A stretch of DNA of 38,791 nt. Source: Candidatus Acidiflorens stordalenmirensis. GTDB lineage: Bacteria; Acidobacteriota; Terriglobia; Terriglobales; Acidobacteriaceae. The translations under genes were made by a program, and so were the position numbers. Under the pieces are notes generated by a model. It searched no databases. It was not told where the DNA came from and saw nothing but the letters and a program-made list of their open reading frames with translations. Shown here in pieces: positions 1-38,791 of the stretch. Position 1 is the first letter of the stretch; each line of letters begins with the position of its first letter. Location of the stretch: assembly GCA_003139995.1 (NCBI GenBank), contig PLIC01000084.1, positions 1-38,791 on the forward strand. Reading direction: 5' to 3'.

Positions 1-19
1 CCACGTTAGAATGCCAAAA

Positions 20-736
20 TCACGGTCCTGGCGTGACCAGAACGACTTTAGCCCCCGTCGAACGGCACACGTCGATCACGTCCACGACACCCGCAAATGG
101 CAACGTCCCCTCTGCTTTCACGAGAACCGCTTTCTCACTTCGATTCTGGAGGATCTGCCTTAGCCTACTTTGCAGAGCAGCCCATGGAACGGGCTCGTTG
201 TCGATCTTCAACGCGGGCCTTCGCTGCCCCGAGTTGAGCACCTGCACAACGATCGCCTCCGAGCCAGAGGGCAATGGCGGGCCAATCAACACTTCCAGGC
301 CTTTCGGAGGCACTAGAGTCCCTGGTTCCGACGAGTCCGGTTGGGCTGTCAGCAGGTTTGGTGCTTCGACACCCGCGGTACGCAGAGCGCCTAGAACCTT
401 TACCACGTTGGCATAGGGAGTACGAGCATCCGCCTTAATGTAGAGTTTCTTCTCTGTCCGGTTGGACAGGACACCCTTGAGCTTTTCCGCCAAGGCAGCG
501 GGACTGATCGGATTGACTCCGAAGTAGACACTGCCGTCGCCGGTAACACTCACAATTAACGCGTCCTCTTTGTCCGCGTCGGGCATCGGTATGGCGTTGC
601 TGGTGACTGGCAACTCCACACTAATCCCCTTTTGCATCGCCTGAACCGCGATGGCTTGAGACTGCGTGACAATAGAAGGTGGAATGCCTGTAGCTAAAGT
701 TAGCGCGACAAGGCACACTTCAAGTAGATAGTTCAT
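20..736 (-). CDS. Secreted protein with two tandem ExbD/TolR-like periplasmic domains
   Basis: The 238-residue product starts with a hydrophobic signal-peptide-like segment (about residues 1-28). Two copies of the ExbD/TolR periplasmic fold follow, at about 35-130 and 145-237. Each copy shows the family pattern: a strand with IVSV or IVVQV, a 'G-x-V-Y' or equivalent strand, a helix with L..RL..IL.NR, then 'LYIKAD' or 'VLVKAEG', and a P(Y/F)A.VV..(L/I) helix ending in a strand. True ExbD has one such domain behind a transmembrane helix with an essential Asp; no such helix motif is seen, so this is probably not a proton-channel subunit. It lies 36 bp after the slipin gene, with AAAGGAG upstream of the ATG, so it is likely the last gene of the GntR-slipin operon. 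A role as a periplasmic or peptidoglycan-binding partner is inference. Confidence 0.75.
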   Translation of the reverse strand: MNYLLEVCLVALTLATGIPPSIVTQSQAIAVQAMQKGISVELPVTSNAIPMPDADKEDALIVSVTGDGSVYFGVNPISPAALAEKLKGVLSNRTEKKLYIKADARTPYANVVKVLGALRTAGVEAPNLLTAQPDSSEPGTLVPPKGLEVLIGPPLPSGSEAIVVQVLNSGQRRPALKIDNEPVPWAALQSRLRQILQNRSEKAVLVKAEGTLPFAGVVDVIDVCRSTGAKVVLVTPGP

Positions 737-772
737 ACGTCTTGCTCCTTTCGACCTGTTCAGGTGGAATTG

Positions 773-1642
773 TTAGGGTTTTGCTCCGCCGAGTGACGCG
801 GTTGCCAAGGTCCCGCCGAGGCCCATCGTCTCTACCGCTGAAGATGGCACGATCACCATCGAACCTTTTTCCTTGATGGCTTCGTAGAGCATGTTCATGG
901 CGCGCAGATGCAACGCTACGGGGTTTTCGGCGTAGGCGGCTGCGGCCTGCACGAAGCTGTTGGAAATTTCCGTTTCTGCCTGGCCCAGAATGATTCGCGC
1001 CTGTCGCTCACGTTCCGCCTGGGCTTGCCGAGACATGGCGTCTTCCAGACCCTGCGGGATCCTCACATCTCTGACTTCCACCGACTGAACCGTTATTCCC
1101 CACGGATTTGTCTTCTCGTCAAGAATGCGCTGCAGTTCGCGTCCCAGCGTTTCGCGTTCGGTGATCATCTGCGCCAGTTCATGACGGCCAATGGACTCCC
1201 GGAGCGCGGTCTGCGCGCTCAAATTGATGGCATCGAGGAAATTCTCCACTTCGAGGATCGCCTTTTCCGCGTTCCACACCAGCCAAAAGACAATGGCATC
1301 GACGTTGACTGGAACCGTGTCGCGAGTCAGTGTGGATTCGGCCGTCACATTGGCCACACGAACGCGTTGATCCACGAATGGGCTGAGAGTCTCCACGACA
1401 GGAATAATGTGAAATATTCCCGGCCCGCGAAGACCGACGTAACGGCCCAGCCGCAGGAGCGCAACTTTCTCCCATTGCTGTACGACTTTGATTGCGAACA
1501 GCGCGTACAAGCCCAGCAATGCGCCCACGATTATCGGCGCCGGCTGATGCATGGTTACGCTAAGCAAGGCACCGACGACGAGGCAGAATACGAACGCTGT
1601 GACTGCTACGCCATTGATCTGCGCGAAATCGATTTTGGTCAT
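773..1642 (-). CDS. Slipin / stomatin-like SPFH-domain membrane protein
   Basis: 289 residues. Two N-terminal hydrophobic segments (about 10-32 and 36-54) are followed by a classical SPFH/Band 7 domain, with 'RLGRYVGLRGPGIFHIIPVVE', 'VDQRVRV', 'TRDTVPVNVDA' and 'VRDVRIPQGLEDAM', and then an Ala/Glu-rich coiled coil ('QAQAERERQARII'). This is the layout of prokaryotic slipins, membrane-scaffold proteins that oligomerise. No NfeD-type partner, often found beside slipins, is visible. The ATG lies 4 bp after the GntR stop and has AGGAG at 1651-1655 inside the end of the GntR gene, so the two are translationally linked and should be co-regulated by that repressor. The physiological role is unknown. 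Family assignment is confident. Confidence 0.9.
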   Translation of the reverse strand: MTKIDFAQINGVAVTAFVFCLVVGALLSVTMHQPAPIIVGALLGLYALFAIKVVQQWEKVALLRLGRYVGLRGPGIFHIIPVVETLSPFVDQRVRVANVTAESTLTRDTVPVNVDAIVFWLVWNAEKAILEVENFLDAINLSAQTALRESIGRHELAQMITERETLGRELQRILDEKTNPWGITVQSVEVRDVRIPQGLEDAMSRQAQAERERQARIILGQAETEISNSFVQAAAAYAENPVALHLRAMNMLYEAIKEKGSMVIVPSSAVETMGLGGTLATASLGGAKP

Positions 1643-1646
1643 GACT

Positions 1647-2057
1647 TCATCTCCTGCGAGTTAGCTCTGGAACCAATCCGTGTAACTGTTCGATTAAATC
1701 CTCGACGGTAAAGCCAGCCGCCCCTGCACGAGCCACACAATCACCTACGATCTGGGCCAACTGCCGCCCGCGTTCCGCCTCTCCGCCCCGTAGCTTTTGC
1801 GCGCTGATAAAAGTGCCCGTTCCCTGGTGGGTCTCCAACAATCCGCCGAGTTCGAGCTCGCGATAGGCGCGAACAACGGTGTTGGGATTGATGGATAAAT
1901 CGACGGCGAGTTGGCGCACCGTGGGCAGCTGGTCGCCGACGGCAAGCGCCCCAGAAGCGATGCCACCGCGCACCTGGTCTATGATCTGGCGATAAACCGG
2001 CACGCCGCTGTGAAGGTCAAGCCGAAAACGGAAGAGAGGCCGACGGGAACTCATCAC
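1647..2057 (-). CDS. YtrA-subfamily GntR transcriptional regulator
   Basis: 136 residues, the short length typical of YtrA-type GntR repressors: an N-terminal winged helix (about residues 12-80, with 'GVPVYRQIIDQVRGGIASG', 'LPTVRQLAVDLSINPNTVVR' and 'GLLETHQGTGTFI') and only a short helical tail for dimerisation. It is the first gene of a minus-strand operon with the slipin and double-ExbD genes. Such regulators often repress their own operon, which usually encodes membrane proteins. A palindrome sits between the predicted -35 and -10 boxes, which fits autorepression. Two start codons are adjacent, GTG at 2057 and ATG at 2054. Neither has a Shine-Dalgarno sequence, and the predicted transcription start falls on them, so translation may be leaderless. 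The effector is unknown. Confidence 0.9.
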   Translation of the reverse strand: MMSSRRPLFRFRLDLHSGVPVYRQIIDQVRGGIASGALAVGDQLPTVRQLAVDLSINPNTVVRAYRELELGGLLETHQGTGTFISAQKLRGGEAERGRQLAQIVGDCVARAGAAGFTVEDLIEQLHGLVPELTRRR

Positions 2058-2063
2058 GCGGTT

Positions 2064-2092
2064 AATGTACTAGACTACTAGTACACTGTCAA
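2064..2092 (-). promoter_or_regulatory. Promoter of the GntR-slipin-ExbD operon with embedded operator palindrome
   Basis: Read on the minus strand, TTGACA (2087-2092) and TACATT (2064-2069) are separated by exactly 17 bp. The perfect inverted repeat TGTACTAG-ACTA-CTAGTACA (2066-2085) fills the spacer and overlaps the -10 box. It resembles the kind of site YtrA-type repressors bind, and would block RNA polymerase directly. The -10 box ends only 7-10 bp before the GTG/ATG pair at 2057/2054. Confidence 0.75.
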
Positions 2093-2183
2093 GTGAAAAA
2101 TTTCGATGGGATCATTGCGAGTCGGAGTGGGCACAGGAGTACGAGCTTGACTGCGACCTTTGTCTCAGTCTTATTGGGAAGAA

Positions 2184-2216
2184 CCCACTCATTCGCAAGA
2201 AACGCGAATGAGTGGG
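2184..2216. repeat. Perfect 13-bp stem hairpin, probable dispersed palindromic element
   Basis: CCCACTCATTCGC and its exact reverse complement flank a 7-base loop (AAGAAAC). It lies just downstream of the phosphoesterase gene, but no T-run follows on either strand, so it is unlikely to be a simple intrinsic terminator. Its form suggests a REP-like intergenic repeat. Confidence 0.6.
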
Positions 2217-2244
2217 GCACCCGCGGCGCCCCTTCAAAACAAAA

Positions 2245-3249
2245 TCAAAAAACCGGCCCAACATCAAAAACATCGGCGATGACAAAATCATCCGCGATGC
2301 CAGCCTTGAGCGCTAGCGGCTGTTGGGCTCCCGACTTATTCAGTTTGTACATCGCCTCCAGAGTACGCAGAATATTCACGTGAGTAATGCCCTTCCCTTC
2401 GCCGTATTCGCCACGCTTTATGTGAGCCCCGGCGAAAATTGTGGCGATTTGATTTCTTTTATCTGGATTCTGATCCGCAGGATTGGTCGAGCCCCCAAAT
2501 AGCGGAGCGTCACCGCTCTCGTCAAAAGTAAGGATCAGCAGGCTGTTGTGCTCCTTGGCCCAGTTGTAGTAGCCGTCAATGTTCTCCCGCAACCAGAGGT
2601 CGCCAGCCGCGATGCTGAAGGGAGCGGAACCATTGTGCATATCGTTGACGAGGTTTGGAATCACGAAGGAAACAGTGGGCAGAGAATTGTAGTCAGAGGG
2701 AAAGTCTTCCTTGAATCGGAGGTTTGACGAATCGGCTATCGTTTTGCCATTGGGTATATTGCAGAAGCTGATCCAAGGAACGTGTTTGCGGGCATAATTT
2801 CCCTTATTGCTTTCGACGAAGCCGATCACTGGCAGATCTTCAGAATAACCCTTAAACGAACGTCCAGCGCCGATCAACTGCTCTCCCAAGCTGCTGCTTG
2901 TCAAACATTTCTTAGGAACTTGGTTTTCAAAGCCGACTCTCTGGTTGCTGCCGGAAAAAAGCCAGAAATAGTTACCTTCACTGTGGTGCTCCTCAGCATA
3001 CATCCGAGTGAAACTTGCTCCCTGTGCCCTTAGGGTGCCGTTTATATAAGGCGCAGCCGGATTATTTATGATTTGCCGGTAATCCTTATTTTCCTCGACG
3101 ACGATCACGATGTGGTCGTACACGGGGAGACCCGCCGGCCCTGCGATGGGTGCCGGGGCGTTCGTCTGCAAGGCAAGCGCTGGCCCCGGCGCGGGCCGTA
3201 GAGCAGTGCTGAACAATAAGGCTGTAAGAACAAGTCCAAGAACTTTCAT
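2245..3249 (-). CDS. Secreted phosphoesterase (acid phosphatase / phospholipase C-like family)
   Basis: From the ATG at 3249 the product has 334 residues; a longer reading frame to 3375 exists. I prefer 3249 because GGAG (3258-3261) lies 8 bases upstream and the protein then begins with a signal peptide (MKVLGLVLTALLFSTALRPA). The mature part matches the phosphoesterase family PF04185: 'YDHIVIVVEENKDYRQII' near the start of the fold, 'EEHHSEGNYFWLFSGSN', and 'LLILTFDESGD' with the expected acidic metal ligands. Members hydrolyse phosphate monoesters or phospholipids in the periplasm or outside the cell. The substrate cannot be told from sequence. It is transcribed divergently from typA across a roughly 200-bp gap and has no operon partner. 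Confidence 0.85.
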   Translation of the reverse strand: MKVLGLVLTALLFSTALRPAPGPALALQTNAPAPIAGPAGLPVYDHIVIVVEENKDYRQIINNPAAPYINGTLRAQGASFTRMYAEEHHSEGNYFWLFSGSNQRVGFENQVPKKCLTSSSLGEQLIGAGRSFKGYSEDLPVIGFVESNKGNYARKHVPWISFCNIPNGKTIADSSNLRFKEDFPSDYNSLPTVSFVIPNLVNDMHNGSAPFSIAAGDLWLRENIDGYYNWAKEHNSLLILTFDESGDAPLFGGSTNPADQNPDKRNQIATIFAGAHIKRGEYGEGKGITHVNILRTLEAMYKLNKSGAQQPLALKAGIADDFVIADVFDVGPVF

Positions 3250-3436
3250 TGGTGAAACTCCGTTCGAAGCGAACCCATCTTTCACATGCTCGTTCACTGC
3301 GCAGCGAGTGTCAAGAATGGCCTCCGCCACAACTGCAGATCCCTCGCCTCGCTTGATGACAACTTTAGGACGCATGAGTCAGCCTCGGAACCTCGCCGCC
3401 ATAGTAAAGTAGTAGTAAGCCCGAATTTGCAACCCC

Positions 3437-3442
3437 GAGGAG
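3437..3442 (+). promoter_or_regulatory. Ribosome binding site that decides the typA start
   Basis: GAGGAG lies 8 bases before a CTG codon at 3451. There is no in-frame ATG or GTG between the upstream ATG at 3286 and the conserved N-terminus. The other option, TTG at 3427, has no Shine-Dalgarno sequence in front of it. Confidence 0.55.
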
Positions 3443-3450
3443 TTTTCGAT

Positions 3451-5271
<1,821 letters not shown>

Positions 5272-5279
5272 TTGTTGTC

Positions 5280-5376
5280 GGGACTGCGGCAGCTGCCGAG
5301 CTGCGCTCGGCTTGGACAGCCGAGGGCGGCTGTCCCTACGCAGCCCAGGACGGGCGAGACGCCCGTCCCTACACGA
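5280..5376. repeat. Dispersed intergenic repeat with two small hairpins
   Basis: Contains the 23-base core at 5295-5317 (GCCGAGCTGCGCTCGG followed by CTTGGAC), then hairpins GACAGCC/GGCTGTC and GACGGGC/GCCCGTC, each followed by 'CCCTAC'. The same core recurs at 8004-8026 with one base changed. It lies between typA and the next small gene. Confidence 0.6.
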
Positions 5377-5444
5377 ACATTTCTGGATTCGGTATGAAGC
5401 GAAGGGCGCCGAAGGACGATGCGGGAGCCAAGAGGAATCTTCGC

Positions 5445-5627
5445 ATGTTTCTGATCCCGTGCAGTTGCGGCGCCAGCTTTGCCGTTGCCGAGGATTACGA
5501 CCGCCGGGGAATGCACATCCGCAGCTTCATTCTCTGCCCCAACTGCGGCAAGGGTCACGACCCGCGTAATCGGCTGTTGACTCTCGACTACCAGGACGAA
5601 CGCTTCTGGAAGGTCGGCGGATGCTAG
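5445..5627 (+). CDS. Small zinc-ribbon-like protein
   Basis: 60 residues from the ATG at 5445, which has AGAGGA 8 bases upstream; an in-frame ATG at 5394 lacks this. Two cysteine pairs, 'PCSCGASF' and 'CPNCGKGHDP', about 25 residues apart suggest a single zinc-binding knuckle pair. The 'CP-x-CGK-x-HD' ending is shared with the small protein encoded at 38513-38698, so the two are probably paralogs. No catalytic motif is present; a regulatory or protein-binding role is possible but not shown. It follows typA on the same strand after a repeat-filled gap and could be read through from it. Confidence 0.6.
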   Translation: MFLIPCSCGASFAVAEDYDRRGMHIRSFILCPNCGKGHDPRNRLLTLDYQDERFWKVGGC

Positions 5628-5708
5628 AGCATCGGGCGAGCGGGTGATCGGAGGTTCGGCTGTGACAAGATGGTCCGATGGCCCGATCACCAGATGATCC
5701 GATCCCAT

Positions 5709-5737
5709 TTGAAGGCGATCAGCGAAGGTTGTAAACT
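5709..5737 (+). promoter_or_regulatory. Probable promoter of tRNA-Arg
   Basis: TTGAAG (5709-5714) and TAAACT (5732-5737) are separated by exactly 17 bp, 15 bp before the tRNA. Each box matches four of six consensus bases. Position supports it more than box quality. Confidence 0.4.
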
Positions 5738-5752
5738 CACAGTATTCACCGC

Positions 5753-5829
5753 GCGCCCGTAGCTCAGCTGGATAGAGCGGCAGCCTCCGGAGCTGTAGGT
5801 CGGGAGTTCGAATCTCTCCGGGCGCGCCA
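5753..5829 (+). tRNA. tRNA-Arg (anticodon CCG)
   Basis: A full cloverleaf can be drawn. Acceptor GCGCCCG pairs with CGGGCGC. The D arm is GCTC/GAGC. The anticodon stem GCAGC/GCTGT encloses loop CTCCGGA with CCG at positions 34-36. The T arm is GGGAG/CTCTC with loop TTCGAAT, then discriminator G and an encoded CCA end. It reads CGG arginine codons. Confidence 0.97.
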
Positions 5830-5900
5830 GTTTATCCCGGCCGTTTTACTTTTCCCTAGGCGGGATCCAGACCGCTCAACGTCGGGGTTTGCGACAGTAA

Positions 5901-6914
5901 TCAGCGGCCCAGCAGGACCAATGTCTCCGTCGCAACGTCGCCCCGCAGAATGCCGATGCGAACTTTGCCGGACTTGTCCGACAGCTCAGCGAGCAACTCC
6001 ATCGGCGTCTTTACCGGTTTGCCATCCACTGACTTGATCAGATCGCCGACGCGCAAGGATGCCATCTCCGCGATGCCTCCCGGCACGATCTCCGCAATTT
6101 TCGCTCCGTCGAATTCCTGAGGCACGACCACGACACCGAGCGAAGCGATCTGCATCCCGTGACCCGGCACACCCACTAATGTCTGAGCAGGCTGACCGGC
6201 TGCCACAGTCGAGGGCCGATTCTCAGCAGGAACAGGCATGGACTTAGACGGGTGCCGACGCGAAGAAGATTCAGACTTGGACCTGCGCGAGGGCTCACTC
6301 GCAGGCAAATTGCCACCAAATCGAAAAGCGATTCCGGCAGAAACGCGGAAGCTGTTTTGGCTGGGAAGGTCGTAGTTGTTCCAGTGATGGGTGTAATCAT
6401 AATCGCCCTGCGCCTGAAACCCGATGTGACGAAAAGCCCAATAATTGAGGCCTGCTCCCCCATCTAACACCACGGACGTATCTGCCAGGGTGCCAGCCTG
6501 GTTGATGTTGTTGCTGACACCGGGGATCAGCGAGTAGGGAAGAGTAGTCCGGTCCTTACCAAACAGGCCGTGTGCAAAGTACGTGATCCGTCTGGAGCGA
6601 TTTCCGAAATTAAAGCGCGGCCCGAACATGAAAGAGAAATTGCTGCAGTTATAACCAGTATTCTCGCAATCGTTACTGTAGTGGTCGCTGAAGTCTGCCT
6701 CGAAAGCAAGGCGATGCCACACGTGGACAGAGAAGGAAACTTCCCCGCCGTTTAGATTCAGCCGCTGAGAGGACGCACCCGTGTTCGGGCTCGCCGGCAG
6801 GTCGAACTTGAGGTACGAGTAGCCCGCGAATACATCGACTGCCGGAATGTTCTGAGCGGAAGCGATGCCTAGAAGAAAGAGAACTGCCAGAGCGACGTGA
6901 ACTAGCTTTTTCAT
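5901..6914 (-). CDS. Outer-membrane beta-barrel protein with C-terminal PDZ domain
   Basis: 337 residues from the ATG at 6914, where a signal peptide begins (MKKLVHVALAVLFLLGIASA). The open frame extends to 7220, but those codons look non-native. Residues about 22-215 are an OmpA-like small barrel: alternating strands such as 'VFAGYSYLKFDL', 'FMFGPRFNFGNR' and 'VSAGIAFRFGG'. A Ser/Arg/Lys-rich linker (about 220-250) leads to a PDZ domain (about 255-335) with 'FDGAKIAEIVPGGIAEMASLRVGDLIKSVDGKPV'-type features, including the PGGIAE and GDLI elements. A C-terminal PDZ after a barrel would sit in the periplasm, perhaps tethering or sensing misfolded proteins (inference). The fusion is unusual; PDZ domains normally accompany proteases. 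Confidence 0.8.
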   Translation of the reverse strand: MKKLVHVALAVLFLLGIASAQNIPAVDVFAGYSYLKFDLPASPNTGASSQRLNLNGGEVSFSVHVWHRLAFEADFSDHYSNDCENTGYNCSNFSFMFGPRFNFGNRSRRITYFAHGLFGKDRTTLPYSLIPGVSNNINQAGTLADTSVVLDGGAGLNYWAFRHIGFQAQGDYDYTHHWNNYDLPSQNSFRVSAGIAFRFGGNLPASEPSRRSKSESSSRRHPSKSMPVPAENRPSTVAAGQPAQTLVGVPGHGMQIASLGVVVVPQEFDGAKIAEIVPGGIAEMASLRVGDLIKSVDGKPVKTPMELLAELSDKSGKVRIGILRGDVATETLVLLGR

Positions 6915-7338
6915 GTTCCTTACTGCCCTCCAGGGAATGCAAAAAATGGCATAACTGACAGAATACAGGATCGGGCTGGCCACTTGGGTCTGACCGGGGG
7001 CAGCCTCGCCAGGAACCATGCACCCTCCTGGCCGGGCTTGTCTTGCGTCAACACTTGCACGGGATAACGGTGATTGGCGATTATAATTGCCGAGTGAGAA
7101 AAAGGAAAACGGCACCAAACGTGCCATGCGTGTCGCGCTCGCATCAACCCACGCCCCCGGGGAATCAGCTTCCCATTTTGGAACAATTTCACTGAAAATC
7201 GTCACACCGACCCCGCCCATCCATCACTGCAAACCCTCTGGCTCCGTTGTACGCTGCCCTCCGATCCCGCAGACAAGGGCCAGACAGAGGTCTCGCGGAA
7301 CCAATTTCAAAATTCCGAAAACGAAAGGAGACTTTCCC
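6915..7338. other. Divergent intergenic region
   Basis: This gap separates the barrel-PDZ gene (minus) from the ABM-like gene (plus). ATTATAAT at 7080-7087 reads the same on both strands and could be a -10 box for either gene. I found no well-spaced -35 box. No convincing gene is seen. Confidence 0.4.
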
Positions 7339-7662
7339 ATGTTCGCACGCATCCTTGAGTTCGTTCCGCTGATGGAGAAGAAAGACGAATTCATTCGCGT
7401 CGTAAAGAAAGAGGTCCTTCCCATTCTGAAGCAGCAGGAGGGCTTCCTCGAAATCCTTCCGCTTGTGCCTGAGATCAAGACCGAAAAAGTGCTGGCGGTC
7501 ACTCTCTGGACCGATAAGAAGGAGTTCGAACGCGACGAGCAAGAGTGGTCCCCCAGAGTCGAGCAGATACTCAAACCCTATCTGAGCACTCCCTCGACGC
7601 GAAAGCTGTACACGCTTGAGACCACGCTCTGCGAGCACTTCGAAAAGACGATGATCGCCTAA
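7339..7662 (+). CDS. ABM-like dimeric alpha/beta-barrel protein
   Basis: 107 residues from the ATG at 7339, which has a strong AAAGGAG 8 bases upstream; the frame is open further upstream without a good start. The pattern resembles the antibiotic biosynthesis monooxygenase (ABM) domain: first strand 'FARILEFVPL', a helix ('KKDEFIRVVKKEVLPILKQQ'), 'EGFLEILPLV', 'KVLAVTLWTDKKEFERDE', then a final helix and strand. ABM proteins are small dimers, and many are annotated as quinol monooxygenases or heme-degrading enzymes. No residues here specify a reaction, so only the fold is proposed. It is a single-gene unit followed by an intrinsic terminator. Confidence 0.65.
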   Translation: MFARILEFVPLMEKKDEFIRVVKKEVLPILKQQEGFLEILPLVPEIKTEKVLAVTLWTDKKEFERDEQEWSPRVEQILKPYLSTPSTRKLYTLETTLCEHFEKTMIA

Positions 7663-7703
7663 GCATGATCGACTAAGCACAAGAACCATCCATCCAGTAA
7701 CTC

Positions 7704-7734
7704 AGGCCGGAGCAACCAGCTGCCCCGGCCTTTT
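7704..7734 (+). terminator. Intrinsic terminator after the ABM-like gene
   Basis: AGGCCGG (7704-7710) pairs with CCGGCCT (7725-7731), extended by AGC/GCT, and is followed by TTTT at 7731-7734. It lies 40 bp after the stop codon. Confidence 0.7.
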
Positions 7735-7905
7735 CGCCTCCGCAGTTGCAAAACCGCCTTCAGCTTGACCTCCCATCCCACCGAGCAACTCACCATCAAC
7801 CTCAACCCACAGAATAGTTACGAGCTGGTTCTGAACCTGCGCAATTTCAACTCGACGAGGCAGACTCAGAGCAGCTCCGGCAATGCCCTGAGTGTGAGCG
7901 CATAG
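7732..7905 (+). pseudogene. Possible C-terminal remnant of a lost gene
   Basis: One frame stays open up to a TAG at 7903-7905 and reads like a real secreted-protein end, for example 'AFSLTSHPTEQLTINLN' and 'SYELVLNLRNFNS'. There is no start codon with a ribosome site, and the terminator of the previous gene lies immediately upstream. It may be a decayed gene end or chance. The family is not recognised. Confidence 0.25.
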
Positions 7906-7909
7906 TTCT

Positions 7910-7930
7910 GCGGCAAGCCGCGTCTCTACG
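7910..7930 (-). repeat. REP-like palindrome, family 1 (copy a)
   Basis: GCGGCAAGCCGCGTCTCTAC, the reverse-strand form of the GTAGAGACGCGGCTTGCCGC repeat seen at five other places in this window. Only one side of the palindrome is complete here. Confidence 0.65.
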
Positions 7931-7995
7931 GGAAATCAAACGCCTCGTCAAGTACTGCAACCCGTCAGAGTGAATCCATAGTTGCTGTGGCCGCC

Positions 7996-8054
7996 GGCAT
8001 ACTGCCGAACTGCGCTCGGCTTGGACGGGCGAGGACGCCCGTCGCCACACGAGC
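7996..8054. repeat. Dispersed intergenic repeat, second copy
   Basis: Core 8004-8026 matches that at 5295-5317 with one change. It is followed by the hairpin GACGGGC-GAGGAC-GCCCGTC and 'GCCACACGAGC'. It lies directly downstream of the minus-strand receptor gene. Confidence 0.6.
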
Positions 8055-8079
8055 GGGATACAGCAAATTTGAATCCGCT

Positions 8080-11000
8080 CTAGAACGTGATCCGCACTTC
8101 GAACTCGATTTGCCGCGGAGCCCCGTTCGCATACGTGCCCGAACCGGGCAGAACCCGGTCCAGCCGCGAAGTGCAGAAAGCGGTTGAGTTGCCGCAGTAT
8201 CCCGCCGAACTCGTGTTATTCAGCGAACTGCCCGGCGCGCCGTTCAGCACGCCGCTTAGCTGGTTCCCGGCGCCTCCGAAGTTAGCCCAGTTGAAAACGT
8301 TAAACACGGAGACATTCGGCTCCAGCTTCACCCGCTCCCCAACCTGGAACGGCCGGCTCAACCGCAAATCCATCGTCTTCAGCCAGGTCGCTTCCGCATA
8401 ATGCCCCGGCAGCGGTTGAATCAGAGGCGCATAAGCGCCCAGCGCAAGCAGTTGCTGCCCGGTAAACAATCCGCTATTCACCAGCACCTGGCCCGCCGGC
8501 GTCAACTGCCCGGCATACGTTCTGTTGTAAAACGCGATTGTCTTGGTCAAATCGCTGGTCGAGTATTTTCCCGTGCTTCCAATAAACGTTCCCGGCAAAA
8601 GATCGCCCACCGTGCCGTCGCCGGTGAGGTCGCTGCGGAAGATTTCCCCGGCCACTCCGCCCCCGTCCTGCTGCGGAATATAGGCGCTCAGCGGAAGCGG
8701 CGACGCCACGTGCGCGACCACCGAAAGCCGCAGCCCGTGCTGCAAATCCGCCGTCGGAATGAACGTAAGCTGGTGCCTCCGGTCCATCCCCGAGGCCCCC
8801 CAATACCCCAGATGCGGACGGTTGTAATCTTCCGCCACGTTCATCAGCGAATAATCTCCACCGCTGCCGTTCGGCTCCGCCAGATTGCTTTGATAGCGCG
8901 AGAGCGTGTACTGAATCGCCACTTCCAGCCGCCGCAAGCGGCGCATCGGGTTCTCTCCGCTGGCCGCGTGGTATGCCAGATGCACGCCTTCATACTTCGA
9001 CCGCCCGCTCGGAAAGTACATGACGTTGGAGCCCACTGTTGGATTGATCCCGCCGAACGCCGCTTGTTGCTTCCCTAACACCGAGCAGGGAAACGGTCCG
9101 CAGAACGCATTCGACGAATCCAGGCCATTGCGCGCGAAATCCGTGATGCTCGCTCCCGGCACGGCGTTCAGATAGCAAGTCACGGCAGCCTGCGAACTGC
9201 TGCCCACGAATGTCGCCGGGCCGCATCCCGCTGCCTTCACCGTGTTGGTGATCGCCGACAGCTCCGCCGCATAGGTATTGAGCGCGGGATTTGGATTGTC
9301 GGCGTTCGTCAGGTAGCGCACGTCTCCCACGTGATTGGTGTCGATGCCCAGCGGAAACTGCGTGCCGATTTCACGCACATAGTCGAGGGAGAACATGCCG
9401 CGTTCCCCGATCTGGTGTTGAATTCCAAATGACATGTGCAACACGCGGGGCGTCTTGAAGCCGGGCGCGAGCAGGCCGCCGAAATTCGCCACGCTGTTCG
9501 TCAGCGAGTACATATTCGGCCCGCCCGTCACCGCCGACTGCGCCGCCATGAACTGCGTCTGCAGATCTTGAACCGCCGTGGCAACCGTCCCGATCGGCTG
9601 CCCGCAAATCTGCGTCGCGATATCAAGCCCTTCGCTTTGAGTCACCACCGATCCGTCCGGAAACAGCACCGAACCCGTCGGACACAGCGTCAGGCTGCGG
9701 TTGTATTGACCGTTCGACAAACGGTTGATGCGGTCCTGATACGTATTCTGCAGCAGGAAATTGTCGTAGAACAATCCGCCGCTCGCCCGCACCACCGTCC
9801 GCCCACTGTGTCCCGGATCCCACGCCACACCCACTTGCGGAGCAAAATTGAAGTCCGGCTGGTTCGCGCTCTGGCTGAGCGACTGGTATGCATTCAGACC
9901 TTCCTGCCGAAGCAAACCGAATTGATCGAGAATCCAACCGCTCGTGCATGGCGGAGCCTTCACGATCTTCGGGTTGATCGCCGAACATGGCGCCGGCGGC
10001 ACGTCGCTGTCCGTGCGCCCGGTGTCGCGCACATAATTCACGCCAAAGCTGATGTTCACGCTCGGAAACAGGTTGAGCGTGTCGCCCACATACCCCTCGA
10101 TGCGCGTGTCGAAGTGTCCGCCGCTCGACCGGTTGAACGCCGAGTTCTCGCTGAAATTTCCCAGCCCGTTGAAAATCGTGACCGTGCCCACGGGATAGTC
10201 CAGCGGATTGTCCGCCGACAGGCCCGGGTTGCCATTAATGGCAGTAATCACGTCCAGTCCATTCGAACTGGTCACCGACGGCCCATAATTTCCCGGCGAA
10301 TAAAAATCTCCCTGTGCGATGCGATGAATCGCTCCCCCGAAGCGAATTGTGTGATTCATCTTATAGATCGTGCTGCTGTCGTAGCGCCCGAACAGATCGC
10401 GCTGAATCGTCTGCCGCGGACCGGCCACGCTCGGCCCCAGTCCATACGATCCAATCTGCATGTGGAACGGCGCCGGCTCCGAATCGGCCAGGTCGGGATT
10501 GATCGCGTTCACCATCTTCTGATAGCCGAAGCGCGCGCTGTTCACAAACCGCCCCCGGTCCCAATCCATCCCAAAAACCGCAGCCGGAACGTTCAGTTGA
10601 TTGCGGAAATTCGACTGGCTGTCCGGAGGCCCAATCTCGTTCGCGTTGTCGTAGCTCAGCCGGACAAACCACTTCATGTTTTCGCTGACGTCATAATCCA
10701 GCCGCGCCGTCAGCATGTTTTCGCGGAAATAAGCGCTCTGCAAGCTGGTCTGGTTGGGAGCGGGGAATCCGTACATCGCCGGCAAAAAACCATCCTGCTT
10801 CGTGCGTTCTCCGCCGATAAATAGAAATGCCTTGTCCTTGATCACCGCGCCGCCGGCCCCAAATCCATACTGCTGCCGGCTATAGTCACTATCCCCTGAC
10901 GGAAACCCTGCGAGGCCGGCGCTCTGGTCCTGCAGATTTCCAGACAGATTGCCGTGCCATTCATCTCCGCCCGCGCGCGTCGTAACCCGCACCGCGCCGG

Positions 11001-11706
11001 TTGCGTTGAGCGACTGAAACACTTCCGGCGTGACCCGCGAGACGGTCACTTCGCGCACCGCTTCCGCTGGCAGATTCATTGTGGATGCGCCCCGGGTCTC
11101 ATCCATCGCCTCGACTTCGTCAATGTCGTAGTGCGTCGTTCGTCCCGATTGGCTCTCGATCGAGAGCGATTCGATCCCGCTCTTGCCCGGACCAAAAATT
11201 CTTCCATCCACCGCCTGCACACCCGGCTCAAGCTGCCCCGCATTCAGGTAGTTCCGCCCGCCAATCGGGAGCCTGTCGCTGACCTCGCCATCGAACTTGC
11301 TCTCCAACCGCACTGGCCCGGGATTGATCCATTCCAGCTTGAAATCCGCCGTGGCGGCCGCTCCCACCGCCACGTTCACGCTGATCTCTACCGGCGCCAT
11401 GTCCCGGCCTTCCACGCGCACCACATAAGCGCCCGGCGGCAGCGCTTCGGTAACGTAGGCCCCGTCCTTGCCGGTGCGCGTCACGCCGCTGGCGTCGGTG
11501 GCCGCCGAGCTGTACAAAACCCGCGCCTTTTCCACGGGGGTGCCGCTGTCATCCCGAACCGTGCCTTGAATCGTGCCGGTTGTCGGATTTTCCTGGGTCA
11601 TTTCTTGCTCCTGCGCCCACAACGAAACCGTGAACGCAACAACCACGAGGAGCAATAGGGCAATGGGCAGAGAACGACGAATATGCAAGCCAGAGCAATC
11701 GAACAA
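8080..11706 (-). CDS. Oar-like TonB-dependent receptor with carboxypeptidase-regulatory domain
   Basis: About 1208 residues. I start it at TTG 11706 because AGGAG (11716-11720) lies 9 bases upstream; a second TTG ten codons further up has no such site. A signal peptide (RRSLPIALLLLVVVAF) precedes a carboxypeptidase-regulatory domain ('GTIQGTVRDDSGTPVEKARV'...'PPGAYVVRVEG'), a plug-like domain ('LPIGGRNYLNAGQLEPGVQ', 'NATGAVRVTTRAGGDEWHGN') and a large barrel ending in '...EFEVRITF' with the terminal Phe expected of barrel proteins. This architecture is greatly expanded in Acidobacteria and is thought to import or bind large organic substrates at the outer membrane. The substrate is unknown. 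It is divergent from, and paralogous to, the receptor at 12416. Confidence 0.92.
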   Translation of the reverse strand: MFDCSGLHIRRSLPIALLLLVVVAFTVSLWAQEQEMTQENPTTGTIQGTVRDDSGTPVEKARVLYSSAATDASGVTRTGKDGAYVTEALPPGAYVVRVEGRDMAPVEISVNVAVGAAATADFKLEWINPGPVRLESKFDGEVSDRLPIGGRNYLNAGQLEPGVQAVDGRIFGPGKSGIESLSIESQSGRTTHYDIDEVEAMDETRGASTMNLPAEAVREVTVSRVTPEVFQSLNATGAVRVTTRAGGDEWHGNLSGNLQDQSAGLAGFPSGDSDYSRQQYGFGAGGAVIKDKAFLFIGGERTKQDGFLPAMYGFPAPNQTSLQSAYFRENMLTARLDYDVSENMKWFVRLSYDNANEIGPPDSQSNFRNQLNVPAAVFGMDWDRGRFVNSARFGYQKMVNAINPDLADSEPAPFHMQIGSYGLGPSVAGPRQTIQRDLFGRYDSSTIYKMNHTIRFGGAIHRIAQGDFYSPGNYGPSVTSSNGLDVITAINGNPGLSADNPLDYPVGTVTIFNGLGNFSENSAFNRSSGGHFDTRIEGYVGDTLNLFPSVNISFGVNYVRDTGRTDSDVPPAPCSAINPKIVKAPPCTSGWILDQFGLLRQEGLNAYQSLSQSANQPDFNFAPQVGVAWDPGHSGRTVVRASGGLFYDNFLLQNTYQDRINRLSNGQYNRSLTLCPTGSVLFPDGSVVTQSEGLDIATQICGQPIGTVATAVQDLQTQFMAAQSAVTGGPNMYSLTNSVANFGGLLAPGFKTPRVLHMSFGIQHQIGERGMFSLDYVREIGTQFPLGIDTNHVGDVRYLTNADNPNPALNTYAAELSAITNTVKAAGCGPATFVGSSSQAAVTCYLNAVPGASITDFARNGLDSSNAFCGPFPCSVLGKQQAAFGGINPTVGSNVMYFPSGRSKYEGVHLAYHAASGENPMRRLRRLEVAIQYTLSRYQSNLAEPNGSGGDYSLMNVAEDYNRPHLGYWGASGMDRRHQLTFIPTADLQHGLRLSVVAHVASPLPLSAYIPQQDGGGVAGEIFRSDLTGDGTVGDLLPGTFIGSTGKYSTSDLTKTIAFYNRTYAGQLTPAGQVLVNSGLFTGQQLLALGAYAPLIQPLPGHYAEATWLKTMDLRLSRPFQVGERVKLEPNVSVFNVFNWANFGGAGNQLSGVLNGAPGSSLNNTSSAGYCGNSTAFCTSRLDRVLPGSGTYANGAPRQIEFEVRITF

Positions 11707-12415
11707 AGTGCCACTCTCCTGGGGGCAGAACCTCAAGTAGAACCTGAAAGCGGTTCCGCGTCTAAGGATCTAGTTTTCCACTGCAATGATTTTCTACTGA
11801 AATCGAATAGAACAGTCTACTAGATGCGCCCACTTCCACGGCACGATGTACGAGTTTTTCGTGCAAGCTGGCAATCCGCAGTCCCAACCATTTCCGGCTG
11901 CTTCTCGGAGCACAACAAATTAAGGAACCGGAAAGCCCGGCTCTCCTTGAGAGCTTGCCTGCAGTCCGACTCGTAACGTGAACTTGATCCGCATCGACTC
12001 CCCCGGTTGATGATCCAAGAATGAAGCTGACCCGATCAAACTTCGGCGCTCAGCCAGTTGTTCCGTTCCCGTCGCCATCCATTTTTTCATAACGGCAAAT
12101 ACAGTATTCGGTATTTGCAATGCCTGAGTGGCAAAACAATACGGGTTGATTACGGGGCGAATTTAATGTAAATAGTTGAAAACAAATATAGCTAAGCGAA
12201 TCATCCACATCGTCTCAACCCTGGCCGAAAAATTGCTACATTTCGGCCCTAGAGAAGGTAGTGTGTCTACTTGATCCGTCTTTCGACGTTGCATAGGCTT
12301 GCTGTGGCGAAACATCGGACCCAGGTTCTCCCGTCGCCTAAGCTGCCACCACGTTTCGCTTAGGGAAGTGGTTCGATTTGCAGCAAGAACGAGTTCTGAA
12401 AGGACAACATTTGTT
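11707..12415. other. Divergent regulatory gap between the two receptor genes
   Basis: About 700 bp serve two outward-facing genes. It is AT-richer than its surroundings between about 12080 and 12220. It holds an inverted repeat at 12095-12118. I found no well-spaced -35/-10 pair I would defend. A minus-strand frame at 11920-12120 ends '...MRIKFTLRVGLQ', faintly like a receptor C-terminus, and may be a remnant. Confidence 0.4.
12095..12118. repeat. Inverted repeat in the receptor intergenic region
   Basis: GCAAATAC (12095-12102) and GTATTTGC (12111-12118) are exact reverse complements with an 8-base centre. It could be a regulator site or a cruciform. It lies about 300 bp upstream of the plus-strand receptor. 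Confidence 0.35.
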
Positions 12416-15400
12416 ATGAATATTCCGAAAGGAAGGTGGACGATGTTGAATCTCAGCTCTCCTCGACGCGGCACACGATTTGTCCTGCGGGCATTCATCA
12501 CCTCTTTTTTTGTACTGCTATTCTCAGCTATGGCACTGGCCCAGGCCACAGTCGGCACGGGCAGCATCGTTGGCACAGTCAGCGATCCCAGCGGAGCCGT
12601 GCTTAGCGGCGCCAAGGTTACTATCACCCATACCGCTACGGGGCAGGCCCTCAGTCTAACGACAAATTCTTCCGGGGCATTCAACTCGGGCGCGCTTAAC
12701 CCCGGCGACTACAGGGTACAGGCTTCCGCCAAGGGTTTTAGTACGGCCAGCGAAGTCATAACCGTGCAGGTCGGTAGCACTGCGACCTTCAATCCCAAGC
12801 TGCAAGTCGGTAAGGAAAGTCAAGTGATCGAGGTGCAGGCCAGCGCAATTCAGGTCAACACCGAGCAGGCGGAGGTGCAGGGTGTCCTAACACACACCCA
12901 GATCGAGAATTTGCCCGTCAATGGCCGCAACTTCCTCGATCTCGCGCAGCTCGAACCCGGTGTTCAGATTCAGGACGGCGCGAATTTTGACCCGACCAAA
13001 GTCGGCTACTCTTCGATCTCGTTCGGCAGCCGTTTTGGCCGCACCGCCCGCATCAACGTCGATGGCGTGGATGTTAGCGACGAGACTGTCGGCACCACGA
13101 CCGAAGATATTCCTGCCAGTTCGATTCAGGAGTTCTCGCTGGCGCAGTCCAGTTTGGATCTCTCGAACGATTTGACTTCGTCCGGCGCCGTTAACGTGAC
13201 CACAAAGTCGGGCACCAACGCGTATCATGGCGAAGCCTTCGGGTTCTACCGCGACAGCTCTGTCGGAGGGGCGGGCCTGCCGTCACCTGAAGACCCCGTG
13301 ACACTCAAGGCAATCCCGACGCCGTATCAGCGCAACCAGGAAGGCGCGAATCTCGGTGGTCCGTTCATTAAGGACAAGATGTTCTTCTTCATGGACGGCG
13401 AGCGTACCCTGCAACACCTGGCCGCACCGGTCCTGGAAGGGAGTTCGCTCGATTCCTATTCCGGAACCTTCCCGGCTCCTTTTAAGGAGGAGGAGTTGAC
13501 GGGCCGCTTGGATTATTCCCTGACCAAGACAGCCCGTTTGTTTTATCGCTACAACTATTTCCAGAACAAGGTCTACGCGACCTTCTACCCTTCAAGTTTC
13601 CAGGTTTACCAAAACAAGGATTACACGCGGAACGATGTAGTGGGCTTGGACTTCAATACTGGCAGCTTCACCCACACCATCCGCTTCTCATACCTGAAGT
13701 TCCAGAACGAGATTCAGGACGCCACGCGGGGATCGGGTCTGCCCTTCGCCGATTTTCCGGTCAGCATCAACATCGGAAGCTTCACGGTAGGTCCGAATTT
13801 GCTGGCGCCTCAAAGCACCCCGCAAAGCGATCACCAGATCAAGTATGATGGCAGCAAGATTCTTGGCAAGCACATCATTCGCTTCGGTGTTGGTTGGAAC
13901 CACATTCAGGGCGGGGGCTTTGCCAGCTTCTTTAAGATCGATCCGCAGGTGTACGGCGGCCCCGGTTTCTATTGCCAACCTGGCAGCGGCGGCTACACTT
14001 CCGCAACTTGCCCGAATGGCCCCGATGGGACGCCGGCTTCCAATCCACTCGATTACTTTAACGTGGAGACTGTCGTCGGAAACGGACAGGGCTTCTCGAC
14101 CACAGCGCCTGCGTTCGGGTTCCCCGCCGGCGGCTTGGGTCCAGACAACCGGATGTCTCTATATTTTGGCGACTCCTGGAAGATCCGGAAGAATCTGACC
14201 TTCGCCGCGGGCTTGCGTTGGGAACGCGACACGGGCAGACTCGACAGCGATTTGGGAGCCATTGCGGCGTTGAACACTGCCAACCCCGGATACGGAAATC
14301 CGGTGCATCAGCCCAACAAGAACTTTGCTCCGCAGGCGGGATTCGTCTGGGACCCGAAAGGCGATGGTAGGACCAGCATTCGCGCGGGCATCGGGCTGTA
14401 CTACGAGAACGTGATCTGGAACAACGTTCTCTTTGACCGGCCCGAGCGCGAGCCGACCGGCGCGTTCCTGAGTTATCCCGCAGCTTGCTATAATGCCGGT
14501 CCGCTTCAGGTTCTTGTTCCATCCGGAAGCATATCCGTGGGAACGGACCCGGCGACGGGCGTAAATTACTGCGCGGAGACCTTCGGCCAGGCAGGCGCCG
14601 GCCTCGCAGCATTTGAGGCTACGTATCAGGCCGACACGCCGTTCAGCCTCACGGCACAAAACCCGGGTTACATTGGCACGATTCTGGCCGCGGGTGTCAA
14701 CGAAGGTGCGAATATGTTCGCGCCCAACTACGTGAGCCCGCGCTCGGTGCAGATGAACTTCGGAATCCAGCGTGAAATCCACCACGGATTGGTTTTCAGC
14801 GCGGACTACTTGCGAAACGTGGAAACCCACGCCCTGCTCGGTATCGATCTCAACCATACCGGCGCAGCGCGGTCATTCAACCTAGCCGGGGCGCAGGCCG
14901 CCATCGCAGCGACCGAAACTGCCTGCGGCCATCCGGGCGACCTGCCGGGTACCATTGCTGACTGCTCTGCAGTAAACGGTCCTGGAGCCGGTGCCACCAT
15001 CTCAAACTTTGCCGGCAACGGCCTGGGATCTCCGGGGGACATTGGAGAGTCCTGTTTTGCTGCTTTCGGCTATCCCTGCGCCTTTCCCGGTACCAATCCC
15101 GGTCCCAATAATAATTTCCAGTACGGCGCGATGAACATGCTGGAGCCGATTAGCCGTTCGGTGTTCAACGCCCTGCAGATGACAATCAAGCAGAACGTTG
15201 TGAACCCGATGCGGGGACTGAAGTCGTCAAACTTCCAGATCTCCTACCAACTTTCGCGCTTTATCAACCCCGTGGCGGCCCAAGGCGACTACGCGCCGTC
15301 GAATCCGGTGGCCTCCAACGATCAGGACTTCGTTCTAGGAGCTGCGGACAACGATCACCCGCTCAGGTACATGGGGCCGTCGCTGCTCGACCGCACGCAT

Positions 15401-16060
15401 CAAATCTCATTCGGCGGGTCCTTTGAAGTGCCCTATGGCTTCCACTTTGGGATCATAGCTCACTTTTACAGCCCGCTCGCCAGCCCGGTAATCGTCGGGG
15501 ACACGGGCACCGGGGGACAGATCTTCCAGACGGACTTCACGGGAAGTGGCGTCTGGAGCGACCCGATGCCCGGCACGAAGAATGGGGCGTTCATGCGCAG
15601 CTACGGTGTCAGCGGACTGAACGCAGCCATCAACAACTACAACGCGACCGTGGCCAATCAGGCGACACCAGCGGGACAGGTTCTCATCAGCAACAACCTG
15701 TTCAACTTGCAGCAGTTGCAACAAATTGGCGCGGTTGCTCCGACGCTGCTTCCGGCTCAGGCCAACCAGCTACCGTTTCCATGGCTCAGGGCCTTCGATT
15801 TCAACGCGAGCTGGGTTTACCGTATCCATGAGCGGTTCACCCTTGAACCGCGCGTTGGTATTTACAACATCTTCAACTTCTCCAACTTTAACCTTCCGCC
15901 AGGCGCGATGACCGGTTGGGTCGACGAGGGAAGCGGCTCGATTAACAGCTCTCCCAAAGGAACCCCGACTGCGAATACGTTCCGCGTCGGAGCGGGAACC
16001 GGCGTGTTCGGTTTGGGCGCGCCCCGGACGATGGAGTGGGGTATGCGTCTGACCTTCTAG
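12416..16060 (+). CDS. Oar-like TonB-dependent receptor with carboxypeptidase-regulatory domain
   Basis: 1214 residues from ATG 12416. ATG 12443, nine codons later, has AAAGGAAGG six bases upstream and is equally possible. A signal peptide ending in 'AMALAQA' is followed by a carboxypeptidase-regulatory domain ('GSIVGTVSDPSGAVLSGAKV'...'NPGDYRVQASAKGF'), a plug-like domain ('IENLPVNGRNFLDLAQLEPG', 'SSGAVNVTTKSGTNAYHGE') and a barrel whose last residues are 'RTMEWGMRLTF'. It shares local motifs throughout with the product of 8080-11706 (for example 'TPAGQVL', 'LEPRVGIYNIFNFSNF'), so the two are divergently arranged paralogs. It probably acts at the outer membrane in uptake of large organic compounds, by analogy. 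A strong terminator follows. Confidence 0.93.
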   Translation: MNIPKGRWTMLNLSSPRRGTRFVLRAFITSFFVLLFSAMALAQATVGTGSIVGTVSDPSGAVLSGAKVTITHTATGQALSLTTNSSGAFNSGALNPGDYRVQASAKGFSTASEVITVQVGSTATFNPKLQVGKESQVIEVQASAIQVNTEQAEVQGVLTHTQIENLPVNGRNFLDLAQLEPGVQIQDGANFDPTKVGYSSISFGSRFGRTARINVDGVDVSDETVGTTTEDIPASSIQEFSLAQSSLDLSNDLTSSGAVNVTTKSGTNAYHGEAFGFYRDSSVGGAGLPSPEDPVTLKAIPTPYQRNQEGANLGGPFIKDKMFFFMDGERTLQHLAAPVLEGSSLDSYSGTFPAPFKEEELTGRLDYSLTKTARLFYRYNYFQNKVYATFYPSSFQVYQNKDYTRNDVVGLDFNTGSFTHTIRFSYLKFQNEIQDATRGSGLPFADFPVSINIGSFTVGPNLLAPQSTPQSDHQIKYDGSKILGKHIIRFGVGWNHIQGGGFASFFKIDPQVYGGPGFYCQPGSGGYTSATCPNGPDGTPASNPLDYFNVETVVGNGQGFSTTAPAFGFPAGGLGPDNRMSLYFGDSWKIRKNLTFAAGLRWERDTGRLDSDLGAIAALNTANPGYGNPVHQPNKNFAPQAGFVWDPKGDGRTSIRAGIGLYYENVIWNNVLFDRPEREPTGAFLSYPAACYNAGPLQVLVPSGSISVGTDPATGVNYCAETFGQAGAGLAAFEATYQADTPFSLTAQNPGYIGTILAAGVNEGANMFAPNYVSPRSVQMNFGIQREIHHGLVFSADYLRNVETHALLGIDLNHTGAARSFNLAGAQAAIAATETACGHPGDLPGTIADCSAVNGPGAGATISNFAGNGLGSPGDIGESCFAAFGYPCAFPGTNPGPNNNFQYGAMNMLEPISRSVFNALQMTIKQNVVNPMRGLKSSNFQISYQLSRFINPVAAQGDYAPSNPVASNDQDFVLGAADNDHPLRYMGPSLLDRTHQISFGGSFEVPYGFHFGIIAHFYSPLASPVIVGDTGTGGQIFQTDFTGSGVWSDPMPGTKNGAFMRSYGVSGLNAAINNYNATVANQATPAGQVLISNNLFNLQQLQQIGAVAPTLLPAQANQLPFPWLRAFDFNASWVYRIHERFTLEPRVGIYNIFNFSNFNLPPGAMTGWVDEGSGSINSSPKGTPTANTFRVGAGTGVFGLGAPRTMEWGMRLTF

Positions 16061-16082
16061 ACACTGCTGCAAACTGCATTTC

Positions 16083-16118
16083 GAGCCACCAGTCCCAGAC
16101 TGGTGGCTCATTTTTTTT
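16083..16118 (+). terminator. Strong intrinsic terminator after the receptor gene
   Basis: GAGCCACCAGT (16083-16093) pairs perfectly with ACTGGTGGCTC (16099-16109), followed by A and eight T residues (16111-16118). It lies 23 bp after the stop codon. Confidence 0.95.
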
Positions 16119-16171
16119 GAAATGGATCGGCATTCGATCGAGAGGCGTCCCCAGGCACTTAGCGCGCCGTG

Positions 16172-16204
16172 GCGGCGCGGCTGAAAGCCGCGCCCTTTCA
16201 AAGC
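16172..16204. repeat. Palindromic repeat, family 2 (GGCTGAAAGCC type)
   Basis: GGCGCGGCT-GAA-AGCCGCGCC is followed by CTTTCAAAGC. The same layout, a short palindrome around GAA/TAAA and then CC(C)TTTCAAAGC, occurs at 36467-36494, and related forms occur at 22357, 22394, 37214 and 38739. Confidence 0.6.
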
Positions 16205-16225
16205 AGGCTTCACGAATAATGCGGG

Positions 16226-17164
16226 TTAGAACGTCCCCTTGTGCGTGTAGTACCCGGCGCGATAGTGCGACTGGTAAGGACCGCCGGGCGGGGTGTTCGT
16301 CAGGTCCACACGCAGTTGGCGGAATTCCGAATTCGAATAGCGCTCGGAGGGATAGTACGCCAGCAGATACTGCGTCCGCAGTTCGTCGCCGATCTGGCGG
16401 AAGGCGTCGTCCAGTTGCGCGAGCGACGTGGCGTAATAATACTTGCCGCCCGTGTCGGCTGAGATCTGAATCAGCGCGTGCTCGCCGCCCGTGTCTCGCC
16501 CCGCGCTCGCTTCGATGGGCACGATGATGATGCTGTAAATAATCGCTTCCGACTCCTGGGCCGCGCGCAATGCCTGTTTGTAGTTCATCTGGCTCATCGT
16601 GTCATCGCCGTCGGTGATCAGCACCATCACCTTTCTTCCCTGCCGCCGGCCGAGCGCTTGCGACCCCAGAAAAATCGCGTCGTAAAGCGCCGTCGCCGCA
16701 CCATTGCGCACCCGGTCGATGCCGGCGTCGATCTTTTTCAAATCGGACGTGAACGGCACCACCTCGCTCACTTCCTCGCTGAACTTATACAAAGCCATTC
16801 CGTCTTGCGGCCGCACAATCGCGTGCGCAAACTTGCGCGCCGAGGTCAGCTCCAGCGGAAGATCTTTTCTGGTGCTCAGGCTCGTATCTACCGCCAGTAC
16901 AATCGACAGCGGCAGCGCCGATTCCCGGCTGAAGATCGCGATCCTCTGCTCTTTGCCGTCTTCCTTCAGCAGAAAATTTTCTTTCTGCAGATTCGCCACC
17001 GGAGCCCCACGCGCATCCGTCACCGTCACGAATACGTTCACCAGCTTCACGTCGACCTTGATCGTGGTTTCCGGTTCCTCCGCCATCAACCCGGCGCTGG
17101 TGCAAAGGATCGCGAGAAAAATCAATAAGGCCTGTCGGGTTCGCTTCATTCGAGAGTCAGTCAT
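16226..17164 (-). CDS. Acidobacterial VWFA-related domain protein, secreted
   Basis: 312 residues from ATG 17164, or 307 from ATG 17149. The first overlaps the end of the moaD-moaE gene, which suggests translational coupling; neither has a clear ribosome site. A signal peptide ('QALLIFLAILCTSAGLMA') is followed by a short beta domain ('VDVKLVNVFVTVTDARG', 'NFLLKEDGKEQRI') typical of VWFA-related acidobacterial proteins. A von Willebrand A domain then shows the MIDAS metal site 'AVDTSLS' (DxSxS) and 'ITDGDD'. Such proteins bind other proteins through a metal-dependent adhesion site outside the cytoplasm. No partner is evident here; the molybdopterin neighbour has no obvious functional link. 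Confidence 0.88.
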   Translation of the reverse strand: MTDSRMKRTRQALLIFLAILCTSAGLMAEEPETTIKVDVKLVNVFVTVTDARGAPVANLQKENFLLKEDGKEQRIAIFSRESALPLSIVLAVDTSLSTRKDLPLELTSARKFAHAIVRPQDGMALYKFSEEVSEVVPFTSDLKKIDAGIDRVRNGAATALYDAIFLGSQALGRRQGRKVMVLITDGDDTMSQMNYKQALRAAQESEAIIYSIIIVPIEASAGRDTGGEHALIQISADTGGKYYYATSLAQLDDAFRQIGDELRTQYLLAYYPSERYSNSEFRQLRVDLTNTPPGGPYQSHYRAGYYTHKGTF

Positions 17165-17924
17165 TTGGATGCAGGCTGCCCCCCGCTGTGCCTCCCGGCG
17201 ATCGAATTTCTTCGGGAAATGGCTCCCCGCCGGCCCACGCCGCTCCATCTTCAAAGTATTCTTTCTTCCAGATCGGCACCGTCTTCTTCAGCGTGTCAAT
17301 GATCCACCGGCAAGCCTCAAAAGCCGCGCCCCGATGCGCCGCAGCCACCGCGATCAGCACGCTCGTCTCCCCAATCTCGAGCCGGCCCAGCCGGTGGACG
17401 ATCGACGCTCCCCGTACCCCAAAACGCGCCCGCGCCTCCGCCGCCAGAGATTCCATCTGCTTCAGCGCCATCGCTTCATAGGCTTCGTAGTCCAGATAAA
17501 GCGTGCGCCGCCCACGCGTGTTGTCTCGCACCACGCCGTCGAAAATCACCACCGCGCCATCCGCCGGCCGCTTCAATCGCCCAGCCACAGCCTCCGTATC
17601 AATGCGCTCACGGACGATCCGGACTTCGCCCCGAGCTTCGCCCCGAGCTTCGTCCCGAAGTTCGCCGCCGCCTTCCGCCAACCCGCCGCTCACCGGCGGC
17701 AATAGCCCGACTTCATCGCCCTCTCGCAACGCCTGGTCTGCTCCCGCATATTCTCGATTCACCGAAATCGCCAGCGACGGCGCCATCGCTTCCAACCGCG
17801 GAGCCTCTCGCGCATAGTGGAAGATAACGTCCCGCACTCGCGCCCCTTGCGGCAGATCAACCGTCTCGCTCGACCGTCCGACCACGTCCTTTAATACGCC
17901 AAAAAAAAGCACGCCAATCTTCAT
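17157..17924 (-). CDS. MoaD-MoaE fusion, molybdopterin synthase
   Basis: 255 residues that join both molybdopterin synthase subunits. Residues 1-81 are MoaD, a ubiquitin-like sulfur carrier ending in 'PPVSGG' (Gly80-Gly81). A charged linker (82-102, 'RDEARGEARGE') follows, then MoaE (about 103-250) with the 'HRLG' motif (177-180), 'AAAHRGAAFEAC' and the active-site lysines in 'KKTVPIWKKEYFEDG' (Lys214, Lys221). The enzyme adds two sulfurs to cyclic pyranopterin monophosphate in molybdenum cofactor synthesis. The MoaD Gly-Gly must end in a free carboxylate to be thiocarboxylated, so this fusion probably needs cleavage after Gly81, as proposed for MoaX-type fusions. No other moa genes are in the window. 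Confidence 0.93.
   Translation of the reverse strand: MKIGVLFFGVLKDVVGRSSETVDLPQGARVRDVIFHYAREAPRLEAMAPSLAISVNREYAGADQALREGDEVGLLPPVSGGLAEGGGELRDEARGEARGEVRIVRERIDTEAVAGRLKRPADGAVVIFDGVVRDNTRGRRTLYLDYEAYEAMALKQMESLAAEARARFGVRGASIVHRLGRLEIGETSVLIAVAAAHRGAAFEACRWIIDTLKKTVPIWKKEYFEDGAAWAGGEPFPEEIRSPGGTAGGSLHPND
17624..17659. repeat. 12-bp tandem repeat in the MoaD-MoaE linker
   Basis: Three head-to-tail units of CTTCGCCCCGAG (the third with two changes) encode the RGEA-type charged linker. Expansion or contraction by whole units would keep the frame. Confidence 0.8.
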
Positions 17925-17935
17925 CGCAACTCCCT

Positions 17936-17962
17936 GTAAAGACGCGGTTTGTCGCGTCTCCC
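17936..17962 (+). repeat. REP-like palindrome, family 1 (copy b)
   Basis: GTAAAGACGCGGTTTGTCGCGTCTC, a degenerate copy, sits just upstream of the moaD-moaE start codon. The rest of the gap to about 18120 shows nothing I can name. Confidence 0.65.
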
Positions 17963-18206
17963 GTGTTCTCCGGCGCCATCAGTGTAGCGCGCCCGCATCC
18001 CCAGGGACCTGTCCTTTAGTGTAGTCGCCTGCGCCCGGCCCTTACGTTCGGTCCAATTACCTCCGTAATCGTGCATTAGGTCATTTTCCCGCATAGGCTT
18101 ATCGGCAGAACTCCACTATTAAGAGGAGGCTGTTATCGTCAGCGCCGCCAACACCGATGCCGGTCGCAGTGCGTCCGCTCGGTCTTTTCTCCACAGCCTC
18201 AATATT

Positions 18207-20864
18207 TTGATCAAGTACACACGGCTGTACGGAGTGAACCACAAGCGCACCGAGGGCCAGTTTCAGACCGCCTGGAGCGAGCTCCAGGCGGCGCTGCCCA
18301 AGAGCGGTGACGCTGGTTTTCTGCTCGGCGTCTCCGACAACAAACTTCTTCTCGATGGCATCCCGCTCGAAGCCGGACAGGCCGAGCGCAGCTTCGCGCA
18401 GTTGCTGACCGCCGCTGGGCTCTCGAGCATCCTGTTCTCCAACAAGGTCACGCTCGACGACTTTACCCGCCTGGTCCGCGCTTTTTCCATGGCTGGCTCC
18501 AAAGCGCAGGACTTCGCCAAGCAGATTAAGGAAACCATCGGCGATAACAAGGATTCCTCCATCCGCATCAATGAGGTCAAGTTCGTCGCCGCCGACCCTG
18601 CCACCGGCGAATATTCCATCGCCGCCCAACTCGCCGCCCAAGCCCTCGGCCCCGAATTCAAGCATTGGCTCAATGATCCTCAGAAACTTCTGCAGTTGAT
18701 CGCCGCCGCCCAGGGAGCGAGCAACAGCGGTTCGGGCACGCCCGGCGGCGCGCCCCTCGGCAGCGTCCCCACCACCCCTATTCCCGGCGGCACGGGCACG
18801 GGCCCCGGGGGATCATCGTCCGGCGGATCATCGGGCGGAACTTGGACCGGTGGCGTCGTTCCCTTACAGGAAGAGGAGGTCATCCAGACCATTCGCCTGC
18901 TCACGCATTTTGGCCAGACGATGCAGGATCCCAACGCTTCCCCGGAAAATCTCCAGGCCGAACTCGGCAGGGCTCCCGAAGGCGCCAAGGTCAATCTTGC
19001 CCAGTTGCTCGAAAGTCTGGCCGCGCAGGCTGCTCAGAACAACACCAGCGACACCAACGACACCCCGCTTCTGATGAAGGCCGCCGAAAGCATGGCCATC
19101 AAGTTCGCCCTCGACCGTTATCAGCGCGGCGAAGTCAAGGTCAACGCCGTCCACGACATGATGGAGCACATGAGCCGGCAGATGGACACGCTCCGCCAGA
19201 TCCTGCGCGTCCAGGAAGACAAGATGTCCAAGGCCGGCATCCTAGTTGAGTCCCACGCCGACATTCTCGACCGCATGTTCTGGGCTGAGATTCCCGAGGC
19301 CGGCAAGAAAAGCGTTCTGCTCTCCAGCGAAGCCGCCTGCGTGCCGCCCCGTAACGTTCGCCAGTTCGTCGAAATCCTTTTTGAGCGCGACGACAATGAG
19401 ATCGCCGCCAACATTCTCGCCAACTACTGCAGTGGCCTCGACGCCAAGGATGCCGAGCCCCGCCGCAAGACCGCTACGGGACTGGCTCAACTCGCCGACC
19501 TCTATGCCACCGCGCCAGAACAAGTCATGCCCAATGCCCTCGCCATGATCGGCGAGAAACTTGGCAAGGAAGGCGATGTCGAGATCCAGAGCCTGCTGGC
19601 CGCCGCCTTCGCGCGCTTCGGGCAGGAGGCCTGCGCCCGCAGAAAGTACAAAGCCGTCGCCGAACTCTGCGACTCGCTCGAAAGAGTAGCCCAACAACGG
19701 CCTGCCTTGGTGCAGGATCTCCGCTCCCGCGTCGGCATCGAAAATCGGCTGCCCGAGATGATCGAAGAAGCCATCGACGCCGATGAGGTGCCCGAGGATC
19801 TAATCAACGTCCTGCAGCAGCTTCCCAGAGATTCCGTCGAACACCTTGCCGACCGCTTCTTCCGCGCACAAAGACGCGTCGAGTGCGATCGCATTATCGA
19901 ACTCGCCGGCGAACTCGGACAACCCGCCATCGCCGATCTGCGCGACATTCTGCGCACCGGCCAGCCCCGCCAGGCTGCCTCCACCGTCGGCCTGTTGAGC
20001 CGCCTCGGCGTCACCGCGCTGCTGGAGTTGCTGCCCTCGCGCATGGGCGAGTTCAACCGCTTCTACCAGGACATCATCGTTCGCCAGATCGCCTACGGCG
20101 CCGCACCCGACCGCGGACGCACCCTGCTCGAACTGCTCGAACTACTCGACTCCCTCATCTTGCCCGAGGCCATCGACGAGATCGGCATGAGCCAGGACCG
20201 GAGCGCCAGTTCCAGCTTGATTGCGCTCGCCACTGCCGGTGAAGCTCGCAACCGTCCTCCCTTCGTGCAACTGAAAGCCATCGAGTCCCTCGGCCGTTTG
20301 CGCGAGGTCGAGGCCGTCCCGGTTCTCCGCAGCATCGTCGAAGACAAGAAACTTTTCGGCTACAGCCAGCACCGCGAATTGAGAATCGCCGCCATTCAGG
20401 CGCTCTCCAAGATCGATCCCCGCTACGGCACCCAGGCTCTCGCCGACAGCGGCCTCGAGGCCGGCGAACTCGCCATCGCTCCGCTCGATTCCGGCCCCGG
20501 ATGTCCCTGGGTCCGCCAGCGCCGCTACGAACGCATCATTTTGCCGCGCACTCTCTCCGCCACGCTTTCCAGTTCGTGGGGAAAGTCGAACATCGTCATG
20601 CGTGAGATGAGTCTGGGCGGCGGCATGGGCACGCGCAGCGACAATCTCCGCGTCGGCTCCGAAGCCCACGTCGAAATTTCCGTGGGCGTGAAAAAGATCC
20701 GCGGCGAGGTTCTGCTCCGCCGCGCCCGCGTCAATGAAATCGGGTTCGAGTTCGTTAGCATGGACCTCGACAGCCGCTACCGTCTCCGCCGCGTCCTGGT
20801 CGAAGCCCTGCAAAAAGTCCCCGACAACCGCGTCGCCAACTGGGACGGCGAACGAAGAACGTAG
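18207..20864 (+). CDS. Large helical-repeat protein with C-terminal PilZ-like domain
   Basis: 885 residues from TTG 18207, but the frame is open to the stop at 18120 and the upstream codons look coding. The best ribosome site, GAGGAGG at 18123-18129, precedes an ATC at 18135, so the true start may be there. An N-terminal region ('IKYTRLYGVNHKRTEGQF') is separated by a Gly/Ser/Pro-rich linker (about residues 172-215) from a long all-helical part with HEAT-like features (for example 'IADLRDILRTGQPRQAASTV', 'LKAIESLGRLREVEAVPVLR'). The end (about 770-875) resembles PilZ: 'REMSLGGGMG', 'EAHVEISVGVKKIRGEVLLR', 'IGFEFVSMD'. No signal peptide is seen. A cytoplasmic c-di-GMP-linked scaffold is a guess. 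The canonical PilZ arginine motif is not evident. Confidence 0.75.
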   Translation: MIKYTRLYGVNHKRTEGQFQTAWSELQAALPKSGDAGFLLGVSDNKLLLDGIPLEAGQAERSFAQLLTAAGLSSILFSNKVTLDDFTRLVRAFSMAGSKAQDFAKQIKETIGDNKDSSIRINEVKFVAADPATGEYSIAAQLAAQALGPEFKHWLNDPQKLLQLIAAAQGASNSGSGTPGGAPLGSVPTTPIPGGTGTGPGGSSSGGSSGGTWTGGVVPLQEEEVIQTIRLLTHFGQTMQDPNASPENLQAELGRAPEGAKVNLAQLLESLAAQAAQNNTSDTNDTPLLMKAAESMAIKFALDRYQRGEVKVNAVHDMMEHMSRQMDTLRQILRVQEDKMSKAGILVESHADILDRMFWAEIPEAGKKSVLLSSEAACVPPRNVRQFVEILFERDDNEIAANILANYCSGLDAKDAEPRRKTATGLAQLADLYATAPEQVMPNALAMIGEKLGKEGDVEIQSLLAAAFARFGQEACARRKYKAVAELCDSLERVAQQRPALVQDLRSRVGIENRLPEMIEEAIDADEVPEDLINVLQQLPRDSVEHLADRFFRAQRRVECDRIIELAGELGQPAIADLRDILRTGQPRQAASTVGLLSRLGVTALLELLPSRMGEFNRFYQDIIVRQIAYGAAPDRGRTLLELLELLDSLILPEAIDEIGMSQDRSASSSLIALATAGEARNRPPFVQLKAIESLGRLREVEAVPVLRSIVEDKKLFGYSQHRELRIAAIQALSKIDPRYGTQALADSGLEAGELAIAPLDSGPGCPWVRQRRYERIILPRTLSATLSSSWGKSNIVMREMSLGGGMGTRSDNLRVGSEAHVEISVGVKKIRGEVLLRRARVNEIGFEFVSMDLDSRYRLRRVLVEALQKVPDNRVANWDGERRT

Positions 20865-20914
20865 GGCCGGGTGCCCCGATAACTCTGGAGTCAGTCCACT
20901 CCACGAGAATCATC

Positions 20915-20940
20915 GTAGAGACGCGGCTTGCCGCGTCTGG
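20915..20940 (+). repeat. REP-like palindrome, family 1 (copy c)
   Basis: GTAGAGACGCGGCTTGCCGC followed by GTCTGG: a nearly intact copy in the gap between the PilZ-like gene and the atpE terminator. Confidence 0.75.
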
Positions 20941-20966
20941 ACCCCGCCGCGCTCACGCACCCGCGC

Positions 20967-20998
20967 AAAGAAAAGGCCCCTGCGCAAGCAGAGGCCTT
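20967..20998 (-). terminator. Intrinsic terminator at the end of the nuo-atp block
   Basis: On the minus strand AAGGCCTCTGC (20998-20988) pairs with GCAGGGGCCTT (20983-20973) around a TTGC loop with one mismatch, followed by a T-rich tail overlapping 20967-20974. It lies about 48 bp after atpE. The A-run on the other side may let it work for the plus strand too. Confidence 0.85.
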
Positions 20999-21045
20999 CT
21001 CGCAAACCAAACTCGACAAACCGAACCCGTAAACCACGAACTCGC

Positions 21046-21357
21046 TTACACAACCTTCACAAAGACAATTACCAGCACGTACAAAACCAGGGACTCGATG
21101 AAGGCGAGGCCAAGAATCAGCGCGACCATAATTCCAGGACGTGCCGCCGGATTGCGTCCCAGCGCTTCGCAGGCTGCTCCCGCCACTCTCGCCTGCCCCA
21201 GTGCCGCCAGCCCAGCCGCGAGTGCAAGCGCAAAACCGGAAGTCAGCGCCACCCAGTTCGTGGTCGCAACCGCTCCAGTCGTGCCCTGCGCAAACGCCGG
21301 CACCGCCATCACCGACGCCATCATCATCATAAACGTCAACATCACGAATTTCCGCAT
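21046..21357 (-). CDS. atpE: ATP synthase F0 subunit c, with leader peptide
   Basis: 103 residues: a signal-like leader (MRKFVMLTFMMMMASVMAVP, ending 'AFAQ') and then the two-helix hairpin of the c-ring subunit. Loop 'EALGRNPAA' matches the conserved polar loop that contacts F1. The ion-binding carboxylate is Glu88. Gln55 in the first helix, Ser89 next to the glutamate and Tyr93 match the ligand set of sodium-binding c-rings (Gln32, Glu65, Ser66, Tyr70 in Ilyobacter numbering), although the P/G four residues before the Gln is Ala here. Ion choice is therefore open. It is the last gene of the operon, before the terminator. Without the leader the length is about 79 residues, the usual size. Confidence 0.94.
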   Translation of the reverse strand: MRKFVMLTFMMMMASVMAVPAFAQGTTGAVATTNWVALTSGFALALAAGLAALGQARVAGAACEALGRNPAARPGIMVALILGLAFIESLVLYVLVIVFVKVV

Positions 21358-21441
21358 TGTGCTCTCCTTATATGAATTGCCGCCAGTGGGTGGTTGACGC
21401 CGCGCTTATGGAGCCGGTGCCCTCACGCTGGAGGCAGTTGT

Positions 21442-21503
21442 CAGTACCCAGTAGCCAGAAAAAACTGCCGCACTGGCAACTGGGTACTGGCTACTGGATA
21501 CTG
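21442..21503. repeat. Inverted repeat between atpB and atpE
   Basis: CAGTACCCAGTAGCCAG (21442-21458) and CTGGCTACTGGATACTG (21487-21503) pair over 17 bases with one mismatch. It starts immediately after atpB ends on the minus strand. It may tune the higher c-subunit expression that an ATP synthase needs (inference). Confidence 0.65.
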
Positions 21504-21508
21504 ATTCT

Positions 21509-22267
21509 CTAGTGTTCCTGCCCTGTCGCCTCACCCAAATACACGCAGGCCAGCAGCACAAAAACATACGTCTGAACTAACGACACGCCGATATGCAGTC
21601 CCTCGAACACCACCGGGATCCCCAACGGTATGAGCGAAAAGAACACCAGCGTGACCATCTCTCCGGCGAACATGTTGGCAAAAAGACGGATGGTCAGCGA
21701 CATGGCCCGGGCAATATGGCTAAACACCTCAAGCGGGAACATCAGGAAAGGCAAGAACACACGCAGCGCCAGAGGCACTTCCTTATCCCGCGGCCCGATG
21801 AAGCGTTTCAAATAGCCGATGGGTCCGTTCGTTCGCACTCCCTGATAGTGATAGTAGACCCACGTCAGCAGCGCGCATCCGAGCGGCACAATCGGCACCG
21901 TGGTGGGCGATTCCAGGCCCGGTACCAGACCGATCAGATTGCAGCTCAGGATGAACATGCCCAGCGTGACCAGGTAGGGTACGTACTTCGAGGAATGATG
22001 CCCGATCACCTCATCGGTCATGTCGGCGACAAAGCCGTGGATTACTTCCATCGTGTGTTGCAATCCACCCGGACGCTCCACCGAAAGCCGGGTGCGCACC
22101 GTGATGAAAAAGATCGTCAGCAGCATCACCACCAGAATTTCCATTGCAACCGTATTCGTGATCGGAGTCGCCGGATACTTCGGATGAATGTGCAGCTTCA
22201 GCAGCAACACCAGCACCGGCGCGCCAAACAGACGATTCAGGAGTGCAGTAAAAGCCAGTTGTTCCAT
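21509..22267 (-). CDS. atpB: ATP synthase F0 subunit a
   Basis: 252 residues with about five to six hydrophobic segments. The essential arginine is in 'SLTIRLFANMFAGEM' (Arg194), facing the c-ring glutamate. 'LSCNLIGLVPG' and the C-terminal 'VSLVQTYVFVLLACVYLGEA' are also characteristic. The subunit forms the ion half-channels of the membrane rotor complex. It lies between atpI and atpE in the order usual for F0 genes, but atpF and the F1 genes do not follow. Confidence 0.96.
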   Translation of the reverse strand: MEQLAFTALLNRLFGAPVLVLLLKLHIHPKYPATPITNTVAMEILVVMLLTIFFITVRTRLSVERPGGLQHTMEVIHGFVADMTDEVIGHHSSKYVPYLVTLGMFILSCNLIGLVPGLESPTTVPIVPLGCALLTWVYYHYQGVRTNGPIGYLKRFIGPRDKEVPLALRVFLPFLMFPLEVFSHIARAMSLTIRLFANMFAGEMVTLVFFSLIPLGIPVVFEGLHIGVSLVQTYVFVLLACVYLGEATGQEH

Positions 22268-22356
22268 TTTCAGACTTCGCGATTCTTTGGCTACGGTCCC
22301 TACTGCGGATTCATCGACAAACTAGAGTGTGTTCCCCGAACGCTTCCTTGAAGAGG

Positions 22357-22412
22357 AGCGGCTTCAGCCGCGCCGTTTCGACCTAAATGAGTCAGGGGCT
22401 TTAGCCCCGCCG
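22357..22412. repeat. Two palindromic repeats, family 2
   Basis: AGCGGCTTCAGCCGCGCC (22357-22374) and CAGGGGCTTTAGCCCCGCC (22394-22412). The second supplies the last codons and the TAA stop of the atpI gene. Confidence 0.6.
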
Positions 22413-22889
22413 GAAGGCCGCGTACCCCTCCCAAACTGCCTCGGCCATCAGGGCTGCCACCGGCACACACAAGCCCCACAAGAATCCCCGAAAAGCCAGT
22501 GGAGAACGCTTGAATATAGCATAGGCGGCGACCCCAACCAACCCGTAGCGCACCACGAAACGCAGGATGATCCGGCCGCCCTTTTCCCGGCTGTTCCGGT
22601 TGACGATGCGATCGGCCAGTCCCTCGACGCCGCGCGTCAGCGAGCGGAAATTGACGTAAGAAACCGCCACCCCAAAGGCAAACCCAATCGCTCCCGCCCA
22701 GCGGTAAAACCAAATCGCCGGCCCGATCAACAGAACGCCCGCCACCAGCATGTTGCGCAGCACGCGAGGAATGATGCGCTCATAGATCGAGAGTTCGTCG
22801 AATGTGCGCTCATGGATTGTGCGTTCATCAAGAGTCTCCGCCGGCAGAATTTCCGCGGGCCGGTCGAAATGCTCACGCTCGTTCATCAT
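22401..22889 (-). CDS. atpI: ATP synthase subunit I (AtpI-like)
   Basis: 162 residues: a charged N-terminal third with a degenerate repeat ('LDERTIHERTFDELSIYERI') and then four hydrophobic helices (from about residue 45), the layout of the ATP synthase I family. These proteins help to assemble the c-ring or insert F0 subunits. The start overlaps the stop of the atpZ-like gene by 4 bases (22886-22889), and it precedes atpB. The last residues 'FRRG' and the stop codon come from a palindromic repeat, so the natural C-terminus may have been altered. Confidence 0.75.
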   Translation of the reverse strand: MMNEREHFDRPAEILPAETLDERTIHERTFDELSIYERIIPRVLRNMLVAGVLLIGPAIWFYRWAGAIGFAFGVAVSYVNFRSLTRGVEGLADRIVNRNSREKGGRIILRFVVRYGLVGVAAYAIFKRSPLAFRGFLWGLCVPVAALMAEAVWEGYAAFRRG

Positions 22890-23134
22890 TTATCTTTGTA
22901 AGCGCCCATGGCCATGCGGATCATCTGCCAAAATCCCACCACCGCGCCAAACAACAGCCCGACCAGATAGAGCCACCGGGTATGCAGCCAGTAATCGCCC
23001 AGCTTCCCCAAAAAGTAACCCAACACAATCGCCGCCGGAATAATGAACCCAAGCTCGGAATAGCGAGCGGCCGAGACGAGAGGATCTTTCTTGTGTGAAG
23101 ACGTGTCAGATTCGAGATTAGGCTTCTCAGCCAT
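22886..23134 (-). CDS. AtpZ-like F0 accessory protein
   Basis: 82 residues: a polar head of about 25 residues, then two transmembrane helices ('LGFIIPAAIVLGYFLGKLGDYW' region and 'WLYLVGLLFGAVVGFWQMIRM'). This is the AtpZ/AtpI short family (PF09527), which sits before F0 genes and has been linked to c-ring assembly and cation transport. Its stop overlaps the atpI start as ATGA. It may be transcribed from nuoN across a 154-bp repeat-containing gap or from a promoter in that gap; neither is clear. Confidence 0.8.
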   Translation of the reverse strand: MAEKPNLESDTSSHKKDPLVSAARYSELGFIIPAAIVLGYFLGKLGDYWLHTRWLYLVGLLFGAVVGFWQMIRMAMGAYKDK

Positions 23135-23210
23135 CCGAAGGAATTCTAAATCATGCGGTCAGTTAGCAAGCGCCGCCTGGCCGGTCTCTTTATGAACAAC
23201 TCCATGATTT

Positions 23211-23242
23211 GTCATCCCGAGCGCAGCGAGGGATCTGCAGTT
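23211..23242. repeat. Dispersed repeat of the GTCATCCCGAGCG type
   Basis: GTCATCCCGAGCGCAGCGAG followed by GGATCTGCAGTT. Sequences of this form are familiar as intergenic repeats in many soil bacteria (recalled knowledge). It occupies the gap between atpZ and nuoN. Confidence 0.6.
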
Positions 23243-23260
23243 TGCGGAATTCCCAGCACC

Positions 23261-23288
23261 AGAAGCCAAGAGCTAAGAGCCAACAGCC
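23261..23288. repeat. Spacer repeat, family 3 (AGCTAAGAGCCAA type)
   Basis: Imperfect reiteration of AGCCAAGAGC/AGCTAAGAGC/CAACAGCC immediately after the nuoN stop (minus strand). The same words occur after nuoM and nuoL. Confidence 0.55.
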
Positions 23289-24800
23289 CTACCTGATCAT
23301 CGCCGCCACATGCGGCGATTGCGCAATCCCCAGCGACCAGTTGACGCTGCGAATAAAAGGTTCCGGATAAACTCCGATTACGATCGTCGCCAGCGCCGTT
23401 ACGCCCACCGCGCAACGCATTCCCAAACTGATTGGCAGCCGTCCGGTTTCCATCGGCGCGCGCATCAGCATGGCGTTCACAATCTTCAAGTAGTAATAAA
23501 GTCCGAACAGCGAGTAGAACACGCCGAGCGAGGCCAGTCCGTAATGTCCGCTTTCGATCAGGCTCAGAAAGATGTAATACTTGCCCAGGAACCCGGCGGC
23601 GGGCGGAATGCCGGCGAGTGAAAGCAGAAACAGCAGCATCAGCGCGGCTTCGACCGGCGCGCGCTTGTAGAGTCCGGCCATATCGTCGATCTCGTCGCCA
23701 ATCACGTTGCGCTGCCGCAACGACGTGATCACCGCGAACGCACCCAGATTCATGAACGTATAGACGAGCAAGTAGATCAGGATTCCCTTAAAGCCGTCGA
23801 AAAACGCGGGGCTGCCGGGCTGCGAAGTCCCCATGGCGACAAACGCCAGCAACATGTAGCCGACGTGCGCAATCGAGGAGTAAGCGAGCAGCCGTTTCGT
23901 GTTCGTCTGAGTGAGCGCGGCGAAGTTGGCGCCGGTCATCGTAGCAATGGCGACGACCACAATCACGGGCGTGTAAACGGAGCGGAGCGGAAACAACCCA
24001 AACAACAGTATGCGCAGCAGCATCGCCCAAGCCGCCGCTTTCACCGCCACCGACATGAAGCCGGTAATGCTGGTGGGCGCGCCTTCGTAAGCGTCCGGCG
24101 CCCACTGATGAAATGGAACCGCGGCGATCTTGAACAGCAATCCGACCATGGTCGTCAGCAGCGCGATCACCACGACCGGATTGTGCGGGCTCTGCGCCGA
24201 GACTGCGCGCGCAATGATCGCCAGATTGGTGCTGCCGGAAATTCCATAGAACAGCGAGAGGCCGTAGGCAAAAATGCCCGACGAAAATGCGCCGAGCAGC
24301 AGATACTTCAAGGCCGCTTCATTCGAGCGCCGGTCGCGCCGCAAGAAACCAACCAGCACGTAAGTGGAGATCGCCATCAACTCGAGCCCGATGAAGATCA
24401 GCACGATGTCGATTCCCGCCGCCATGCACATCATGCCCACCACGGAAAGCAGCAGCAGCGCATAGTATTCCCCGTGGTGCTCATCTTCCACATCGAGATA
24501 GTGCACCGACATCAGGATGGAGATGGCCGCTCCCGCCAGAAACAGATACCAGAAGTAAATGGCAAAGCGGTCGACCAATAACGAGTTATAGAACCCGAGC
24601 AAGCCCCTCGGCGGCATCGTCAACTGAATTTCCCATACGCACAACGCCGACATCAGCACGCCGGCAAAGGCGCCCACGGCGTTGATCCACTTCCATCCCC
24701 GCGGCACCATCAGGTCGATCAGCAGAATGCCGAGCGCAAAAATGGTGAGTTCCACCATCGGCAACATCAACCGGTAGTCGACTAGGTAGCGGCCTTGCAC
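23289..24800 (-). CDS. nuoN: NADH-quinone oxidoreductase subunit N
   Basis: 503 residues with about fourteen hydrophobic helices, one of the three Mrp-antiporter-like proton-pumping subunits of complex I. 'AAVPFHQWAPDAYEGAPTSITGFMSVAVKAAAW' region and 'TNTKRLLAYSSIAHVGYMLL' carry the conserved lysines of the antiporter fold. The listed start is a GTG directly abutting the nuoM stop, without a clear ribosome site; translation is probably coupled. It is the last nuo gene here. Confidence 0.96.
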   Translation of the reverse strand: MQGRYLVDYRLMLPMVELTIFALGILLIDLMVPRGWKWINAVGAFAGVLMSALCVWEIQLTMPPRGLLGFYNSLLVDRFAIYFWYLFLAGAAISILMSVHYLDVEDEHHGEYYALLLLSVVGMMCMAAGIDIVLIFIGLELMAISTYVLVGFLRRDRRSNEAALKYLLLGAFSSGIFAYGLSLFYGISGSTNLAIIARAVSAQSPHNPVVVIALLTTMVGLLFKIAAVPFHQWAPDAYEGAPTSITGFMSVAVKAAAWAMLLRILLFGLFPLRSVYTPVIVVVAIATMTGANFAALTQTNTKRLLAYSSIAHVGYMLLAFVAMGTSQPGSPAFFDGFKGILIYLLVYTFMNLGAFAVITSLRQRNVIGDEIDDMAGLYKRAPVEAALMLLFLLSLAGIPPAAGFLGKYYIFLSLIESGHYGLASLGVFYSLFGLYYYLKIVNAMLMRAPMETGRLPISLGMRCAVGVTALATIVIGVYPEPFIRSVNWSLGIAQSPHVAAMIR

Positions 24801-26462
24801 TTAGTTACTCGCTTTCGGCACGGTGGAGTTCGTTCCGGCGGCCTTCGGTCCGATGATTTTCGGTCCAACAGCTTTTGGTCCAACGACAGCCGCCGCCTGC
24901 GGCGCTGGCACGGGCGCAACCGGCGCATTCGCACTGGACTTATCATGAATCGTCTGCACAATCTGATTGACTGGTTGTTCGAGGATCTGGAAAAATGGCT
25001 TGGGATAAACGCCGATCCATAACGCCATAACGATCAGCGGCACAAACGTAAGAATTTCGCGTGGCGTCAGATCGTGCAGCTTCTCGTTCTTCGGATTCGT
25101 CACCGTTCCAAAGAAGACGCGCTGATAGAGCCAGAGCAAATAAGCCGCGGCCAGAACTATGCCCGGCGCCGCCCAAACTGCCCATCGCCAGTTCGCGGCA
25201 AATGTTCCTTGCAGGATCGTAACTTCGCCGATAAATCCATTAAGCCCCGGCAATCCCATCGACGAGAGAAACATGATCATGGTGATGGTCGCGTAGAGCG
25301 GCATCACGTTCGAGATGCCGCCATACTCCGCGATCTCACGAGTGTGCCGCCGCTCATACAAAATGCCGACGATCAAGAACAATGCGCCGGTCGATATGCC
25401 GTGATTGACCTGCTGCAGCACGGAGCCGGCCAATCCCAACGGAACCAGCACAAAGATCCCCAGCGTGCAGAACCCAAGATGGCTGACGGACGAGTACGCC
25501 ACCAGCTTCTTCATGTCCTTCTGCATGAGCGAAACCAGCGCGCCATAAATGATGCCCACCAGCGAGAGCCCGATCACCCAGCCGCGAATCGTCACATTCA
25601 AGAAGGTTGCGGGGCTGGTGAGGACCTGCGGAAAGAATGGCAGCGAGAAGCGCACGAATCCGTACGTTCCCATCTTCAGCAAAACGCCCGCCAGAATGAC
25701 CGAGCCGGCGGTGGGCGCTTCCACGTGCGCATCCGGCAGCCACGTGTGAAACGGAAACATCGGAACCTTGATGGCGAATCCAATGAAGAAAGCAACGAAG
25801 AGCCAGATGGCGTAATGGAAAGGAATCAGCGGCGCCGTTTGATAAAGCGCGGGAATATGGAACGTGAAAACACCAGTAACCGTGTGGTGATGGAAGTAGA
25901 GGAACAGGATGCCAAGCAACATCAGCACAGAGCCGAGCAGCGTGTACAGGAAGAACTTAATGGCGGCATAAAGTTTGTTCGGGCCGCCCCAGATGCCGAT
26001 CAGCAGATACATCGGCACCAGCATCGCTTCCCAGAAAACGAAGAAGAGGAAAAAATCGAGAGCCATGAAGACGCCGAGCATTCCAGTCTGCAACACCAGG
26101 AACCAGACGTAATATTCCTTCACCCGGATCTCGATGGCCGTCCACGAGGAGAGAATCGAGATCCATCCCAGCAGCGTGGTCAGCATGATCAGCAGAAAGG
26201 AAATGCCGTCAATGCCCAGGTTGTAACCCGCGCCAATCGAGGGGATCCAGTTATTGGCCGTGCCCTCGAGGAACTTGAAGCCCGGCTCGAAACGCAGCGC
26301 CCAGAACATCGGCACCAGCGGCAGCGAGATCAGAAACCCGCCAAGCGCAAAGATGTTCGCAATCCAGCGGATCGCGTCTTTGTTCTCCTTAGGGACGAAC
26401 AGGAGAATGAGCGCGCCCACAAGCGGCGTGAAGAGAATGATCGAAAGTATGTGACTCTGCAT
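24801..26462 (-). CDS. nuoM: NADH-quinone oxidoreductase subunit M
   Basis: 553 residues with about fourteen transmembrane helices. 'FPFHTWLPDAHVEAPTAGSV', 'MKKLVAYSSVSHLGFCTLG' and the proton-pathway Glu in 'FWEAMLVPMYLLIGIWGG' are typical of NuoM. After the last helix the protein has an unusual tail of about 45 residues rich in Ala, Pro and Val with three near-identical VGPK/IGPK units. The tail probably lies on the membrane surface; its role is unknown. The gene abuts nuoN and is separated from nuoL by a palindromic spacer. Confidence 0.96.
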   Translation of the reverse strand: MQSHILSIILFTPLVGALILLFVPKENKDAIRWIANIFALGGFLISLPLVPMFWALRFEPGFKFLEGTANNWIPSIGAGYNLGIDGISFLLIMLTTLLGWISILSSWTAIEIRVKEYYVWFLVLQTGMLGVFMALDFFLFFVFWEAMLVPMYLLIGIWGGPNKLYAAIKFFLYTLLGSVLMLLGILFLYFHHHTVTGVFTFHIPALYQTAPLIPFHYAIWLFVAFFIGFAIKVPMFPFHTWLPDAHVEAPTAGSVILAGVLLKMGTYGFVRFSLPFFPQVLTSPATFLNVTIRGWVIGLSLVGIIYGALVSLMQKDMKKLVAYSSVSHLGFCTLGIFVLVPLGLAGSVLQQVNHGISTGALFLIVGILYERRHTREIAEYGGISNVMPLYATITMIMFLSSMGLPGLNGFIGEVTILQGTFAANWRWAVWAAPGIVLAAAYLLWLYQRVFFGTVTNPKNEKLHDLTPREILTFVPLIVMALWIGVYPKPFFQILEQPVNQIVQTIHDKSSANAPVAPVPAPQAAAVVGPKAVGPKIIGPKAAGTNSTVPKASN

Positions 26463-26465
26463 AAG

Positions 26466-26525
26466 AGCTCTTAGCTGTTAGGTCTTGGCCTTTGGCTTTT
26501 AGCTAACAGCCAATAGCTAAGAGCT
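26466..26525. repeat. Spacer repeat, family 3, forming a nested hairpin
   Basis: AGCTCTTAGCT (26466-26476) pairs with AGCTAAGAGCT (26515-26525), and inside it GCTGTTAG pairs with CTAACAGC. It fills almost all of the gap between nuoL and nuoM. Confidence 0.75.
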
Positions 26526-26531
26526 GGCATT

Positions 26532-28643
26532 TTACTTCCACACGTAATACACGCCAAATCCCAGCAGGCCGGCGACCATGACCAACGCGTACCACTGCAC
26601 CAGTCCCCATTCGAACAGGCGCGCAATTGGAGACAGGGGAAACCTGCATAAAATCGCCGGCCCGTTGACAAGCGGGCCGTCGATGATCCACTTATCCCAC
26701 CACTTCGAAAGCGTGGCGACGGCGCGCGTGACCCAGCCAACATCGTTGACGGCTCCGTCGATGATCTTGGCATCGAACCACGACGACGCTTCGCCCGCGC
26801 CCATGGCGCCCAGGCGGACATCGCCAATCTTGCGGCGTCCGGTGAAAGCGTAGTCGTAGGCCTCGTCGACAAACCACTTGTTGTAGAGCGCGGTGTAGAG
26901 CGGCGGGGCTTGCACGGCAATGGGCTCGGTGTAACCTTTGCCGGCGTTCGCATAATAGCCGTAGGCCCATCCTCCACCCACAACCGCAGCCACGACGGAT
27001 AGCACCATCAGCATCCACTCCAGGCCGCGATGTTCTTCGCCAGCGGGCTCCTGCGGCGCAGTCGGAGCGACGGAAGCGGCGGTCTCTTGCGCGAATACCG
27101 GCTCCAAAAACTTTCCGAAGGCGTTCGTCCCACCCAAACTCGCCGGCACCCCCAGCCAGCCAGCGCAGACCGAGCCGATTGCCAACACGACCAGCGGGCC
27201 CGTCATGGACTTGGGCGATTCATGAATGTGGTGCTCGACTTCGTGGCTCATCCGTGGCTGCCCATAGAAAGTCAGGAAGATGAGCCGGGCCATGTAGAAC
27301 GCGGTCATCAGCGCGGTGCCAAAACCGATCAGCCAGAGATACGGAAAGCTACCGTAGGCGGAACGATACGCCTGCCAGAGGATTTCGTCTTTCGAAAAGA
27401 AGCCTGCCAGCGGTGGAATGCCCGCGATCGCCAGCGTCGCGATCAACATCGTCTTGTACGTGGTCGGGATGCGCCCGCGGAGATCGCCCATGTTACGCAT
27501 ATCCTGCTCGCCGCTCATGGCGTGAATCACCGAACCCGCGCCGAGGAAGAGCAGCGCCTTGAAGAACGCGTGCGTGAATACGTGGAAGACGCCCGCCGCA
27601 AAAGCGCCGACGCCAAGCGCGAGGAACATGTATCCCAATTGCGAAACGGTGGAGTAAGCAAGCACGCGCTTGATATCATTCTGCACCAGCCCAATGGACG
27701 CGGCAAACACGGCAGTAAGCGCGCCAATGATGGCCACGGTTTTCATTGCCGTCGGCGCCAGCACGAACACGGCATTTGAACGCGCGACCATGTACACGCC
27801 CGCCGTCACCATGGTCGCGGCGTGGATCAACGCCGAAACTGGCGTAGGGCCTTCCATCGCATCCGGCAGCCAGACATAAAGAGGAAGCTGCGCTGACTTG
27901 CCACAGGCTCCAACGAACAGCAGCAGCGCGGCAATCGTAAGCACGGGATCGCCGATCGCGAAGTGCCCACTGTGCGCCAGCGCGTTGATGTCGGTGAAGC
28001 GAAACGAGCCCAGATACCACGAGAGCGTGAGCGCGCCAAGAATGAATCCGGCATCGCCGATGCGGTTCACGATGAAAGCTTTGTTGGCTGCATCGGTGGC
28101 CGACTTGCGATGAAAGTAAAAACCGATCAGCAGATACGAGCACAAACCAACGCCTTCCCATCCCACGAACAAAAGCATGTAGTTATTCGCCAGGATAAGA
28201 GTAAGCATCGAAAACATGAACAGGTTCATGTATCCGAAGAAGCGGTAGTAACCGCCTTCGTGCGCCATGTATCCGACGGAGTAAATGTGTATCAACATGC
28301 CCACGCCGGTCACAAAGAGCAGCCATATAGAAGAGAGCGGATCGAGCAGGAAGCCGGCGTCGGCGTTAAAGGAGGCAGTCGTGCCGTCCTTCTTCAGGAA
28401 GTTTAGATGCCCGTTGCCGCCCAGCCACGTATAGACAATTTTCTCCAACGGACGCCCCGTGCCATGCGCGAAGTGCGTGTACTCGACGACCGTGAAGCAG
28501 GCGAACAGGAACGCAACGACGACCGCGCCAACGCAGATCGCGTTGACCGTGGCCTTCTGCAGTCGCCGCCCGAAAAAGAACATCATCGCGGCGCCGAAGG
28601 CCGGGAAGAGCGGGATCAGCCAGATGTGGTCGAGAAAGAACAT
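26532..28643 (-). CDS. nuoL: NADH-quinone oxidoreductase subunit L
   Basis: 703 residues, the largest antiporter-like subunit of complex I. 'LLFVGWEGVGLCSYLLIGF', 'LPLYVWLPDAMEGPTPVSALIHAATMVTAGVYM' region and 'DIKRVLAYSTVSQLGYMFLA' are diagnostic. The long C-terminal part (about 540-680) contains the lateral amphipathic helix region that clamps the pumping subunits, and a last transmembrane helix ('LVMVAGLLGFGVYYVWK'). It lies between nuoK and nuoM, with repeat spacers on both sides. Confidence 0.97.
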   Translation of the reverse strand: MFFLDHIWLIPLFPAFGAAMMFFFGRRLQKATVNAICVGAVVVAFLFACFTVVEYTHFAHGTGRPLEKIVYTWLGGNGHLNFLKKDGTTASFNADAGFLLDPLSSIWLLFVTGVGMLIHIYSVGYMAHEGGYYRFFGYMNLFMFSMLTLILANNYMLLFVGWEGVGLCSYLLIGFYFHRKSATDAANKAFIVNRIGDAGFILGALTLSWYLGSFRFTDINALAHSGHFAIGDPVLTIAALLLFVGACGKSAQLPLYVWLPDAMEGPTPVSALIHAATMVTAGVYMVARSNAVFVLAPTAMKTVAIIGALTAVFAASIGLVQNDIKRVLAYSTVSQLGYMFLALGVGAFAAGVFHVFTHAFFKALLFLGAGSVIHAMSGEQDMRNMGDLRGRIPTTYKTMLIATLAIAGIPPLAGFFSKDEILWQAYRSAYGSFPYLWLIGFGTALMTAFYMARLIFLTFYGQPRMSHEVEHHIHESPKSMTGPLVVLAIGSVCAGWLGVPASLGGTNAFGKFLEPVFAQETAASVAPTAPQEPAGEEHRGLEWMLMVLSVVAAVVGGGWAYGYYANAGKGYTEPIAVQAPPLYTALYNKWFVDEAYDYAFTGRRKIGDVRLGAMGAGEASSWFDAKIIDGAVNDVGWVTRAVATLSKWWDKWIIDGPLVNGPAILCRFPLSPIARLFEWGLVQWYALVMVAGLLGFGVYYVWK

Positions 28644-28649
28644 GTCGTT

Positions 28650-28752
28650 AGTGGTCGGTCGTTAGTCGTTCGCTATTCGTCGTTCGCCTTTGGCTGTTAG
28701 CTCCTAGCTCGCAGCCCGTAGCTCGAAGCTAAAAGCCAATAGCCAAAAGCCG
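28650..28752. repeat. Spacer repeats between nuoK and nuoL
   Basis: The part nearest nuoL reiterates GTCGTTCGC/GTTAGTCGTTCGC. The rest is family 3: TTGGCTGTTAGCTCCTAGCT, then GAAGCTAAAAGCCAATAGCC, which pairs imperfectly with it. Together they fill the 113-bp gap. Confidence 0.65.
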
Positions 28753-28756
28753 ATTA

Positions 28757-29065
28757 CTACCATTTCAACAAATCAATTTCATCCACATTGACCGTCTCTT
28801 TATTCCTAAAGAAGGCGATCAAAATGCCGAGGCCCACGGCGGCTTCGGCGGCGGCGTCTACCACGATAAAGATCGCGAACAACTGCCCGTGCAGATTTCC
28901 CCACATGCGCGAGAACGCCACCAGGTTCAGGTTCACCGCATTCAGAATCAATTCGATCGACATCAGCACAATCACCACGTTGCGCCGTATAAGCACACCA
29001 ATCACACCCAGCACGAACAGTGCCGCCGCCACGACGAGATAGTGAAGCGTAGTTATCGGAACCAT
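28757..29065 (-). CDS. nuoK: NADH-quinone oxidoreductase subunit K
   Basis: 102 residues with three transmembrane helices. The two conserved membrane glutamates of NuoK are present, in '[17 protein letters not shown]' and '[16 protein letters not shown]'. They belong to the proton-transfer chain along complex I. Length and position, between nuoJ and nuoL, are normal. Confidence 0.97.
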
Positions 29066-29072
29066 AAAACCG

Positions 29073-29142
29073 TCGTTCGCCGGCCGCAGTTCGCTGATCG
29101 GCGTTGCTGTTGGTCTTGCGAACAGCGATCAGCGAACGACGA
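29073..29142. repeat. Inverted repeat between nuoJ and nuoK
   Basis: TTCGCTGATCG (29091-29101) pairs with CGATCAGCGAA (29127-29137), with an outer GTCGTTCG and CGAACGAC also able to pair. It fills the gap just after nuoJ. Confidence 0.7.
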
Positions 29143-29146
29143 GCTA

Positions 29147-29718
<572 letters not shown>

Positions 29719-29722
<4 letters not shown>

Positions 29723-31017
29723 GAAAAGATCACCCCCACGATGGCAGTCACGATCAGCACGCCGAGCGAGATCGGCAGCATCACTTTCCATCCGATCTTC
29801 ATCAACTGGTCGAAGCGGTAACGCGGCCACGTCGCGCGATACCAGATAAACAGATACATGAAGACGGCGACTTTCAGCACAAACCAATATACGTGATCGA
29901 TGCCGTCGTTGAACCTGCCCGCCACGCTCATGTCCGCGGAACGGCCTGCGACCGCAATCACGAGCAGCAGCAGCGCGACGAAGCCGAGCAGCGCCGCGAA
30001 AACGGCAAGCCCAATCCGCTGAATTCTAAAGAACGAATGCGCCGGCATCCGCGCCACGCCGATAAGGGCAATCGCCGCCAGAGCAAGAAACGTGAGGCCG
30101 GGAAAGAGCGAAAAAATAAAGTCCCACGCCGGTGCGTGCAGCAGGTTCGGAAACGGACGCATCCATCCGCCGAGCCAGAGCGTGACCGCGATCGAAGAGA
30201 CGGCGATCATGGCCGCATATTCGGCAAGCATGAACAGCGACCAGCGCAGCCCGCTGTATTCGGTATGATATCCGGCAGTCAGTTCCGATTCCGCTTCGGC
30301 CAGGTCAAAGGGCGCGCGGTTGGTCTCGGCGACCATGGCGATGGCGAAAATCGCGAACGCAATCAGGCCGAGCGGAAAGAATTTGAAGATGAACCAGACG
30401 CCCTGCTGCTGCTGTGCCTGGACAATCCCAATCATGCTCAGCGTTCCCGTGCCGCTTGCGTTCAGGCTGGTCATCAGGATCGCCGAGACCACGGCCAGTC
30501 CCATCGCCACTTCATAGGACACCATCTGCGCGCTCGACCGCAGCGCGCCGATCAGCGGATAGTGCGAGTTCGAGGCCCATCCCGCGACCACGATGCCGAG
30601 CACGCCGAGCGACGAGACGCCGAGCATAAAGAGGATGCCAATGTTCATGTCGCTCACCGCCTGCGAAGGGCCGAATGGAATCACGGTATACACGGTGAAT
30701 GCGGCGAGTAGCCCGATCATCGGCGCGAACCAGAAAACGAGCTGGTCGGCTTCGGCGGGGATGATGTCTTCCTTAATCATCAGTTTGACCGCGTCGGCAA
30801 TGGGCTGCAGCAATCCGTGCGGGCCGACGCGCATGGGGCCAAGGCGAACCTGGAAGTGCGCCAGCAACTTGCGCTCGATCCAGTTCATGGCGATCACGGC
30901 CACCGACACACCCGCGAAAATGATGAGCACGTAAATCAGCGCCCAGAACTGGCTCCCCGCAGAACCGGGCGTTAATGCCTCCTTGCTGTCGAGATACGAC
31001 ATGATGAAATTCGGCAT
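29719..31017 (-). CDS. nuoH: NADH-quinone oxidoreductase subunit H
   Basis: 432 residues, somewhat long for the family. About eight helices form the quinone-access subunit of complex I. 'WIERKLLAHFQVRLGPMRVGPHGLLQPIADAVKL' region and 'ETNRAPFDLAEAESELTAGYHTEYSG' region are diagnostic. The second is the acidic loop near the quinone cavity. Its ATG overlaps the nuoD stop (ATGA) and its stop overlaps the nuoJ start, so D, H and J are translationally coupled. Confidence 0.97.
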
Positions 31018-32213
31018 CAGCGGTCCACCTCGCCGAGCACAATGTCAATCGTGCCGATGACGGCGATCACGTCGGCGACAAGCAAGCCGCGCACCATAAG
31101 GTCGAGCGCCTGCAAATTGACGAACGATGGCGGACGCACACGCAGGCGGTAGGGCTGCGTCGAGCCGTCGCTGACGATGAAGTATCCAAGCTCGCCTTTC
31201 GGCGCTTCGATCGAATGATAGATTTCGCCCACCGGCGGTTTGATCACCTTGGGCACTTTGCCCATGATTGGGCCTTCGGGAATAGCATCAACCGCTTGCT
31301 CGACGATGCGCATCGACTGGCGCATTTCTTGCATGCGGACCAGGTACCGGTCGTAGGTATCGCCGTTTTCGCCGGTCGGAATTTCGAAATCGAACTTGGA
31401 GTACGCCGCGTAGGGCTGGGCTTTGCGCAGATCCCACTTCACGCCGCTGGCGCGCAGCACCGGCCCGGTTACTCCGAGTGCAATACAATCGGCGCCCGAG
31501 ATCACGCCCACATTCTTAGTACGCTCCAGCCAGATGCGGTTGGTGGTGAGCAGAGCTTCGTATTCGTCGATCTTCGGCGCGAAAAAAGTCAGGAAATTCT
31601 TCACGTCTTTTTCGAAGCCGGCATAAGTCTCGTACTGGCAGCCGCCGATGCGAAACGCGTGCGTGGTGAGGCGCGCGCCGCAGTACTTTTCAAAAATCTT
31701 CAGGATCTCTTCCCGGTCGCGAAAGGTATAGAACAGCGGCGTCATCGCTCCGATATCGAGCGCGTGCGTGCCCAGCCAAAGCTGGTGGCTGGCGATGCGT
31801 TGCAGTTCGGTCAGGATCACGCGAATATATTGCGCGCGCGGCGGCGCTTCCACATTCATCAACTTTTCGACCGCTTCGCAGTACCCGAGCCCATTCGACA
31901 CAGCGGCGCAATAGTCCATCCGGTCGACGTAGGGAGCGAACATCGTGTAGGTGCGGTTCTCGGCGATTTTTTCTACGCCGCGGTGCAGGTATCCGATGAC
32001 GCATTCGGTGCCGAGAACTTTTTCGCCGTCGAGCTTCAGGATGACGCGTAACACGCCGTGGGTCGCCGGATGCTGCGGTCCCATATTGATGATGAGTTCG
32101 TTCGAATCGAGATAGGTCTTGTCGGGAGTTTTGAGATCGAGATTGGACCGATCAAGACTGGAAAGTGCACGGTTCGAGGCGTCGTTCGTCTGGTCGTTCT
32201 TATAGGCGCTCAT
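31017..32213 (-). CDS. nuoD: NADH-quinone oxidoreductase subunit D
   Basis: 398 residues from ATG 32213, which overlaps the nuoC stop as ATGA; the longer open frame to 32492 lies within nuoC. This is the 49-kDa subunit homologous to the large subunit of NiFe hydrogenases. '[12 protein letters not shown]' carries the quinone-site histidine, and '[13 protein letters not shown]' contains the region of the quinone-site tyrosine. In a working complex it contacts cluster N2 in NuoB, but nuoB is not in this cluster. The N-terminus has an extra polar stretch of about 30 residues. Confidence 0.97.
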
Positions 32214-32866
32214 TGTCCGCTCTCGATCCCCAGGTTGATCTGCACCCATTCTTTGTCTTGTTGCAGAATTCCGTAGTCTTTGCGCAGCGGGTGGCCCTTC
32301 CAGCCGTCGGGCAAGAGAATACGCTTCAGGTCGGGATGTCCGTCGAACGTGATCCCGAACATGTCGTAAACTTCGCGCTCCAGCCAATTCGCGGTCGGCC
32401 ATATCGAGACGCTTGAGGGGATCGAAGCACCGTCGGCAATCTGCGTCTTCACGCGCACACGCTCGTTGCGCGGGAAAGAATAGAGAATCCATACGACGTC
32501 GAATTGCTTTTCGCGCTTCGGATAATGCACTGCGGTGATATCGACGCAGTAGTCAAACTGTTCTTCGTCGCGCAGCAGGCGCAGGATGTCGGGGATCAGC
32601 GAGCGGTTAACGGCAAGGTAGTTCTGTCCAAGATAAGTCTGCGCATCGAGCCCCGAGCCATACTGCCTCCGGTATTTTTCAACCATCGGCGAGGTCCACG
32701 GCATCGGGACGGGACCAGCGGGTTTCGCAGGAGCAGCAGGCTTGGCGGCGGGAGCGGCGGGCTTCGCAGGCGCGGCGGACGCCGCCGCTGCGAGCTTTTC
32801 CGCCGCCGGTTCCCTCTCACCTTCCGGCGGCGGTGGTGGAGGGGGGGATTTGACTTCCTCGGCCAT
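32210..32866 (-). CDS. nuoC: NADH-quinone oxidoreductase subunit C with Ala/Pro-rich extension
   Basis: 218 residues. The 30-kDa subunit domain covers about residues 60-215 ('[13 protein letters not shown]', '[18 protein letters not shown]', '[15 protein letters not shown]'). Ahead of it are about 60 residues of low-complexity Pro and Ala/Lys/Pro repeats (a run of seven prolines, then AAP/AKPA units), not usual in NuoC, which look like a flexible surface linker. No clear ribosome site precedes the ATG. It lies after the PH-like gene with a 127-bp gap, where nuoB would normally be. Confidence 0.94.
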
Positions 32867-32993
32867 GCTAGGGTCTGTCGTTACACAAGCCGCGCAAGTA
32901 TCGGCAAATTTTCACTTCTAACAGCTAGCTGCGGTCACCGTCAATGACCGTCATCACAACGCCCGCTATCACTTTGACCGTCGCCACCTGGCG

Positions 32994-33326
32994 CTAGCGC
33001 CGGACCGCCTGAAAACCTTCGATTAAGTCGCGAATCCGCACCGCGTCGCGCTTGCGATGGCCGTGACTGGCAATCGGATCGGTGCCTCCGGTCGATTCGA
33101 TCAGAATGTCCGACCAAAGGATTCCCGTCGAGATCTTCACCGAAGCCACCTGGGAAATCGCGATGCTTTCCTCGTTGCTGCCGAACAGACGCCTCTTCAC
33201 GCGGCTCACGCGCAGCGGGCTGACGACGATGCGCGTCGGGAACCACAGGTTCCCCCTGGTCCAGCGGCTCGCGCTGAAGGTCTCATCGGAAGCAGCCGGA
33301 TTTGGACCTGCTGAACTTATACCCAT
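32994..33326 (-). CDS. Small PH-like domain protein between nuoA and nuoC
   Basis: 110 residues from an ATG (33326) that overlaps the last codons of nuoA. The pattern of short strands ('GNLWFPTRIVVSPLRVSRVKR', 'EESIAISQVASVKISTG', 'WSDILIEST') and a final helix ('KRDAVRIRDLIEGFQ') resembles the bacterial PH domain family. It has no cysteines in the positions that would bind an iron-sulfur cluster, so it cannot be nuoB, although it occupies nuoB's usual place. Its function in this operon is unknown. The start and coupling to nuoA make it likely to be real and co-translated. Confidence 0.65.
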   Translation of the reverse strand: MGISSAGPNPAASDETFSASRWTRGNLWFPTRIVVSPLRVSRVKRRLFGSNEESIAISQVASVKISTGILWSDILIESTGGTDPIASHGHRKRDAVRIRDLIEGFQAVRR

Positions 33327-33673
33327 TCGAGCGCGCCCTTCTTCCAGATCCATACGTAGCCAACGATCAGGATGCCGAGAAAGACCAGCATCTCGATCAG
33401 CCCGAAGCGGCCCAGGGCCTTGAACTTCACGGCCCAGGGAAACAGGAAAATCGTTTCCACTTCGAAGACCAGGAACAGTATGGCAATGATGTAGAAGCGA
33501 ACCGTGTAGCGTCCGCGCGCGCTGTCGTAAGGATCGATGCCACACTCGTAGGGCATCAGCTTCACGCGGTTGGGACTTTGCGTGCGGATGATTATGCAGA
33601 TCGCCAGCGTGACGGGGATCAGAATGCCGACGACGGCCAGGAAAAGAAAAATGGGAACGTAATTTTGCGGCAT
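33317..33673 (-). CDS. nuoA: NADH-quinone oxidoreductase subunit A
   Basis: 118 residues from ATG 33673 (GAGGG just upstream); the open frame to 33745 adds residues that do not fit the family. Three transmembrane helices are visible. 'MPYECGIDPYDSARGRYTVRFY' region contains the conserved Cys-bearing loop near the quinone cavity, and 'FEVETIFLFPWAV' the conserved acidic helix. It is the first nuo gene, 95 bp after the small membrane ORF. Confidence 0.96.
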   Translation of the reverse strand: MPQNYVPIFLFLAVVGILIPVTLAICIIIRTQSPNRVKLMPYECGIDPYDSARGRYTVRFYIIAILFLVFEVETIFLFPWAVKFKALGRFGLIEMLVFLGILIVGYVWIWKKGALEWV

Positions 33674-33768
33674 GAGCCCTCGAAGCAGTCGCAATAAGAG
33701 CGAATTTGAATAGTAACGCCGAAGCGCCCCCGGCTTCAAGAACAAGTGAACATTTCAAGTGCCAGGTC

Positions 33769-33864
33769 TCAAGATGCGAAGCAAATCGCAGACCTCACCA
33801 GTATCACCAGACCCAGCACCCACTGCAGGACGCCCAACGCCGTAGCCAAACGGTCTTGTGTCAT
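33769..33864 (-). CDS. Very small single-helix membrane protein, coupled to the RHH-like gene
   Basis: 31 residues with one predicted transmembrane helix ('LATALGVLQWVLGLVILV'), a short charged N-terminus (MTQDR) and a Cys-containing tail. Its ATG overlaps the stop of the upstream gene as AATGA, and GAGAGG lies at a good distance in front of it, within the end of that gene. These signals argue that it is translated. It is below the size of most gene finders. It lies directly before nuoA and might be an accessory peptide of the membrane complex, but that is a guess from position. Confidence 0.5.
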   Translation of the reverse strand: MTQDRLATALGVLQWVLGLVILVRSAICFAS

Positions 33865-34160
33865 TTTTTCCTCTCCGAAGCAGTCTTGTTCACCGAGCGC
33901 CGCTTGATTTCTTTGAGGCGGTGGCTGGCACTGGAGTCGAGATCGAGGGCGTAGAACTTTTTCAGGTCTTGAATACGCTTGAGATTCGCCGGGCTGAAGG
34001 GAGTCTTGCCGTCGAAGGCGTGGAGCACGATGCCTTCGAGCAGGTCCCCCAGGGACATGTCGTGATATTCCGCGAGGGCCTTGAGAACTTTAAGGAGGCG
34101 TTTTTCCATGCGGACGCCAGTCTGGACGCGTTCGATGAGGAGTTGCGATTCATTAATCAT
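33861..34160 (-). CDS. Small protein with ribbon-helix-helix-like region
   Basis: 99 residues. 'TGVRMEKRLLKVLKALAEYHDMSLGDLLEGIVLHAF' region (about 14-50) looks like a strand-helix-helix unit of the RHH/CopG DNA-binding class, followed by a helical tail and a Lys/Arg-rich end. A palindrome sits exactly at its start codon, which suits an autoregulator. It is the first gene of the run leading into nuoA. The family is not recognised with certainty, so a non-DNA-binding role is possible. Confidence 0.6.
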   Translation of the reverse strand: MINESQLLIERVQTGVRMEKRLLKVLKALAEYHDMSLGDLLEGIVLHAFDGKTPFSPANLKRIQDLKKFYALDLDSSASHRLKEIKRRSVNKTASERKK

Positions 34161-34175
34161 GGTACCAAGGTACCA
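34160..34175 (-). promoter_or_regulatory. Palindrome at the start of the RHH-like gene, possible operator
   Basis: TGGTACC-AA-GGTACCA is a perfect inverted repeat made of two GGTACC units; its last base is the first base of the ATG. A TATTTA at 34183-34188 (minus strand) could be the -10 box, giving a leader of about 15 bases without a ribosome site. No convincing -35 box is seen. Confidence 0.4.
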
Positions 34176-34219
34176 CAGTACATAAATAGCGTCACCCGAC
34201 GCGCAGGACTAGATGGCGT

Positions 34220-34849
34220 CTAATTCTCCGCAGAGACGCGGCTCGCCGCGTCTCCGCCCGCCGACAACTCCACAATTGCGTTCCCCGTCAGTTTCAGCCC
34301 CACTCCCCAATTCTGACGCGCGCTGGCTCCGTCGTTTCCGTAGCCGCTCACATACAAGGTGCAGTAAAAACCTTCGCGGACACCGCCCTCCTCACCGAAG
34401 TAACACCGCCGCACGCACACCTCCGCCGCCGACGGAGTCTCCGGCGCCCGCCGCAATAACTCAACCAGCTTCCTGGCAAACTGTTCGTGAGCGAAGAATG
34501 ATTGCCGCAACGAAGATAGACGAGCATCAATGTTAGAAAACACTACGTCCACATAACTCGCGAACTTATGCGACGCATCGTAAACGTCTTCCTCCGCGCT
34601 CAGTTCCGTCGTCTCCCAGGCGTCGCACTTCGCCGTCTCCACCGTGCTCCGCGCCGAGTTCAGCGTCCGAAGAAATTCCCCCAGCTCGGGAAATGTCTTC
34701 GCTTCCTCGATCCACGACATCAACTCTGGACGCCGCTTCAACTCAATATAAGCAAACTTGCCCGCCGGATCCTTCCAGGGAAAATCCAGCACCGGATCCT
34801 CCCGCCTCAACTCGATCGAGAAGTCGGCATCCATCGGAACCTCATCCAT
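34220..34849 (-). CDS. Protein of unknown function
   Basis: 209 residues, soluble, no signal peptide or membrane helix. Not recognised. It has an acidic/aromatic N-terminal part ('DFSIELRREDPVLDFPWKDP'), a long helical middle ('YVDVVFSNIDARLSSLRQSF') and a C-terminal beta-rich part with 'GFYCTLYVSGYG' and 'GVGLKLTGNAIVEL'. The ATG at 34849 overlaps, as ATGA, the stop codon of the restored frame of the upstream hydrolase; ATG 34834 has GAGG five bases before it and is the alternative. The last dozen residues ('GGDAASRVSAEN') are encoded by a family-1 repeat, so the original C-terminus was probably different. Confidence 0.7.
   Translation of the reverse strand: MDEVPMDADFSIELRREDPVLDFPWKDPAGKFAYIELKRRPELMSWIEEAKTFPELGEFLRTLNSARSTVETAKCDAWETTELSAEEDVYDASHKFASYVDVVFSNIDARLSSLRQSFFAHEQFARKLVELLRRAPETPSAAEVCVRRCYFGEEGGVREGFYCTLYVSGYGNDGASARQNWGVGLKLTGNAIVELSAGGDAASRVSAEN
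34230..34254. repeat. REP-like palindrome, family 1 (copy d), inside a gene end
   Basis: GCAGAGACGCGGCTCGCCGC then GTCTCC. It lies within the 3' end of the unknown gene and codes its final residues. Confidence 0.75.
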
Positions 34850-34999
34850 CAGAATCTGCGCAGGAAGTTCACAATCTCACGCTCCGCCCAATAACCGTCG
34901 TCATACCGATCTTCGTCATACCGATCATCGTGATGCTGATCGTCGTGATAACGACCATCGCTGCCAGTCCCCGCTCCAGCGGGCGATCTGACAGGTACC
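34849..34999 (-). pseudogene. Displaced C-terminus of the YheT-like hydrolase
   Basis: In the frame one base away from the hydrolase, the sequence reads on through an Asp/His/Tyr-rich stretch to 'GYWAEREIVNFLRRF' and a TGA that overlaps the next gene's ATG. That ending is what YheT-family hydrolases usually have (a tryptophan followed by a helix). Dropping one G from the G5 run at 34998-35002 (minus strand) joins the two frames as 'GGHCAFIGVPVRSP'. Confidence 0.75.
34899..34926. repeat. 15-bp tandem repeat in the hydrolase tail
   Basis: CGTCATACCGATC occurs at 34899-34911 and again at 34914-34926, with degenerate relatives up to about 34960. It encodes the DRYDE/DRYDD-type low-complexity stretch in the restored frame. 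Confidence 0.7.
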
Positions 35000-35926
35000 C
35001 CCGATAAACGCGCAGTGCCCGCCGTCGGCCGTCTCCACGAAGGTGATGTTCGGGTTCGACGAAATCTTCCGCCGCGTCTCCGCCGTGATGCGCACGAACG
35101 GATCATTCGCCGCGTACAAGACCAGCGCCGGCACCGCGATGCAATCGATTACGTGCGCCGCCGAAGCGCGATCATAGTAATCGTCCGCGCCCGCGAAGCC
35201 GCAATAGTAAGCCGTCACCTTGTCGTCAAACTCGCGCAGGCTCCGGATGCCGCGCAGGCGGCTCACGTCGAAGTGGCCGGGAAACAGCCGCGCCTTCTGA
35301 AGCATTCGGCGGCGCAGCGCCCACAAGAAATATTTTTCGTAAATCCGGTTCGCCGGTTCGTGCAGCGCATCCGCCGACGCCGCCAGATCGATCGCCGGAC
35401 AACACGCAGCGACGGCTCGAACCTGCGGCGGCGCTTGCGGTCCCCACTCCCCCGCCAACTTCAGCACGATGTTGCCGCCCATCGAGAATCCAACCAGCGC
35501 CAGGCGCGAAATGCCGTCGCGCGCGATGACCTGGCGCGCCACCGCCGCCACGTCATTCGACAACCCCGAGTGATAGAGCACCGGCGCGAGCGCGTCCGTG
35601 CCGCCACAGTTGCGCTGGTTGTAGCGGATCACGTTCATCCCCGCAGCCAGAGCCTTCTCGGTGACTCCTAGCATGTACTGCGAGTCGCTTGACCCTTCGA
35701 GCCCGTGCACAATAATAATGGTCAGTGCGCGCGCTCGATCCGTTTGCCAGTGGCAGTGACAAAGCACCTGGACGCCGGGCGCCACTTCAATCAGCCGCTC
35801 CTCGGGCGCAGGCAGATGAAAACGCCGCGGAATTAAAAAGCTGGCAACGGTTTGCACGTGTCCGCCGCGCAACCAGCGGCGTGGCGTGAAGGGGCGCGTC
35901 TCCTCGTGTGTTTGCGAAGTATCCAC
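34925..35926 (-). CDS. YheT-family alpha/beta hydrolase, frameshifted near the C-terminus
   Basis: 333 residues as read. The alpha/beta-hydrolase core is clear: oxyanion region 'IIIVHGLEGSSDSQYM', 'VIRYNQRNCGGTD', nucleophile elbow 'ALVGFSMGGNIVLKLAGEWG' (Ser in GFSMGG), the acid in 'LYAANDPF' and the catalytic histidine in 'DGGHCAFIGG'. This is the YheT/ABHD-type family; substrates are usually unknown esters. After 'AFIGG' the sequence becomes unlike the family ('TCQIARWSGDWQRWSLSRRS'), while the expected ending continues in another frame to 34849. So the gene carries one extra base, either a real mutation or a sequence error in a G run. All catalytic residues lie before the shift. Confidence 0.88.
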   Translation of the reverse strand: MDTSQTHEETRPFTPRRWLRGGHVQTVASFLIPRRFHLPAPEERLIEVAPGVQVLCHCHWQTDRARALTIIIVHGLEGSSDSQYMLGVTEKALAAGMNVIRYNQRNCGGTDALAPVLYHSGLSNDVAAVARQVIARDGISRLALVGFSMGGNIVLKLAGEWGPQAPPQVRAVAACCPAIDLAASADALHEPANRIYEKYFLWALRRRMLQKARLFPGHFDVSRLRGIRSLREFDDKVTAYYCGFAGADDYYDRASAAHVIDCIAVPALVLYAANDPFVRITAETRRKISSNPNITFVETADGGHCAFIGGTCQIARWSGDWQRWSLSRRSASR

Positions 35927-35975
35927 ACTTTGATTTTAAATAGAAGATAGCACTTTTCTTCGTGGAGTTTTCTTC

Positions 35976-36224
35976 ATGCCCATCTTCGAGTACGTCTGCA
36001 AGGAATGCCAGCACGAGTTCGAGGCTCTGGTCTTCGGCAAACAAAAAGCGGAGTGCCCGAAGTGCCAGAGCAAGAAACTGGAGCCGCAGCTCTCCGTGTT
36101 TGCCGTGGCCGCAAAGAGCGGAGCGACGACGCAGCCGCCATTCCCATCGGGATCGGCGGGGCCCTGCGGGTCGTGCTCCGAGGCTGGCGGGCCGGGGGGC
36201 TGCCCGATGAAAGACTTCGACTAA
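35976..36224 (+). CDS. FmdB-type zinc-ribbon protein
   Basis: 82 residues. 'MPIFEYVCKECQHEFEALV' and 'AECPKCQSKKLEPQLSVFAV' give the CxxC-CxxC pattern and typical wording of the putative regulatory protein FmdB family. The tail is Gly/Ser-rich with extra cysteines ('GPCGSCSEAGGPGGCPM'), as is common in the family. GGAG eight bases before the ATG supports the start. The role is not established; family members are small proteins of uncertain regulatory function. It is divergent from the hydrolase gene. Confidence 0.9.
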   Translation: MPIFEYVCKECQHEFEALVFGKQKAECPKCQSKKLEPQLSVFAVAAKSGATTQPPFPSGSAGPCGSCSEAGGPGGCPMKDFD

Positions 36225-36246
36225 GTCCTTTATTTGCGATCAAGAA

Positions 36247-36262
36247 TGTTTCACGTGAAACA
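36247..36262. promoter_or_regulatory. parS: parS centromere-like site (ParB/Spo0J binding)
   Basis: TGTTTCACGTGAAACA is a perfect 16-base palindrome and matches the well-conserved bacterial parS consensus exactly. The palindrome extends to 22 bases (36244-36265). ParB loads here and organises the origin region for chromosome segregation. It lies in a 438-bp gap without genes (36225-36662). No parA or parB is in the window. Confidence 0.9.
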
Positions 36263-36392
36263 TTCGTGCGCTTTGTAGTAGCTATGGGCTATACCATAAC
36301 AACGATTTATTTACTCGACTATTTTCGTTTGCAGGCTGTGGAACAGAAGCAGACTTTCGATGCCCAGCCCCTAAAGGGGGCGTCTGATTTCC

Positions 36393-36450
36393 TGTAGAGA
36401 CGAGGCTTGCCGCGTCTCTGGAGACGACGGGGCAAGCCTCGTCTCTACAG
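36393..36450. repeat. Inverted pair of family-1 REP-like repeats
   Basis: TGTAGAGACGAGGCTTGCCG (from 36393, ending GCGTCTCTG) and its reverse-oriented partner (GGGGCAAGCCTCGTCTCTAC, to 36450) face each other. Together they could fold into one long hairpin. Paired, inverted REPs of this type are the REPIN arrangement. Confidence 0.75.
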
Positions 36451-36466
36451 CTAGAGGAACCCACGG

Positions 36467-36494
36467 TATGGCTGAAGCCATGTCCCTTCAAAGC
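36467..36494. repeat. Palindromic repeat, family 2
   Basis: ATGGCTGAAGCCATG followed by TCCCTTCAAAGC, matching the layout at 16172-16204. It lies in the same gap as parS. The rest of the gap up to 36640 shows nothing I can name. Confidence 0.6.
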
Positions 36495-36662
36495 TATTTC
36501 TTCAGAGCTATCCGGAAACAACTTCATCAAAGTTTCCCTAATGCAACGTAACTTCGGGAACTGTTTGGTGGGTAACCGATGTGACGTTTCGCTTTGGGGC
36601 GTTTCTGGTTATGATCCGCTTGAATCTTCGAGCAAAACTTCGGAGCGTAACTCGGAGCGGAA

Positions 36663-36998
36663 ATGGATCGGCGAAAAGAGCGCAGACTGAACCTGGAGTT
36701 GCCGGTGCGCATCTGGGGAGTGGACAGGATGGCGCGGCCTTTCGCGGAGCTTGTTCGGGTGGGCAACGTCAGCAACAGTGGGGCAGTCTTGATCGGAGTG
36801 CGCTCGAAGGTACAGACCGGAGAAGTGCTCGATGTGCAACACGGCGCGTCGCGGGCGCAGTTTCGCATTGTGTGGATGAGTTCTTCGGGAGAGGCCGGCA
36901 TACAGGCTCTGGCATTTGAGCCTCCCATCTTGGGGATCGGCCTCCCCAAGGTTTGTGAAATGGTGGGGACCGGACAGGCCAGCGCCGAACGGCACTGA
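36663..36998 (+). CDS. Small PilZ-domain protein
   Basis: 111 residues, essentially one PilZ-like domain. 'MDRRKERRLNLELPVRIWG' contains the N-terminal Arg-rich motif (RRKERR, compare RxxxR) that grips c-di-GMP, and 'GNVSNSGAVLIG' matches the second motif (D/N-x-S-x-x-G). 'AQFRIVWMS' and 'AGIQALAFEPP' are the later strands. GGAG five bases before the ATG supports the start. It is probably a c-di-GMP receptor acting on an unknown partner. It is convergent with hemW. Confidence 0.82.
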   Translation: MDRRKERRLNLELPVRIWGVDRMARPFAELVRVGNVSNSGAVLIGVRSKVQTGEVLDVQHGASRAQFRIVWMSSSGEAGIQALAFEPPILGIGLPKVCEMVGTGQASAERH

Positions 36999-37006
36999 TC
37001 GGCCAA

Positions 37007-38389
37007 CTAACGTGGATTCACGTGGCCGGTCCCCACTTTTTCTTCGGCAAGGAATCTGGCAAAGACTTCATTGGATAAGAGACGGCCACGAGCGGTAAGG
37101 CGCAGAATCGACCCTTGCTGTTCGAGCAGACCTTCTTGCACGCATTGCCGGATCGCGGATTCCCAAAGGGCGACGGTCTCTTGGCTGAACTCTTGTTCGG
37201 GGGCGCGGCTGGCCTCAGCGGCTAAAGCCGCGGTTCCTTCTGCGGCGTTCGTGGCACGACTAAAGTCGTGCCCTTCCCAAAACCTGCTTTCGAGATCGAT
37301 ACCGCGATTGAGGCGCAGACGGAGGAAGAAACTTTCTTCGATTGCTGCCTGCGCGGAAATCAGCGTCACCGTATGCGGCACGCGATTCATGTACGCGTCG
37401 AGCGAGTCGGGCGTCGCGAAGCGGACGGCCTGGCAACGCTCGTCCTCATGATGATCGACGGCAAGCATCGAGTGCGCATCGACGCCGAAGCCGACGTAGG
37501 GCTGGCGCGTCCAATATTTCAAGTTATGGCGCGACTGGTTCTTATGCGAATCGCGAGGGCGCGATTCGTTATTTTGTGACTCGTTGTTTTGTAAATGTGG
37601 GACGGCGCGGGCAAAGTTGGATATTTCGTACTGCGCAAGGCCAGCGGCGGCCAGCATCTCACATGCCTGCTGATAGAAATCCGCGGTTGCGTCGTCGTCA
37701 GGGACAAAGTGGGCGTGGTAACGGGCGCCTCCGGCGATCAGTTCCCTGCCGAGACGAGAATCCTGGTCCACTTCGAGCATGTAAACGCTCGCGTGCGGAA
37801 CGCCTGTCGCAATCGTCTCCGACAGCGAGAAGGCCCAGCTTTCCTCGGTCTGGTGCGGCAGCCCGGCAATCAGATCGATATTAATGTTGGCGATGCCAGC
37901 CTCCCGCAGGCGAGCGATGTCTTTCAGCACAGTGGTACGTTTGTGCAACCGTCCCACGGACTGCGCTTCCCGGTCGACGAAGGATTGCACGCCCAGGCTC
38001 ACACGATTCACGCCGCATTGCAGCAAGGTTTCGATGAGGGCGGCAGTAAGCGTGCCCGGAGCGCATTCGACCGTGATCTCTGCATCGGGCGCAACTCGAA
38101 AATGAGCGCGGACGGCGGCGAAGATGCGCAGCAGCTGCGAGGTATCGAGGATCGACGGAGTTCCTCCGCCGAGATAGATGGAGTCGGCGGTGTCATCGTG
38201 TGTACATCCGAGTGCAGATCCGAGCGCGCAACCCAGCTTCGACGTTATCTGGCGCGAGTTAGCGATATCTTCGAGCAGGCGGGCAACATACTTTTCGCAA
38301 GCAGATTTCGAGAACACGTCGGAGGCGAAGTTGCAGTAGCTGCACTTGGTCGGGCAGAACGGGACGGAGATGTAGAGGCCGAGGGGCAT
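37007..38389 (-). CDS. hemW: HemW-like radical SAM heme chaperone with in-frame insertion
   Basis: 460 residues, long for the family (about 380-400). The radical SAM cluster motif is 'CPTKCSYCNF' near the N-terminus. 'DSIYLGGGTPSIL', 'ECAPGTL', 'GVNRVSLGVQSF', 'NINIDLIAGLPHQTEESW' and 'YEISNFA' are all typical of HemW, a heme-binding relative of oxygen-independent coproporphyrinogen oxidase. The C-terminal winged-helix region ('LRLTARGRLLSNEVFARFL') is intact. Two stretches look inserted: a polar N/S/R-rich segment before 'SRHNLKYW', and about 25 residues around 366-391 ('GHDFSRATNAAEGTAALAAE') encoded by palindromic repeats. Both keep the frame. The start fits the conserved 'LGLYISVPFC'; no ribosome site is visible. 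Confidence 0.92.
   Translation of the reverse strand: MPLGLYISVPFCPTKCSYCNFASDVFSKSACEKYVARLLEDIANSRQITSKLGCALGSALGCTHDDTADSIYLGGGTPSILDTSQLLRIFAAVRAHFRVAPDAEITVECAPGTLTAALIETLLQCGVNRVSLGVQSFVDREAQSVGRLHKRTTVLKDIARLREAGIANINIDLIAGLPHQTEESWAFSLSETIATGVPHASVYMLEVDQDSRLGRELIAGGARYHAHFVPDDDATADFYQQACEMLAAAGLAQYEISNFARAVPHLQNNESQNNESRPRDSHKNQSRHNLKYWTRQPYVGFGVDAHSMLAVDHHEDERCQAVRFATPDSLDAYMNRVPHTVTLISAQAAIEESFFLRLRLNRGIDLESRFWEGHDFSRATNAAEGTAALAAEASRAPEQEFSQETVALWESAIRQCVQEGLLEQQGSILRLTARGRLLSNEVFARFLAEEKVGTGHVNPR
37214..37291. repeat. Family-2 palindromic repeats inserted in the hemW coding region
   Basis: CAGCGGCTAAAGCCGCGG is followed, after a spacer, by GGCACGACTAAAGTCGTGCCC and TTCC. The first palindrome is nearly identical to the one at 38739-38761. 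The element lies within hemW and is translated. Confidence 0.75.
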
Positions 38390-38512
38390 GCTGTTGTTTA
38401 TTCTATGGGACGGTTGCGAGGCGTGCGCCCTGATAGTGGCTTAGAATAGAGGGTAGGAGCCCGCTGCCGAAGAGCTCAACTATTCATAGGTGGAGCTGCG
38501 ACGAGAACAAAC

Positions 38513-38698
38513 ATGAGCGAGGAAAAGGTTGATCTTTTATGCGCGGACTGTGGCCAGGCGTTTTCTGCCTTCCTGCATGAAATGGCCGATCACAATGCCA
38601 AGGTCGTATGTCCGAGTTGCGGCAAGGCCCATGACGGCAAACTTCCGAAAGCTGCCCAGCCAGTTGCGGGGGCGCGACCGATCAAAAAGATTATTTAG
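38513..38698 (+). CDS. Small zinc-ribbon-like protein
   Basis: 61 residues with two cysteine pairs: 'LLCADCGQAFSAF' and 'VVCPSCGKAHDGK'. The second is shared, almost word for word, with the small protein at 5445-5627, and the spacing between pairs is similar, so they look like paralogs. The C-terminal tail is basic (RPIKKII). No strong ribosome site is seen: a GGTGGAG lies about 16 bases upstream, a little far. It is divergent from hemW. Function unknown; zinc binding is likely from the cysteine pattern. Confidence 0.7.
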   Translation: MSEEKVDLLCADCGQAFSAFLHEMADHNAKVVCPSCGKAHDGKLPKAAQPVAGARPIKKII

Positions 38699-38738
38699 CA
38701 GGCTGCGGAAAAACTCGTTCCCGCGCAGAAAGTGTGAC

Positions 38739-38761
38739 CTCAGCGGCTAAAGCCGTCGATG
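38739..38761. repeat. Palindromic repeat, family 2, at the window end
   Basis: CTCAGCGGCTAAAGCCGTCG, the same palindrome as the first half of the insertion in hemW. The window ends 30 bases later. Confidence 0.6.
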
Positions 38762-38791
38762 AAAATAAGCCAGTTATCGCAGCGGTAAACC

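Follow-up and report, generated by a model that had tools for sequence, protein, structure and literature searches.

The sequence analysed here, the window, is a stretch of 38,791 nucleotides from Candidatus Acidiflorens stordalenmirensis and corresponds to bases 1-38791 of a 48,540-bp contig (C258) in a 5.49-Mb draft genome of 313 contigs that is 92.84% complete. Towards its end, a perfect palindrome of the parS type lies between the genes for an FmdB-family protein and a small protein next to HemW, with the following features in the region.

34925..35926, minus strand: alpha/beta hydrolase (PF00561, 1.4e-20), whose gene adjoins that of FmdB in relatives
35976..36224, plus strand: FmdB-family zinc-ribbon protein of 82 aa (PF09723, 8.6e-13; TIGR02605, 3.7e-14)
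36225..36662, no strand: intergenic gap
36225..36270, plus strand: type A flank unit, GTCCTTTNTTT...parS...TAAGTGCG-like
36244..36265, no strand: 22-bp perfect palindrome GAATGTTTCACGTGAAACATTC enclosing the parS core
36247..36262, no strand: parS-type core TGTTTCACGTGAAACA, a 16-bp perfect palindrome, with a site at the same place in loci L022 and L023 of relatives
36392..36450, no strand: inverted repeat with 25-nt arms and a 9-nt loop
36663..36998, plus strand: small protein of 111 aa, PilZ-like by eye alone
37007..38389, minus strand: HemW, radical SAM heme chaperone (TIGR00539, 2.4e-68), the anchor gene for mapping

The initial annotation described an exact parS-consensus 16-mer within a 22-base perfect palindrome in a gene-free gap, and all of this was borne out: TGTTTCACGTGAAACA at 36247-36262 exactly matches the TGTTNCACGTGNAACA-type parS consensus, GAATGTTTCACGTGAAACATTC surrounds it at 36244-36265, and 438 bp separate the FmdB-family gene from the next plausible gene. 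The FmdB stop codon ends at 36224, 22 nt before the core, and the end of the HemW gene lies 745 bp from the core. The 111-aa protein encoded between them matched no family in Pfam or NCBIfam and no solved relative of it was found; its gene adjoins hemW in relatives.

Within the window, TGTTTCACGTGAAACA is the sole match at up to three mismatches. Shuffled windows contained a mean of 0.14 such matches, with at least one in 14 of 100 shuffles, and from base composition 4e-6 exact matches are expected per window and 5e-4 per 5.49 Mb; a chance origin was rejected on the expectation for the window. Nowhere else in the window is there a perfect palindrome of 18 bp or more without a spacer. Neither orthologous site (L022 or L023) retains the GAA/TTC that borders the core in the 22-bp palindrome, so these additional 3+3 bp may be due to chance.

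parS copies in the genome and conservation of the site

The genome-wide search for the 16-mer that had been proposed returned three exact copies, one on C258 and two on C304, the latter at 61671 and 61739 in the rsmG-parA gap upstream of parB. Five further sites with one or two mismatches are present, and the reversed pattern gave no match at up to two mismatches in the same genome. These near-matches include TGTTTCACGTGGAACA on C227, TGTTCCACGTGGAACA on C150 and TGTTTCCCGTGAAACA on C155, plus two weaker ones; the distal near-matches are mixed, comprising TTTC/GGAA, TTCC/GGAA and one core variant. The only parB detected in the draft with TIGR00180 (E <= 1e-5) is on C304, and dnaA is on C203. 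Absence of parB would have told against a parS site; instead, the genome codes for ParA and an HTH-bearing ParB with sites identical to that of the window at the par locus. The par locus thus shares the window's word, and further copies are spread over several contigs. Together with a position common to two relatives, one with a symmetric change, the presence of parB and the identical par-locus sites uphold the assignment of the palindrome as a parS-type site.

Noc binding sites are TATTTCCCGGGAAATA-type sequences. The only TIGR00180 protein of the genome scored 201.9 bits against the Noc model TIGR04285, for which the cut-off is 315; neither a sequence of the Noc type at the palindrome nor a Noc protein was thus found, and a Noc-type site was rejected, the bases being those of parS.

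A HemW scan of named genomes yielded 80 loci, in 13 of which FmdB is near HemW. Two of the 13 carry a parS-like site at the identical 22 nt past the FmdB stop codon. The site of L022 (bog_207), TGTTCCACGTGGAACA, differs from that of the window at positions 5 and 12, a symmetric change that keeps the palindrome; the site of L023 (fen_85), TGTTCCACGTGAAATA, is asymmetric. A shared position with a symmetric change, as looked for under selection, was therefore found in L022, not fully in L023, and 11 of the 13 loci are without a site. Because those remaining 11 FmdB-HemW loci have no NNTTNCACGTGNAANN word at all, the window site is neither ancient nor indispensable.

The exact word TGTTTCACGTGAAACA was found in 3 of 150 family genomes, all from the window's genus (three of the five sampled there), and TGTTCCACGTGGAACA in 124 of the 150. 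Of 30 parB neighbourhoods fetched from the family, 26 contain the latter, TTCC/GGAA form. A parB was detected in 136 of the 150 genomes (E <= 1e-20), and the five genus members have one TIGR00180 parB each. All 24 genus genomes searched carry sites at up to one mismatch, 2-24 each, with 0-2 for the reversed control.

Chromosomal position and dispersed copies

The initial annotation had placed the window near the replication origin, a placement not supported by the HemW gene, which lies 29-50% of the chromosome from dnaA in all seven complete relatives. In these single-contig family genomes the HemW-dnaA distances are 0.294, 0.351, 0.381, 0.397, 0.397, 0.495 and 0.497 of the chromosome, and those from HemW to parB range over 0.182-0.490. 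The ABC transporter gene downstream on C258 lies within the 20-kb HemW piece in six of the seven, and the downstream LpxB and M1-peptidase/TPR protein genes are in the HemW pieces of four; none of the window genes on the parS side was detected in the 20-kb pieces of the seven (E <= 1e-15). The congener G028 has the ABC transporter, LpxB and M1-peptidase/TPR protein in its HemW piece. On the parS side, its genes for the 111-aa protein, FmdB and hydrolase are retained as well. In G028, dnaA and parB are on one contig and HemW is 398 kb inside another, so the distance is bounded only, at 471 kb or more from dnaA/parB. GC skew of 20 sampled 20-kb pieces had a minimum at ~1.5-2.0 Mb and a maximum at ~3.2 Mb in the complete relative G017, and that of sampled 20-kb pieces of G028 was too weak to place HemW. 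A location in the ori domain is usual for parS, not definitional, and the HemW distances lean against it for a genome that is itself a draft. The window is probably origin-distal, judging by synteny with other genera, on which the placement rests because its own genome is a 313-contig draft.

Neither can a lone parS serve as a map marker here, since several genera of the family have extra exact copies away from parB. Six of the seven complete genomes have symmetric parS words (at up to one mismatch) only within ~3 kb of parB, apart from which a single asymmetric word with one mismatch is present in each of G128 and G095. The chromosome of G017 (3,686,523 bp) bears 15 exact copies with 8e-4 expected by composition, seven beside parB and eight elsewhere, the latter at 1.5, 2.7, 5.2, 5.2, 14.5, 16.2, 25.6 and 37.2% of the chromosome from the par cluster. 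At least two of the eight distal copies are inside coding sequence, for MutL (L292) and an aminotransferase (L293), and G017 has a second TIGR00180 match, which could read its distal sites. The dnaA-parB distance is 413 kb in G017 and 14-81 kb in the other six complete family genomes. Counted across the 150 family genomes, 11 have 8-33 exact copies, part of these being par-locus clusters. One of the drafts, G086 (810 contigs), has 33 exact copies of TGTTCCACGTGGAACA. Exact copies away from parB, meaning on another contig or hundreds of kb off, make up 3 of 10 in G098, 5 of 14 in G130, 5 of 8 in G064, 1 of 5 in G034 and 0 of 3 in G140.

Flanking elements and covariation with ParB

Related type A flanks occur in the same genome on C227, behind a ClpB-like gene, and with the C227 copy as the reference flank the window site scored 23 of 30, the next best window position scoring 19. 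The type A unit, GTCCTTTGTTT-parS-TAAGTGCG-like, is seen at the window site, L103 (5623-5668), L017, L162, L163 and L164, where the neighbours are not all the same. The position 3' of ClpB bears parS in four genomes (G000, G147, G150 and G168), with different flanks in G168. When loci were clustered, the parB and ClpB clusters merged via weak links of L015 to L163 and L165; by their strong edges we read them as two clusters.

Most distal parS sites sampled in the genus (L156-L215) have GTAC-rich flanks of alternating purines and pyrimidines, giving the look of a composite element. With sites sharing one locus counted separately, GTAC occurs within 60 bp of 49 of the 56 other distal sites sampled from congeners and the genome itself, but of only two of the 21 at par loci and two of the 22 that are distal in other genera. 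Similarly, an alternating purine-pyrimidine run of at least 12 within 100 bp is found at 30 of the 56 genus distal sites, at none of the 21 at par loci, at one of the 22 from other genera and at 22 of 822 positions taken as background. In the genus distal flanks, the density of GTAC[AG]TAC is 287 times that of the remaining locus sequence. Searching by pattern leaves decayed parS copies under-represented in these counts.

Par-locus and distal sites were compared in 11 of the 24 genus genomes, the window's own included, that have all sites listed, an exact distal site and a par cluster adjoining parA. The remaining thirteen comprise ten with an incomplete site list (G157-G164, G093 and G147), G154 and G156, where the par cluster was not identified, and G165, which has no exact distal site. 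The par locus of G165 is of the TTCC type, and its single near-match elsewhere, TGTTTCACGTGAGACA, belongs to the opposite type. Half-sites were counted at sites exact to TGTTYCACGTGRAACA and entered by hand. Fractions of T half-sites at the par locus and at distal sites were correlated over the 11 genomes (Spearman 0.93), with a permutation value of 0.001 that is no true probability, because the genomes share ancestry. None of the 80 distal half-sites in the six TTCC-type genomes is T, compared with 34 of 42 in the five TTTC-type genomes, where G000 (3 of 6) and G166 (1 of 2) are the weakest. The par loci of G093, G147 and G166 likewise carry partly mixed sites. At two distal positions, judged orthologous from flanking DNA, G168 has TTTC/GAAA and G152 has TTCC/GGAA (L183/L211 and L188/L198).

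An alignment of ParB from five plus six genomes, the window's own being encoded at L099:7400-8611 on the minus strand, has four columns that separate the groups perfectly (270, 290, 303 and 345 in the numbering of that ParB). Column 270 alone falls in the SRE-Q/T-VSN stretch, which aligns to SRPHIAN of Spo0J and is, in our reading, the recognition helix of PMC7383237. The family survey covered 64 parB loci, 18 of them picked mainly since their genomes lack the exact TTCC form; 60 were matched and 59, from 58 genomes, had a readable helix. Residue 270 is Gln in 5 of the 59, Ser or Thr in 53 and Glu in one. All five Gln loci have TGTTTCACGTGAAACA at the par locus, and no symmetric TTTC/GAAA site was found in the other 54, 12 of which are without any searched form. 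Two mixed sites are present in G035, a genome with Ser, and in G102, represented by two loci, TGTTACACGTGTAACA goes with the ParB helix DRGTVGN. No readable ParB was obtained for G151 and G166, also of the TTTC type. Across the family, one helix residue of ParB (Gln vs Ser/Thr) tracks position 5/12 of parS. The apparent association of Gln with TTTC rests on five genomes, and columns 290, 303 and 345 distinguish these groups too. A tree of ParA, ParB and RsmG, with bootstraps of 15-52, did not separate a single from a repeated origin of the Gln/TTTC state.

Reader, role and alternative explanations

From the covariation of allele and residue it follows that ParB is the simplest reader of both the par-locus and the distal classes, and the chromosomal ParB likely reads the window site as well. 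ParB nucleates on parS, spreads and recruits SMC. Taking these findings together, the palindrome is probably a genuine secondary parS for the chromosomal ParB, which would be origin-distal and one of a dispersed set. Under this scenario, ParB dimers would load at the window parS and then slide onto the flanking DNA as CTP-gated clamps, as in other bacteria. ParB at the site could recruit SMC locally or anchor the region, and we favour a role as a secondary ParB/SMC loading or anchoring point.

A classical origin-proximal parS, with the contig in the ori domain and the site in the main centromere region, would accord with the restriction of symmetric parS to within ~3 kb of parB in six of seven complete family genomes. 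That placement is nevertheless unlikely, as the site is on a different contig from both parB and dnaA, and in all seven complete relatives HemW is 18-49% of the chromosome from parB and 29-50% from dnaA, with the ABC transporter gene of C258 beside HemW in six of them. Somewhat less doubtful is a parS copy spread by a short dispersed element and kept neutrally or selfishly, which we regard as rather improbable as an account of the site and which is compatible with a secondary parS as the origin of its copies. Type A flanks at two loci of the genome and at other loci of relatives would fit such an element, as would GTAC within 60 bp at 49 of 56 genus distal sites vs 2 of 21 par-locus sites and 2 of 22 in other genera. 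However, parS is kept at the ClpB 3' position in four genomes, one with quite different flanks, and distal copies carry the allele of the par-locus sites. Since a pattern search under-counts decayed copies, these observations are no clean test.

A site just past a stop codon, with a second copy in the genome behind a ClpB-like gene, might also be an operator for another regulator or a signal at the 3' end of FmdB that merely resembles parS. We consider this very unlikely: the word is identical to the par-locus sites, allele and ParB covary within the genus, the one ParB detected stays below the cut-off of every Noc model and, by eye, no T-run follows the palindrome. A chance palindrome or non-functional relic would agree with the failure to find the site in 11 of 13 syntenic FmdB loci, as well as with at least two distal sites of G017 lying inside coding sequence (MutL and the aminotransferase), but it is extremely improbable given 4e-6 expected exact matches in the window and a position common to two relatives, one with a symmetric change.

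Beyond a secondary parS, a broader reading that we put forward tentatively, as possible and short of probable, is that in several genera of the family (Acidobacteriota) the centromere extends beyond the origin, ParB reading a parS network dispersed over the arms towards the terminus. In the window's genus this network would include composite elements, formed by parS with GTAC-rich alternating purine-pyrimidine tracts or by the type A unit, and would have been switched in concert with a one-residue change in the ParB recognition helix. The second ParB-like match in G017 and the tolerance of a parS near the terminus in Caulobacter lower the odds of this network. If real, it would be a case of natural multi-centre chromosome organisation.

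The window site is of the same 16-bp palindrome type as parS of the chromosomal ParABS systems of Bacillus subtilis, Caulobacter and Corynebacterium, and the genome likewise encodes ParA, ParB and par-locus copies of the window word. Unlike the usual sites, which lie in the ori domain (PMC7022226, PMC7333895), the window copy is apparently origin-distal and off parAB. As ParB loads SMC and determines where segregation starts, the position of parS is believed to be under constraint. Correct segregation in P. aeruginosa depends on parS being inside the ~650 kb around oriC (PMC5098823). An engineered mid-arm parS lowers fitness in Caulobacter and a near-terminus copy is tolerated (PMC5815017), and altered parS positions in B. 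subtilis disturb folding with growth little affected (PMC8357415).

Scattered parS is already known in the Bacilli, and the window's lineage is a variant thereof. B. subtilis has eight parS over ~0.75 Mb and a weak site at +1058 kb (PMC8357415), and as in the Bacilli, dispersed single sites exist here besides a preferred origin cluster. What differs is that, in a complete relative (G017), exact copies reach as far as 37% of the chromosome away from the par cluster, that one draft relative has 33 exact copies, whether dispersed or clustered, and that the distal copies of the window's genus often share recurrent flanks. According to the literature (PMC5815017, PMC7022226, PMC7333895, PMC5098823, PMC8357415, PMC7383237 and PMC8494293), only a few lineages, the Bacilli among them, have widely scattered parS, and P. 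aeruginosa ParB additionally binds hundreds of half-sites. The TTCC form of parS and half-sites have been described (PMC7022226), and Pseudomonas parS2/3 are TGTTCCACGTGGAACA, identical to the TTCC/GGAA form of the family (PMC5098823 and PMC7022226). Like the window site's distal kin, Noc sites are scattered round the B. subtilis chromosome and read by a ParB-family protein (PMC4331003), but they depart from parS at positions 1 and 6 (PMC7383237), where the window site has the parS bases. A literature search, with subscription papers mostly outside its scope, recognised no description of parS dispersal in Acidobacteriota.

A lineage that naturally keeps exact parS far from the par locus, seemingly rewritten along with ParB, allows both the generality of the position constraint and the effect of distal ParB loading to be tested directly. 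The putative pairing of ParB residue 270 with parS position 5/12 provides a concrete, testable hypothesis of specificity.

The inverted pair of repeats noted about 130 bp away is real and lies 127 bp from the palindrome, with arms at 36392-36416 and 36426-36450 that are 96% complementary. It contains GTCTCTAC, an octamer present five times in the window (two of these being the arms) with 0.4 expected. Perhaps a dispersed repeat, its arm recurs once in a fetched locus (L272) of the congener G028.
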